The notes under the pieces: model-generated | The model's database searches: none | Seen by the model: only the letters and a program-made list of their open reading frames with translations | What the model was told of the DNA's origin: nothing | NCBI GenBank assembly: GCA_009842645.1 | Contig: VYFB01000085.1 | Coordinates: forward strand, 1 to 51,607 | Reading direction: 5' to 3' | From: Nitrospira sp. SB0677_bin_15 | GTDB lineage: Bacteria > Nitrospirota > Nitrospiria > Nitrospirales > UBA8639 | DNA: 51,607 bases | Shown here: piece by piece, positions 1 through 51,607 of the stretch | How the letters are laid out: each line of letters begins with the position of its first letter | Numbering within the stretch: the first letter of the stretch is position 1 | Position numbers and translations under genes: made by a program

Positions 1-49
1 GTCCTCGACGCCTGTCCCCGACGTTTTTAATCGGGGATCTAATCGGGGA

Positions 50-769
50 TCAGAGATTCCTCCAGTTCAGTCCGAACACGTTCCCGAAACATCGCACGAT
101 CCGGTCGCGGACTTCGTTCGGCTCGACTTTCCCGCCCAGCACTTCGGCCATTGACGTGACGCGGCAGCCTTCAATGCCGCACGGCACGATCCCGGCATAC
201 GGCGCGAGATCGACCGTGACGTTCAACGCAAAGCCGTGCAAGGTCACGCCGCGAGTGATTTTCACTCCCATCGCCGCGATTTTCGCCAACGGCCCATCCG
301 GTTCGACGGGGTCCCGCACCCAAACCCCGACGAACTTGTCCACGCGCCGTCCTTTGATCCCCCAGTCCGACAACACACGAATGATCACCTCTTCCAACAT
401 GCGCATGTACGCCTTCGGGCCCGGACAAAAGTGTTTGAGTTTCACGATCGGGTACCCGACTACCTGCCCGGGTCCGTGGTAAGTCACGGACCCGCCGCGC
501 TCACTTGCAATTACCCGAAGACCGTGAACCCCGGAGCCTGCGCCTGCCCCATTCCAATGCGCGTTCTTGGCAGTCCGGCCGAGCGTCAGCACGGGCTCGT
601 GTTCGAGCAACACCAACGTATCCGGTCGAACGTCTGAAACCCGTTCTTCGTGAAGACGCCATTGGAGCCGGCGAGCCTCGTCATAGTCCGTAAGCGGAAG
701 CGAGAGTACCTCACCGGGAAGCTCTGAACGAAAACCGGGGCGCGGCGGCAACGAAGACAAAGGATCCAT
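50..769 (-). CDS. lipB: Octanoyltransferase LipB
   Basis: Translation contains LVLLEHEPVLTLGR, RGGSVTYHGPGQVVGYPI, KIAAMGVKITRGVTLHGFALNV, typical of LipB. Confidence 0.95.
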   Translation of the reverse strand: MDPLSSLPPRPGFRSELPGEVLSLPLTDYDEARRLQWRLHEERVSDVRPDTLVLLEHEPVLTLGRTAKNAHWNGAGAGSGVHGLRVIASERGGSVTYHGPGQVVGYPIVKLKHFCPGPKAYMRMLEEVIIRVLSDWGIKGRRVDKFVGVWVRDPVEPDGPLAKIAAMGVKITRGVTLHGFALNVTVDLAPYAGIVPCGIEGCRVTSMAEVLGGKVEPNEVRDRIVRCFGNVFGLNWRNL

Positions 770-929
770 GAAGGAGCGATCTTACGCCTGCTCCACTGCG
801 GGACGCAAAACCTGAAAACGGATCCAAGGGATTTTCAAAAACAACAGCGGAATCGAGGTGATGAGCCGGAGGGGCTGACTGGGAGTAGACGGATCTACTC
901 CCAGCAGTGTCGTTAAGCGGAGAGAAGGG

Positions 930-1085
930 TTACTTCTTCTTGGCGGGAGCTTTTTTCTTCGCAGCCTTCTTAGCCGGTGCCTTTTTCTTGGCAGCCTTCT
1001 TGGCGGGAGCTTTTTTCTTCGCAGCCTTCTTAGCTGGTGCCTTCTTCTTGGCAGCCTTCTTAGCCGGTGCCTTCTTCTTTGCTGT
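930..1085. repeat. Coding tandem repeat (about 30-bp KKAPAKKAAK units)
   Basis: Repeated ttcttagccggtgccttcttcttggcagcc-type units. Confidence 0.85.
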
Positions 1086-1091
1086 TGCCAA
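930..1091 (-). CDS. Short Lys/Ala/Pro-rich histone H1-like (AlgP-type) protein made of KKAPAKKAA repeats
   Basis: (K)KKAPAKKAA tandem repeats; likely TTG start at 1091 preceded by AGGAGGTGAG Shine-Dalgarno on the minus strand. Confidence 0.7.
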   Translation of the reverse strand: MATAKKKAPAKKAAKKKAPAKKAAKKKAPAKKAAKKKAPAKKAAKKKAPAKKK

Positions 1092-1169
1092 AAGTCTCAC
1101 CTCCTTCCAGCGTTGCGGCAATGATGATGAACGACTCTCTTGTTCATCGAGTCACGTGTCCCGGACTTG

Positions 1170-1700
1170 TCATCCGGAAGCGTTCACGGACTTTTCGGTT
1201 GACTCCACGTTAGCAAAGGTATTCGGTCCAACTTTTTTGAAACGGGGATCTCGTTTGAGTGAGGTCGCAATCGACGTCACCGGTGTTTTTCCCCTGATCT
1301 GCATCCCGCCCTCAAGGAGACGCTGACACAATTCTTTGGCATGCATGGGTCCTCGCGTTTCCCGGAAAATGATGAACGCGGCGTCCGGAACGCTCATCCC
1401 GACGTATTTGCTGCGCCCCAGAAGGATTTCCTTGGATTGATCCGTGACATTCGTGACCGGTAGTGGTGGGACGCCTGTTTCATCCGAAATGATTTGGCTG
1501 GAGAGACTGGCCAATTTCGCTTTGTCAGCTTCAACTCGATAGAGCGTCTTTGCCAACTCCAAGTATTTCTCAATGGTCGCAATTTCTTCATTGAGCCTCT
1601 CCCTTTTTTTCTTGAAGTCTTTGAGCTTGGTTTCATACGCAGTTATGCGCTGCTCCAAGCCGACAATAATATCCTTGAGTTCATCTTTGATTTCTTCCAT
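1170..1700 (-). CDS. Coiled-coil protein with C-terminal HARE-HTH-like winged helix
   Basis: N-terminal coiled coil; C-terminal GPMHAKELCQRLLEGGMQIRGKTPVTSIATSLKRDPRFKKVGPNTFA resembles HARE-HTH. Confidence 0.65.
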   Translation of the reverse strand: MEEIKDELKDIIVGLEQRITAYETKLKDFKKKRERLNEEIATIEKYLELAKTLYRVEADKAKLASLSSQIISDETGVPPLPVTNVTDQSKEILLGRSKYVGMSVPDAAFIIFRETRGPMHAKELCQRLLEGGMQIRGKTPVTSIATSLKRDPRFKKVGPNTFANVESTEKSVNASG

Positions 1701-1948
1701 GTCAAAAGCATGCTTTATTTTTGCTTGCTTTTAACAAAAATTGAAAAGCAAGTCAATATGAAAATTTTTAATCAATTCAGCAATTTCAAACTTGATTGTC
1801 TTTACACTACAATCATTTGCTATCATGCAATATTTATAAGCCTATATTTGGTGTTTTTTATCATTTATCCACAAAATAGAGTGTCTCTGTTTTCTCCCCC
1901 AGATTGTCGGATTACGCCTTCGGCTAATCCGACCTACTCCGGCCACCT

Positions 1949-2062
1949 CCCTTCGTCATTCCCGACATTTTTAATCGGGAATCCAGGGCAGCAAGATGAA
2001 TGACAACAGCGCCAACGCCGGCCCTTCGTCATTCCCGACATCTTTAATCGGGAATCCAGGGT
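1949..2062. repeat. Two direct copies of the dispersed palindromic repeat CCTTCGTCATTCCCGACAT(N)TTTAATCGGGAATCCAGGG
   Basis: Near-identical copies at about 1949-1987 and 2022-2062; inner palindrome TCCCGA...TCGGGA. Confidence 0.85.
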
Positions 2063-2165
2063 CTTTGTTTCGTCTTTGCCTTTTAGCTGTTTTGAAGTTT
2101 GATGTGTTGTCGCGCATTTCCGGCCTGTGATAGGGTTTTTTCTCAATCCTGAACTCCGCCTTGCC

Positions 2166-3239
2166 ATGACCATGCCCACCCCGACCAATCTCGTTGCGCT
2201 CGATTTTGCGCACGTGGCCTCCCTGGTGGAACGACTGGGTTGGCCCGCCTACCGAACACGGCAAATCCTTCAGTGGATCTACCAGCACCGTATTCACGAG
2301 ATCGCCGGGATGAGCAATCTTTCACTTATGGACCGGAAGACGCTGGGACGAGAAGCGGTTCTTGAGCGGTTGGCGTCGCCCACGCCGTTCCAAAGCACCG
2401 ATGGGACCAGGAAATTCCTGTTTTCCCTGAAAGACGGGCTCCCGGTGGAGAGTGTGCTGATCCCCGACGGGGAACGGTTGACTCAATGCGTGTCAACGCA
2501 GGTCGGATGCACCTTGGATTGCGGTTTTTGCGTGACGGGACAAATGGGACTCAAACGAAATCTGAAGGCGCATGAAATCGTCGATCAGGTTTTGACGGCC
2601 CAGGATCAACTCCGGCCCGGCGACCGGATCTCGTCCCTGGTGTTCATGGGCATGGGCGAACCGCTGGCGAATTTTGATGAACTGTCGGAAGCCCTCGCCC
2701 GGCTGACCGATACCGAATGGGGTGCGGGCTTTCCCAAACGACGCATCACGATTTCAACGGCGGGGTTTTCGCCACGGTTTCCCGACGTCGCCCGGCTCGG
2801 TGTAAACCTGGCCGTGTCGTTGAACGCCACCACGTCTGAACAGCGCGACCGGCTCATGCCGATGATGAATCGTTTACACCCCCTACCCGACCTTCTCGAT
2901 GCATGCCGCGCGTATCCCATTCCGGCGAACCGGCATTTGACGTTTGAATACGTGTTGTTACAAGGAGAGAACGATTCCGCTGCCGACGCCGTCCGCTTGA
3001 GCCGGCTGCTTCACGGCATTCGGTGCAAAATCAATCTCATTCCGTTCAATGAATTTCCGGATAGTCCGTTCCGCCGGCCGGCGGACCCCGTCATTGCGGC
3101 GTTCCAGACGATCCTCCGGCAAAAGGGCCACGACGTGTTCGTCAGACAGAATCGCGGGCGTGACGTCCTGGGCGCCTGCGGGCAACTTGGAACCCTGCCC
3201 GCGCGAACAGGACCCGCGCCCCTTTCAGTAGGAACCTGA
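2166..3239 (+). CDS. rlmN: 23S rRNA (adenine(2503)-C(2))-methyltransferase RlmN
   Basis: STQVGCTLDCGFCVTGQMGLKRNLKAHEIVDQVL, VFMGMGEPLANFDE, ISTAGFSPRF, LIPFNEFPDSPFRRP. Confidence 0.95.
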   Translation: MTMPTPTNLVALDFAHVASLVERLGWPAYRTRQILQWIYQHRIHEIAGMSNLSLMDRKTLGREAVLERLASPTPFQSTDGTRKFLFSLKDGLPVESVLIPDGERLTQCVSTQVGCTLDCGFCVTGQMGLKRNLKAHEIVDQVLTAQDQLRPGDRISSLVFMGMGEPLANFDELSEALARLTDTEWGAGFPKRRITISTAGFSPRFPDVARLGVNLAVSLNATTSEQRDRLMPMMNRLHPLPDLLDACRAYPIPANRHLTFEYVLLQGENDSAADAVRLSRLLHGIRCKINLIPFNEFPDSPFRRPADPVIAAFQTILRQKGHDVFVRQNRGRDVLGACGQLGTLPARTGPAPLSVGT

Positions 3240-4066
3240 TGCAGGACCTGCACCTGCTACCCATTTCCCGCGACCTGCGGAGCAAGACCGCGAACCTGTA
3301 TGACTTCTTTCAACGGTTGGACGGTGTCCTGGTCGCATTTTCCGGTGGCGTGGACAGTACACTGGTGCTCAAAATCGCCGCGGACGTGTTAGGCGATCAA
3401 GCGATTGCCGTGACTGCTGCGTCGCCGACTCTGCCGCGCGAGGAGTTGGACGCCGTTCATCAATTGAGTGACGAAATCGGCGCGCGGCTGATCGTGGCTT
3501 CGACGAATCAACTGGATCTCGAGGCATTCGTTCGAAACGACTCGATGCGCTGCTATCATTGCAAAACCGATTTGTACCGGCTGTTGGCCCCCGTCCAACA
3601 GGATACGGGCATTGCCACCATCGTCGACGGCGCCCACGTGGACGACCTGGGCGATGACCGCCCGGGGATTCAAGCGGCCCGGGAGTTCGGGGTCCGTAGC
3701 CCGCTGGTCGAAACCGGGTTTGGCAAAACCGACGTGCGTACCCTGGCCAAAAGCCTGGGCCTCTCCAACTGGGACAAACCCGCAGCCGCGTGCCTGTCCT
3801 CCCGGATTCCGCGAGGCACGAGGATTACCCAACAGAAATTACTGCGCGTAGAACAAGCCGAACGGCTGTTGAAGGAAGAAGGGTTCAGACATGTGCGCGT
3901 GCGCGATCATGAAGGCATCGCGCGCATCGAAGTGGATCGCCACGAACTTCCAAACATGCTCGATCCCGTCAGGCGCGACCGCATCACCCGGGGCCTGAAA
4001 GCCCTCGGATTTCAGTTCGTCACGTTGGACTTGGAAGGCTACCGCCTGGGAGGAAGTGTTTCTTAG
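3239..4066 (+). CDS. larE: ATP-dependent sacrificial sulfur transferase LarE-like
   Basis: PP-loop VAFSGGVDSTLVLKIA; DSMRCYHCKTDLY; NWDKPAAACLSSRIPRGTRIT. Confidence 0.9.
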   Translation: MQDLHLLPISRDLRSKTANLYDFFQRLDGVLVAFSGGVDSTLVLKIAADVLGDQAIAVTAASPTLPREELDAVHQLSDEIGARLIVASTNQLDLEAFVRNDSMRCYHCKTDLYRLLAPVQQDTGIATIVDGAHVDDLGDDRPGIQAAREFGVRSPLVETGFGKTDVRTLAKSLGLSNWDKPAAACLSSRIPRGTRITQQKLLRVEQAERLLKEEGFRHVRVRDHEGIARIEVDRHELPNMLDPVRRDRITRGLKALGFQFVTLDLEGYRLGGSVS

Positions 4067-4096
4067 TTGTAGCCGCGGCACTTATGCCGTCGTCTT

Positions 4097-4381
4097 CTAG
4101 TTTCTGGAAGACTCGAAGCTGATTCTGAGCCGAGTGCCGGTAGCCTGTGCCACTTTTCCCAATGTTCTGGTGGAGGGGTGGATGCGCCCGCCCTCAAGCC
4201 GGGCCACAACGGACTGCGTGGTTCTCATGCGCTTCGCCAGTTGGGCTTGGGTGAGCCCTGCAGCCAAGCGAGCCTCAATCAGGGAGCGGGCCAAATCGAA
4301 CTCGGGTTTAAGCTCATCAAAAGCCGTCCGATAGTCCGAATCCCGGATCCATTTCTTATGCAAATCGACGACTTTGCTCAT
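4097..4381 (-). CDS. XRE-family antitoxin (HigA-like)
   Basis: HTH LTQAQLAKRMRTTQSVVARLEGGRIHPSTRTLGKVAQATG; overlaps end of toxin gene by 4 nt. Confidence 0.85.
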   Translation of the reverse strand: MSKVVDLHKKWIRDSDYRTAFDELKPEFDLARSLIEARLAAGLTQAQLAKRMRTTQSVVARLEGGRIHPSTRTLGKVAQATGTRLRISFESSRN

Positions 4382-4704
4382 TTCAGCACCTCTCTAGCGC
4401 GTTGCAGCGCCAAGTGAATCTCTTGCCGGGGCGTCTTACGAGTCTTCTTGACAAAGACCCGCACGACCACAACCCGTCTATCTCGGACGGCGACATACAG
4501 TGCTCGCGATATTCCGTCTCTGCCATGCATTCGCATCTCCCAGATCGGGCCGGTCAAATGCTTCACATACGATGCGTCGACATGCTCAAGCCCGAACTGT
4601 GCGATCAAGTCACAGATACGTACGAACCGTGCCCGCATATCGCCGGGTAGATCGTCCAGCTCTTTATCCACGGTTGCATTCAAGGTTTCTACGGTCCAAT
4701 TCAT
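4378..4704 (-). CDS. RelE/HigB-type (phage Gp49-like) toxin
   Basis: ARFVRICDLIAQFGLEHVDASYVKHLTGPIWEMRMHGRDGISRALYVAVRDRRVVVVRVFVKKTRKTPRQEI. Confidence 0.85.
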   Translation of the reverse strand: MNWTVETLNATVDKELDDLPGDMRARFVRICDLIAQFGLEHVDASYVKHLTGPIWEMRMHGRDGISRALYVAVRDRRVVVVRVFVKKTRKTPRQEIHLALQRAREVLK

Positions 4705-5040
4705 GCAGATCAAGGATATAGCATAGTTGATATGTTCATGCAAAGTCGATCTTTTGCACGAAACCGTCCGGCATGATCAGAAACACCCCAATCCACCGAG
4801 CCGTCTCGGTGAAAGGCTATAGAACGTGGAGCGATATCACCGAAAAAGCTTGATGTCATTTCTGTATGTGTTCACTGATTCGCTAACAATTCCCACGGAA
4901 GAACGAGCAAGCAGAACAACCTTCACCGTTCTCGCCGCCACTTGCATCAGACAGTTAAGGTCATTGGCAGCTTTCGGTTTAGCCGAAAACCCGGCTCTGT
5001 ATAGTCAGCAGCGAAGGGAGGTATGTTTAATCAAAAGATA

Positions 5041-6648
5041 TTAATGCTGGTTACGTGTCTGATGATCGATATGGAGAATATCGCATCTCACTCCGAATCG
5101 TTTCTTTTCACTCTGCTCCGGCATGAAACTTGCCTGTATGGCTGGCGGAATCGGGATAAAAATGCGATTTTTCATGACGATGGTACAAGAGATGACCGTC
5201 CTCCCACCGGACTGATCGCTAATCAGATTGCGTGTTTGCAGATCATAATACAAGCCGAATTCTCCTGAGTGAGGCTGAAAGATAAACAGGACTTTTTGAC
5301 CGCCCCAGACGACCGATGTGCTGTGAGGTTGGAGAAAAAAGTCTCCATGTTCATCACGGATACTATCGGTTATAGCCAGAAAGCATCTGTAATTTTTGAG
5401 AGGCGGCTCGTCGTCCCCAATCGTAAGTAACTTCTTCTCGGTCTTTATGTCAAGCCGCTGGATTGGCGGCATCGGACCATACTCCAAGCCGTTTTGTTGT
5501 TCGGTTGCAGACTGGTTGTCAACGACATCGCGCATCGCGCCAGCGTTAGCAGTATCAACAACTTGATAGCTCCGTGTTACGACTTTGTTAGAGCGGTCCG
5601 CTGCCTGTTGGAAACTTAGCTTACCGCTCATATAGTCCTTCCAAAGAGATAGATGAAGCGAAACAAACTCGTCAACTCGCGTAACGATCTTTTGCAGGAG
5701 TTGCATGCTCTCAGTCGTCAACGCTTCCCGGCCTGCGGTCGGCTGGAGGAACAAGAAATCAGCAATGCCGCCAAAATCATACACCGACGCAACACTTGTA
5801 GTTGCGAGACCAAAGCCACTACGAAAAGTCCGAAGGTTGCCAGTGCTTTGGCGCAACACCATGCGGCCATCGAATGTTTGGGAACCGGATTGCATATTGC
5901 GCAAAGCAATTCGAACCTCACCGTTTAGTGCGCCCGTGAGATCTACATCTGCCTTGAAACCGCCGCCCAGATCGACGCCCTCTTCCAATACGGACCATGT
6001 TTTGGTCAGCGCTGGCACTGACTCTTCGATAGATTGGCCACTGACCTTCTGGTCATTCACATAGACAGCTATAGGCAGGAAAGCAACGAACTGCGAAATA
6101 TAGGTTTGCGCTTTGGCAACATTGACGATGTTATCCTGTTGCATGATCGCCCTGACAGTCGTGCCGGTTCTTCCCGTCGGTAACTTCTTCTCGAACCTGA
6201 TGCAGTCTTCAGTGACGGATAGTGTTGACCTATAAGCCACACAGGCCGTCCGCTCATTCGTGTGAACACTTTCAGTTTCAACATGCAACTCCTCGGCCAT
6301 GCCGAAATTGGCCATAGCCCCAATGCCAAAGGTGCCGACGACACCAGCCGCACGTGCAGCTTCGGTGTTCTTACTACTGGAACCGGCGCGCCAAAAGTGA
6401 TTGCGCAAATCCTCCCGTGACATACCAATGCCGTTATCGGCAACGCATATGCACCGAGGTTCGATGGTGACATCGATACGAGCATCGAAATTTTGCCCTT
6501 CATGTTGGCGCTGTAATATCGCATCAAAAGAGTTCTGGACGTTCTCCCGTAGCAAGGCGAAAGGTGTTGGATAAATCTGAGCCGCAAGCACTTCAATCAC
6601 GCGGCTAATTTCGACAGCGAACGGAATCCTTTCCCAAGCCTCACTCAT
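5041..6648 (-). CDS. HSP90-like GHKL (Bergerat-fold) ATPase of a putative accessory/defence cassette
   Basis: N-box LLRENVQNSFDAIL; G1 VADNGIGM; G2 GTFGIGAMANFGMA; no long HtpG-type C-terminal domain recognised. Confidence 0.75.
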   Translation of the reverse strand: MSEAWERIPFAVEISRVIEVLAAQIYPTPFALLRENVQNSFDAILQRQHEGQNFDARIDVTIEPRCICVADNGIGMSREDLRNHFWRAGSSSKNTEAARAAGVVGTFGIGAMANFGMAEELHVETESVHTNERTACVAYRSTLSVTEDCIRFEKKLPTGRTGTTVRAIMQQDNIVNVAKAQTYISQFVAFLPIAVYVNDQKVSGQSIEESVPALTKTWSVLEEGVDLGGGFKADVDLTGALNGEVRIALRNMQSGSQTFDGRMVLRQSTGNLRTFRSGFGLATTSVASVYDFGGIADFLFLQPTAGREALTTESMQLLQKIVTRVDEFVSLHLSLWKDYMSGKLSFQQAADRSNKVVTRSYQVVDTANAGAMRDVVDNQSATEQQNGLEYGPMPPIQRLDIKTEKKLLTIGDDEPPLKNYRCFLAITDSIRDEHGDFFLQPHSTSVVWGGQKVLFIFQPHSGEFGLYYDLQTRNLISDQSGGRTVISCTIVMKNRIFIPIPPAIQASFMPEQSEKKRFGVRCDILHIDHQTRNQH

Positions 6649-6938
6649 CGTCTCATGGCCTCTTGTGTGCTCGCCCTAGTACGAAGTTCCACTTCCAACG
6701 ACTTGGGAAACTTCAATGGCAGAGAAAAACGATTCAGGGCATCAATGGCTCCGCCGAAATCATCCAACTGGGAAAACGCATTGAACCGCTGCACTAGCTC
6801 ACTAATCGTCGCCGGTGGGTCCGTTACTTTCAAGATGCCGTCCCAATACTGTACCTCGGTTGCAGCCTTCAGATAAAGCTCGCGCTCATAGCTACCAGAA
6901 GGAAGGTCTAGTGCGCCAAGGAGAGTGATAGCTTCCAT
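6645..6938 (-). CDS. Small protein of the MPE/GHKL cassette (possibly the frameshifted C-terminus of the MPE gene)
   Basis: 97-aa ORF overlapping the GHKL ATPase start by 4 nt and the MPE end by about 30 nt. Confidence 0.5.
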   Translation of the reverse strand: MEAITLLGALDLPSGSYERELYLKAATEVQYWDGILKVTDPPATISELVQRFNAFSQLDDFGGAIDALNRFSLPLKFPKSLEVELRTRASTQEAMRR

Positions 6939-8128
6939 AGGTGCACCCCCCCCCTAGCTGCCACTTCCGCTTCATCGATGAGTTCGCGTCTTCGTCGGGC
7001 TTGAGTATTGATCACTGCTCCTACTGCATTGCGTGGCGGCGTCCAACTTAACTCTGCAAAACTCGCCCCACCAAGCTCCGTGAACTGCCCGCGCGAAAAT
7101 AGGTTCGCAACAATCATTGCCCTAACATGGACTCGAACCCTACAAAAATCTTCGGCTATTTCCAGAACATTGTACTGGCATGGAGTGCCCATCGGGAGTT
7201 CCTCGACACCAGCACATAGCGATCCTGCACTGACGACTGCCATTGTCTCACGGTCGGGCAGACAAATTTTTTGAGGCGTTACCTGCGCCCTATGCTGGTG
7301 GCCATGTAATCCTAGTCGGAATCCGCGGCCAATCATGCCGCGAACGACATCCACATCCATATAATCAGTACGATAGGGTGAGCCTTCAATGCTGTGATGC
7401 CAAACAGCCATACGCAAGTCATACATCTTTCCCGAATCATTCTGATCGAGATAGCTACGAGCCACGCTCTCTCGCCGAATCATGCCGTGAAATGCAAAGC
7501 AGTCATTGCCGTGACGTGAACTGTAAGCAGCAACTCCTATTCGATCGTTGCAGAGGCTGAAAAGGCGAACATCAGAAGGATTCTGTCCGGCGAGTAGACC
7601 AGACACACCTTCATAAAATCTGTCGAAAAATGTCCAGAAAGCGTTCATGCGCTTTTCATAGAGTTTAGGATCGGCAATGCGATACAAAGTACGGGTCTTC
7701 CAGGCCCAGCGAAATATAGCGTCCTTGGCATACAGCTTGGCTCTAAGATCGGTGGGAATATCTTTGACCTCAATGCTTTCAAGAGCACTCCGTGCCGTAT
7801 TCCAGTCAACATCATGATTGCCGGGAACCATGATAAGGCGAGACCTGTCACCTTCTAGGAAGCGCCCGACAAGCTCATCGAGAAATTCTTCTGCAACTTC
7901 ATACTGCTCATTAAGCTCAGTGGCGAAATTGTCCGTATTGAGAGGAATTCCCTGGATGATATCGCCGCTGACGACGATGGCTTCCGGAACCGCTATGGAA
8001 GGATCTTCATGAATGTAGCGGTCCCGGTCTTTTACGAGAGCAGAGATTAACTCACCATTGGAGATCGGAGCACCGGGCGAGCGATGGAGGTCAGATATGT
8101 GCAAAATGGAGAATGGTTTTGTGGTCAT
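6908..8128 (-). CDS. Calcineurin-like metallophosphoesterase
   Basis: ILHISDLH, VVSGDI, MVPGNHDVDW, LGLHGHQHRAQ metallophosphoesterase motifs. Confidence 0.85.
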   Translation of the reverse strand: MTTKPFSILHISDLHRSPGAPISNGELISALVKDRDRYIHEDPSIAVPEAIVVSGDIIQGIPLNTDNFATELNEQYEVAEEFLDELVGRFLEGDRSRLIMVPGNHDVDWNTARSALESIEVKDIPTDLRAKLYAKDAIFRWAWKTRTLYRIADPKLYEKRMNAFWTFFDRFYEGVSGLLAGQNPSDVRLFSLCNDRIGVAAYSSRHGNDCFAFHGMIRRESVARSYLDQNDSGKMYDLRMAVWHHSIEGSPYRTDYMDVDVVRGMIGRGFRLGLHGHQHRAQVTPQKICLPDRETMAVVSAGSLCAGVEELPMGTPCQYNVLEIAEDFCRVRVHVRAMIVANLFSRGQFTELGGASFAELSWTPPRNAVGAVINTQARRRRELIDEAEVAARGGVHLWKLSLSLAH

Positions 8129-8329
8129 AACCTCTCCCCCAAATTAGATCCAGATCGAGCGTGAGGAAGTGGTCGTGTGGACCTGCTCCAGAAGTTGGTC
8201 CAGCTTCTATGCGATTTTTCTGGCCTCATGAGCCTGGCGCGCGAAGGCTCTCGGCGTCAAATTGAGTCAAGCTCCTAATCCGCGGTCGTATTGAGAGTTT
8301 CTGCGGCCCAATTTATACATCACGTGAAA

Positions 8330-9571
8330 CTACCTCCAGCGTGCTCTTACATCGAACTCAATCAATTCTTTCTTGGAGTTCCGTTTTCTGATGGGAATAC
8401 ATTTCACGTTGGAAAATCCGAGTTGTGACAACATTTCAGCATACACCCGCTCGACAGGGACGAGAACACTGTAGAACGTGGAGTTGCCGACGATATAGTG
8501 AAGCTTTGCACCATCGTTGAGTACATCGATTAGTGATTGAAAATGACTCCACATATCATCGAAATATTTCAACACGTAGTTTGCCAGAAGGGGGCCATTC
8601 TTGTTCTCACCGCCTCTGATTATCTTTGCCGTTTTTTGTAGAAGCTTCGATTTGAAACTGTTTGACTTGGGCTGCCACTCATTTAATCTGCTGGTAGCAA
8701 CGCCCCATGTTCCGCCAATCGCTTCCCAGTCCATTTCTCCCGCATCGCGACCATTCGTGATATATCCGAGCCAGTACATGTAGGGGCGAAGTTCACGAAT
8801 GTATGACATTCGGTTCACATACGGTGGAGAAGTAATGACGCAATCAATCAACCCAATGTCTTTCTTCAAAAGCCGCCGGGCGTCAGCGAGTGCGACTTTT
8901 CCTTGACCCGTTGGATTCTGTTCCGCTCCATCAAGAATGATGTCCAAATATCTGAGAAATATTCTTCTTAGATCAGTGTCGAAATCAAAAGTGATTTGGG
9001 AATTTGATTTGAAAGACATCGATTGGTGATTAAAAGCAGCATTGGAAAGATCAAGCAGCGTCCGACAAAACGCAATTAAGAGCAAAGAGCGTCGCTTGTC
9101 GTTATTGGTAAATCTGGCATCTATGGCTCCCTTTAATGCACAAAGAAAATCCCGGTCGACAGGGCTCCACCACCGCTCGATATTGTGTATGTGTGGGACT
9201 AGAACTTTTGGTGCTCTTTCATAGCGAATGTCGTCGCATATCGCATGGCCGACCTGTCTCAAATCAGCAATCAACTGTGAGGGATAAAAGTCGATCTTGG
9301 TGCGACTGAACCAAACCAAAAAAGGATTGATGTCTATCGTGACCGCAGTCTGGCCGTGGTAGGCCGCACAAAGAGCTGTTGTCCCGGTCCCGCAGAAAGG
9401 ATCGAGGACATTGACCTCGGAGAGATCGCTGTAGGTATCAAGAATTTCGTTCACGATCTTGAGCGAATATGCAGGAGTTAGACGAAGCCAGCCGTAACGT
9501 CCGGATTTGGCGTTATGCGTCTGTGTGTAGTCCGCCCTTTGGGTCAGTGAACGTCGAAGCGTTTCGGTCAT
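8330..9571 (-). CDS. Site-specific DNA methyltransferase (SPPY-type, probably N4-cytosine)
   Basis: VLDPFCGTGTTALCAAYHG (SAM motif) and VITSPPYVNRMSYIRELRPYMYWLGY (catalytic SPPY); likely start MTETLRRS at 9571. Confidence 0.8.
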   Translation of the reverse strand: MTETLRRSLTQRADYTQTHNAKSGRYGWLRLTPAYSLKIVNEILDTYSDLSEVNVLDPFCGTGTTALCAAYHGQTAVTIDINPFLVWFSRTKIDFYPSQLIADLRQVGHAICDDIRYERAPKVLVPHIHNIERWWSPVDRDFLCALKGAIDARFTNNDKRRSLLLIAFCRTLLDLSNAAFNHQSMSFKSNSQITFDFDTDLRRIFLRYLDIILDGAEQNPTGQGKVALADARRLLKKDIGLIDCVITSPPYVNRMSYIRELRPYMYWLGYITNGRDAGEMDWEAIGGTWGVATSRLNEWQPKSNSFKSKLLQKTAKIIRGGENKNGPLLANYVLKYFDDMWSHFQSLIDVLNDGAKLHYIVGNSTFYSVLVPVERVYAEMLSQLGFSNVKCIPIRKRNSKKELIEFDVRARWR

Positions 9572-9573
9572 GC

Positions 9574-10292
9574 CTATGGCTCCAAAAGCCTCCTGAGTAC
9601 GGAATCGACTTCCTTCTTCAGTGCCTCCTGATTTCGGCTGAAAAACGCCGCCAAGTCGTAACCGACGACATCTTTTAGGAAGTCGTAGGTCGATAGCAGC
9701 GGCTCGGAAGTTCCAATTACGCCGGTGATGACTGCCCATTTCTCTGCCCGGTAGCGCAGCAAGATGTCCGAGTCGATCTGTGTGGAGAGGATGACGGCAC
9801 AAGGCAGGTAAGCTTTTGTATAGGCCGTCGCAGCATTCGCAATATCAGCATTCTGCCGCTTGGAATCTTTGCTCTTGCAGCCCTGACGAACTTCAAAAAC
9901 CGCACTCTTCAACGTTGAGAATACATCAGAATCGACCTGTATAAGACGTGCTGAATCTTTCATCCATTGACGAAAACGCCTGCGAGTGGCCTTGTCTTTA
10001 ATTTTGTCCAAGGGCACTCTCCCATCAAGGTGAGTTTTCTAATCCTACCATCAGCCGTGTGTACTTCATACGACCAGCTAGAATCCTCCACAGAAAGGCC
10101 GAGGCAGTCCTGTAAGATGGTACGAAACAACTTCTCACAACCAATTCCAATCTGTCTATACACACTCGTCATACCGCCAGACGCCTTATGGGCAGTGTAC
10201 ATCAGCGGGTTATCAAGACCAAACCAGCAGTAGAAAGGGTCGTTCCGGTAAAGACTTTGGAATTTTTTCAGAGACAACCCGCCCGGGTGCAA
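9574..10292 (-). pseudogene. Restriction-endonuclease-like gene split by an apparent frameshift
   Basis: ORF 9960-10292 (-) and ORF 9574-10017 (-) overlap; joining ...GRIRKLTL to DGRVPLDKIKDKATRRRFRQWMKDS... gives one plausible protein immediately upstream of the methylase. Confidence 0.5.
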
Positions 10293-10374
10293 TTGGCGGA
10301 TGGGTTTTCACCGCAACGGCACGGCAGGGTCCGGAGCCCCCGACACGCGCGCTCGATGAAACAATTGCAGGGAG

Positions 10375-10884
10375 TTACTTCCGGGATTCGCCGGCGGCGA
10401 CGGCTTGGACGGCTTCTTGGGCGAGGCGGCGATGATCGTCGTCCGAGAGACTGCGCGCCAGGACTTTTTCTGCCACCGTCAGCGCCAGGTCCGCGGCTTC
10501 GTTGCGAATGTCCTGAAGGGCTTTGCGCCGTTCCCGCTCGATTTCCTGGGTCGTCTCGGCCTGGATCCGTTCCGAATCAGCGCGTAGCCGTTGCTCGTTC
10601 TCTTCCAACAACCGTTGCGCCTTGGCTTTGGCTTCCGCCACGATCGCCTCGGCTTCCTGCGCGGCCCCGCTCAGTTTCGCTTCGTAGTCGGCCAAACGTT
10701 GTTCGGCCGTCAGCCGGTTCTGTTCCGCTTGTTCGATACTGTCGCGGATCTTGCGTTCACGTGTTTCCAGGGCCTCCAGGATCGGCGGGAATGCAAATTT
10801 GTACAGGACCCAGAGCAGGATGCCGAATGAGATGATTTCCCAAAAAATCAGGGACGAAAAGAAATGAACGTCAAATTGAGGCAT
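10375..10884 (-). CDS. atpF: F0F1 ATP synthase subunit b
   Basis: FFSSLIFWEIISFGILLWVLYKFAFPPILEALETRERKIRDSIEQAEQ; amphipathic coiled coil. Confidence 0.93.
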   Translation of the reverse strand: MPQFDVHFFSSLIFWEIISFGILLWVLYKFAFPPILEALETRERKIRDSIEQAEQNRLTAEQRLADYEAKLSGAAQEAEAIVAEAKAKAQRLLEENEQRLRADSERIQAETTQEIERERRKALQDIRNEAADLALTVAEKVLARSLSDDDHRRLAQEAVQAVAAGESRK

Positions 10885-10896
10885 GGCGTGCGCGTC

Positions 10897-11127
10897 CTAT
10901 TTCCGCAGACCCATAATGATGAACGCGATCACCAGTCCGTAGAGGGCGATCGCCTCGACCAGCGCGAAGCCGATCCACATGTATTTGCCGACCCGGCCTT
11001 CGGCTTCCGGTTGACGGGCCACGGCCTCGATCATTTTGCCGAAAATATACCCGATGCCCACTCCGGCGCCGGCAAACCCCGCCGCAGCAAGCCCCATGCC
11101 CAATAATGCTGACGCTGCAGAATCCAT
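10897..11127 (-). CDS. atpE: F0F1 ATP synthase subunit c
   Basis: Two TM helices, GAGVGIGYIFGKMIEAVARQPEAEGRV, FALVEAIALYGLVIAFI. Confidence 0.95.
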   Translation of the reverse strand: MDSAASALLGMGLAAAGFAGAGVGIGYIFGKMIEAVARQPEAEGRVGKYMWIGFALVEAIALYGLVIAFIIMGLRK

Positions 11128-11232
11128 GATCTGTTGTTCTCCCTGGTGAAATCGTTAATAAGAATATGGCAAACCCTTCGACTCCGCTCCGCCTGTCCTG
11201 AGCTTGTCGAAGGGCTCAGGGCAATCGGCGGG

Positions 11233-12093
11233 TTAATGGAGATGAAAGGCGTCTCCCATATAGACACACGTCAAAATGGTAAAGATATAGGCCTGAATAA
11301 ACGCGATCCCGACTTCCAACCCGTAGAGCGCCACCGTAAAGGAAAAGGGCAGCCACCCGATCAACAGCCCGCCGCTGATCGCCAATCCGAAAAGGACTCC
11401 GAGAATGACGTGTCCCGCGGTCATGTTGGCGAACAAACGAACGGACAAGGACACCGGCCTGGCCAGTTGACTGATGATTTCAATCGGAACCATGAGCGGC
11501 AACAGCCACCCCGGCGTGCCCGACGGGACGAGAATACTCAGAAACTTCATCCCGTGTATTTTGAGCCCGACCAGGATGCTGAGTACATACACACCCAAGG
11601 CAAACACGCCCGTCACCACAAGTTGACTCGTGACCGTATAGGCGCCGGGCATGAGCCCCAGCAGGTTGCAAAACAGGATAAACAAGAACAGGGTGGCGAT
11701 CAGCGGGAAAAACCGCATGCCTTCCGGGCCCATGGTGTCGTGAATCATCCCGCGAATGAACTCCACCAGCAGTTCGGCCATGCTCTGTAATTTCGTGGGA
11801 ACCAGGGAGCCGGACGAACGCGCTTTTGTCAGCAACAGGATGACCAGCCCCACCACGACAAACATCATGATCACGGCCTTGTTGATGGACACGTCCAGGC
11901 CGAACAGGGACAGCGGGACAATCGTGTGAAGCTCAAAAGGATGCAGGGGATCTTCCAACGGAACCTCGTCTTCGCGTGATCGGAAATGCTCTGGGGAAAC
12001 GCTACGATTGATCCCAGTCCTTCGACTGCGCGCTGCCGCGCTACGCTCAGGACAGGCGTTGGGCAGTACGGTAGGCGTTTCGAATACCGGCAA
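11233..12093 (-). CDS. atpB: F0F1 ATP synthase subunit a (true start uncertain, around 11960; the upstream part of the ORF is repeat-derived)
   Basis: ISQLARPVSLSVRLFANMTAGHVILGVLFGL, LEVGIAFIQAYIFTILTCVYMGDAFHLH. Confidence 0.92.
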   Translation of the reverse strand: MPVFETPTVLPNACPERSAAARSRRTGINRSVSPEHFRSREDEVPLEDPLHPFELHTIVPLSLFGLDVSINKAVIMMFVVVGLVILLLTKARSSGSLVPTKLQSMAELLVEFIRGMIHDTMGPEGMRFFPLIATLFLFILFCNLLGLMPGAYTVTSQLVVTGVFALGVYVLSILVGLKIHGMKFLSILVPSGTPGWLLPLMVPIEIISQLARPVSLSVRLFANMTAGHVILGVLFGLAISGGLLIGWLPFSFTVALYGLEVGIAFIQAYIFTILTCVYMGDAFHLH

Positions 12094-12262
12094 TCAGCCC
12101 GAGGACCAGACCGCCCACCAAACCCCACGGTTGAGTGGGCAAAACGTAGGAGTCGATACTCCACCCCACTCCTCCGCCCACCATCAAGGTTGCCAGCAAA
12201 TTCGTGCCGATCTGCACGGCTTGTCCCAACCCTGCAAACACTGGATCTGGTGACGACGGCAT
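12047..12262 (-). CDS. AtpZ/AtpI family ATP synthase-associated protein
   Basis: Small two-TM protein: QIGTNLLATLMVGGGVGWSIDSYVLPTQPWGLVGGLVLGLIAGIRNAYR, directly upstream of atpB. Confidence 0.85.
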   Translation of the reverse strand: MPSSPDPVFAGLGQAVQIGTNLLATLMVGGGVGWSIDSYVLPTQPWGLVGGLVLGLIAGIRNAYRTAQRLS

Positions 12263-12328
12263 AGACCCGCTCTCTCGAATCCTAGCGGGCTATTCAAACA
12301 AAATCCCGATTCGACTGTCAAGGAACCT

Positions 12329-12598
12329 CAAGCAATGGTAGTGGGTCAGTTTGAATTCTGCTCTTTCACTCCGAGGTCGGGTCCTTCTTTCTGACATCCC
12401 CGACCCCGATCGGGGATCCAGAGTCTTTCCCCTCACCCCAGCCCTCTCCCTCAAGGGGCGAGGGAGTAAAAGCAAAGCAACGACACTGGATCAATCCCCG
12501 ACATCCTTAATCGGGGATCCAGTTCCTATTGTCGAGGATGACAAAAAAGGCATGACGGCGAAAAGGGAATTTCAAACTGACCCACTATCCAAGCAATG
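12329..12598. mobile_element. MITE-like element: about 20-bp TIRs TAGTGGGTCAGTTTGAATTC / GAATTTCAAACTGACCCACTA with 9-bp flanking direct repeats CAAGCAATG
   Basis: TIRs at 12339-12358 and 12567-12587; CAAGCAATG at 12329-12337 and 12590-12598; interior made of smaller palindromic repeats. Confidence 0.75.
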
Positions 12599-12608
12599 AC
12601 CTGCTTGC

Positions 12609-15002
12609 TCAGAAAGTCCAGCGCCAGCCTGACAACAAGGTCAAGGCCGGGCCTGCCGTGACACGGTGCCCAGGCTGGTGCGTGGCCACGGCACCCAAGC
12701 GCCACTCACCCACGGCCAGGGGCTGATACCAATGCGCGGCCACGTCGAGCTGCCGACCGCTCGGCGCCAACTGGGCCGTTACCGGAATGCTTACCACCTC
12801 CCCAGCCTTGGTTCGGCCCACGGGCACCATGAGCGCAGCGTGCCCTTGCTCGACGCGCAAGGGTTGTGAGACGGAAAAACGCAACAGACCTGCACCGGCG
12901 ACCCGGCGACTCACATGCAGCGTGAATGCGCTGGTGGTCAGGGACGAAAAGTCGTTGATCACGCCACCCCGCGCAGTCGGACTGACAGTCCCACTCTCCG
13001 CAGTGGCCCCCATGTGCCAGCCACCGAGCACCGCCTCCGCCTCGATCCCGACAAACGTGGTCCCGGCCGCCAAGCCGCCGAACGCACCTCGGGCCGTCCC
13101 GCCCAAGAGGGTCTGCCGTTCCCCAAGCCAGCCGGCACGCAGGCCCAGCGGGAAGCCGCTCGGCCACCAAGCCAGCGTTGCACCAGTGGTCGGCATCTGC
13201 CCGAACACCCCCTCCGTGGTGAAGGCGGAAGCGGTCAGGCTGGACCGAGGAGCCATGATCAGCGTCAGGGTGCGTTCATTCAGCGCCAAATGACTGACCC
13301 GGGCTCCTGCGGTTCTCGCCGCCAACCCCAGTTGCCACGGCACGGCCGCAGTGTCACGGCCAGGGCGAAACGCACTGCCCGTCAAGTCAATGCCTTGCGT
13401 CGAGGTGCCCCACGAATCCGTCGCCAGGAAATCCTGCAGCCGGCCCGTGGTCGACGGCCCGGGAGCGACCGTGGCGAATCCTCCGAGGTCGAACCAGAAC
13501 GGGGCACCCAGCCGATCGAAGGCCACAAATTCCCGGCCGGCAAAGGAGCGTTGGATTCCGTCACCGAATGCCACGCCCAGCCGCATCCCGCTCGTGCGCA
13601 AGTCGAGGCCCGGGCCGTCGACCTGGGTGTCGGGCACGACCTCCAGCACCCCTACGGGCGAGGTGGCTGCCTTGAGGTCCATTTTGCCCCGGCCGTAGAC
13701 GCTCCGGTTCGAGTACACGCCAGTGTTGTCGGCGGTGTCCAGCAACCGCGTAACCAGCGCCGTATTTGAAAGTTGATCGCGGAAAAGTTGTTTCATAATC
13801 GCCAATCCGCCCGATACCATGGGCGCAGCGTAAGAAGTCCCGCTGCCTCTCGCCGTCCCCCGGGCTCCGTCCTGACCTTCATGGGGTCCGTAGTAGGCTA
13901 ACCGTATCTGTTCACCGGGAGCCGCAAGGCAATAGTCAGCGGCAATACCGCAACGATTGGAAAAGCTGGCGATGGACGCGTCACTCGATCGCAGCGCCAC
14001 CACGGCGAGGGAATGGCCACGAAGTTCCGCAATGCGCGCGGCCAACCCGGGCATCACCTCCACGGAGACCGCATTGACCGTTCCATTTTCGCATTGCGCG
14101 ACCATGGCCGGGTCACAGGGGTCTCCGTGGGCATTGCCCGCGGCCCAGATCAGGACCGTCTTCTCACTGACGCCCGCTTGCGCCATGGCGGCGATGGCCG
14201 TGCCGAAATTGTTGCGCAGGTCCTGTTCGCTGTAGGAATTGATAATTCCGTTGAAGCCGACGCTCAGGTTCAGGAAGTCCACGGCCTGCTGGTTGGCCCG
14301 CCACGTGCGAACGGAATTGATCAGGCTTGCCCAACTGGAGTCCTGACCGGCTAGCCCGGTGAGTGAGATCGGACTGTACTGGCCACTCCCCGATCCGGCA
14401 GAGATCGCGAACATGGCGATGTCGGCGCCCCAAGCCACTCCATTCGCGGAAGAAGTCAGGGCCCCAGCTCGCAGGCCGGCTGCCACGCTCGCAACCGCGG
14501 TGCCATGAGAAAACAGATCGCTCGTCTCATCGGTCCCGGTGTCCACGAACACCTCGTTGATCGTCTTACCGGCGAACTGTGGATGGCCCGTATCGATGCC
14601 GGTGTCGATGAACCCGATGGTCACTCCGGCGCCAGGGTTGGCATCGCTTCCCTTGAGCAATTTCACGTGGGCATACGCCCAGTCGGCGTTGATCGTGCGC
14701 AAACCCCATTGATTGACAAAGCTCGGATCGTTAGTACGGAACTCCTGAGCAAGCCCCAACGCCTCGTTTTGAAAATCAGCACCTGACAAACAATTCCCTC
14801 CGTCGGTCCGGATACAGGGAGAGGGTGGTGGTAATGCCGGTGGTGGTGGATCGATCACAGGGTCGGGCGCGGGGGCAGACGGCTCCGGCGAAGGCGGCTC
14901 CGGACCTGTTATCACACTTCCGCCACCACCCCCACCACAGCCAGTGAGCACCATGAATACCGAAAGCACGGTGACGGACACGAACGTTGGCTTGCAGATC
15001 AC
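12609..15002 (-). CDS. S8 subtilisin-like serine protease with lipobox and C-terminal autotransporter-like beta domain
   Basis: IGFIDTGIDTGHPQF (Asp), FSHGTAVASVAAG (His), GSGTSYAAPMVSGGLAIM (Ser); VFMVLTGC lipobox; long C-terminal beta-strand-rich region ending GWRWTF. Start tentative (GTG 15002). Confidence 0.85.
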   Translation of the reverse strand: MICKPTFVSVTVLSVFMVLTGCGGGGGGSVITGPEPPSPEPSAPAPDPVIDPPPPALPPPSPCIRTDGGNCLSGADFQNEALGLAQEFRTNDPSFVNQWGLRTINADWAYAHVKLLKGSDANPGAGVTIGFIDTGIDTGHPQFAGKTINEVFVDTGTDETSDLFSHGTAVASVAAGLRAGALTSSANGVAWGADIAMFAISAGSGSGQYSPISLTGLAGQDSSWASLINSVRTWRANQQAVDFLNLSVGFNGIINSYSEQDLRNNFGTAIAAMAQAGVSEKTVLIWAAGNAHGDPCDPAMVAQCENGTVNAVSVEVMPGLAARIAELRGHSLAVVALRSSDASIASFSNRCGIAADYCLAAPGEQIRLAYYGPHEGQDGARGTARGSGTSYAAPMVSGGLAIMKQLFRDQLSNTALVTRLLDTADNTGVYSNRSVYGRGKMDLKAATSPVGVLEVVPDTQVDGPGLDLRTSGMRLGVAFGDGIQRSFAGREFVAFDRLGAPFWFDLGGFATVAPGPSTTGRLQDFLATDSWGTSTQGIDLTGSAFRPGRDTAAVPWQLGLAARTAGARVSHLALNERTLTLIMAPRSSLTASAFTTEGVFGQMPTTGATLAWWPSGFPLGLRAGWLGERQTLLGGTARGAFGGLAAGTTFVGIEAEAVLGGWHMGATAESGTVSPTARGGVINDFSSLTTSAFTLHVSRRVAGAGLLRFSVSQPLRVEQGHAALMVPVGRTKAGEVVSIPVTAQLAPSGRQLDVAAHWYQPLAVGEWRLGAVATHQPGHRVTAGPALTLLSGWRWTF

Positions 15003-15109
15003 GTTTTCCTTTTTCAATCCTGGCCCGTGGGTATGTTCACTCTTCCTGAGCGGTGCTGCAACCCCGGCACTTGCCTCCATGAAATCCAAACCGGCAAGGG
15101 GTTCCTTTA

Positions 15110-15278
15110 GGAACCTCTGATCCCCGATTAAGAACGTCGAGGACATGTTTATCGCACTATCGGGCGCAGGGCTGCGTTGTGTCCTCGCTCAACCCTCACC
15201 TATCTCGATGATACGCTTCGGGTTTCGCTCCGGGACGCCTTGCCCTGCATCCCGCTATCACACTGAATCAGGGGTTCC
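15110..15278. mobile_element. MITE-like element family A, copy 1 (TIR GGAACCTCTGAT..., flanked by TTTA direct repeats)
   Basis: GGAACCTCTGAT...ATCAGGGGTTCC; TTTA at 15106-15109 and 15279-15282; interior shared with copies at 18195 and 51534; carries a nested CCCCGATTAAGAACGTCGAGG insertion. Confidence 0.8.
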
Positions 15279-15399
15279 TTTATCCCTGTTGAAGCCCTGA
15301 TCCGGAATAAGGAATCGGCGGTATTATAGATGACGACGTGGGCATTGGAAAGTAACCCCATGGAGCCGCTCCATCCCTGCTCAGGGGCAGGGACAAACC

Positions 15400-15500
15400 C
15401 CCTCCATCCCCCTTGTCAGGGGGACGTCAGCTTTGTGAGCCCGGTGTCGGGGCGGACCGTGACGGCCCTCCATCCCCCTTGTCAGGGGGCGTCAGCTTTG
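15400..15500. repeat. Two direct copies of CCCTCCATCCCCCTTGTCAGGGGG(A)CGTCAGCTTTG
   Basis: Copies at 15400-15435 and 15466-15500. Confidence 0.85.
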
Positions 15501-15605
15501 CGCATGCAAGGGTGACAGCAGGAGACGTTTCTCACGGAGGGACTTTCTCTCCTCTACCCGCTCCGCTATGATAGGCCCACAATCACCTGAACCCCATCCG
15601 ATACC

Positions 15606-17087
15606 ATGAGCCAGCCCGTTCTTTCTTCAGGTTCGTCCACTCGTCCCAATACCGGGCGATTCCCGCTGGTCCGGACCAAACCCTTTGTTGAAGAGAGTCC
15701 TTGGGACGTCTACCGACGGATCGCCATGTCGCACCGGCCTTCCGTTCTGCTGGAAAGCGGGAAGCCGCCATCGGGTCAGGCTCGCTATTCCTTTGTGGCC
15801 GCCGACCCGTATCTGATTTTCTCCGGGAATCCGGGTCGCTACACCCTGGAAACAGCGCGCGGCACAACACAACGTCGCGGCGACCCGCTTTCTGCCTTAT
15901 TCAGCACGCTGGGTCCGTGCCTCGTGCCTCGTTCCCCTGCCCTGCCGCCGTTTATCGGCGGTGCCATCGGATACGTGAGTTATGATGCCGTCCGGCACTA
16001 CGAAATACTGCCGTCGCTGGCCCGCCGTGACCTGCCCTTGCCCGACCTGGAGTTCCTGTTTTTCGATCTGGTGGTGGCGATCGATCACCGTACGCAGTTG
16101 CTGCATATGATGTTTACGCCGGCCCCCGAGCGGTTGCTGGCCGAATCCCATGAGGCCTTGCAGCGTGAAGGCAACGCCCGAATGGACGAACTGGACAGCC
16201 GCTTGAGTGCCCCGTATACGAACCCGTCGGGGTCGCCGATCGTCGCGTCCATGATGGAAGGCACGCATTCCGAACGTGAGTACGTCGAGCGCGTTCAACA
16301 GTGTCAGGCGTTTATCGGGGCCGGGGACATTTATCAGGCCAATCTCGCGCAGCGTTTTTCCGTCGCGTTCAATGCTGAGGAGAACCAGTCGCTGCACACG
16401 GTCAGTTCAAACCTGTATCACCGCCTGCGCGTGGTGAACCCCTCGCCGTTTGCCGGGCTGTTCGTCACCGGGAACCTCGCGTTGGTTTCATCCTCGCCCG
16501 AACGACTTGTGCAGGCCACCGGCAACCGGGTGACGGCCCGGCCCATCGCCGGCACGCGACCGCGAGGCCGCACGACGGGCGAAGATCACGTCCTCATGGA
16601 CAACCTGCGGCTGGACGCAAAAGAACGCGCGGAACACCTCATGCTGGTGGACCTGGCCCGCAATGACCTGGGCCGGGTCTGCGAATACGGATCGGTTCAC
16701 GTTGAGGAATTCATGACGATCGAGCAATATTCGCACGTGGCGCATTTGGTGTCCGAGGTCGAAGGCACGCTGAAGCCCGCGTGTTCTACCCTGGATCTCA
16801 TCCGGTCCGTGTTTCCGGGCGGCACGATCACCGGCGCACCCAAGATCCGCTGTATGGAGATCATCGAGGAACTGGAACCCGTTCGTCGCGGGCCTTATAC
16901 CGGGTCCCTGGGGTACGTGAGTTGGACCGGCGACGTGGACTTCAACATTCTCATCCGCACCATGGTCCTGACGCAGCAGCGGGCCTATCTGCAAGTAGGT
17001 GCCGGAATCGTCGCGGATTCCGATCCCCGTCGCGAGTACCAGGAAACCCTGTACAAAGCCCAGGCCCTGTTCGAAGCGTTACAATAA
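15606..17087 (+). CDS. Chorismate-utilising enzyme: aminodeoxychorismate synthase component I / anthranilate synthase component I
   Basis: ARPIAGTRPRGRTTGED, HLMLVDLARNDLGRVCEYGSV, VFPGGTITGAPKIRCMEIIEELEP; followed by a pabC-like gene. Confidence 0.88.
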   Translation: MSQPVLSSGSSTRPNTGRFPLVRTKPFVEESPWDVYRRIAMSHRPSVLLESGKPPSGQARYSFVAADPYLIFSGNPGRYTLETARGTTQRRGDPLSALFSTLGPCLVPRSPALPPFIGGAIGYVSYDAVRHYEILPSLARRDLPLPDLEFLFFDLVVAIDHRTQLLHMMFTPAPERLLAESHEALQREGNARMDELDSRLSAPYTNPSGSPIVASMMEGTHSEREYVERVQQCQAFIGAGDIYQANLAQRFSVAFNAEENQSLHTVSSNLYHRLRVVNPSPFAGLFVTGNLALVSSSPERLVQATGNRVTARPIAGTRPRGRTTGEDHVLMDNLRLDAKERAEHLMLVDLARNDLGRVCEYGSVHVEEFMTIEQYSHVAHLVSEVEGTLKPACSTLDLIRSVFPGGTITGAPKIRCMEIIEELEPVRRGPYTGSLGYVSWTGDVDFNILIRTMVLTQQRAYLQVGAGIVADSDPRREYQETLYKAQALFEALQ

Positions 17088-17106
17088 GCCGCCGCGCGTG
17101 TGTTCC

Positions 17107-18093
17107 ATGTGGGTATATCTGAATAACCGGATCGTGCAAGCGGAACGGGCGCGGGTCTCCGTGTTCGATTCTGGGTTCCTGTACGGCGACGGCGTCTTCG
17201 AAACCGTCAGGGTTCATGACGGGCGACCGGTGTGGCTGGACCGCCACCTCGCACGGATCGCCGACGCCTGCAAACAGATCCGGCTGCCATTGCCTGACAA
17301 ACCATGGCTGGCGATTTTTCAGAAGGTCATCGACAAGAATCGCATGGACCATGCGTTGATCCGCCTGACGCTCTCCCGTGGACCAATGCGCCCCTCTCCC
17401 CTTTCCCCCTTCAGCGAGAAAGAGGGTAAGGGCCAGGCAATACTCCCCTCTCCCCTTTCCGCTTTCAGCGAGAAAGAGGGAGAGGGCCAGGCAATACTCC
17501 CCTCTCCCCTGGTGGGAGAGGGCCAGGGTGAGGGGGGCGAGAGGGGCCAGACCACCACGGTCGTCCTGTTTCACCGCCCCCTTCCGCACGTGACGCCTTC
17601 TCAACGGCGCAAGGGCATCAGGCTCACCCTCACGACAATTCGCAGGCTTTCGCCGCGTTCACATCCGACACAAGCCAAAACCCTGAACTATCTGAACAAT
17701 CTGTTGGCCAAACGGGAGGCGGCAGAATGTGGAGCCTTCGACGGGTTGATGGTCACAACGGACGGATACGTCGCCGAATGCTCGATGAACAACGTGTTTT
17801 TCATCAAGGACCGGACCCTGTACACGCCGTCACTGGCCTGTGGCGTCCTACCCGGGATTACCCGTGGAGTTGTGTTGGATATGGCCCCAGCCCTGGGGCT
17901 TCAACCCCGGGAAGGCCGCTACCGTCCGGCATTCCTGTACAAAGCAGATGAATGTTTTCTAACCGGCAGCGGGACCGGCATCCTTCCAGTCCAAGCCATC
18001 GACGGACATTCCTTCCCCGGACAAACAGCCCGTTCCCATGTCGCTGCCATTCAAACCCGCTACAATCACCTCCTGAAAGCACACGGTAGATAA
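17107..18093 (+). CDS. pabC: Aminodeoxychorismate lyase / class IV aminotransferase (PabC-like), containing an in-frame repeat insertion
   Basis: VSVFDSGFLYGDGVFETVRVHDGRPVWLDRHLARI; KTLNYLNNLLAKREA; DGYVAECSMNNVFFI; LACGVLPGITRGVVLD. Confidence 0.88.
   Translation: MWVYLNNRIVQAERARVSVFDSGFLYGDGVFETVRVHDGRPVWLDRHLARIADACKQIRLPLPDKPWLAIFQKVIDKNRMDHALIRLTLSRGPMRPSPLSPFSEKEGKGQAILPSPLSAFSEKEGEGQAILPSPLVGEGQGEGGERGQTTTVVLFHRPLPHVTPSQRRKGIRLTLTTIRRLSPRSHPTQAKTLNYLNNLLAKREAAECGAFDGLMVTTDGYVAECSMNNVFFIKDRTLYTPSLACGVLPGITRGVVLDMAPALGLQPREGRYRPAFLYKADECFLTGSGTGILPVQAIDGHSFPGQTARSHVAAIQTRYNHLLKAHGR
17388..17552. repeat. CCCCTCTCCC...GGGAGAGGG(CC)AGGGTGAGGGGG palindromic repeat inserted in-frame in pabC as three related units
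   Basis: CCCTCTCCCCTTTCCSCTTTCAGCGAGAAAGAGGG(T/A)(A/G)AGGGCCAGGCAATACT repeated twice, then CCCTCTCCCCTGGTGGGAGAGGGCCAGGGTGAGGGGG; same family is intergenic at about 12430, 25730, 29150, 38757. Confidence 0.88.
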
Positions 18094-18194
18094 ACCGGAA
18101 CGCTGACAGGGTAGGGCCGTCTACAGCGCTCGGAACAGAGTTTATTGGGGCTTATGGAAACAAGGCTATGCGCAGATCAGGCTGTGCCACTAAA

Positions 18195-18336
18195 GGAACC
18201 TCTGATTAAGTGCACTATCGGGCGCATGGTTGCGTTGTGTCCTCGCTCAACCCTCACCTATCTCCCTGATAAGCTTCGGGTTTCGCTCCGGGACGCCTTG
18301 CCCTGCATCCCGCTATCACACTTAATCAGAGGTTCC
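18195..18336. mobile_element. MITE-like element family A, copy 2 (142 bp, 18-bp TIRs, flanked by TAAA)
   Basis: GGAACCTCTGATTAAGTG ... CACTTAATCAGAGGTTCC; TAAA at 18191-18194 and 18337-18340. Confidence 0.88.
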
Positions 18337-18450
18337 TAAAGGCTTTATTAGCGAGTGGTTACGGCACCGGGAGTTGATTGGGTGATTGGAGTTGAGTTAT
18401 TTTAATAGACTGACGGAAACGTTTTTGTTGAGAATAGAAAAGAGGGTGCC

Positions 18451-19146
18451 GTGGCAGAAAAGCAGTCCGGATACCGGGACTATAGCTCTGGAGATATTGC
18501 TGCGTATAGTGTGACCGAGGCGTCCAGATATGTGCGTATTCCCGCACCAACTCTCCGCACATGGGTCGACGGACAATCTTATGGCGAACAATCTATGCGG
18601 TCACCTTTTCTCCCGCTGCTTGATGCACCTGAATATAACCCTACCCGACTTTCCTTTAATAATCTCATTGAGGTGTTTACGCTACGGGCATTAAGAACAA
18701 AGCACGGAATCTCTATTGGAGCGGCACGTGAAGCAATGGGGGTGGCGCAACAGTACTATCAAATTGATCGACTATTCCTTCGGCCAGAGGACTTACGAAC
18801 CCAGGCTGGCAAGTTGTTTCTTAAGAAGTATGGAGAACTCGTTAATCTCAACCGGTCATGCCAGCTTGCCATGGAAAAAGTTCTCAATGACTCTCTCGAA
18901 CGGATTGAACTTGATGACTCCAACCTCCCCATCCGCCTTTTCCCTATGGCCGGCGATACCAACAGAGTGATCGCCATCGACCCTTCCATTGCTTTTGGTC
19001 GTCCATTTATTGTCCGCAACGGCATCTCAACAATAGCTATTATTGATCGTCTTAATGCCAATGAAGACGAGGAGGAAATAGCGGAAGATTATGGCTTGTT
19101 GCCTGAGGAAATGAAGCAAGCAATTATCTACGAACAGGCAGCATAA
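18451..19146 (+). CDS. DUF433-type antitoxin with N-terminal MerR-like HTH
   Basis: YSVTEASRYVRIPAPTLRTWV... and C-terminal IDPSIAFGRPFIVRNGISTIAIIDRLNANEDEEEIAEDYGLLPEEMKQAI (DUF433-like). Confidence 0.75.
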   Translation: MAEKQSGYRDYSSGDIAAYSVTEASRYVRIPAPTLRTWVDGQSYGEQSMRSPFLPLLDAPEYNPTRLSFNNLIEVFTLRALRTKHGISIGAAREAMGVAQQYYQIDRLFLRPEDLRTQAGKLFLKKYGELVNLNRSCQLAMEKVLNDSLERIELDDSNLPIRLFPMAGDTNRVIAIDPSIAFGRPFIVRNGISTIAIIDRLNANEDEEEIAEDYGLLPEEMKQAIIYEQAA

Positions 19147-19148
19147 AC

Positions 19149-19565
19149 GTGATCTTTTTTACGGACCGTGATTTGGGTTCGTTATTTCCCAAGATTCTCT
19201 TAGCCGCAGGCATTCAAGTCGAAACATACAACGACCATTTCAAAGACAACGACCTATCTGATGAAAGCTGGTTGTCAGAGGTTGGTCGTAACGAATGGTG
19301 TGCTGTCTCAAAAGATAAACGTATACGCTACAGGCCCAATGAAAGGGAGGCAGTGATGCGGGCCGGTGTCGGTCTTTTTATCGTCATAGGGACAAACGCC
19401 ACCCATAAAGAACTTGCAAATAACTTCGTGGCTACTTACCAAAAGATAGAGATCTTCCTGGAAAAACATCATCCCCCATTCATTGCAAAAGTCTATCGAC
19501 CGTCCGCTAAAGAATCGCAAGGCAGAAATAAAGCAGGGCGCGTCGAGTTGTGGTACTCACCTTAA
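19149..19565 (+). CDS. PIN-like (DUF5615/VapC45-like) toxin
   Basis: IFFTDRDLGSLFPKILLAAGIQVETYNDHF...DESWLSEVGRNEWCAVSKDKRIRYRPNE; adjacent to DUF433 gene. Confidence 0.7.
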   Translation: MIFFTDRDLGSLFPKILLAAGIQVETYNDHFKDNDLSDESWLSEVGRNEWCAVSKDKRIRYRPNEREAVMRAGVGLFIVIGTNATHKELANNFVATYQKIEIFLEKHHPPFIAKVYRPSAKESQGRNKAGRVELWYSP

Positions 19566-19891
19566 TAGTCGGCATAGGGTCGAATGATCCAGCGTCTCTG
19601 GTTTTTTGCTCCCTCGCCCTCTGGGAGAGAGCCTGTCCTGAGCTTGTCGAAGAGCCTGCCCTGAGCCCGTCGAAGGGAGCCGTGGTGAGGGTGCCTTTCG
19701 TGTTTTCTGTCTTCATAGCCGCACAGTCCCTGCTCGGAGGCAGGGACACGCCTTAGGCAGCATAATCTGACAGATATCGAATAATTGATCTATGAGAAAA
19801 GCCCGCGGAAACCTTCAATGAAAACCTTTGCCCCTGGTGGAAGAGAACCTGCACCGGACTTGATCCAGGGGTTGGGTCCTGCTCGCGCAAA

Positions 19892-20001
19892 CATAGCATT
19901 GCTATGTTTGCTATTTTTTTGCTATGCAATGCTATGATTCCGCTATGAATTGCTGTGCTTTTGCTATGATTCATGCTATGTCATGCTATGATTTTGCTAT
20001 G
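19892..20001 (+). repeat. Helically phased array of the hexamer GCTATG (ten copies incl. two variants) preceded by perfect palindrome AAACATAGC-ATT-GCTATGTTT
   Basis: Hexamer starts at 19901, 19910 (GCTATT), 19921, 19931, 19942, 19952 (GCTGTG), 19963, 19975, 19985, 19996; spacings 9,11,10,11,10,11,12,10,11. Confidence 0.9.
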
Positions 20002-20250
20002 TTCCGCAAAACGGGCGGACAACGGGGAGGAACAGGACACGATCGCGCCCGAAGCCAGCTAGATATTCTCTCAACGCTCATCCTGCCTGTCCTGAGCGTA
20101 GTCGAAGGAAGCGTAGCGGAAGCGGAGTCGAAGGAGGCCTGTCGAAGAGAATGACTGAACACATACAATCCCCGATCCTCATCGAATCAAGGACGGGCTC
20201 TGATCGGTATCCAGTGTCGTTGCCTTTCCTCTTTCTGTCATCCTCGACAT

Positions 20251-20454
20251 TCATAATCGAGGATCCAGCTCGATTTCCCGGACTTCAGCGTCCTTCAAGA
20301 GGTCTTCGGCAACGCTGAAATACTCTCGGATGGCAACTTCAATATTCGCGAATGCCTCCGCTTCAGTTTTGCCCTGAGACCAACACCCGGGTAAGCCTGG
20401 CACGGACGCACTGTAGCCTTCGTCAGAGTGGTGCAGAGCGATTTTGTACTTCAT
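20251..20454 (-). CDS. HicB-like antitoxin (orphan); C-terminus and stop lie inside a dispersed palindromic repeat
   Basis: MKYKIALHHSDEGYSASVPGLPGCWSQGKTEAEAFANIEVAIREYFSV. Confidence 0.8.
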   Translation of the reverse strand: MKYKIALHHSDEGYSASVPGLPGCWSQGKTEAEAFANIEVAIREYFSVAEDLLKDAEVREIELDPRL

Positions 20455-20651
20455 GAAAACCTCCATGCGGTTATGCACCCCGTTGCGGCATGACAGCGCC
20501 TGCTCACCGGTGGAGAAACCTCCCGTACGAATAAACCCAAAAGATGGAAGGGGTTCCTGACCGGTGTCAACATGCCGTGCTGAGAACAATCATACTGGTC
20601 GTACCCATTGGATTTCGTCGGCACCGGCTACCGTCACAATTCCCCCGGGGA

Positions 20652-21059
20652 CTATGTAAACGGATTGATCACACGCAGACCGTTATAATCCTGTTCCGCA
20701 CCGAGATCTTCGGAATAGACGGCATCGCATCGTAAGACGCGCGCCGCGGCAAGAATGGCGCTGTCCCAGTAGGAGAGACTGAACCGGTCGCAGATAACAA
20801 AGGCCGCGCGCATGATGTCGAGTGTGATTATCTGAACAGGGAAACGCTGCATGGCTTCGGCGAAAGCCACTGCTTCGTCATGGGTTAACGCGCCAAGGCG
20901 TGAAGGGCGGGTGGATTGCACATAAAATTCCTGGAGCACTTGCACCGACAGAGCGAGATCAGTCGTACCAAGCAGCTCAAGTGCGCGGCTTCGTTTTCCT
21001 GCATCCTCCTCCGCAGTGCTGACGGCGTAGATCAGGACGTTGGTATCAAGGAAACGCAT
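20652..21059 (-). CDS. vapC: PIN-domain toxin VapC
   Basis: MRFLDTNVLIYAVS...LSVQVLQEFYVQSTR...FSLSYWDSAILAAARVLRCDAVYSEDLGAEQDYNGLRVINPF. Confidence 0.9.
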   Translation of the reverse strand: MRFLDTNVLIYAVSTAEEDAGKRSRALELLGTTDLALSVQVLQEFYVQSTRPSRLGALTHDEAVAFAEAMQRFPVQIITLDIMRAAFVICDRFSLSYWDSAILAAARVLRCDAVYSEDLGAEQDYNGLRVINPFT

Positions 21060-21309
21060 TACGCTCGTGCAATGCGTCACGCGGAAGATTATCGGCCGCT
21101 CGCAAGCCTCCGCCGCGAGTACGGATGGCCTCCAGCGTCTCGCCTTGAAGCCGGTGCAGGCGATCGAATTCCGTCTTGGGGATTTGCCCCCGAACCAGGG
21201 TAACAAGGTAAGCCCGAACAAGCGCCGAGACCGATGTTCCAGCCTCCGCCGCCTTGACACGGGACAGCCGATAGGTTTCCTCGTCGATAGATACGGTAAT
21301 GTTCTTCAT
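21046..21309 (-). CDS. vapB: VapB-like RHH antitoxin
   Basis: MKNITVSIDEETYRLSRVKAAEAGTSVSALVRAYL; overlaps vapC start. Confidence 0.85.
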   Translation of the reverse strand: MKNITVSIDEETYRLSRVKAAEAGTSVSALVRAYLVTLVRGQIPKTEFDRLHRLQGETLEAIRTRGGGLRAADNLPRDALHERNAFP

Positions 21310-21511
21310 GTTCACGCTTTCACAGTTTCCGTATTTCACAACATACAAAATTTGAATCCACTACGCAATGACCAAAAAGGCCGGTGGGTAGCGTCCGTCC
21401 ATCTGATTGGGGATTATATATTTAACTTGACGACTACAATATCTTGTTGTCAAAAACTAGGTTCAACGGTATTACCTACTATATGTTATGTCTGTCTAGT
21501 TAAACATATAA

Positions 21512-22432
21512 GTCCCCAAACTTGAATGCGCTGGTAGACCGCCAGTCAAACGGCGCGTTGATTTTAATCAGGGCGTCGATGCACGAATTCTCGCCAAATC
21601 TCCAATGTTCCTCCGGGAGATGTCTAGCATCTGCATCAGTCCGTTGCGCATAGCCTTCGATCACCTCGGAGTCCGCAAGGTCTACGAAACTGCTATCCGC
21701 ATGGCGGCTGACAACGGGATTACTTCATTGTCTAACTACATGCTCTATAATTTCATGGACACCCCAGCAGACTTATACGTCCGAATGCAACTTAACATCG
21801 CCCTGAACGAAGCATTGGGCATCCGTATTTGGTCATTTCCGATGCGCTATCAACCCGTGACCTTGAAAGACAGATCGCATGTTGGGGAAAACTGGAACCG
21901 GTATTATTTGCGATCGTTTCAGATTATGCTGCAAGCGACTCGCGGGATCGTTAGCGGGAACCCGTCCTTCTTTATGCGTGCCTACGGAGAGGACCGGCGG
22001 GCATTCGAACGGTTGTTACGGCTTCCCCATGCGTTCATTTTTCATCGAGAATACCATGAAAATGGACCTGGGCGTCCCGTGCGTGATGAATACGAGACTA
22101 TTCTCAAACGCTTTTCGGCGAACCAGGAACGGGAGTTGGTCCATCTTCTTTCTGGTCCAACAGACGCGAAAGGGCTCAGACGAGACCATTTCCGTCGGCT
22201 CGCAAACGACCGTGCTATTGACCCGCTCCTTCGGAAAGTTATGCCATTCTATATGCTGGACATAAAGGACAATTTGAAGACTGGTAGTGGTCAGGGGTTG
22301 ACGCTCTTCCCGGCGCTGAACCCAGACCCAGTCATGCCCGCAGAGGATGAGGTCGTTGAAGATGCTGGTCTTTTTGACCATGACCCCATGCTACAGCGAA
22401 AAAACACGTCACTTGTGAAGACAGCCAACTGA
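21512..22432 (+). pseudogene. 5'-truncated radical SAM protein (C-terminal part only)
   Basis: VDFNQGVDARILAK...PLRIAFDHLGVRKVYETAIRMAADNGITSLSNYMLYNFMDTPADLYVRMQLNIALNEALGIRIWSFPMRY; frame open only to TAA at 21509; no CxxxCxxC found upstream. Confidence 0.6.
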
Positions 22433-22453
22433 ACATTGTTTCGAGGCAACAAA

Positions 22454-23932
22454 ATGCCAGACACAGACACGCCGACATCACTGGTGGGGAACAATCTTTT
22501 TAGCCTCGTCACCACTGGCATGTACGACAATCCTTTAGCTATTTATCGCGAATATATCCAAAATGCTGCAGACGCTATCGCCGACGCAAGAAGCACCACA
22601 GACAGGACGGTCGAGATCGCTATCAACCTGCCGGCCTTGAGTGTGAAGATTCGCGACAGCGGGCCGGGTTTGGATCATGAAGCAGCGGTCAAGGCATTGC
22701 TGCCAATTGCTCACAGCCAGAAGCGGCCAGGAACCGACAGAGGATTTCGCGGGATCGGACGTTTATCGGGACTCGCCTTCGCCGAGTCGGTTACGTTCCT
22801 GACGCGCTCCGATGGGAAACAGCCAGTCACCCACATTGTCTGGGATGGCCCCAAACTCCGAAAACGCATCCTTGAGACCAAACAGACGGAACGTGCGATT
22901 AGAGAATGTGTCAGTATTGAGATTCTATCGGGGAACGGATACCCCGATCATTTCTTCGAGGTTGAGGTCAGCGGTATTGGGCGGCACGCGGCAGGCTTGA
23001 TACTTAACAAGGAAGCAGTCCGAACATACATTGGGGAAGTTTGTCCTGTTCCGATGCCGTTAAATTTTCCATTCGCGTCAGAAATCGAAAATTGCTTTGC
23101 AGAAAACAAGTCTCCGCTGTCGCTGGAGGTTGTCTTAGACGGCGAACTCACACCCATAACGCGACCTTATGGCGAGATGATTCGTTTTTCGAGGGACCGT
23201 GAGGACCACTTCAAAGAACTGGAAAAAATCTATATCCCCTCGGTAGACAATAATGGAAGCGCTGCCATAGGCTGGATCGCCCATTCATCCTACCTCGGTG
23301 CGATACCAAAAGACACTAGGATTCGGGGCATTCGCGCACGTGCAGGAAACATCCAGGTCGGCAATGAGTTCATATTCGATCGCCTCTTTCCAGAGGAGCG
23401 GTTCAACCGCTGGTGCGTCGGTGAGATTCATATAGTGGACCCGCGCATCGTCCCAAACGGACGGCGTGACTATTTTGAACCTGGTCCGCATACACGAAAC
23501 CTTGAAAATCAACTTACCGCCGTGCTCCACAAAATAGTGGCTCGATGTCGCCAGGCATCGGCGACACGTCACAAAGAGAGACTGTTTTTTTCCGCACTAT
23601 GTCATATGGAAGAAACCTATGATCTTGCAGTCTCCGGTTATTTACATACTAAAGATGCCAAAGCTTTGGTTGGACAGGCGTTGAGCCGTATTCAGAGCAT
23701 CCGGGAAAGCATCGACACCAAAAACGGCTATAACAAAGCTGAACTTGAGAAGCTGGATGCACTGGAGATGAAGTTGGGCAATTTCAAGGCTCGGCGCAGC
23801 CGGTCGCTGGGCGGAGATATCAGGGCTTCTGAAGCAACAACCTACCGAAAAGTTTTCCAGACCTTGGCGAAAGTCTCGCAATCCCCACAGGCTGCAAAAG
23901 AAATGATCGAAGCTATCCTGTCGCACTCATGA
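22454..23932 (+). CDS. Second HSP90/MORC-like GHKL ATPase
   Basis: N-box IYREYIQNAADAIADA; G1 IRDSGPGLDH; G2 TDRGFRGIGRLSGLAFAE. Confidence 0.75.
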   Translation: MPDTDTPTSLVGNNLFSLVTTGMYDNPLAIYREYIQNAADAIADARSTTDRTVEIAINLPALSVKIRDSGPGLDHEAAVKALLPIAHSQKRPGTDRGFRGIGRLSGLAFAESVTFLTRSDGKQPVTHIVWDGPKLRKRILETKQTERAIRECVSIEILSGNGYPDHFFEVEVSGIGRHAAGLILNKEAVRTYIGEVCPVPMPLNFPFASEIENCFAENKSPLSLEVVLDGELTPITRPYGEMIRFSRDREDHFKELEKIYIPSVDNNGSAAIGWIAHSSYLGAIPKDTRIRGIRARAGNIQVGNEFIFDRLFPEERFNRWCVGEIHIVDPRIVPNGRRDYFEPGPHTRNLENQLTAVLHKIVARCRQASATRHKERLFFSALCHMEETYDLAVSGYLHTKDAKALVGQALSRIQSIRESIDTKNGYNKAELEKLDALEMKLGNFKARRSRSLGGDIRASEATTYRKVFQTLAKVSQSPQAAKEMIEAILSHS

Positions 23933-24319
23933 CCTTGACTCATGCAACCTCATCGCTCCTTCAAGTATAAAGACCCCGAATCTCTGATCTGAATAGGAAA
24001 TTGCATGTGCTCAATAATACGTTGAAGGCCTTATATGCGTGAGCAACCATGTGGCAGATTCGACACAACAACCGTGTCGTTTTGCCTTTTTACCACACTT
24101 GCATAAAAGTCAACTTGTTGTAAAATCAAAAACCTTTCATAGTACAAAAATTGCATCATTATGAGATGTATAGGTTTGCCAAATATGTATGCTTGAGAAC
24201 GTCGCCGCACCAGTCTTGGGTAAACCACCAAAGCAGGGCCACGAGTGGGAGTATCTGAAGAATCGCAAGTGATGTTGTTCTATATTCTTTATTTTTAATC
24301 CTAAAAGGAGGAGGCCAAA

Positions 24320-24511
24320 ATGTTTCCGGGAGGTAAGCAAATAAATGATAAGGGACTTGGGAAACAGCTCAAGAAAGCCTCTAGCAAGCCCATGACAAAA
24401 AAGGAACGGACAGCACAGCGTATCTCATTCGTCTATGGTCAGATCGCGCACAAAGATGGACGAACAAAAGAAGAAATAGAGAAATCTCTTCGTGAACAAG
24501 GGCTAATATGA
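24320..24511 (+). CDS. Small basic protein translationally coupled to Fic protein (putative antitoxin)
   Basis: 63-aa ORF with AAAGGAGG Shine-Dalgarno, 4-nt overlap (ATGA) with the fic gene. Confidence 0.6.
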   Translation: MFPGGKQINDKGLGKQLKKASSKPMTKKERTAQRISFVYGQIAHKDGRTKEEIEKSLREQGLI

Positions 24512-25137
24512 TTCTATTTGATTTGGTGGGATATAACGAGGGACATCCAGCCTATCAAAAACTACATGCCAGCAATATAAACAGGCAATATGATTTCTTA
24601 GAAGCGATTGTCCACGCTGCGCTCGCCGTGAAACGCCCAATGATTTCAACGGCGATTATCAAGGCATTAAACTATCATGCCATTGCCTGTCTTCATATCA
24701 ATGCAGGGGAATATCGGCCTAGTTCTATAGGCGTTCGCGGGAGTAGCCGTCAATTTCCAGAACACTATCAAGTACCGGAACTGATGAATGATTTTATCAA
24801 TGTCGTTAATCGTCATTGGGATTCTACGGATTATCTCATGTTATCCGCTTATTGTCTTTGGCGATTAAATCATATCCACCCATTCGTCAATGGGAACGGT
24901 CGAACGGCTCGCGCCCTTTGCTACTTTGTTGTTTGTGCTAAATTGGGGGTGTGGTTGCACGGTAGACCTATTCTCCCTGAGTTAATTCACAGCAATCGTG
25001 ACAAATATGTAGCTCTACTTGAAAGCGTTGATGAAGCAGCAATGCATACTGAACGCGCTTACAATGCAAGCTTAACGTTCTTGGGTCAATTCATTGGAGA
25101 ATTACTGAGACAGCAATTAGCGTCAATTCGTCGCTGA
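24508..25137 (+). CDS. Fic/DOC family protein
   Basis: Canonical Fic motif HPFVNGNGRTAR. Confidence 0.88.
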   Translation: MILFDLVGYNEGHPAYQKLHASNINRQYDFLEAIVHAALAVKRPMISTAIIKALNYHAIACLHINAGEYRPSSIGVRGSSRQFPEHYQVPELMNDFINVVNRHWDSTDYLMLSAYCLWRLNHIHPFVNGNGRTARALCYFVVCAKLGVWLHGRPILPELIHSNRDKYVALLESVDEAAMHTERAYNASLTFLGQFIGELLRQQLASIRR

Positions 25138-25302
25138 TTGTCAGGATACTTAGGACGCCAAATCCTGACACCTTCATTTTTCCCATTTTCTTATACATCA
25201 CGAGGGCTTTTTCGCTTTTTCACCTCGCTCTTCGCCTAGCAATCGACACACGGTTAGGCTATAGTAAGAAACACACAGAGAAATATGCCAACTCAAAACA
25301 AA

Positions 25303-25656
25303 GGGGGTGACTGGCTTCGACGGGGATCAGGAGGTCAACGGTGCGTGTCGAGCTCTCGGAGTCTCGTTAAACCTTCGGGAACCTTATAATTGCCAACGAA
25401 GAATTGGCTCTCGCAGCGTAATCACGACTGCGACGTCTCCCCATGCTTTGTCTGCGGGCATGGATGAGGCGCTACTTCAGCAGGCTGGTCCAATGTTGGT
25501 GCTCAGCAACGGCGGATGAGATTTTTCTGGGCTAGCGAACGTTCTAAGCCGGTCAGTGGGCGTGGACGGTTGCGAATCTTAAAACATTGACTACACACGT
25601 AGGACCGTTGTGCTGAATATCTTCGGACGCGGGTTCAAACCCCGCCACCTCCACCA
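25303..25656 (+). ncRNA. ssrA: Transfer-messenger RNA (tmRNA), tag (A)ANEELALAA
   Basis: 5' GGGGGTGACTGGCTTCGACGGGG; tag ORF GCC AAC GAA GAA TTG GCT CTC GCA GCG TAA; 3' GGGTTCAAACCCCGCCACCTCCACCA. Confidence 0.96.
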
Positions 25657-25658
25657 AT

Positions 25659-25697
25659 AAGGCCTCTGGACTACTTGATCCGGAGGCCTTTTCTATT
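25659..25697 (+). terminator. Intrinsic terminator of ssrA
   Basis: AAGGCCTC...GAGGCCTTTTC stem-loop followed by a short T-rich tail. Confidence 0.7.
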
Positions 25698-25778
25698 GAA
25701 AGTGCATGGATGCACTCATTTGTTGACAATCCCCCCTCACCCCAGCCCTCTCCCACATAGGGGAGAGGGAGAAATGCG

Positions 25779-27530
25779 ATGACGGCCAACAAATCCGACC
25801 TGCGTAAGGGGATTCGCTACCAGCCGGATGAAACGCCGCCGGTGCCGCTGGCTTTCGGGCTGGGGCTGCAACTGGTGGTGCTCTGCATCGCGGGGATTGT
25901 CCTGACCCCGGCGGTTGTCATCCGGGCCGGCGGCGGGAGCGAAAATTTTCTGTCATGGGCCGTGTTTGCCGCGATCCTGGTCAGCGGGACAACCACGCTG
26001 GTCCAGGCGGTCCGGGTTGGCCGGTTCGGCGCGGGGTACGTCCTCCTGATGGGTACCTCCGGGGCTTTCATCGCGGTCTGCGTCGCGGCGCTTGCCGAAG
26101 GCGGACCGGCGATGTTGGCTACCCTGGTCGTGATATCCTCGCTCTTCCAGTTCATCTTTTCCACGTGGTTGTCGCTATTCAGGCGTATTCTGACGCCGTC
26201 CGTCGCCGGCACGGTCATCATGTTGGTGGCGGTCACGGTGATGCCGATCATCTTCGGCATGCTGACGGACGTGCCGGAAGGCGTCCCTGCGCCGGCTGCC
26301 CCGGTCAGCGCCCTCGCCACGATCCTCGTCATTGTGGTGATCGCACTGAAGGCGACCGGCACGTTGCGCCTTTGGGCGCCGGTCATCGGCGTGGCCGTGG
26401 GTTCGGTGGTGGCCGCATTTTTCGGCCTGTACGACGTGGACCGTGTGGCCGAGGCGTCATGGGTCGGACTCCCTGACGGCGCATGGCCGGGCTTTGATCT
26501 GAATTTCGGGCCGGTGTTCTGGGGGCTTCTGCCGGCGTTCGTGTTCGTGACGCTGGTGGGCGCCATTGAAACCGTCGGCGATGCCGTCGCCATTCAGCGC
26601 ATAGCTTGGCGGCGGCCCCGGGCCGTGGATTTCCGGGCGGTGCAAGGGGCCGTGGCCGCGGACGGCCTGGGGAACCTGCTGTCCGGTCTGGCGGGAACCG
26701 TGCCGAATACGACCTATTCCACGAGCGTGTCCGTGGCCGAACTCACCGGCGTCGGCGCCCGTCGCGTGGGGGTGGCTGTGGGGGTCCTGTTCCTCGCGCT
26801 GGCGTTTTTCCCGAAGGGGCTTGCCGTGATCCTGGCGATCCCGGGTCCGGTGGCCTCAGCCTATCTCACCGTGTTGTTGTCCATGCTGTTTGTCGTCGGC
26901 ATGCGAGTGGTCTTCCAGGACGGGATTGACTATCGCAAGGGATTGGTCTGCGGCGTCGCGTTCTGGATCGGCGTCGGCTTCCAGACCGGCGTGATTTTCC
27001 CCGAGTATTTCTCGGAGTTCGCCGGCGGGCTGCTCCAGAATGGGATGACGGCGGGCGGGCTCACGGCCATCCTGATGACCCTGTTCGTAGAGTTGACAGG
27101 ACACCGGCGCAGCCGGATCGAGGTGGCGTTTGACCTGTCGGCCCTGCCGCAGATCAGCGAGTTTCTGCGTGCATTCGCCTCCCGCGCCGGGTGGGACACG
27201 GCAATGGCCGACCGCCTTGACGCCGTGGGCGAAGAGGGGTTGCTGACGCTGCTCCAGGATAAGAACGAAGCCGAACGCGGACAACGGCGCCTGCTGCTGA
27301 TTGCACACGAGGAAGACGGTGGGGCGCACATCGAGTTCATCGCCGCCACCGGCGAGGACAACATTCAGGACCGGATTGCTCTGCTCGGCGCTCGGACTAC
27401 TGGGGATTTCGTCGAGATCGAACAGGAAGTGTCCCTCCGGCTGCTGCGGCACCTCGCATCCTCAGTCCGCCACCAGCAATACCACGACACGGACATTGTG
27501 ACCGTCCGCGTGGACAGGCTTTCCGGTTAA
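25779..27530 (+). CDS. NCS2-family xanthine/uracil permease with degenerate HATPase-like C-terminal extension
   Basis: Multi-TM; GLGNLLSGLAGTVPNTTYSTSVSVAELTGVGARRVG; C-terminal about 140 aa resembles an RsbW-type HATPase fold. Confidence 0.85.
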   Translation: MTANKSDLRKGIRYQPDETPPVPLAFGLGLQLVVLCIAGIVLTPAVVIRAGGGSENFLSWAVFAAILVSGTTTLVQAVRVGRFGAGYVLLMGTSGAFIAVCVAALAEGGPAMLATLVVISSLFQFIFSTWLSLFRRILTPSVAGTVIMLVAVTVMPIIFGMLTDVPEGVPAPAAPVSALATILVIVVIALKATGTLRLWAPVIGVAVGSVVAAFFGLYDVDRVAEASWVGLPDGAWPGFDLNFGPVFWGLLPAFVFVTLVGAIETVGDAVAIQRIAWRRPRAVDFRAVQGAVAADGLGNLLSGLAGTVPNTTYSTSVSVAELTGVGARRVGVAVGVLFLALAFFPKGLAVILAIPGPVASAYLTVLLSMLFVVGMRVVFQDGIDYRKGLVCGVAFWIGVGFQTGVIFPEYFSEFAGGLLQNGMTAGGLTAILMTLFVELTGHRRSRIEVAFDLSALPQISEFLRAFASRAGWDTAMADRLDAVGEEGLLTLLQDKNEAERGQRRLLLIAHEEDGGAHIEFIAATGEDNIQDRIALLGARTTGDFVEIEQEVSLRLLRHLASSVRHQQYHDTDIVTVRVDRLSG

Positions 27531-27994
27531 ACACGCGGCTGTCTTTTCCTCCCATTCTTCCCGATCGCCTTGCTCGTGTCCTTAAAAGGGTTTGTGATGG
27601 TTAACCCTTCGATTTGTTGATCATGCTTCAGGTCTTCGCTGTAGAGGGTATGACAGCCCGCTTCAAGCGCGGCGGCGACGATGAGAGAATCGTAGAAGCT
27701 GAATCGGTAGCGGGTTTGCAGATCGAGGCCGCGTTGATAAAGCGCCCGGGTCGGGTTGACCCGCCAAAGCGGTATCAACGTGTCGTCCAGTATCTGTCTG
27801 GCTTTCTCCGGCGTGGTCTTGAGTTTTCGGATTACGACGTTAATCGTCTCCTGAACAACCTGGTAACTGATGCAACCTGTTTCGTTCGCCAAAGACTCTT
27901 GAACCAGACGAACGGCTCTCCCGCGTTTATGGTCATTGGTTTCATCAAACAAGTAAACGAAAACATTGGTGTCAAGGAAGTGTTCAACGCTCAT
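27527..27994 (-). CDS. vapC: PIN-domain toxin VapC
   Basis: HFLDTNVFVYLFDE...RYRFSFYDSLIVAAALEAGCHTLYSEDLKHDQQIEGLTITNPF. Confidence 0.9.
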   Translation of the reverse strand: MSVEHFLDTNVFVYLFDETNDHKRGRAVRLVQESLANETGCISYQVVQETINVVIRKLKTTPEKARQILDDTLIPLWRVNPTRALYQRGLDLQTRYRFSFYDSLIVAAALEAGCHTLYSEDLKHDQQIEGLTITNPFKDTSKAIGKNGRKRQPRV

Positions 27995-28208
27995 TCATTT
28001 CGTCCCGAGTAAACTTCCGCCCTCCGGTATATAGCTGACCTTGCAGTTCACGAATGGTTCGCATGGCCCGGGCCACCCGCTGTTCATGCCCAACGTAGTC
28101 CTTGAGCCACAACCGAAATTGCTCGTTCAAGGTCGTGCGCTCTTCCATGGCACGGCGACGGGCCGCTTCAATCAGGTTCTCGTCGGCGCTCAGGGTAATG
28201 TTTTTCAT
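27984..28208 (-). CDS. vapB: VapB-like antitoxin
   Basis: MKNITLSADENLIEAARRRAMEERTTLNEQFRLWL; overlaps vapC. Confidence 0.85.
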   Translation of the reverse strand: MKNITLSADENLIEAARRRAMEERTTLNEQFRLWLKDYVGHEQRVARAMRTIRELQGQLYTGGRKFTRDEMNER

Positions 28209-28238
28209 GATCCCCTCCTTCATTTATATCGGCAGCAT

Positions 28239-28255
28239 TACACTGATGCAGTGTA
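28239..28255. promoter_or_regulatory. Candidate VapBC autoregulatory operator TACACTG-ATG-CAGTGTA
   Basis: Perfect 7-bp inverted repeat just upstream of the vapB start (28208). Confidence 0.5.
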
Positions 28256-28363
28256 CACTATGTTCGTGCATATTTAAGCGAAAAACTTCGGACTGCGCGA
28301 TCCTTGACGCACGGATACCAGTGATCAGAGCAGGTACGACACCTCCTTGGAGGAAAGGCACGA

Positions 28364-28522
28364 TCAGGGCTTTATGGCTACGACTTTGCCGTCCTTCCAA
28401 ATATAGATCGGTGTGTTATGCATACGCGCGATTTTCCGGGCGGCTTTGGCAGCCCGACGCAACGCTCGGCCAACGCTACGCGCAAATGCTTGGGTTTCTT
28501 TTTGAGTTTTTATAGGTTTCAT
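28364..28522 (-). CDS. Small basic protein (52 aa), putative partner of the zeta-like kinase; absent from supplied ORF track
   Basis: MKPIKTQKETQAFARSVGRALRRAAKAARKIARMHNTPIYIWKDGKVVAIKP*; ATGA 4-nt overlap with the upstream gene. Confidence 0.65.
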   Translation of the reverse strand: MKPIKTQKETQAFARSVGRALRRAAKAARKIARMHNTPIYIWKDGKVVAIKP

Positions 28523-29049
28523 GGCCCCTTCTCCAAGAGCCGAGGAATTTCCTCGGAATTGTCATACACTGTCCACGTATCGGCTAACGAACGATACACG
28601 GTGTGAAAATTCTTCCAGCCTCGATCAAACCGCCGTAATACTTCATGACGGGGAACATCATGACCACCTTGTCGTACACGCATTGCGATCCGCCGGAGAG
28701 CAACGTGTAGTGAAGGAAGCCAAAGAAAAATTATTTCGATGCGATATCCTGCCCATTTCAAATTCTTGAGCCGTTGCACATAAGTCAGCCCACTCAACGT
28801 GCTTTCAAAAGCAAAGTCCTTCCTTCCATGCGCGAGACGATCCAGTTCTTGTAGTACGAGTCGGCCCGCCGTTCGTTTGGCCAAGTTGGGATCAAGGGGC
28901 GAAAGGCCATTCGCAATGAGGTCAGCGTTTACGAAGTGAACCACACCTGCCTCCATAGGGAGAAATTCTTTTGCAAAGGTGGTCTTGCCCGATCCATTGG
29001 GTCCCGCAATTACAATGCAGCGGGGAGATTTGGTCGTTTGCTTTTTCAC
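28519..29049 (-). CDS. Zeta-toxin-like P-loop kinase
   Basis: CIVIAGPNGSGKTTFAKEFLP...VHFVNADLIANGLSP...DFAFESTLSGLTYVQRL. Confidence 0.85.
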   Translation of the reverse strand: MKKQTTKSPRCIVIAGPNGSGKTTFAKEFLPMEAGVVHFVNADLIANGLSPLDPNLAKRTAGRLVLQELDRLAHGRKDFAFESTLSGLTYVQRLKNLKWAGYRIEIIFLWLPSLHVALRRIAMRVRQGGHDVPRHEVLRRFDRGWKNFHTVYRSLADTWTVYDNSEEIPRLLEKGP

Positions 29050-29374
29050 GTCAGCATTGGCAAAACCCGTGGGGTTTTCCTTTCCTCATTCAAATCTCAG
29101 CAGATTATCCGTCTTTGAGAATGAAAAAGAAAGGCTCAACTTCCTCACCCTCACTCACCCTCACCTTAATCCTCTCCCATCAAGGGAGAGGAGACTGGGA
29201 GAAGAGAATTACCCTCATTTGTGCCTTGCCATGTGGGAGTCTATAATTCTTGTTGATAGTCACCCTCACCCCCTGCTTCCGCAGGGGCAGGCTTAATCCT
29301 CTCCCGTCAAGGGAGAGGAGACTGGGAAAAAGAATATCCCATCAAGGGAGAGGAAAGTATACAGGAGGACGTTC

Positions 29375-29713
29375 ATGAGTTTGGCGGATAAGCAATGTGT
29401 GCCGTGTCGCGGGGGGGTGCCGCCGCTGGAATCGGCGAAGGTGCAGGAGTTGTTGGGCCAATTGGATCAGGGGTGGGCGTTGAATGGCGACGGGCATATC
29501 GAGCGCCTGTACGAATTCAAGGACTTTGCGGAAGCCCTGGACTTTGTGAATAAGGTCGGCGCGATTGCCGAACAGGAGGGGCACCATCCCGACCTGTATT
29601 TGGCGTGGGGCCGGTGCAAAGTGGAAATCTGGACGCATAAGATTCGCGGGCTCACGGAAAGCGATTTTTATCTGGCGGCCAAGGCCGACCGGGTTTTCGC
29701 GGGCCATGGCTGA
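29375..29713 (+). CDS. 4a-hydroxytetrahydrobiopterin dehydratase (pterin-4a-carbinolamine dehydratase)
   Basis: YEFKDFAEALDFVNKVGAIAEQEGHHPDLYLAWGRCKVEIWTHKIRGLTESDFYLAAKAD. Confidence 0.93.
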   Translation: MSLADKQCVPCRGGVPPLESAKVQELLGQLDQGWALNGDGHIERLYEFKDFAEALDFVNKVGAIAEQEGHHPDLYLAWGRCKVEIWTHKIRGLTESDFYLAAKADRVFAGHG

Positions 29714-31661
29714 GTCTCTCATCACGATTCCTCGATTAAAAACGTCGGGGACAGGCTTTCCGTCCACTCAAGCCGGCACCTCGCTCGCGGAGGAACCTTG
29801 GGGCGAACCGGACGGCATACCGCAGGTGGCCCTGGTCACCATGCCGTTCGGGTATTCCAAATTCCCGTCCATTCAACTGGGCACGTTGTCCCGGGTCTTG
29901 AAAAACCACGGCATCGGGTCCAGGAGTTATCACTTCAACCTGCTGTTTGCCCACCGCATCGGAGTCCCGCTCTACGAAGTGCTGTGTGAAAAACGCGGCA
30001 TGATCGGCGAGTGGTTGTTCTCGTCGATTCTCTTCCGCGACAACCCGAAGCACGCCCAATACCCCGACGTCTTCAAGCCCGTGTTCGAGAGTACGGCGCA
30101 GGAAGCCGGATGTTCCACGGGCTATCTGGAAGAGATCGCCCACACCATCGCGCCACAATTTCTCACCGAGACGTTGACCTCGTACGACTGGGGGCAATTC
30201 AGGGTCGTGGGGTTCACGTCCACCTTCGATCAGAACGTGGCCAGCCTGACCCTGGCCAAATTGATCAAGGACCTGTATCCCGACGTTCGCATCGTGTTCG
30301 GCGGGGCCAACTTCGACGGAGAGATGGGCTTGGAACATTTCCGGGCGTTTCCGTGGATCGACTACGTGGTGGTCGGCGAAGGCGAAGCCGTGTTTCCCGG
30401 TCTGGTGAAGAACGTGCTGCGCGGACAAGAAGGCGTGTTCCCCTCCGGGGTGGCCTTTCGCAAAGACGGAGAAATTCAGTTTCAGCCCAACGCGACGCTC
30501 TTTTCCGATTTTACCGAAGTAGGGCCGCCGGATTACGATGACTATTTTGACATGGTGCGAGAACTGGAGGGACAGGGCTCGACCGGGCTGAACCGGATTC
30601 TGCTGTACGAAGGGTCGCGTGGGTGCTGGTGGGGTGAAAAACATCATTGCACGTTTTGCGGGTTGAACGCGCAGTCCATGCAGTTTCGCGCCAAGACCTC
30701 CGATCAGGTGGCCCGGGAAATGGACGGGCTTTCCAGTCGCTATAACACCACGCGCTTCCGGCTCGTCGATAACATCATCGACTTGAAATACATCGACAAT
30801 CTATTCGGCCGGTTCGCCGCGGGTCATTATGACCTGGACGTGTTCATGGAGACCAAGGCCAACCTGACCAAGCAACAGATTCAGACCCTGGCCCAAGGTG
30901 GGGTGAAGTGCATGCAGCCGGGCATTGAAAGTCTGAGCGCCGCGCAGCTCAAGGAGATGGATAAAGGCGTCAGCCCGCTCCAGAACGTCCAGTGCCTGAA
31001 ATGGAGCCGCTATTACAACCTGGATATCAACTGGAACATCCTGCTGGGGTTCCCGCAGGAGACCAACGAGGATTATCAACGCCAGATTGCGCTCATCCCC
31101 TCACTGGTTCACCTGCAACCGCCGGAAAGCACCGGCAAACTGTGGCTGGAACGGTTCAGCCCGTATTTCATGCGTCCCGAAGACTATGGCGTGCGCATTA
31201 CCGGACCGGGCGCGGCGTATGAATACGTGTACGACGCGAGGAAAGTGGACCTGAACAAGATTGCGTATGATTTCGAATATGAGATCGACTGGAACGTGGA
31301 CCCGGCCCTTTATGACCAGTTGTGCAGCCTGGTGCAGGAATGGCGGGCCCGGTATTTCTCGCAGGACCGCCCGTTCCTGTTTTATGCCAAGGCCATGAGT
31401 TACGTGACCGTCTACGACGGCCGAACCGATCAGCCTACGAGCGAACGCTTCGATTGGCCACTCTCATCTGTCATCGAATTTTGCAATGAAACCCCGAAAA
31501 CGCTGGAGCAGATCAGGCGGGCTTCAGCGGACGATCCGGCAGCGGCACTCCCGGCGACTTCCATCGAAGACGCGGTTGCCGGGCTCGTAACCAAACGCAT
31601 TCTGATGGAAGACAAGGGCCGTTACTTTACTCTGGCCCTGCCGGTCAATCCGCACCTGTAG
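29706..31661 (+). CDS. B12-binding radical SAM protein, RiPP maturation rSAM 1 type
   Basis: LLYEGSRGCWWGEKHHCTFCGLNAQSMQFR plus N-terminal B12-binding-like domain VVGFTSTFDQNVASLTLAKLIKDLYPDVRIVFGGANFDGEMG. Confidence 0.85.
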   Translation: MAESLITIPRLKTSGTGFPSTQAGTSLAEEPWGEPDGIPQVALVTMPFGYSKFPSIQLGTLSRVLKNHGIGSRSYHFNLLFAHRIGVPLYEVLCEKRGMIGEWLFSSILFRDNPKHAQYPDVFKPVFESTAQEAGCSTGYLEEIAHTIAPQFLTETLTSYDWGQFRVVGFTSTFDQNVASLTLAKLIKDLYPDVRIVFGGANFDGEMGLEHFRAFPWIDYVVVGEGEAVFPGLVKNVLRGQEGVFPSGVAFRKDGEIQFQPNATLFSDFTEVGPPDYDDYFDMVRELEGQGSTGLNRILLYEGSRGCWWGEKHHCTFCGLNAQSMQFRAKTSDQVAREMDGLSSRYNTTRFRLVDNIIDLKYIDNLFGRFAAGHYDLDVFMETKANLTKQQIQTLAQGGVKCMQPGIESLSAAQLKEMDKGVSPLQNVQCLKWSRYYNLDINWNILLGFPQETNEDYQRQIALIPSLVHLQPPESTGKLWLERFSPYFMRPEDYGVRITGPGAAYEYVYDARKVDLNKIAYDFEYEIDWNVDPALYDQLCSLVQEWRARYFSQDRPFLFYAKAMSYVTVYDGRTDQPTSERFDWPLSSVIEFCNETPKTLEQIRRASADDPAAALPATSIEDAVAGLVTKRILMEDKGRYFTLALPVNPHL

Positions 31662-31695
31662 GAGCGAATACGCCGGAAGCTGAAAAACAGACTTC

Positions 31696-31726
31696 AGGAA
31701 CCTCTAATCGGGGATCAGAGGTTCCT
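31696..31726. repeat. 31-bp palindrome AGGAACCTCTAATCGGGGATCAGAGGTTCCT (internally deleted relative of MITE family A)
   Basis: Same TIR as the 142/169-bp elements, between convergent genes; stop codon of the minus-strand ORF overlaps its edge. Confidence 0.8.
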
Positions 31727-31985
31727 ACGCGGTTCCGCCGGCTTCCGTCGGTCCTTGCGCCAACATTTCCGAAAACCGTTTCCCCACGATGTCGGTGACT
31801 TTTCCCATAATGTCCGTCACCTCTTTCCATTCCTCCGGAGTCAATTCTTCTTTCAGTCTCGGATTGAGCCCCCATTTGGCGCTGACCTGTTGGCCTTCAC
31901 GCTCGACGTGGACCGTCAGAATTTCGGTGTCGAGAGGACCTTTTGATTGAGAGGACGATTTCCGCGATGAGGTTTCGCCTGCCAC
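31725..31985 (-). CDS. Hypothetical protein (86 aa)
   Basis: Complete ORF with hydrophilic composition; DTEILTVHVEREGQQVSAKWGLNPRLKEELTPEEWKEVTDIMGKV. Confidence 0.55.
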   Translation of the reverse strand: MAGETSSRKSSSQSKGPLDTEILTVHVEREGQQVSAKWGLNPRLKEELTPEEWKEVTDIMGKVTDIVGKRFSEMLAQGPTEAGGTA

Positions 31986-32222
31986 AATGTGCGCCTTTCT
32001 GAACGTTCGTCGCTATTGTCGGATTACGCCTGTCCTGAGCGTAGCGTAGCGAAGTCGAAGGGCTACGCTAATCCGACCTACTGTGACGGGTTGTGAGGCC
32101 GAGTGTCAAATGATCCCCACAAGCCCTTGTCTCAAGGTCTTCTCTCCGGTTAGAGTCAGGGGGTTGAGCGATGCTCCCTATGAAGCGTCGCCGCTTCACG
32201 TCTTTATCCAAAGGCCGTTGCG

Positions 32223-32924
32223 ATGAGTGTTGACTGGAAAGAAGTTCTCAAATCCCTCAAAGAAGAGGCCATTCCCAAACGCTGGGACGTGCAGGAATTC
32301 GTCCAAAATTTCTTTAATGGCCTGTTTCTCGTAGTCCCGGTGGCCGTTACCATCTACGTCGTCTTCGTGGTGTTCAATTTCGTCGACGGCTGGCTGAATA
32401 TCCCCATTCCGGGTATCGGGTTTCTCATCACCATCGGCATGCTCGTCCTGATCGGCCGCCTGGCCTCGAACGTGTTCTTTCGCGGGGCCATGGGTTCTCT
32501 GGAAAAAATCCTGACCCGCACGCCCTTTGTCAAATTGGTCTATACGTCGCTCAAGGATCTCATCGAAGCCTTCATGGGTGAAAAAAAGCGTTTCGATCAA
32601 CCTGTCCTCGTCACGCTGACCCCGGGTGGTCACGCAGAAGCGATCGGATTCGTCACGCGCCGGAACCTGGACCTGTTGGGGCTGGAAGACCGGGTCGCCG
32701 TGTACTTTCCGCAATCCTACAACTTTGCCGGCAACCTGCTGGTCGTACCGCGCAATCAGATCCGCCCGCTCCACGCCGACAGCGCAGACATCATGGCCTT
32801 CATTGTCTCGGGCGGGGTCTCGGGCGGTACGGTCAATGGGAAAACCGGCAAAACACCCCCGAGCGGCACCCCGGCGTTACCATCTCCGGTCGAGTCTAAA
32901 AAACCTCCCGATTCGTTTCAATAA
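32223..32924 (+). CDS. DUF502 family membrane protein
   Basis: FNGLFLVVPVAVTIYVVF...IPIPGIGFLITIGMLVLIGRLASN...VKLVYTSLKDLIEAF; YNFAGNLLVVPRNQIRPL. Confidence 0.85.
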   Translation: MSVDWKEVLKSLKEEAIPKRWDVQEFVQNFFNGLFLVVPVAVTIYVVFVVFNFVDGWLNIPIPGIGFLITIGMLVLIGRLASNVFFRGAMGSLEKILTRTPFVKLVYTSLKDLIEAFMGEKKRFDQPVLVTLTPGGHAEAIGFVTRRNLDLLGLEDRVAVYFPQSYNFAGNLLVVPRNQIRPLHADSADIMAFIVSGGVSGGTVNGKTGKTPPSGTPALPSPVESKKPPDSFQ

Positions 32925-33068
32925 CCGATGCCGTGGCGCATTTCTTTGTAGCGGGAGTTGCAAAAACCTGACTGCGTGTTCTAATTTTGACGCGGTGTTT
33001 TCATATAGTAGAATATCCTTATTATTGACGGAGAGACATGATTCTCAGCTTCATTGATCGTTTTCGTT

Positions 33069-34193
33069 ATGATGATCCCATACCCATGTCAGCAAGTATT
33101 TCGCAGGACTTGCAGTCCCCTTTCCCTGATCCTCTGCCTGTTCATCCTTCCGGCATGTAACGAACAGCAAGCCGCACCGCCTCCCTCTGGTCCTCCGCCG
33201 TCGCCGGTCCGCGTCGCCCAGGTTCTGCAACAGGAAGTGAAGCGAACCGTCACCTTGGTCGGAACCGTCGAGCCATGGAAACGAAGCGTCGTGGCCAGCG
33301 AAGTCGAAGGGTTGGTCCGGTCCTTTACGGCTGAAGAAGGCATGAAGGTCAAACGCGGGGACCTGCTGGCCCGGTTGCGCACCAGGACCTTGCAGATCCG
33401 GCTCGATTCAGCCATCGCCATCTATCGAGAGTCCGGCGCCCGCTATGAACGGGCCAAACGGGACCTGAAGCGGGTCCGTGTCCTCTTTAAACGAGAACTC
33501 GTGACCCAGAAAGACTTCGACGACGCCGTGGCCGAGGAAGCGGCGCTGAAAGAGCGCCTGTCACAATTGAATGCCGAAATCCGGCAGGTCAGAGACTCCC
33601 TGAACAAGTCGACGGTCGTCGCGCCGTTCGACGGGTGGATTACGCAGGAATTTACGGAGATTGGGCAGTGGTTGGAAGAAGGCGGGCCGGTCGTCGAGGT
33701 GGTTGACCTGTCGCGCGTGCAAGTTGAAATTCCCCTTCCGGAACGCTACGTGAGCCATATTCAAATCCATGATCCCGTCACCGCCACCTTCGACGGCCTG
33801 CCGGCGTTCGAGGCTCAGGGGCAAGTATTCTCCCTTGTGGCCCAGGCAGATCGAACCGCGAGAACGTTTCCGGTCAAGGTGGAAATTCCGAATCCCGCCC
33901 TGGCGATCAAAAGCGGCATGGTGTCCCGCGTCACGCTCCGGATCGACCGGCCCCATCAAGGGCTCGTGGTCCCGAAGGACGCCCTGGTCCTTCGGGGAGG
34001 CAAAGCGTTTGTGTTTCGCGTGAACGAAGGGACGGTCGATCAAATCCCGGTGACCGCCATCCTGCACGTCGAAGATCTCGTGGAAATCGAAGGGCCGGTC
34101 CAAGCGGGGATGGACGTCGTGGTGGAAGGGAACGAACGCCTGTTCCCCGGTCAACCCGTGCGTATCCTGGAGTCCCCAGACAGCATCCCATGA
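33069..34193 (+). CDS. RND efflux periplasmic adaptor (MFP, lipoprotein)
   Basis: Lipobox LFILPAC; VVASEVEGLVRSFTAEEGMKVKRGDLLARL; barrel/hairpin organisation of HlyD/AcrA family. Confidence 0.9.
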   Translation: MMIPYPCQQVFRRTCSPLSLILCLFILPACNEQQAAPPPSGPPPSPVRVAQVLQQEVKRTVTLVGTVEPWKRSVVASEVEGLVRSFTAEEGMKVKRGDLLARLRTRTLQIRLDSAIAIYRESGARYERAKRDLKRVRVLFKRELVTQKDFDDAVAEEAALKERLSQLNAEIRQVRDSLNKSTVVAPFDGWITQEFTEIGQWLEEGGPVVEVVDLSRVQVEIPLPERYVSHIQIHDPVTATFDGLPAFEAQGQVFSLVAQADRTARTFPVKVEIPNPALAIKSGMVSRVTLRIDRPHQGLVVPKDALVLRGGKAFVFRVNEGTVDQIPVTAILHVEDLVEIEGPVQAGMDVVVEGNERLFPGQPVRILESPDSIP

Positions 34194-37100
34194 ACGTCAT
34201 CCGATTCTCCATCCGGTATCCGGTCACTACGAGCGTAGCCGTGATTCTCGTGGTTCTCTTCGGGCTCGTGTCGCTCATGCAGCTTCCCATCCAGCTCACG
34301 CCCGACGTCTCCAAACCGGAAATCACGGTCTCGACTCCATGGCAGGGAGCCAGCCCCAAGGAAGTGGAACGCGAAATCGTGGACAAACAGGAAGAGCAAC
34401 TGAAAGGGGTCGAGGGGCTGGAGAAAATGTTCGGCGAAAGCGCCTACGACTCCGGGGAAATCATCCTCCGGTTTCCCGCCGGAACCAATACCGACACGGC
34501 GTTGCTTCGCGTCTCCAACCGGCTCAACCAGGTCAAGGAATATCCCGATGAAGTCGATGAACCCGTCATCAGCAGCGCCGACACGCGCGGCATGGCCATG
34601 GGGTGGTTCATTTTTGAACCGTTGGCGGGCAACCCCGTTGCCATCGACACCCTGCGGGATTTTGCGGAAGACGTGATCAAGGCCCGGTTCGAGCGCATTC
34701 CGGGCGTGGCCGCGTCGAACGTCTATGGCGGCCGCAAACGGGAACTGCGCGTACTCGTGGATCCCTTGAAACTGGCCACCCGCTCCCTGACGGTCCTGGA
34801 TCTGGCGCGCGCACTGGACCAGGAAAACCGTGACTACAGCGCGGGAGACTTCGATGAGGGCAAACGATCGTACGTCGTCAGAACCACCGGCGAATACCAA
34901 AGCCCCGAAGACGTGGCGAACGTCATTATTGCCAGACGGGACGGCGCGCCGGTGTACGTGCAGGACGTGGCGACCGTCAGCGTCGCGTATCAGGAACCTT
35001 CACACGTCGTCCGGGAAATGGGACGAAACTCCATTGCCGTCAATGCCATCCGCGAGACGGGAGCCAATACCCTGAACACGATGGAACAGCTTCGAACAGC
35101 CGTTCGGGAATTGAACGACGAGATCCTCCAACGGCAAGGCTTCAAACTGTTTCAGGTCTATGACGAAACGGATTACATTTACAGTTCCATCGACCTGGTG
35201 CAAATAAACCTGGTCATCGGCGGCATCCTCGCCGTGACGGTCCTCTTCCTGTTCCTGCGCACGGCGAGCACGACCTTTGTCGTCGGGTTGGCCATTCCCA
35301 TCAGCATCATGGGCACCTTCATCGCCCTGTGGGTACTGGGCCGAAACGTGAACGTGATCAGCCTCGCTGGGATGACGCTGGCCGGGGGCATGTTGGTTGA
35401 CAATTCCATCGTCGTCCTGGAAAACATCTACCGTCACCGGGAGTCGGGCAAACCGTTGTGGCAGGCCGCCTATGACGGCACCGTTGAAGTCTGGGGCGCG
35501 GTGTTGGCCAGTACGCTCACGACCATCGCCGTCTTCGTGCCCATCGTGTTCATCGAGGAACAGGCAGGACAACTCTTTCGGGACATTGCCATTGCCATCA
35601 GTGCCGGCGTCGGGCTGAGCCTTCTGGTCTCCATTACCGTGATTCCATGTCTGTCCGCCCGCCTGCTGACGACGAACCGTGAAACGGGACGGCGGCGTTT
35701 CGTCTCCCATGCAAAACGTCCGGAAGATGCGGCCGGTCAAGAGGATCGGCCGGCTGGCCGGAAGAGAAACGTTTCCGACCGGATCGGCAAGTTCGTGTAC
35801 CGGATGTGCGGCAGCACCCGCTGGCGCATGGGGATCGTCTTCGGACTCACGGCGTTCGCCCTCGGCATCATCACGCTGTTCCTGCCGAAAGCCGAATACC
35901 TGCCGAGTGGGAATCGAAATCTGATCTTCGGCATTGTCCTGCCCCCGCCCGGCTATAACACGGAGAAGTTCATTCACGTGGGCGAATCCATCGAGCACGT
36001 CCTCACTCCGCATTGGGAGGCCGAACCCGGGTCACCGGAGGAAGCCGCACTGGATGGCCCCAGTATTCGCAATTTCTTCTACGTGGCGCGCGGACGTTCC
36101 GTGTTCATGGGCGGACGCACCAATGACGATGCCGACATCCGGGACTTGATCCCGGTGTTTCGCCGGGCACTCGCCGATATCCCCGGGATCATCGGAATCG
36201 TGACTCAAAGCAGTTTATTTCAACGCGGGTTGGGCGGAGGGCGAAACATTGACATTGAAATTACCGGACCGGGTCTCGACAAACTCCTCGCCTTGGGCGG
36301 GCAGGTCTTCGGACAGGTTCGAGCCATTCTCCCGGGCGCGCAGGTTCGACCGAAACCCAGTCTTGACCTGGGAAGTCCCGAAGTGCGAGTCCACCTGAAA
36401 CGGGACAGAGCGGCCGACGTGCAGATGACGAATCAAGAGCTTGGTTTTACCATTGACGCCCTGGTGGACGGAGCCAAGGCGAGTGACTATCAATTTGAAG
36501 GGGACGAGATCGATCTCACAATCCGGGGCATCGATCAGTATGCCGATCGCACGCAGGACCTAGGGAACCTGCCCATATTTACCCCGGGCGGCCGCCTCAC
36601 CACGGTGGGTGACATTGCCGATATCGCGCTCATGGCAGGTCCCGAACAGATCAACCACATCGAACGGGAACGGGCCATCACCATCCAGGTCATTCCGCCA
36701 AGCGACGTACCCTTGGAGACGGCCATGGACCTGATCCAACGGCAAATCGTCAACCCGATCGCGCAGGCGGGCACCCTCGGGCGGCTCTATCACATTCACT
36801 TGGCGGGCACGGCTGACGACCTCACAAAAACCTATGACGCCCTGAAATACAACCTGCTCATGGCCTTGCTCATTACCTATCTGCTCATGGCTGCCCTGTT
36901 TGAAAGTTTCCTGTATCCGTTTGTGATTATCTTCAGCGTGCCGTTGGCCGCAGCCGGCGGCATTCTCGGACTCTCGATCGTCAACCGTTTTATCGCCCAG
37001 CAACCCATGGACGTGTTGACCATGTTGGGCTTTATCATCCTGATCGGCGTGGTGGTCAACAATGCCATTCTGGTCGTGCACCAGGCCCTGAATTTCATGG

Positions 37101-37408
37101 ACCCGCAACGGCTCAACCTGTGGACGTCCGATGAAGACCGGGCGACGAGCGGCATGCCGGCCCGTCAAGCCATTGCCGAATCCGTGCGATCCCGGGTCAG
37201 GCCCATCATGATGAGCATGCTGACCACGACCTTCGGCCTCCTGCCGCTGGTCCTGGCCTCGGGTGCCGGATCGGAATTGTACCGGGGTATCGGCAGCGTC
37301 GTGCTCGGCGGGCTGATGCTCTCGACCATGTTTACGCTCCTCCTGGTCCCGGCGATCTTCAGCCTCATGATGGGCTGGAAACTCAAAACACGGAGCGGGT
37401 CGTTATGA
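34190..37408 (+). CDS. RND efflux permease (AcrB/HAE1-like)
   Basis: 1072 aa; VTTSVAVILVVLFGLVSLMQLPIQLTPDVSKPEITVSTPWQGASPKEVE; GGMLVDNSIVVLENIYRH; PIMMSMLTTTFGLLPLVLASGAGSELYRGIGSVVLGGLMLST. Confidence 0.96.
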   Translation: MNVIRFSIRYPVTTSVAVILVVLFGLVSLMQLPIQLTPDVSKPEITVSTPWQGASPKEVEREIVDKQEEQLKGVEGLEKMFGESAYDSGEIILRFPAGTNTDTALLRVSNRLNQVKEYPDEVDEPVISSADTRGMAMGWFIFEPLAGNPVAIDTLRDFAEDVIKARFERIPGVAASNVYGGRKRELRVLVDPLKLATRSLTVLDLARALDQENRDYSAGDFDEGKRSYVVRTTGEYQSPEDVANVIIARRDGAPVYVQDVATVSVAYQEPSHVVREMGRNSIAVNAIRETGANTLNTMEQLRTAVRELNDEILQRQGFKLFQVYDETDYIYSSIDLVQINLVIGGILAVTVLFLFLRTASTTFVVGLAIPISIMGTFIALWVLGRNVNVISLAGMTLAGGMLVDNSIVVLENIYRHRESGKPLWQAAYDGTVEVWGAVLASTLTTIAVFVPIVFIEEQAGQLFRDIAIAISAGVGLSLLVSITVIPCLSARLLTTNRETGRRRFVSHAKRPEDAAGQEDRPAGRKRNVSDRIGKFVYRMCGSTRWRMGIVFGLTAFALGIITLFLPKAEYLPSGNRNLIFGIVLPPPGYNTEKFIHVGESIEHVLTPHWEAEPGSPEEAALDGPSIRNFFYVARGRSVFMGGRTNDDADIRDLIPVFRRALADIPGIIGIVTQSSLFQRGLGGGRNIDIEITGPGLDKLLALGGQVFGQVRAILPGAQVRPKPSLDLGSPEVRVHLKRDRAADVQMTNQELGFTIDALVDGAKASDYQFEGDEIDLTIRGIDQYADRTQDLGNLPIFTPGGRLTTVGDIADIALMAGPEQINHIERERAITIQVIPPSDVPLETAMDLIQRQIVNPIAQAGTLGRLYHIHLAGTADDLTKTYDALKYNLLMALLITYLLMAALFESFLYPFVIIFSVPLAAAGGILGLSIVNRFIAQQPMDVLTMLGFIILIGVVVNNAILVVHQALNFMDPQRLNLWTSDEDRATSGMPARQAIAESVRSRVRPIMMSMLTTTFGLLPLVLASGAGSELYRGIGSVVLGGLMLSTMFTLLLVPAIFSLMMGWKLKTRSGSL

Positions 37409-38724
37409 TGGGCATCTTTTTCGCCGTCATCATTTGGGTGACAGGACCCGCGAGCTTCTCCTGGGCCCAGGATGAGCCCGCGTTCCGTCAACGCTCGCCC
37501 GAACTCCGGTTGAGCATGCGCGACGCCATGCAGGCAGCGATCGAGAAGAACCCCACGGTGCAGATCTTCAAAGAGCGCGTGACCCAGGCAGAAGAACGGG
37601 CCTTTACCCGGCTTGGCGCTATGCTGCCGAACCTGTCCGCCCGGGTCAGCGGCGCAAGACGGCGCTTCTTTCTCGGCGCATTTGGCGGACTTGCTGCCGG
37701 TGTGTCTCCCCCCATAGATTTTTACGAAAGCCGTGTTGCAGTGACCCAGAATCTGTTCAGCCTGAGTCTGATCCAGAGATGGCGTGCGGCCCGAACGAAC
37801 ATCGAAGTGGCCGGCCTGGACTCGGAAACCCGGAAAATGGACACGATGGCGTTAGTGGCCCTGGCCTATCTGGAAGCCTTACGGGTGAAAAAATCCGTCA
37901 AAGCCCGCTTGGCCGGCGTCAAGCTCAATCACGAACTGTTGCGCCTGGCCATGGAACGCAAGTCGGTCGGCATGGCCACTCAATTGGACGTCACCCGGGC
38001 GAAGGTGCAGCTCGAAAATGAAAAACAACGCCTGCTTGTCGCGAAGAACGACTTCGGCAGCGCCAAACTCAACCTGAGCCGCGGCATCGGGTTCTCCTTC
38101 GACGTCAAGCTGATTCTCACGGACAAACTGAAACTCGTTCCGGTCACCCATCAGTCCGTGGACGAAGCCTTGCAGGTCGCCAGGGAACACCGGGTCGAAC
38201 TCAAAGCTCAGAAGAAACGGAAACGGTTGGCTGAACTGACGTTGAGTTCGGTGGTGATGGAAAGAGTGCCCTCGCTCTCGGGTACCGGAGACGTGGGCGT
38301 CATCGGGAATCAACCCGGCAATGCGTTAACCACCAACAACGTCCAGGTCCTGCTCTCCGTTCCCCTGTTCGACGGAGGCCAGCGTGAAGGCCGCATTTCC
38401 GAGCAGCGCAGTGTGGTTCGCCTGGAAGCCCTCAGAACAAAAGACGTCGAAAAACAAATCGGGTTGGAAGTCCGGGACGCCATGTTGACCCTGAAATCGA
38501 CCCAACAACAGGTTGCCGTGGCCAAGGAAGGGCTTCGTTTGTCGTTTCAGGAACTCTACCTCGCCAAGCAGCGTTTCTCGGTCGGCCTGGCGACCAATAT
38601 CGAAGTCACGGACGCCCAAACCCGGGTGGCCCAAGCCAGGGACAACCTCATTGAAGCGCTGTTCAATTTCAACGCGTCACGCGTCGATCTTGCCAGGGCC
38701 CAAGGGCGACTCGAAGACCTCTAG
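37405..38724 (+). CDS. TolC-family outer membrane efflux protein
   Basis: Two OEP-type coiled-coil repeats; VTQNLFSLSLIQRWRAAR, LSVPLFDGGQREGRI, RFSVGLATNIEVTDAQTRVAQARDNLIEAL. Confidence 0.9.
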   Translation: MMGIFFAVIIWVTGPASFSWAQDEPAFRQRSPELRLSMRDAMQAAIEKNPTVQIFKERVTQAEERAFTRLGAMLPNLSARVSGARRRFFLGAFGGLAAGVSPPIDFYESRVAVTQNLFSLSLIQRWRAARTNIEVAGLDSETRKMDTMALVALAYLEALRVKKSVKARLAGVKLNHELLRLAMERKSVGMATQLDVTRAKVQLENEKQRLLVAKNDFGSAKLNLSRGIGFSFDVKLILTDKLKLVPVTHQSVDEALQVAREHRVELKAQKKRKRLAELTLSSVVMERVPSLSGTGDVGVIGNQPGNALTTNNVQVLLSVPLFDGGQREGRISEQRSVVRLEALRTKDVEKQIGLEVRDAMLTLKSTQQQVAVAKEGLRLSFQELYLAKQRFSVGLATNIEVTDAQTRVAQARDNLIEALFNFNASRVDLARAQGRLEDL

Positions 38725-38756
38725 CCCCCCGCCGTCACCCATGATAGATAAAGCGT

Positions 38757-38868
38757 CCCCCTCTCCCTTGGCGGGAGAGGGCCGGGGTGAGGGGGAAACT
38801 CTCAGCGCCTGTCCTGAGCGTAACGATAGTGAAGGCGAAGGAAGCGTAACGGAGTGAAGGCGAAGGGA
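38757..38868. repeat. Tandem juxtaposition of CCCTCTCCC...GGGTGAGGGGG and CCTGTCCTGAGCGTAACG...GAAGG repeats immediately upstream of prfC
   Basis: Shared with many other intergenic regions of the window. Confidence 0.8.
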
Positions 38869-40497
38869 ATGAGCGAACACAGACAACCCATGGTCACGTC
38901 CGACCCGCACAGACAGAACGATATCCGGGTCCAGGCCCAAAAGCGCCGGACCTTCGCCATCATCAGTCATCCCGACGCGGGAAAAACCACCGTCACGGAA
39001 AAACTGTTGCTCTATTCGGGGATGGTCCGGACGGCAGGCATGGTGGGTAGCCGGAAAAGCGCCAAAATGGCGACCTCCGACTGGATGGACATGGAACAGG
39101 AACGCGGGATCTCGATCACCGCGTCGGCCATGCAGTTCCAATACAAGCAAACCGTCATCAACGTCCTCGACACGCCGGGCCACCAGGATTTCTGTGAAGA
39201 TACCTACCGGACGCTGACCGCGGCGGACAGTGCCGTGATGGTCATCGACGCGGCAAAAGGCGTTGAGGCTCAAACCCGGAAATTGTTTGAGGTGTGCCGG
39301 TTGCGCAATATCCCAGTGCTGACGTTGATCAACAAAATGGACCTGCCGGGGCGCCCGCCACTGGATCTCATGGCCGATGTCGAAGACGTCCTCCGCATTC
39401 ACGCCAACCCGGTCAATTGGCCCGTGGGGTCAGGACAACAATTCACGGGCGTCGTGGACCGCGCCTCCCGCCGGGTCTCGCTGTTCAAAAAAATGGCGGC
39501 GCAGGGCGCAGCCAAAGCCGACCGCACGGAAATTTCTTTGGACGGTCCCGAAGTCACGACCCTGATTGAGGAAGACGTCCTGCAGGAAGTCAACCACGAT
39601 TTGGAACTGTTGGACGTGGCCGGGAATCCGTATTCGCAAGAAGCTTTTCTTCGCGGTGAAGTCACCCCCGTATTTTTTGCCTCCGCGCTCACGAATTTCG
39701 GCATTGAAAATTTCTTTGACGCCTTCGTGGAGATGGCACCCGCGGCTATGCCGCGCATGGCCGACCGGCCTAACGGCACGCAAATCACCGTGGACCCCGT
39801 GGAGCACCCGTTCAGCGCCTACATCTTCAAAATCCAGGCAAACATGAATCCCCGGCATCGCGACAGCACCGCCTTCCTCCGCGTCTGCTCCGGCCGGTTC
39901 GAGCGTGACATGGTGGTCAAACATCATCGCCTGGGGCATGACGTGCGCCTGTCACGGCCGCACAGTCTCGTGGCCAAGGGCCGCCACACCGTGGACGAGG
40001 CGTATCCCGGAGACATCATCGGCGTGATCAACCCGGGACAATTTGCCATCGGCGATACCATTTCATTGAGTGACGGATTCAATTATCAATCCCTCCCCCA
40101 GTTTCAACCGGAAGTGTTCGCCCGGATTCAACCCACCGACGTGGGCAAACGCAAAGCCTTTGACAAAGGCATGGAGCAAATGGCCGCCGAAGGCACGGTC
40201 CGGATTCTGCGGAGCCTCGATGAGTTGGATTTCCTCGTGGCCGCGGTGGGGCGCCTCCAGTTCGACGTGCTGGAATTTCGCCTCCGCAATGAGTACCGGG
40301 TGGAGACCCGGCTCGAACCGTTGAGCTATGCGTGCAGTGCCTGGGTAGTCGGAGACCTCGACACCTTTCGCGCCCCGAGCGACGCGATGATCGTCAAAGA
40401 CCACCGGGACCGTCCCATCGTGCTCTTCTGCTCTCCCTGGTCCAAAACCTTCACGAAAGAACGCAACCCCGACCACGACCTGCTGGAGATGGGGTAA
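38869..40497 (+). CDS. prfC: Peptide chain release factor 3
   Basis: RRTFAIISHPDAGKTTVTEKLLLYSG, SDWMDMEQERGISITASAMQF, VLDTPGHQDFCEDTYRTLTAADSAVMVIDAAKGVE. Confidence 0.95.
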   Translation: MSEHRQPMVTSDPHRQNDIRVQAQKRRTFAIISHPDAGKTTVTEKLLLYSGMVRTAGMVGSRKSAKMATSDWMDMEQERGISITASAMQFQYKQTVINVLDTPGHQDFCEDTYRTLTAADSAVMVIDAAKGVEAQTRKLFEVCRLRNIPVLTLINKMDLPGRPPLDLMADVEDVLRIHANPVNWPVGSGQQFTGVVDRASRRVSLFKKMAAQGAAKADRTEISLDGPEVTTLIEEDVLQEVNHDLELLDVAGNPYSQEAFLRGEVTPVFFASALTNFGIENFFDAFVEMAPAAMPRMADRPNGTQITVDPVEHPFSAYIFKIQANMNPRHRDSTAFLRVCSGRFERDMVVKHHRLGHDVRLSRPHSLVAKGRHTVDEAYPGDIIGVINPGQFAIGDTISLSDGFNYQSLPQFQPEVFARIQPTDVGKRKAFDKGMEQMAAEGTVRILRSLDELDFLVAAVGRLQFDVLEFRLRNEYRVETRLEPLSYACSAWVVGDLDTFRAPSDAMIVKDHRDRPIVLFCSPWSKTFTKERNPDHDLLEMG

Positions 40498-40621
40498 TTT
40501 TTCTCTGCCGGTTCCGTCCCCTCCGCCGTCATGCCGGACCTGATCCGGCATCCAGAAGAAACCCGGCTTCTTCCCCAACATCTTTAATCGGGGATCCAGT
40601 CTATATGGTCGGGAATGTAAA

Positions 40622-40824
40622 TGTTCACTAATTCGTTGACACGTTCAGTTGATGGGTTGAGGAAACACCATTCGTAAGAACACACGCCAGTTGTCATTCT
40701 GAACGAAGTGAAGAATCTGCTTTTATGGGTGCTTGTTGTCGCAATGACGAGATTCTTCGCCTTCGGCTCAGAATGACAATTCTGGCGGGGCCAGCCCTTC
40801 ACTTTGTCAACGAATTACTGAACA
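40622..40824. mobile_element. 203-bp MITE-like element/nested palindrome with 20-bp terminal inverted repeats
   Basis: TGTTCACTAATTCGTTGACA (40622-40641) vs TGTCAACGAATTACTGAACA (40805-40824), 19/20 inverted match, enclosing a GTCATTCTGAACGAAGTGAAGAATCT...AGATTCTTCGCCTTCGGCTCAGAATGAC hairpin. Confidence 0.75.
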
Positions 40825-40914
40825 CCTACAGGAATGACGGATTGGGCGTATCATTTCTCTCGTGTTATCATCATCGAAGACACTGCTGCTGACTCATGAC
40901 AAAGGAGATGGATC

Positions 40915-41319
40915 ATGGCCGTTCAAGTCTATGGATGCAACCACGTCGTCATCGAAGTGGACGACGCGCAGAAAGCCGTGGAATTTTATTCAGACGTGTT
41001 CAACCTGGAAATGCTGCGGGGAGGCGAGGGTGCCGCCTGGTGTAAACTGGGGGAGCATCAGTTCCTGGCCATCTTCGAAGTCGACACCTTGCAACCCGAC
41101 CGGACGAAACACTTCGGCCTCATGGTCCGGGACGAAGCGCAGGTCAATGAAGTGCGGGACAAACTCGTCAACAAATACGGCCTGACGTTGCAGCCGCCGT
41201 TCCGGTGCGACTTCCGCGACCCCTGGGGCAACCGCATCCAGGTCGTGGACATCCACGATGAGTCTCTCGTCTGGCTACTCCCCTACCGCGAAGTACAGGA
41301 CACGGGAATTAAGATGTAG
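40915..41319 (+). CDS. VOC/glyoxalase-family protein
   Basis: GCNHVVIEVDDAQKAVEFYSDVFNLEMLRG...FRDPWGNRIQVVDIHDES. Confidence 0.85.
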   Translation: MAVQVYGCNHVVIEVDDAQKAVEFYSDVFNLEMLRGGEGAAWCKLGEHQFLAIFEVDTLQPDRTKHFGLMVRDEAQVNEVRDKLVNKYGLTLQPPFRCDFRDPWGNRIQVVDIHDESLVWLLPYREVQDTGIKM

Positions 41320-41405
41320 GTCGGATTAGCGAAGCGTAATCCGACGGCTCGGCCAATTGTCGGGTTACGCCCTTCGACTACGCTCAGGACTAACCCGACC
41401 TACTG
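41318..41405. repeat. TAGGTCGGATTAGCG...CGTAATCCGAC / GTCGGGTTACGCC...CTAACCCGACCTA palindromic repeats
   Basis: Inverted GTCGGATTA/TAATCCGAC arms; related copies at about 1908 and 32018. Confidence 0.8.
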
Positions 41406-41445
41406 AACTTGTCGCTCCTTCTTCAACAACGACCGTATATTTCAT
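41406..41445 (-). pseudogene. HicB-like gene remnant (MKYTVVVEEGATS) cut by a palindromic repeat
   Basis: ATG at 41445 overlaps the stop of the upstream gene (ATGA); after 13 codons the sequence becomes AGTAGGTCGGGTTAGTCCTGAGCG repeat. Confidence 0.5.
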
Positions 41446-41633
41446 GAGACTTGTAATTCGCCAACTCTTCGGACGCAGGGAATGGGACCACTCGTCAGTT
41501 CGTGGTAAATATCCGTCAGGTTCTTTTCTAATGCTCCTCTCGTTTCGCCTTGCGTCCAGTAGTCGGGATACTCTGCAAAGAATCCGAGCCACATGTCCCC
41601 ATCTTGCCAATAGACGTACTTTTGCGTCTGCAT
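41442..41633 (-). CDS. Small HicB-like protein
   Basis: MQTQKYVYWQDGDMWLGFFAEYPDYWTQGETRGALEKNLTDIYHELTSGPIPCVRRVGELQV. Confidence 0.7.
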   Translation of the reverse strand: MQTQKYVYWQDGDMWLGFFAEYPDYWTQGETRGALEKNLTDIYHELTSGPIPCVRRVGELQVS

Positions 41634-41693
41634 TGTTTTAGCCCTTTTCGTTACAGACAATCATTATAATCAGCGGTAGCCCGTGCGAACACT

Positions 41694-41948
41694 CTAACCA
41701 TCAATCGTGGCTCGTTCAGTGACCTGTCCTGTCTTAAATTGCTCGATGGATTGAGCCAGATGGGCAGCATTGGCCGGTGATTTCAGCAAATGGACGGTTT
41801 CCATCAAACTGTTGTAATAATCCATGGACATCACCACGGCATCTTTTGCATCCCGACGCGTGATGACCGCACAGTCGGCATCATTCGCAACTCCATCAAG
41901 TACTGATTTCAACCGATTCCTGGCTTCAGTAAATGAGACAATACGCAT
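41694..41948 (-). CDS. Phd/YefM-family antitoxin (no adjacent toxin seen)
   Basis: [55 protein letters not shown]. Confidence 0.85.
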   Translation of the reverse strand: MRIVSFTEARNRLKSVLDGVANDADCAVITRRDAKDAVVMSMDYYNSLMETVHLLKSPANAAHLAQSIEQFKTGQVTERATIDG

Positions 41949-42035
41949 GGTAACCTCTTTTCAGTTGTACATTTTGTTGAACAAGTATATCGAAAAACTT
42001 TAGAATGTATAATTTATGGATTAAGCAGACGACGC

Positions 42036-42827
42036 TTACTCGCCAAACAATCCCTTCAACAATTCCTTGCCCATCCTGCCGATGGATTTGCCGAGTTGCT
42101 TGATGCCCTGGGGCAGGAGTAGCCCCGGTTTCATGACGGCCTTGTCAATGGCGTCGTAGATCTGCTCGAAGATGAGGGCTGAGGCTTGTGAGAACGTGGT
42201 GCCGCCTGACGGGTTCCCGATGTCACGCAATTCGAGATCGGGTAACGGCAATTGCGTGACTTCGCTCTGTCCGCCGACGAAGCTCACGTTGATGATCGCG
42301 TCTTTGACCGTCACTTTCTTGACGTGAACGGACTTATCGAATTCCTGTCTTTCCTCAGGTTCTGCGTCCTTTTCTTGATCGTCATCGGAACCGGACCCCG
42401 TATTTCGCTTGACGTTCTCATGGATCGTGGCGAGGTTGCTGCCCCGTAACGACCATTCAAACGTCACGGCCGGTTTGACGATCAGCACCTCCTCGACGAT
42501 CACGGTATCCGTCAACAGCGAGTTCCAATCGACCTTGATCCGAATTTCCGGAAGGGATACGGCAGAGGAGGTCTCATACCCTTCAGGGTTGTTGACCGTG
42601 AGTCCGGTCAATCCGGCGTGCATGCTTGTGCCGGACAGGAGAGTCACGTTCACGTCTTCCAGCGTGACAGGTACGCCCAGTATTCGTGGCCCCACGGTCT
42701 CGATGCCGCCTTTGACCAGGGCATTCAACGACAGGCTGACAAAAACCAGTGCCAGCAGTCCGATGACTCCAACGAGAACGAGAAACCTCACAAACACTTT
42801 CATGGGAATGCTGTTTTTACAGGCCAC
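42036..42827 (-). CDS. AsmA-like membrane-anchored protein
   Basis: N-terminal TM; TVGPRILGVPVTLEDVNVTLLSGTSMHAGLTGLTVNNPEGYETSSAVSLPEIRIKVDWNSLLTDTVIVEEVLI. Confidence 0.6.
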   Translation of the reverse strand: MACKNSIPMKVFVRFLVLVGVIGLLALVFVSLSLNALVKGGIETVGPRILGVPVTLEDVNVTLLSGTSMHAGLTGLTVNNPEGYETSSAVSLPEIRIKVDWNSLLTDTVIVEEVLIVKPAVTFEWSLRGSNLATIHENVKRNTGSGSDDDQEKDAEPEERQEFDKSVHVKKVTVKDAIINVSFVGGQSEVTQLPLPDLELRDIGNPSGGTTFSQASALIFEQIYDAIDKAVMKPGLLLPQGIKQLGKSIGRMGKELLKGLFGE

Positions 42828-42976
42828 GATTCAATCAGAAAAACTGCGATCAAACTGAAGTCTCTAAAACATATCGGGGATCCGGAGGCTTTTCGTTTTC
42901 CCTTTGTGAAGAGGAAAACCCTGGATTCCCGATTACAAATGTCGGGAATGACGGAAAAAGGCGGGGAAATTGTCAA

Positions 42977-43618
42977 CTACAATTCACGGCGGCCTTCGAT
43001 GGATTTGGTCAGGGTCACGTCGTCGGCGTATTCGATGTCCATGCCCACGGGAATCCCGTACGCGATGCGTGAAACCGTGACCCCGTAGGGCTTCAGGAGT
43101 TTCGTGAGGTAAATGGCCGTGGCTTCGCCTTCAATGGTGGGGTTTGTCGCCACAATAACCTCCTGTACTCCGCCGTCCCGAACGCGCGCTTCCAATTCCT
43201 GGGCCCGAATGTCGGACGGCCCGACCCCATCCAGCGGTGAGAGCGAGCCCATCAGGACGTGATACAAGCCCTTGTATCCGCGACTTTGATCGATCGCATG
43301 TAACGTGCTCGGTTCCTCCACGACCAGAATCCTGGTGCGGTCCCGTTGCGGGTCCTGACAGATGTCGCACAACGGGCTTTCCGCAATATTGCGACATTGC
43401 TCACAAAACACCACAAATTCCTTCACGTCGCGAATGGCATCGGCCAGACGCAGAGCCTCTTCCTTGCTGACCTTCATCATATGAAACGCGAGTCGTTGCG
43501 AGGTCTTTTGCCCGATGCCGGGCAATCGAACAAACTCTTTGGCCAGCTTGGCCAATAGCCCCTGACGCTGTTGTACGCTCATGACGGTGTTGTGGATTTT
43601 TGATTGTGGATTCGTCAC
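42977..43618 (-). CDS. recR: Recombination protein RecR
   Basis: EFVRLPGIGQKTSQRLAFHMM; CEQCRNIAESPLCDICQDPQRD; TOPRIM VVEEPSTLHAID...ATNPTIEGEATAIYL. Confidence 0.96.
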   Translation of the reverse strand: MTNPQSKIHNTVMSVQQRQGLLAKLAKEFVRLPGIGQKTSQRLAFHMMKVSKEEALRLADAIRDVKEFVVFCEQCRNIAESPLCDICQDPQRDRTRILVVEEPSTLHAIDQSRGYKGLYHVLMGSLSPLDGVGPSDIRAQELEARVRDGGVQEVIVATNPTIEGEATAIYLTKLLKPYGVTVSRIAYGIPVGMDIEYADDVTLTKSIEGRREL

Positions 43619-43938
43619 ATTCCGGGGATGCCGAGACCTCCGGTCAACCCCTTTACCTCATCAGCCATTAACTCCTTGGCCTTGCGCAATGCTTCATTGG
43701 TGGCAGCCACAAGGAGATCCTGCAACATGTCGGGGTCATCAGACTTCAAGACTTCGGGATCGATCGCCACGCTGGTGATTTGCATCCCGCCGTTGGCCGT
43801 GACCGTCACCATCCCGCCACCGGCAGACGCCTGGACGGTCTTCGCGGCGGCTTCCTCCTGAATTTTTCCCAGTTTCTCCTGCATGGCCTGGGCCTGTTTC
43901 AACAGGTTTCCCATATTGCCAAAAGGATTCTTGGACAT
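43615..43938 (-). CDS. YbaB/EbfC family nucleoid-associated protein
   Basis: NPFGNMGNLLKQAQAMQEKLGKIQEEAAAKTVQASAGGGMVTVTANGGMQITSVAIDPEVL. Confidence 0.95.
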   Translation of the reverse strand: MSKNPFGNMGNLLKQAQAMQEKLGKIQEEAAAKTVQASAGGGMVTVTANGGMQITSVAIDPEVLKSDDPDMLQDLLVAATNEALRKAKELMADEVKGLTGGLGIPGM

Positions 43939-43940
43939 GC

Positions 43941-45710
43941 TTACGCCTCCTTCTTTCCACTCGGGCGACTGGCCTTCACCACTTCGCCGCCAAACAGTTC
44001 CATCGCGTGTTTCACCATGGGATTCGCTCGTACCTGCGACAACAAGGCCTCGTCATCCTCTTCCCGCCGTTTATTTCGCACCTGCCTGATCGTGAGCCCG
44101 TCGTCCGGCTCTCCGGTCAATTCGACCACCCGAAGGCGAATGCTCACCCCTGCAACGGTTTGGCAGACCTTTGCAATCAATGCGCGGGTCTCTTCTTTCT
44201 GGATTCTCGAACAGGCCACCGCTGCGGTTTTGGGAAACCCCACGATGACCTGATTGCCTTCGATTTTCACCAACGTTCCCATTTCCAAATGGGTTCCAAT
44301 GTTGGGGGCATCCTGAATCACGGAATCGACGACCCGCTGCCAATCTTCTTCCCGGATAGCCGGGGAACTCCCTGGAGACGCCGGTCTCGGTTGAGGCGTA
44401 GATTTCACCTCGACCGCAGGCCGTGCGGCGCGCGGCGCGCGCGCGGCGTGGGAAGCAGGGGGCCTTTGCGCCGGAGGAGAGGGGCGTTCGGCCTGACCGG
44501 GTGCCGGCCGGGGTTTTTCTGCTGGCGCGCTTGCAGTTTGAGGTTGTGCTCCTCGTCCCGTTTCGGCTTGCCGTAACACCTGTGCGCCGGTCTGCAGCAA
44601 CCGCGCCGCGCGAACGGCGGCGACTTCAAAGACAAACCGGGGATGCGCCGTTGACCGGAGGCGATCTTCGGCTTGGGCAAAAAGGTGAAAGATTTCCTGT
44701 ACCTGCTCCACCGAGAACGACTTGGCTTCAGTCAACAAGTGCTTCACGTCTTCGTCCGGCAAATCCATCAAGCCCTGCGCTTGCTCGAATCCCGGCACCA
44801 CGGCTGCGATCATCAGGTGACGCATACGCTCCACCACCGCGCCGCAATAGGCCCGCAGGTCGTACCCGTGATCGACCACCTCGCCGACCAGGGCCACGGC
44901 CCCGGCCGGATCTTGAACCACGACTGTCTGCACGAGGCGGCCCACCAGTTCATCCGGAACGGCCCCGAGCATCTCATCCACGTCGTGCTCGGCAATCGAC
45001 TGGCTGCCGAACGCCACGGCCTGATCCAACAGACTGAGCGCGTCGCGCATACTGCCTTCACTCGCCCTGGCCATCGCCCCCAGACTTCGTTCATTGATCG
45101 TGACGCCGACGTGTGTCACGACTTCCTGGAGACGCGCAATGATCTCCCGCCGGGGAATCCGGCGAAAGTTGAAATGTTGGCAGCGAGACGTGATCGTGGG
45201 CGGGATTTTGTGGACTTCAGTCGTCGCAAAGATAAACACCGCGTGCGACGGGGGCTCTTCCAGTGTCTTCAACAGCGCGTTGAACGCCGAATTGGAGAGC
45301 ATGTGGACTTCGTCGATGATGTAAATCCGATAGGTGCCCCGGAACGGCGAAAATTTGACGTTTTCGCGAAGCTCCCGGACGTCGTCCACGCCGGTATTCG
45401 AGGCGCCGTCGATCTCGATGACGTCAACCGAATTCCCGCGCGTAATTTCCAAACAACCCTCGCACTGCCCGCAGGGTTCCGGAGTGGGCCCTTTTTCGCA
45501 GTTCAGCGCCTTGGCCAGAATTCGGGCGGCCGTGGTTTTGCCCACGCCGCGCATGCCGGAAAAGAGATACGCATGGGCAACCTGTTGCCGGAGAATGGCG
45601 TTCCGCAACGTCTGCACGACGTGCGGCTGTCCGATCAACTCTTCAAACGTGCCCGGACGAAACTTTCTGGCGGAAACCTGATATTCCATCACTCGTTCCT
45701 TCGACTCCAC
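43941..45710 (-). CDS. dnaX: DNA polymerase III subunit gamma/tau
   Basis: RPGTFEELIGQPHVVQTLRNAI...AYLFSGMRGVGKTTAARILAKALNCE...YIIDEVHMLSNSAFNALLKTLEEPPSHAVFIFATTE. Confidence 0.95.
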   Translation of the reverse strand: MESKERVMEYQVSARKFRPGTFEELIGQPHVVQTLRNAILRQQVAHAYLFSGMRGVGKTTAARILAKALNCEKGPTPEPCGQCEGCLEITRGNSVDVIEIDGASNTGVDDVRELRENVKFSPFRGTYRIYIIDEVHMLSNSAFNALLKTLEEPPSHAVFIFATTEVHKIPPTITSRCQHFNFRRIPRREIIARLQEVVTHVGVTINERSLGAMARASEGSMRDALSLLDQAVAFGSQSIAEHDVDEMLGAVPDELVGRLVQTVVVQDPAGAVALVGEVVDHGYDLRAYCGAVVERMRHLMIAAVVPGFEQAQGLMDLPDEDVKHLLTEAKSFSVEQVQEIFHLFAQAEDRLRSTAHPRFVFEVAAVRAARLLQTGAQVLRQAETGRGAQPQTASAPAEKPRPAPGQAERPSPPAQRPPASHAARAPRAARPAVEVKSTPQPRPASPGSSPAIREEDWQRVVDSVIQDAPNIGTHLEMGTLVKIEGNQVIVGFPKTAAVACSRIQKEETRALIAKVCQTVAGVSIRLRVVELTGEPDDGLTIRQVRNKRREEDDEALLSQVRANPMVKHAMELFGGEVVKASRPSGKKEA

Positions 45711-45792
45711 CTAGAGTTGCCAGGGCGGACACCCGTTCGCTTCGCTCAGGGCAGGCTCCGGTCCGCCCCTATTCATGAAGATCGTCAAAACC

Positions 45793-45893
45793 GGGGCCGG
45801 GTGATCCTGTAGCACACAGACTCGCTTGCTTACCGTTGCTTCCTTCCGGACCTGGCGGGGTTCACAAGATTCTGCTGCACAGGGCCCAGCCCC
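45793..45893 (-). ncRNA. ffs: Signal recognition particle RNA, small (4.5S) type
   Basis: Reverse complement GGGGCTGGGCCCTGTGCAGCAGAATCTTGTGAACCCCGCCAGGTCCGGAAGGAAGCAACGGTAAGCAAGCGAGTCTGTGTGCTACAGGATCACCCGGCCCC. Confidence 0.93.
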
Positions 45894-46216
45894 TTTTCGT
45901 TGTCAGTGCGGTCAAACGAATACTGAATCTTTGCTACTCCAGACCCACAGCCGTCCACCATAGTAGCAGCATTCCTATCGAAAGGGCTACATGAAAACCG
46001 TCTTTCGATCGCAAACTGTTGTCCTGCCCGCCATCGAAACCATGACAGCAGAATAGAGATTCCTGGACGGCTTCATAACCGTATTGTGGACGTTCGAGAA
46101 AACAATTGGACCATTCATGAAAATCTCATTGCCGTTTTCGTGTATTCGGCTAGGTTGCATCTGCCAATAAGCAGGATCGTCGAGTTGGGAAAATGTTTGA
46201 ATAGAAAGGGGCAAAT

Positions 46217-47188
46217 ATGAAAGTCGAAGAGCAAGCTCAAGTCCCGGTCACGGTGTTGACGGGATTTCTTGGTGCGGGCAAAACCACCTTGTTGAATCGT
46301 ATCCTGACCACCGAGCACGGGAAACGGGTGGCGGTGATTGTGAATGAATTCGGTGAAGTCGGCATTGACAATCAACTGGTGGTAGGGGCGGACGAAGAAA
46401 TCTTTGAAATGAACAATGGGTGCATCTGTTGCACCGTTCGCGGAGACTTGATCCGGATCATTTCCAATTTGCTCAAGCGGAAAGAGCAGTTCGACTATAT
46501 GGTTATCGAGACCACGGGGCTGGCCGATCCGGCACCCGTCGCACAGACCTTTTTCGTCGATGACGACATGAAGCGCCGGTTGATGCTGGATGCCATTGTG
46601 ACGGTAGTGGATGCCAAGCATATCTGGGAACACCTGGATACCAGTCCGGAGGCCAAGGAGCAAATTGCCTTTGCGGATGTCATTCTTCTGAACAAGATCG
46701 ATCTGGTGGACGAAGGGGAAGTGGAGCGGCTGGAGAGCCGTGTTCGGGCCATCAATGTCATGGCCAAAATCTACCGGACCCGTGATGCCCGGTTGGAAAT
46801 CGAACGGTTGTTAAATGTAGGGGCGTTTGACCTGAGCCGGAAACTGGAAATCGATCCGAATTTTTTAGGCGAGGAAGCGCATGAGCATGATCCGTCGGTC
46901 TACTCCGTGTCGCTTGCGGAGGCCGGACAGGTGGACGAGGCCAAAGTCAATGATTGGCTGCGGGAGGTCCTGTCGGGGATGGGCACCGATATTTTTCGCA
47001 TGAAAGGGATTTTGAACGTGAAAGGGCAAGATGAGCGCTTCGTGTTTCAGGGAGTGCACATGCTGTTCGACGGTCGCCCTGATAGGCCATGGCGGGACAC
47101 GGAGCCGAGGGGGAACCAATTGGTGTTCATCGGCCGCAACCTCGATCGCGACCGGCTGGCCGAAGGATTTCGATTGTGCCTCGTTTAG
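46217..47188 (+). CDS. CobW/G3E-family GTPase (COG0523-type metallochaperone)
   Basis: [62 protein letters not shown]. Confidence 0.93.
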
Positions 47189-48243
47189 TGCGGCCTCGGG
47201 CAGGAGTTCGATTACGGCCGATCGGGACGTTTGTATTGGATGAATACATCCATGCCGTCATGTTTTCGCCGGACGGCAGCCAATTGGCGGCTGCGGATGC
47301 GAGCGGTCAGGTTGCGGTGTGGGACGTGGAATCCCAGCGATGTGTCTTCCGTAACCCGAGCCATCAAGGCGCGGTACTGGCGGAGGAATGGCATCCCGGA
47401 GGGGAAATTCTCGCAACCGCCGGTGAAGACGGAGTGGGGCGCGTGTGGGACGTCAATTCCGGAGAAGAGCGCGCCGTGATTCCGGTTGGAGATGGAAAGG
47501 GCTGGGTGGACCATCTGACATGGGAGCCCGGCGGCGAACGGTTGGCGATGACCGCGGGAAAAACCCTGCAAGTCCTGAAGTGGTCGGAGTCGGGCGGGTG
47601 CTCTGTGGAATGGGAGACCTCTGATCATAAGAGTTCTGTGTCCGATCTTTGCTGGCGAAAGGGGTATCCGGGACAAATTTTTTCCTCCTGTTTCGGAGGA
47701 GTCACATTATGGCAGGTCGGGATGGATTCCCCCGTGAATACGTTTCCCTATGAGGGGGCACTCCTGTCGTTATCAATCAGTTCGGACGAGCAGTATCTGG
47801 CCGCGGGGAATCTGGACGGATCGGTCCATTTATGGAGTCTCTTGACCGAACAGAGCTGGCATATGGCCGGTTATCCCTGCAAGGTCGGGCACGTGGTCTT
47901 CGATCCCTATGGAGAATCTTTATGGACAGCAGCCGGTCCTGATTTGGTGACGTGGTCGGCCCAAAAATTCGAAGGATCCAGTGGTCGGCTTTTGAGCAGC
48001 CACTTGGGGTGGATTCAAGCCATTGCCTGTCACCCTCGCCAGCAGGTGGTGGCGACAGTGGGAGAAGACGGGTTGCTTTGTTTGTGGAAGCCCGGGAAGG
48101 CGAAACCGATGGTGAGTCAGGAACTGCGTGTGTCGGGAGGATTGTCTTGTGTGGCTTGGAGTCCGACTGATGCCTGTCTGGCGGTGGGCGCCGATGACGG
48201 AACGGTGGCGCTCTTTGCCGTGGAAGGCGTGGGGGAGCCATGA
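47176..48243 (+). CDS. WD40-repeat protein
   Basis: Repeats such as [52 protein letters not shown]; probable GTG start at 47176. Confidence 0.85.
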
Positions 48244-48527
48244 TGAATTTATTTGGAGGGCGCCCCCGCGTCGATCCGAACCAGGCGGATCGCATCAAAT
48301 CCTGGGCTCGCTCAGCTTGGTCTTTGCCGGAAGAGACCACGGTTATGGTGACCGAATTGGAGTGCCGGGAGCCCGGTTGTCCGCCCATTGAAACGGTCAT
48401 TGCGCTTTTGGAAGGGCCGGGAAAGACGACCCAGTTCAAGATTCATAAAACGGCGGATAACGTGACGCAACTGGACGTGGAAGCCCTGACGCAGGATGGG
48501 GAACATCAGCATGATATCGAACCATGA
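48240..48527 (+). CDS. Conserved hypothetical protein in CobW/MoaB cluster
   Basis: 95-aa ORF in operon arrangement (4-nt overlap with the WD40 gene): ETTVMVTELECREPGCPPIETVIALLEGPGKTTQFKIHKTADNVTQLDVEAL. Confidence 0.7.
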   Translation: MMNLFGGRPRVDPNQADRIKSWARSAWSLPEETTVMVTELECREPGCPPIETVIALLEGPGKTTQFKIHKTADNVTQLDVEALTQDGEHQHDIEP

Positions 48528-48536
48528 GGTGATGGA

Positions 48537-49115
48537 ATGAATCAGGCAGACAGTGTAACCGGGGAAACATCGGACCTGAAAAGAGCCGGCCTCAGCGTGG
48601 CGGTGGCGGTCTTGACGGTTTCAGATTCCAGAACGATCGAAACGGATACGAGTGGGACCACCATCGTTGATCGATTGACGCAGGCCGGGCATCGCGTGGC
48701 CGACCGCAAGCTGTGTCCGGATGAATATGAGACCATTCGGGAAACGATTGCCGCCTGGGTGGCTGACCCGGCGGTGGACTTCGTGATCGTGACGGGCGGA
48801 ACCGGCGTGACCCAACGGGACGTGACGCCGGAGGCCGTCCGTTCGCTGTTTTCCAAGCCGATTCCGGGCTTCGGTGAATTATTTCGCTGGCTGAGTTACC
48901 GTGAAATCCAGACTTCTACCATTCAATCCCGGGCGGATGCCGGAGTATGCGGCGACACCATTGTGTTTCTGCTGCCGGGGTCGACCGGAGCCTGCCGCTT
49001 GGGCATGGAACAGATTATCCTTCCCCAGATCGACATAGATCATCGCCCTTGCAACCTCACCGAATTATTGCCACGTGTCAAACATGAACAGCCACCGGTT
49101 CATGGACGTGGCTAA
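48537..49115 (+). CDS. moaB: Molybdenum cofactor biosynthesis protein MoaB
   Basis: [25 protein letters not shown]...[43 protein letters not shown]. Confidence 0.9.
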
Positions 49116-49178
49116 CACCGAGGGGAGTTCAATGTATCACGGTCAGGTCCGTGGCCCTGACCGGATCGGGCCAAGCGC

Positions 49179-49973
49179 GTGAGTCTGCCTCAAGAATCCA
49201 CATGGATGTTTGTCATCCTGATGGGGTTATTGGGTAGCCTGGGCGCCTTATTACCTGCCGGTCTGGTTCTATTTATTCCGGACAGGTGGCGGCAGTGGAT
49301 GATGCCGAACCTGCTGGGGTTTGCAACCGGCACGATGCTGGCGACGGCGACCATCGGGCTGCTTCCCGAGGCACTCGAAGACATTTCGATTAATGAGGCG
49401 GGCATCGCGTTATTGGCCGGGCTGGTCCTGTTCTTTGTTCTGGAATGGATGGTGATCTGGCGTCATGCGCACGGGGAGACTGCTCAGTTCCAGCCCCACG
49501 GGCATGCAAAGGGCTCAATGGTTCGCCGAGAAGCCGGAACATTGATCCTGGTCGGCGATGCTGTTCATAACTTTGCCGACGGTATTGCTATCGGCGTGGC
49601 TTGTGTCGTATCCCCTGCCCTGGGCCTGGTCACGACGTTGGCGGTTCTGGTTCATGAAATTCCGCAGGAGTTGAGCGACTTCACCATTCTGCTATCGAGC
49701 GGATTTTCCCAGTGGCAGGCGTTTTGGGCCAATACCCTGTCCGGTATGGCGACTCTCGCAGGGGTGACGTTGGCGTTTGGGGGCTTGGCCTATGCGGAGC
49801 CGATCGTGCCCTATGCCCTGACGTTGGCCGCCGCCAGTTTTTTGTATATTGGTCTTGCCGATCTGGTTCCCGACTTACATGGCCGACACGGGGCGGCCAG
49901 TGGGGCTTGGCCGTTTGCCATGATGCTGACCGGTATGCTAACCATCGGAATGCTGACTATGCTCCCGCACTAG
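49179..49973 (+). CDS. ZIP-family metal transporter
   Basis: DAVHNFADGIAIGVACVVSPALGLVTTLAVLVHEIPQELSDFTILLSSG. Confidence 0.92.
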   Translation: MSLPQESTWMFVILMGLLGSLGALLPAGLVLFIPDRWRQWMMPNLLGFATGTMLATATIGLLPEALEDISINEAGIALLAGLVLFFVLEWMVIWRHAHGETAQFQPHGHAKGSMVRREAGTLILVGDAVHNFADGIAIGVACVVSPALGLVTTLAVLVHEIPQELSDFTILLSSGFSQWQAFWANTLSGMATLAGVTLAFGGLAYAEPIVPYALTLAAASFLYIGLADLVPDLHGRHGAASGAWPFAMMLTGMLTIGMLTMLPH

Positions 49974-50085
49974 GGAGACCCTTGAACCGTCCTGCCGACC
50001 CATTCGTCATCTCAGGCAGTTGGGTTATCGGCCCTGGACGGCGGAAGTATCCAACGGGAATCGCAGAAGCAAGAGGTGAAATCCG

Positions 50086-50325
50086 ATGACCGAACAACTC
50101 CAGGAAGGTAACCCTCCGGCACGCCAAGCAGGAGTGGTTTCATCCTTTGCCGACTTCTTGCCCCAGGAATATCAATCCGGATTTTCCCCTGATTGGTTGA
50201 TGGGGCTCTCCCCCTTTGAGGATCGAACCTGCGCATTCTGTTATTCGGTCAAAGATGGGAAATGGGTGGCTTTCGGACAGAAGAAAGCCGACGAACGGTT
50301 CCTGATTTGTCAAAGAACGGGCTGA
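50086..50325 (+). CDS. Hypothetical protein
   Basis: 79-aa ORF in the metal-related cluster. Confidence 0.4.
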   Translation: MTEQLQEGNPPARQAGVVSSFADFLPQEYQSGFSPDWLMGLSPFEDRTCAFCYSVKDGKWVAFGQKKADERFLICQRTG

Positions 50326-50378
50326 GCCGTGAGTGGTTTGATGTGTCTTGCTCAATCGGCTCAAGCAAAGGGAAGCGC

Positions 50379-50678
50379 ATGCCCATCTATGAATATCAAG
50401 CCGAATATTGTTTGAAATCGCTGTTTTGTCCCAAGCGGTTTGCCTTTTGGCAGAACATGCGTGATGCCCCGGTGACGGCCTGTCGCGAATGCGGGGCACC
50501 GTTGGAGAAGACCCCGTCGGTGTTTTCGGCAGGGGCCGACGTTATGGCCCAAAGCCGGGCGGCATCGGATCCCCCACCGGGCTCGGCCGCTCCTGCTCCC
50601 ACGCTCAAAAATATTTACGGCGGCGGGTTGGGCATACAGGGCTGTGGACATGATTGCCGTTCGCATGGCAAGACCTGA
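50379..50678 (+). CDS. FmdB-like zinc-ribbon protein
   Basis: MPIYEYQAEY...TACRECGAPLEKTPSVFSAG. Confidence 0.65.
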   Translation: MPIYEYQAEYCLKSLFCPKRFAFWQNMRDAPVTACRECGAPLEKTPSVFSAGADVMAQSRAASDPPPGSAAPAPTLKNIYGGGLGIQGCGHDCRSHGKT

Positions 50679-50799
50679 CCTCGTTTCCAAGCCCTGATTG
50701 ACCCATTCGTACCATCCTGGCTACTTTCCGGTCCAAGCAAAAAAGCCTTTTAAATTTCCTGTTCCCAGACCCAGGCCTACGGTCGCGGGTAAAAAAACC

Positions 50800-50832
50800 C
50801 TTGACTCCGTACTCAGGTACGGAGTGTATACT
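50800..50832 (+). promoter_or_regulatory. MerR-family (ZntR/MerR-type) metal-responsive promoter/operator
   Basis: TTGACT -35 (50801-50806), 20-bp spacer containing CTCCGTAC-TCAG-GTACGGAG dyad (50805-50824), TATACT -10 (50827-50832). Confidence 0.85.
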
Positions 50833-50838
50833 CCAGAT

Positions 50839-51273
50839 ATGAAAAAGACCGATAAAGAACTGATGACGATCGGAACCTTAGCCAAGGCAGCCGGGGTTGG
50901 GGTAGAGACAGTCCGTTTTTATCACAGGAGGGGTCTTCTGGAAAAGCCAACTCGAACGTCAGGTTTTCGAAAGTACTCGGAATCTGACGTACAGACAATC
51001 AAGTTTGTCAAGAGAGTTCAGGGGCTTGGATTTTCCCTCAAAGACGCCCAGGATCTCCTGGACCTTGCTCTTTGTTCCCGAGAAACACGACCCTTTATTG
51101 CAAAGACTTGTCACGAGAAGATCGATCAAATTGAACGGAAGATAGCCGATTTAAATAAGATGGCGGAAATGCTCCACGAGTTTTCCCTGATCTGCGGAAG
51201 TGAAGCGTCGGATGATTCTGAATGCAGGCTCCTGGATTGCTTTGAAAACAATTGGGAGTGCTGCGAAAAATGA
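50839..51273 (+). CDS. MerR-family heavy-metal regulator
   Basis: MTIGTLAKAAGVGVETVRFYHRRGLLEKPTRTSGFRKYSESDVQTIKFVKRVQGLGFSLKDAQDLL; C-terminal Cys residues. Confidence 0.9.
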   Translation: MKKTDKELMTIGTLAKAAGVGVETVRFYHRRGLLEKPTRTSGFRKYSESDVQTIKFVKRVQGLGFSLKDAQDLLDLALCSRETRPFIAKTCHEKIDQIERKIADLNKMAEMLHEFSLICGSEASDDSECRLLDCFENNWECCEK

Positions 51274-51286
51274 GGAGGAGAAAGCC

Positions 51287-51442
51287 ATGAAGGATTCCTG
51301 TGGATGCTGCAAAAATGGCAACTGTGCCTGCAAGACAACGACGTGTGACTGCTGTTGTGGAACTCAAGTTTGTCGCTGTGATGCGTCATGTGCATGTGGT
51401 GATTGCTGTAGTGGATGCTGCAAGTCCTCGAGCCGCGTCTAA
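51287..51442 (+). CDS. Cysteine-rich metallothionein-like protein (17 Cys in 51 aa)
   Basis: MKDSCGCCKNGNCACKTTTCDCCCGTQVCRCDASCACGDCCSGCCKSSSRV; GAGGAGG Shine-Dalgarno about 8 nt upstream. Confidence 0.8.
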   Translation: MKDSCGCCKNGNCACKTTTCDCCCGTQVCRCDASCACGDCCSGCCKSSSRV

Positions 51443-51533
51443 CGGCAACTGAGTTTCAATCCGCGCGCAGGTTACGCGATAAATGCCGGAGTGCCTCCTG
51501 CGAAGATGTGCTGACCGGCCCATCTTTTGCTAT

Positions 51534-51607
51534 AGGAACCTCTGATTTAGTACACTATCGGGCGCATGGCTGCGTTGTGTCCTCGCTCAACCCTCACCTA
51601 TCTCGAT
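51534..51607. mobile_element. MITE-like element family A, copy 3 (cut by window end)
   Basis: AGGAACCTCTGATTTAGTACACTATCGGGCGCATGGCTGCGTTGTGTCCTCGCTCAACCCTCACCTATCTCGAT. Confidence 0.85.

Follow-up and report, generated by a model that had tools for sequence, protein, structure and literature searches.

A REP-like hairpin element read in frame within a pabC-like gene of Nitrospira

The locus described here raises the question of how a short palindromic repeat that otherwise lies mostly between genes came to lie within the coding sequence of a conserved enzyme, and whether the enzyme tolerates it, uses it or has been lost to it. The stretch of DNA analyzed (51,607 nt, contig C45; hereafter the window) belongs to a metagenome-assembled Nitrospira genome of 2.55 Mb that is 99% complete. 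With a probability of about 0.85 we favor the reading that a REP-like hairpin inserted into the PabC O-pocket loop, underwent tandem duplication there, and survives as selfish or slipping DNA that is tolerated. All data are sequences of metagenome-assembled genomes (MAGs), with gene calls from a purpose-built caller.

The pabC-like gene and its enlarged loop

The gene product (Table 1) matches the Pfam family Aminotran_4 with an E-value of 4e-62, the match being split into two stretches. The best aminodeoxychorismate-lyase model, NF005800, gives 199.6 bits against a cut-off of 308, and the branched-chain model NF006185 likewise stays under its own cut-off. As no lyase model reaches its cut-off, we file the protein only as a class IV aminotransferase that is PabC-like by its neighbor: the gene lies directly 3' of a pabB/trpE-like gene, which supports the assignment. 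The class IV PLP fold with its catalytic lysine is recognizable from the Pfam match, from structure matches (Z 29-32 between the PabC model and the structures of BCAT and D-amino-acid transaminase), and from K190, the catalytic lysine, which is invariant among the compared orthologues together with other fold-defining residues. Judged by pabC, the nearest relatives are Nitrospira sp. and Nitrospirales MAGs, some of them, going by the isolate names, of sponge origin.

Table 1. Features of the window related to the pabC insert and its repeat family
Feature	Position	Strand	Evidence
pabB/trpE-like chorismate-binding enzyme gene	15606..17087	+	Pfam Chorismate_bind, E 9e-92
pabC-like gene containing the insert (328 aa; class IV aminotransferase / 4-amino-4-deoxychorismate lyase)	17107..18093	+	ORF; Pfam
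Enlarged O-pocket loop, 56 codons (7 in insert-less congeners, 13 in other genera)	17383..17550	+	Alignments; pLDDT
Repeat unit 1 (long-loop hairpin of 54 nt; MRPSPLSPFSEKEGKGQA)	17384..17437	+	
Repeat unit 2 (54 nt, starting with flank CAAT; 48 of 54 positions as in unit 1)	17438..17491	+	
Repeat unit 3, ~47 nt, CAATACT flank and complete standard element (17498-17536)	17492..17538	+	nhmmer, 35.8 bits
Intergenic copy of the hairpin family	12427..12466	-	nhmmer, 35.9 bits
Intergenic copy, just 3' of the tmRNA gene	25731..25770	-	nhmmer, 38.8 bits
Intergenic copy of the hairpin family	38757..38797	+	nhmmer, 39.6 bits
Diverged sub-type TCCTCTCCCATCAAGGGAGAGGA	29158..29193; second at 29298-29319	- (given for the first)	15.7 and 12.6 bits

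The reading frame runs uninterrupted across the insert, which encodes, after the conserved IRLTLSRG, the peptide MRPSPLSPFSEKEGKGQAILPSPLSAFSEKEGEGQAILPSPLVGEGQGEGGERGQ; EGEGQAILPSPLVGEGQGEGGER is an example of a predicted peptide that spans the repeat. A preliminary description of this DNA had claimed both the open frame, with the same peptide, and an origin from three related units, and on both points we agree with it. It had placed the insert at 17388-17552; the three units span 17384-17538. Its estimate of about 50 added amino acids is corrected to a net gain of 49 residues over the insert-less orthologues of the genus (a loop of 56 against 7). Of the three units, only the third shows the short loop and the tail of standard elements, and it is an exact match to the full-length element pattern (35 nt, tail included); units 1 and 2 resemble long-loop elements whose loop has mutated. 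Within 170 nt the insert holds five copies of the 9-mer CCCTCTCCC or its complement, as compared with at most two in any other 170-nt stretch of the window. Rfam has no family over the insert. An assembly artefact is unlikely, for independent MAGs share the insert and its units differ by substitutions.

The position of the insert in the fold was read from an AlphaFold model built on a 30-sequence input (mean pLDDT 82.5; a model from 13 close relatives, with a pLDDT of 56, was set aside). The insert is located between the strands 81-90 and 149-156; its residues 98-144 have pLDDT values under 50, the body mostly over 90, and it is predicted to be disordered. Via an insert-less relative, the loop is equivalent to residues 94-108 (GTSPRAHQFPENTVK) of the Bacillus D-amino-acid transaminase, so that the insert site falls, in this alignment, on the O-pocket loop known from fold-type-IV transaminases, adjoining the active site. 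The earlier notion of a surface loop was thus right as to a loop, but by this alignment the site is no generic surface. In another transaminase, according to a published study, the O-pocket loop seemingly has no part in substrate binding; its role varies between enzymes, and an insert near the active site need not be harmful.

If the gene were a decaying pseudogene, with another class IV enzyme making PABA, the repeat would be without consequence. The genome does hold two further class IV proteins that could be thought of in that role, but they score higher with other models: L048 matches best, and above cut-off, with the IlvE model, and L047 (a partial sequence) with that for D-amino-acid transaminase. 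Against decay also stand the position directly behind pabB, the frame of pabC, open in every insert-bearing species, the retention of K190 and the other invariant residues, and a dN/dS for the body of the protein (outside the loop) of 0.10-0.28 in all pairs among eight species, insert-bearing or insert-less. These values point to purifying selection on the body with or without the insert. Decay of the gene is accordingly very improbable; the preliminary description had named an inactive pabC replaced by another copy as a finding that would overturn it, and we saw no sign of either. PabC apparently is a working folate-synthesis enzyme despite its insert, as judged from these sequence comparisons.

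The hairpin family, its spread and its mobilization

The element consists of CCCTCTCCC, a loop of 3-6 nt, GGGAGAGGG, a spacer of 1-3 nt, and the tail GGGTGAGGG, about 38 nt in all including flanking bases; the stem is a perfect 9 bp. Variants with a longer loop occur, such as CCCTCTCCC-TATTTCCCGCTTAATGCGGGAAAT-GGGAGAGGG. In the window, CCCTCTCCC or its complement is present 11 times against 0.79 expected from shuffles. Three intergenic sites that the preliminary description had assigned to the family (at about 12430, 25730 and 38757) do belong to it, whereas those at 29150-29340 are real but represent a diverged sub-type, reading TCCTCTCCC..GGGAGAGGA over 29158-29319. The tmRNA gene occupies 25303-25656 and is followed by a hairpin element 75 nt downstream; at 38801-38870, a second interspersed repeat-like stretch (tgtcctgagcgtaacgatagtgaaggcgaagg) adjoins another. 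Searching the literature for the 9-mer turned up only sequence matches that are unrelated.

In its own genome the element is present in 131 exact full copies (the reversed pattern, taken as a control, in none). It was found in 13 of the 14 genomes of the genus, in 8 to 131 copies, versus 2 of 16 others of the family and order. The surroundings of 78 distinct elements were scored in 402 kb, or 16% of the genome, taken as stretches mostly from contigs with element matches: 71 lie outside genes, one at a gene edge and six inside, although the coding fraction of this sample is 0.787. This distribution argues that insertions into genes are strongly selected against and that some survive nevertheless. 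A short palindrome in many similar copies (131 exact, ~38 nt) that is mainly extragenic (71/78 in a sample that is 79% coding) corresponds to what is called a REP (PMC12306157). The sequence itself is easily read through: an element has on average 4.8 open frames out of six, intergenic sequence of equal length 3.9, and five or more are open in 83% of the elements but in only 33% of the intergenic sequence.

Clear gene-internal cases in this genome are pabC, larC (encoding the Ni-pincer cofactor protein; ALTPTPLPGGEGF) and an N6/N4 DNA methyltransferase gene (SSPLPTAGEGQGEGD), all with the hairpin in frame. Within the genus, the inserts in larC and the methylase differ from one species to another; in the loop of the methylase, the element occurs in either orientation, depending on the species. 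The methylase gene (L062:6116-9514) has in addition a second repeat-like segment of ~40 aa (VLSPVEGPVRASTLPLRDDAQHERNLVRPERSVSGVEG) that is absent from G005, G007, G009 and G012. Azospirillum, Sinorhizobium and others have a related repeat on plasmids, so that this family, or one that looks like it, extends beyond Nitrospirota. It is read in frame in an Azospirillum DUF1365 protein (LTPTPLPQGERG) and, apparently twice, in a dihydrolipoamide acyltransferase of a Sphingomonas plasmid (L134:1183-2493; TPSPLVGEGRGEGASQ), there, judging by position, probably in the linker that follows the lipoyl domain.

As to a mobilizer, the genome encodes a REP-associated tyrosine transposase (RAYT; L016:1410-2040, NF047646). 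We rejected it as the mobilizer of the CCCTCTCCC family on account of its flanks, which are palindromes of the GTAGGTCGGATTAGCG... type, different from the hairpin; the nearest CCCTCTCCC element lies ~700 nt downstream. The GTAGGTCGGATTAGCGGAGCGTAATCCGAC palindromes on both sides of this gene make up a GTAG-type REP system in Nitrospirota, and relatives of the gene are present in G007, G010, G012 and G013. No RAYT was found in 7 of the 14 species of the genus, and six of these seven still carry the element. The presence of a RAYT is associated with a higher element number across the genus (exact one-sided p of 0.0035 for any RAYT and 0.095 for the L016 type, both uncorrected for shared ancestry), an association that we take as a lead only.

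Other elements adjoin the locus. At 18194-18337, 100 nt downstream of pabC, lies a MITE-like element of 144 nt with 29-nt inverted ends (AGGAACCTCTGATTAAGTG...). Its end sequence recurs 241 times in the genome, 119 times forward and 122 times in reverse, against none in the control; the copies are often exact, and they occur both in pairs 124 nt apart and ~35 nt in at many contig ends. The family is very abundant, breaks the assembly and is recent-looking. At 18451-19565, a DUF433/HTH gene and the PIN-like gene behind it probably form a toxin-antitoxin pair.

History of the loop in the genus

The loop was compared in 13 species of the genus, G000 being that of the window. With the repeat it counts 56 residues in G000, 39 in G011 and G001, 30 in G012, 24 in G013 and 18 in G004; without it, 7 in G003 and G005, 15 in G007 and 17 in G006, while orthologues in other genera of the family have 13. 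The insert is thus absent in some congeners and in other genera, as the preliminary description had expected of an alignment with relatives, and loops of 7 or 13 residues speak against an ancestral conserved linker, the other finding that it had named as fatal. Three species depart from this series. G009 (25 residues) has at this site an inverted member of the same hairpin family, which is an independent insertion. G010 (29 residues) has a different repeat at that place (...AILRSAQDRL...), and a repeat similar to that at 38801-38870 may be the source of its ILRSAQDRL segment. G002 (39 residues) has an unrelated GD-rich segment.

The last of these, and a genuine slippage of 6 nt, (GAGGGA)n, within the G012 unit, could suggest that such proline/glycine-rich loops arise from ordinary simple-sequence slippage and resemble the intergenic repeats in composition only. 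We hold this to be extremely improbable: unit 3 agrees exactly with the complete 35-nt pattern, including its tail, for which the reversed control gave nothing; the hairpin pairing has a z of -4.7; and other species have a complete element at the same place, intact in G004.

The left flank ACAATGTT, or a close form (ACACTG in G012), is common to the insert-bearing species, and their right flanks are similar (GAGACC in G004, G013 and relatives). Shared flanks on both sides point to one insertion. The tree of rpoB broadly matches that of pabC, some forks having low support, and the insert-bearing G004, G012, G013, G001, G011 and G000 are interleaved with insert-less species, so that a single insertion requires losses in two lineages, G003/G005 and G006/G007/G010. 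Separate insertions at the same spot may have occurred in different lineages. On the present sequences, the insert probably is an old, single insertion, followed by at least two losses and by tandem change in copy number. Three separate insertions within the pabC of the window were rejected, since the same CAAT flank starts each unit; this restart at CAAT argues for growth by tandem duplication of flank and element together. The number of units (1, 2 or 3) would have grown and shrunk by tandem duplication and deletion, with loss in some lineages. G013 and G012 combine the loop of one unit with the tail of another, as would be expected of a deletion between units. The in-frame insertion first proposed for pabC is therefore retained, refined by tandem duplication as the source of the units and by an age that makes it common to several species.

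We propose that a hairpin of ~38 nt, normally intergenic, inserted into the O-pocket loop of an ancestor from which several species descend. Two circumstances may have allowed it to stay: most frames of the element are free of stops, and the loop of this genus would already have left the family consensus and tolerated low-complexity sequence. Within the gene, tandem duplication together with the left flank (a 54-nt unit, 18 codons) would have led to two units in two species and three here, and contraction or loss would have followed elsewhere; the copy numbers are as observed, the duplication mechanism is our interpretation of them. The mRNA and the protein would then carry the repeat, the latter as a disordered loop rich in proline, glycine and glutamate.

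We regard the insert as most probably neutral to mildly costly, and not as a selected new part. Were the enlarged loop adaptive, selection would keep it for an effect on the regulation of PabC, on its dimer contacts or on the access of substrate. Its retention in several species, and the fact that three unrelated repeat events struck the same loop, would fit such a role, but the inserted sequence, its length and its orientation vary freely among close species, G003 and G005 manage without it, it is predicted to be disordered, and the dN/dS of the body is equal with and without it. We consider adaptation unlikely. Slightly more doubtful still is the idea that the PabC loop is a recurrent acceptor of mobile hairpins whose copy number serves as a length dial tuning the enzyme; if true, repeat turnover would tune an enzyme rather than only being tolerated.

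Significance and comparison with known repeat systems

A tolerated hairpin in pabC extends the in-frame colonization of genes by palindromic repeats to the Nitrospirota and to a family without known REP tags, and is a case of a known but little-studied route by which proteins gain amino acids from selfish DNA. One conserved enzyme here provides a species series with no insert, one, two or three units, the opposite orientation, and another repeat. The entry of selfish hairpins into proteins, their growth there and their cost thereby become testable, and this beside an active site.

The preliminary description had likened the insert to the Rickettsia palindromic elements (RPEs), which occur in frame within genes of functional proteins that tolerate the segment (PMC2229807); the gmk product of R. 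conorii with its RPE is active, with a changed substrate affinity (reviewed in PMC2229807). The likeness holds for the in-frame palindromic insertion into otherwise conserved genes (here pabC, larC and the methylase), most copies lying elsewhere. It fails for the element itself, which is REP-like. RPEs have a length of 105-146 bp (PMC2229807), and a CGTC tag marks their small RPE-4/6 types (PMC3733652); judged from these published descriptions, our hairpin is an RPE neither by size nor by tag, as it has ~38 nt, a GGGTGAGGG tail and no CGTC, and it belongs to a Nitrospirota host and expands in tandem inside a gene. The GTAG/CGTC REPs (Di Nocera et al. 2013, PMC3733652) are closer. These are tagged hairpins of 20-40 nt, mainly intergenic, some of which, in several species, lie in frame in conserved genes, where clusters encode 43-82 aa. 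Ours shares the short hairpin, the mostly intergenic location and the in-frame copies in conserved genes, but its targets are pabC, larC and the methylase, and its consensus TCCCTCTCCCnnnnGGGAGAGGGCTGGGGTGAGGGGG has neither tetranucleotide at an end; as far as the text consulted shows, it is not among the families described there. Nor is the L016 RAYT flanked by the same repeat, as would be typical of GTAG systems. With the REPs mobilized as REPINs by RAYTs it has in common an interspersed hairpin family and a true RAYT gene in the genome, but this RAYT has another flanking repeat, and species lacking a RAYT keep the element. The enterobacterial RU/ERIC and the Neisseria Correia elements (Delihas, PMC2229807) likewise are small non-autonomous repeats whose open frames have become fused within genes; they are MITE-like and ~100-170 bp long, whereas the present element is a single short hairpin with a tail. 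In-frame insertion of REPs and RPEs is itself known; new here are the host phylum, the repeat family, the target, and the species series of unit numbers.

Follow-up and report, generated by a model that had tools for sequence, protein, structure and literature searches.

Helically phased TGCTATG arrays in one genus of sponge-associated Nitrospirales: a likely protein-binding element and a candidate binder

Why should a short intergenic region of a Nitrospira genome carry ten copies of one hexamer, each about a helical turn from the next? The question is raised by positions 19892-20001 of the window, by which we mean the whole 51,607-nt stretch of contig VYFB01000085.1 (Nitrospira sp. SB0677_bin_15) that was analyzed. 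A first reading, made from sequence alone, had listed ten hexamer positions and the gaps between them, and all ten are confirmed. Eight of the ten are exact GCTATG (starts 19901, 19921, 19931, 19942, 19963, 19975, 19985 and 19996), the variants being GCTATT at 19910 and GCTGTG at 19952, and the gaps in order are 9,11,10,11,10,11,12,10,11 (mean spacing 10.56 bp). The unit is better described as TGCTATG plus an AT-rich spacer of 2-5 nt, which puts the starts of the 7-bp units at 19900, 19909, 19920, 19930, 19941, 19951, 19962, 19974, 19984 and 19995. The local features are:

19900..20001, plus strand: ten-unit head-to-tail array TGCTATG-N(2-5), from pattern, shuffle and phase tests
19887..19911, no strand: perfect dyad GCAAACATAGC-ATT-GCTATGTTTGC with 11-bp arms, an inverted unit facing the first direct unit
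20002..20108, plus strand: 3' module 'ttccgcaaaacgggcggacaacggggaggaacaggacacg...', a type A element common to arrays at unrelated loci and in other genomes
18451..19565, plus strand: DUF433 protein (weak HTH_66 match), then PIN_10 protein, the upstream neighbours (Pfam)
20251..20589, minus strand: HicB-like antitoxin ORF, convergent, downstream (Pfam)

The array is real and far beyond chance: three phased GCTATG are matched 3 times in the window versus 0.00 in 100 dinucleotide shuffles, and the densest GCTATG cluster (~106 bp) holds 8 copies versus no more than 2 in any of 60 simulated windows. The upstream gene stops 334 bp short of the array and the HicB-like ORF begins 249 bp past it; we regard the DUF433, PIN_10 and HicB-like neighbours as incidental and outside the array system.

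The first reading also saw the array as nucleated by a perfect palindrome. The perfect dyad holds, with longer arms (11 bp) than were given, while the nucleation claim holds only in part. The left arm contains an inverted unit, CATAGCA at 19892-19898, and such a unit (CATAGCA or CATCGCA) opens many arrays, facing their first direct unit; a similar inverted first unit, CATMGCA-TTGCTATG, opens about ten arrays other than the window's. Since many arrays open in this way, the dyad is more like a pair of binding sites than a strict palindrome. Across the arrays this inverted unit is often CATCGCA, which pairs incompletely with TGCTATG, and the dyad arms of other array copies are often incompletely paired. 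The window dyad is followed by a T run, making it terminator-like on the plus strand with an 11-pair stem, and it meets the criterion for an intrinsic terminator (a GC-containing stem, then a T run). Together with the subsequent TATTTTTTTG it scores as terminator-like, although about one such match is expected by chance; terminator function is a possible side role that is still open to it.

How widespread are such arrays? In the window's own genome (2.55 Mb, 156 contigs) the three-unit pattern is matched 41 times, at 11 places, and a reversed control pattern not at all; allowing GCGATG adds one more place, on contig C20, for about 11-12 arrays. Within a set of 41 genomes (this one and 40 relatives), arrays occur in 9 of 14 genus members and in 0 of 27 tested relatives outside the genus. 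A non-exhaustive scan over 85,488 species gave long variable-spacer arrays solely in sponge Nitrospirales MAGs; matches elsewhere were only simple tandem repeats (steps 5, 9, 10 or 11) or chance-like three-unit runs. The family is found only in part of a single genus of Nitrospirales associated with sponges, 'bin75' in GTDB or Ca. Nitrosymbion, the latter a name proposed for the 'Nitrospira sp. bin75' genus, which is described as predominantly sponge-associated (PMC11812461). The check put forward by the sequence-only reading, a comparison with shuffled and other genomes, is therefore passed, as phased arrays are absent from shuffles and from other genera. Beyond that reading's reach were the genus-wide dispersed family, the incidental nature of the PIN/DUF433/HicB genes, and the existence, at another place in the genome, of a gene for a candidate binder. 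We found no paper on such arrays in the literature searched.

Parsing about 50 arrays gives the unit TGCTATG, with TGCTATA (the commonest), TGCGATG and TGCTATT as main variants, and spacers of 2-5 nt that are T-rich and 76% A+T. Unrelated loci share two types of array end: type B, and type A, which includes the window copy and has a ~100-bp 3' module. The window's 3' module is 77-84% identical over 75-108 bp to those of loci L106, L124 and L147, and the module of L072 has the same start.

The spacing could reflect the helix or merely the manner in which repeats multiply. Across 467 adjacent gaps, 209 are 10, 201 are 11, 35 are 9 and 19 are 12. Errors are compensated: the gap after a 9 is 11 in 30 of 32 cases, and the gap after a 12 is 10 in 15 of 19. 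Taking one array per orthologous set, dropping the first two gaps and permuting gaps within arrays, the lag-1 gap correlation is -0.41 versus -0.07 ± 0.07 for the permuted gaps. Unit pairs 40-130 bp apart show a coherence that peaks at 10.4-10.5 bp. Duplicated dimers could mimic such compensation. However, spacer identity at lag 2 is 0.423, versus 0.416 between different arrays (it is 0.37-0.42 at lags 1-4), and since these spacers are no more alike than unrelated ones, slippage is not the origin and there is no sign of dimer duplication. The expectation for a slippage microsatellite, that neighbouring copies be more alike than unrelated ones, is not met. The first reading's claims of helical phasing and of a non-slippage origin both hold, and compensation without dimer duplication is most simply explained by selection holding the phase.

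The units themselves are also conserved. At orthologous arrays they are substituted at 73 of 1298 positions (5.6%) versus 388 of 1058 (36.7%) for spacers, and they change much less than the flanks as well, which differ at ~24%. These counts use ungapped blocks only, with units defined on one sequence only, and units aligned out of register may inflate them, notably the spacer figure. At orthologous loci unit and phase are kept while spacers have diverged, the second outcome that the sequence-only reading had named as a check. The word is kept by selection, and so, on the simplest explanation, is its spacing.

What kind of element is this? One array abuts the xthA stop codon in sense and another, in antisense, the stop codon of what we take, from reading the sequence, to be a DHH-type gene (it has no Pfam match at E 1e-5). 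Arrays lie upstream of purE, of a Xan_ur_permease gene and of a gene for a HARE-HTH protein, and many others lie at 3' or convergent gene ends; the neighbours include exonuclease III, the DHH-type protein, ThiC, PurE, cyclophilin, AcrB, a TonB-receptor, NuoF and others. The arrays obey no strand rule and keep to no functional class of gene, which indicates a general, DNA-level element.

Several other identities can be set aside. A toxin-antitoxin operator, suggested by the PIN and HicB neighbours, is ruled out because the arrays occur in both orientations and adjoin diverse, unrelated housekeeping genes. An RNA-level element is ruled out by the lack of any Rfam family or strand preference, and a phage or plasmid origin because the viral matches are simple tandem repeats. 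A coding repeat, also rejected by the first reading, is ruled out since the array gaps break the reading frame.

Some arrays have unusual surroundings. At the 3' ends of L078, L114, L120 and L154 the array runs into an inverted array (TGCTATG... then CATAGCA...), and these junctions form long imperfect palindromes, including upstream of a type I hsdM gene. On contigs C2, C35, C138 and C148 of genome G000, arrays lie ~120-400 bp from contig ends, so the arrays or their surroundings may break short-read assemblies, perhaps via strain variation. Downstream of the DHH-type gene in G001 and G007 (L231, L234) there is a diverged AT-rich stretch where other species have an array, and the array detector finds nothing significant in it; the stretch may be a decayed array or one with a changed motif.

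Which protein might read the arrays? Just behind one conserved array lies a gene encoding a HARE-HTH protein of 139-148 aa, and thiC comes after it; in G000 the gene occupies contig C110:2830-3264 (locus L254). Among the 14 genus members the gene is present in G000, G001, G003, G005, G006, G011, G012 and G013; it is absent from G002, G004, G007, G008 and G010, and G009 has a fragment with a stop. It occurs in 8 of 9 array-bearing versus 0 of 5 array-free genomes (P 0.003, ignoring kinship). This co-occurrence is shown, but the contrasts are few: a two-gene tree groups seven of the eight positives in a single clade (97% support), leaving G006/G010, G004 and G007 as independent contrasts, and other accessory genes may possibly share the same presence profile. 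In G004, a genome without the gene, units at these loci have decayed (4 of 23 exact, 17%, versus 38-67% in HARE-positive genomes). The sole exception among array-bearers is G010, where a good xthA array persists although the gene is missing; G001 has the gene and few arrays.

In all 8 carriers the HARE-HTH gene has its own array upstream, 45-60 bp before the ATG in seven genomes and farther in G006, and seven of the eight share one inverted unit near the 3' end. Because the gene sits behind its own array, the protein is probably autoregulated. Relatives were sought in 238 genomes from the order and in a sample of 396 from the phylum. Outside the genus only one intact relative came up, 38% identical and encoded in G110, a genome free of arrays; searches of plasmid and viral records did not turn up the protein. 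In G006 there is one further match, which is much weaker.

HARE-HTH domains occur in RNA polymerase delta, ASXL and restriction-linked proteins, and HARE-HTH proteins have been proposed as readers of modified bases (PMC11037411). The candidate resembles these in matching PF05066, weakly: all 8 orthologues match, with a best E of 5.3e-5, and the one shown in full reaches 20.4 bits against a cut-off of 25.9. It differs in its association with phased arrays, which is not described in the papers found. The structural model is helical and of mediocre confidence (pLDDT 67), with a long N-terminal helix and a winged-helix-like domain predicted; Foldseek gave no significant PDB match to it, and a sequence search of the PDB gave nothing usable. 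The array-linked hsdM was also considered as binder and rejected, being absent from array-rich G003 and G005 and present in array-free G007 and G009.

The geometry is nearest to PhoB/ArcA-type direct repeats and ParR/parC iterons, without membership in either being established. PhoP binds 7-bp direct repeats with a 4-bp spacer (PMC4832192) and ArcA 11-bp direct repeats (PMC3798270), and sites of the PhoB/ArcA type can carry further repeats at a distance of one or two turns (PMC4832192, PMC3798270). Like these OmpR/PhoB operators (Pho box, PhoP, multi-repeat ArcA sites) our arrays consist of 7-bp head-to-tail repeats with a short spacer, one turn apart, and by analogy they may be bound cooperatively. 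The repeat test (~7-bp direct repeats at 10-11 bp spacing) is met, while those for a cognate tracking regulator and for sites in promoters are not: no OmpR-family gene tracks the arrays, which reach 10-20 units rather than a few and often lie at gene 3' ends. In the type II plasmid centromere parC, bound by ParR, and in tubC, bound by TubR, phased repeats precede the binder's own gene, with autorepression and a helical nucleoprotein filament (PMC5016525). The arrays share phased direct repeats upstream of a candidate binder gene, the binder being inferred, but they are many dispersed chromosomal copies and the candidate is HARE-HTH-like rather than ribbon-helix-helix; no actin- or tubulin-like motor gene (ParM-, TubZ-like) was found among the array neighbours scanned. 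REP/BIME elements and MITEs are short, intergenic, multi-copy, clade-limited dispersed repeats. The arrays are likewise short, intergenic, many-copied and clade-limited, with some ends shared at unrelated loci, which meets one MITE/REP test; no terminal inverted repeats or target duplications are established, and the conserved core is a helically phased 7-mer with free spacers rather than a stem-loop or terminal inverted repeats.

By a modest margin, we favour a cooperative head-to-tail protein-binding array, probably for an autoregulated HARE-HTH protein, as the best overall explanation; there is no binding experiment. That some protein binds the arrays is likely, an inference without binding data, and the cooperative binding role suggested by the sequence-only reading survives the tests which that reading proposed. 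That the binder is the HARE-HTH protein, inferred again without binding data, could as easily prove wrong as right. In this view a protein would contact each 7-bp unit TGCKATR (core G..AT) on the same helix face, once per turn, and many monomers or dimers would align head to tail and bind double-stranded DNA cooperatively. The most likely binder would be the HARE-HTH protein, oligomerizing and controlling its own gene. Such a filament would work close to the promoter at purE, the Xan_ur-type permease gene and the HARE gene. At gene 3' ends, including the window copy, it might insulate adjacent units from each other, stand as a roadblock between them or help to organize the nucleoid, though we lean against the arrays having such an effect there, which is in any case only inferred. 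A bolder and rather unlikely possibility is that filaments of the autoregulated HARE-HTH protein, with one turn per unit, on dozens of dispersed arrays partition the chromosome or insulate genes.

The rival that survives best, and remains possible, is a binding array read by some other protein of the cell, whether an OmpR/PhoB-family regulator, a general nucleoid protein or a ribbon-helix-helix protein of the ParR kind, with the HARE-HTH gene just one target. The similar repeat geometries of PhoP (PMC4832192) and ArcA (PMC3798270) and the array of G010 without HARE-HTH speak for it. Against it, no OmpR or RHH gene adjoins arrays among the neighbours scanned, save for one RHH match, FitA-like and weak, that lies ~1 kb away from the window array. 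An OmpR-family binder in particular is disfavoured, as OmpR-type domains (PF00486) do not track arrays: there is one each in array-rich G012 and G013, and four in array-free G004.

A DNA-shape element is very unlikely. In that reading no specific binder is involved: the phased T-rich spacers, together with TA steps, would produce static curvature, and this would serve to package DNA or insulate genes. The spacers are indeed T-rich, 76% A+T and phased at 10.4-10.5 bp, and A-tract phasing at 10-11 bp is known in prokaryotic genomes (PMC3940949; PMC4132750). However, it is the exact unit that is under selection and not the AT-rich spacer (5.6% versus 36.7% change), and GCTATG is unnecessary for curvature alone. 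Equally improbable are overlapping extended -10 elements (TG-C-TATGAT, with TTGCTA 18 bp upstream) acting as a polymerase landing strip or decoy. The HARE gene's array has three promoter-like matches versus 0.9 expected and TGCTATA is the commonest variant unit, but neither the window region nor the purE region has a promoter-like match, C3 is conserved though free in extended -10 elements, and the 3'-end arrays lie in both orientations with a one-turn phasing that promoters do not need; promoter activity as a side role is possible and not ruled out. A neutral tandem-repeat or MITE-like family without cellular function, for which type A and B ends common to unrelated loci, the gain and loss of elements and local duplication in a few arrays (L101, L154) can be cited, is very unlikely given phase compensation without dimer duplication, conserved units at orthologous sites and the absence of such arrays elsewhere.

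Inferences of helical phasing usually rest on two or three sites, whereas here there are dozens of independent arrays with free spacers, and the correction of spacing to 10.4-10.5 bp amounts to a natural experiment on face-of-helix recognition and on the helical repeat in vivo. The protein-binding reading also suggests, in a form open to testing, what a small HARE-HTH protein might do, and it supplies a case, inside one sponge-symbiont genus, of a binding-site network whose growth, movement and decay run in step with its candidate protein gene. The bolder filament reading, if true, would mean a nucleoid architecture, clade-specific and sequence-programmed, whose origin, spread and decay go together with those of its protein gene.

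Other elements share the window. Short repeats of type CCTGTCCTGAGCGTAGTCGAAGGA occur at 19628-19675, 20085-20147 and 38817-38866, and also adjoin arrays at unrelated loci. A palindromic MITE-like dispersed repeat of ~150 bp, with ends AACCTCTGATTAAGTG / CACTTAATCAGAGGTT, lies at 18192-18341, 15154-15279 and 51530-51604; it folds at -70 to -82 kcal/mol, and copies 87-98% identical lie near many arrays in this and related genomes. Rfam places a tmRNA gene at 25303-25656 (plus strand) and a bacterial small SRP RNA gene at 45792-45891 (minus strand).
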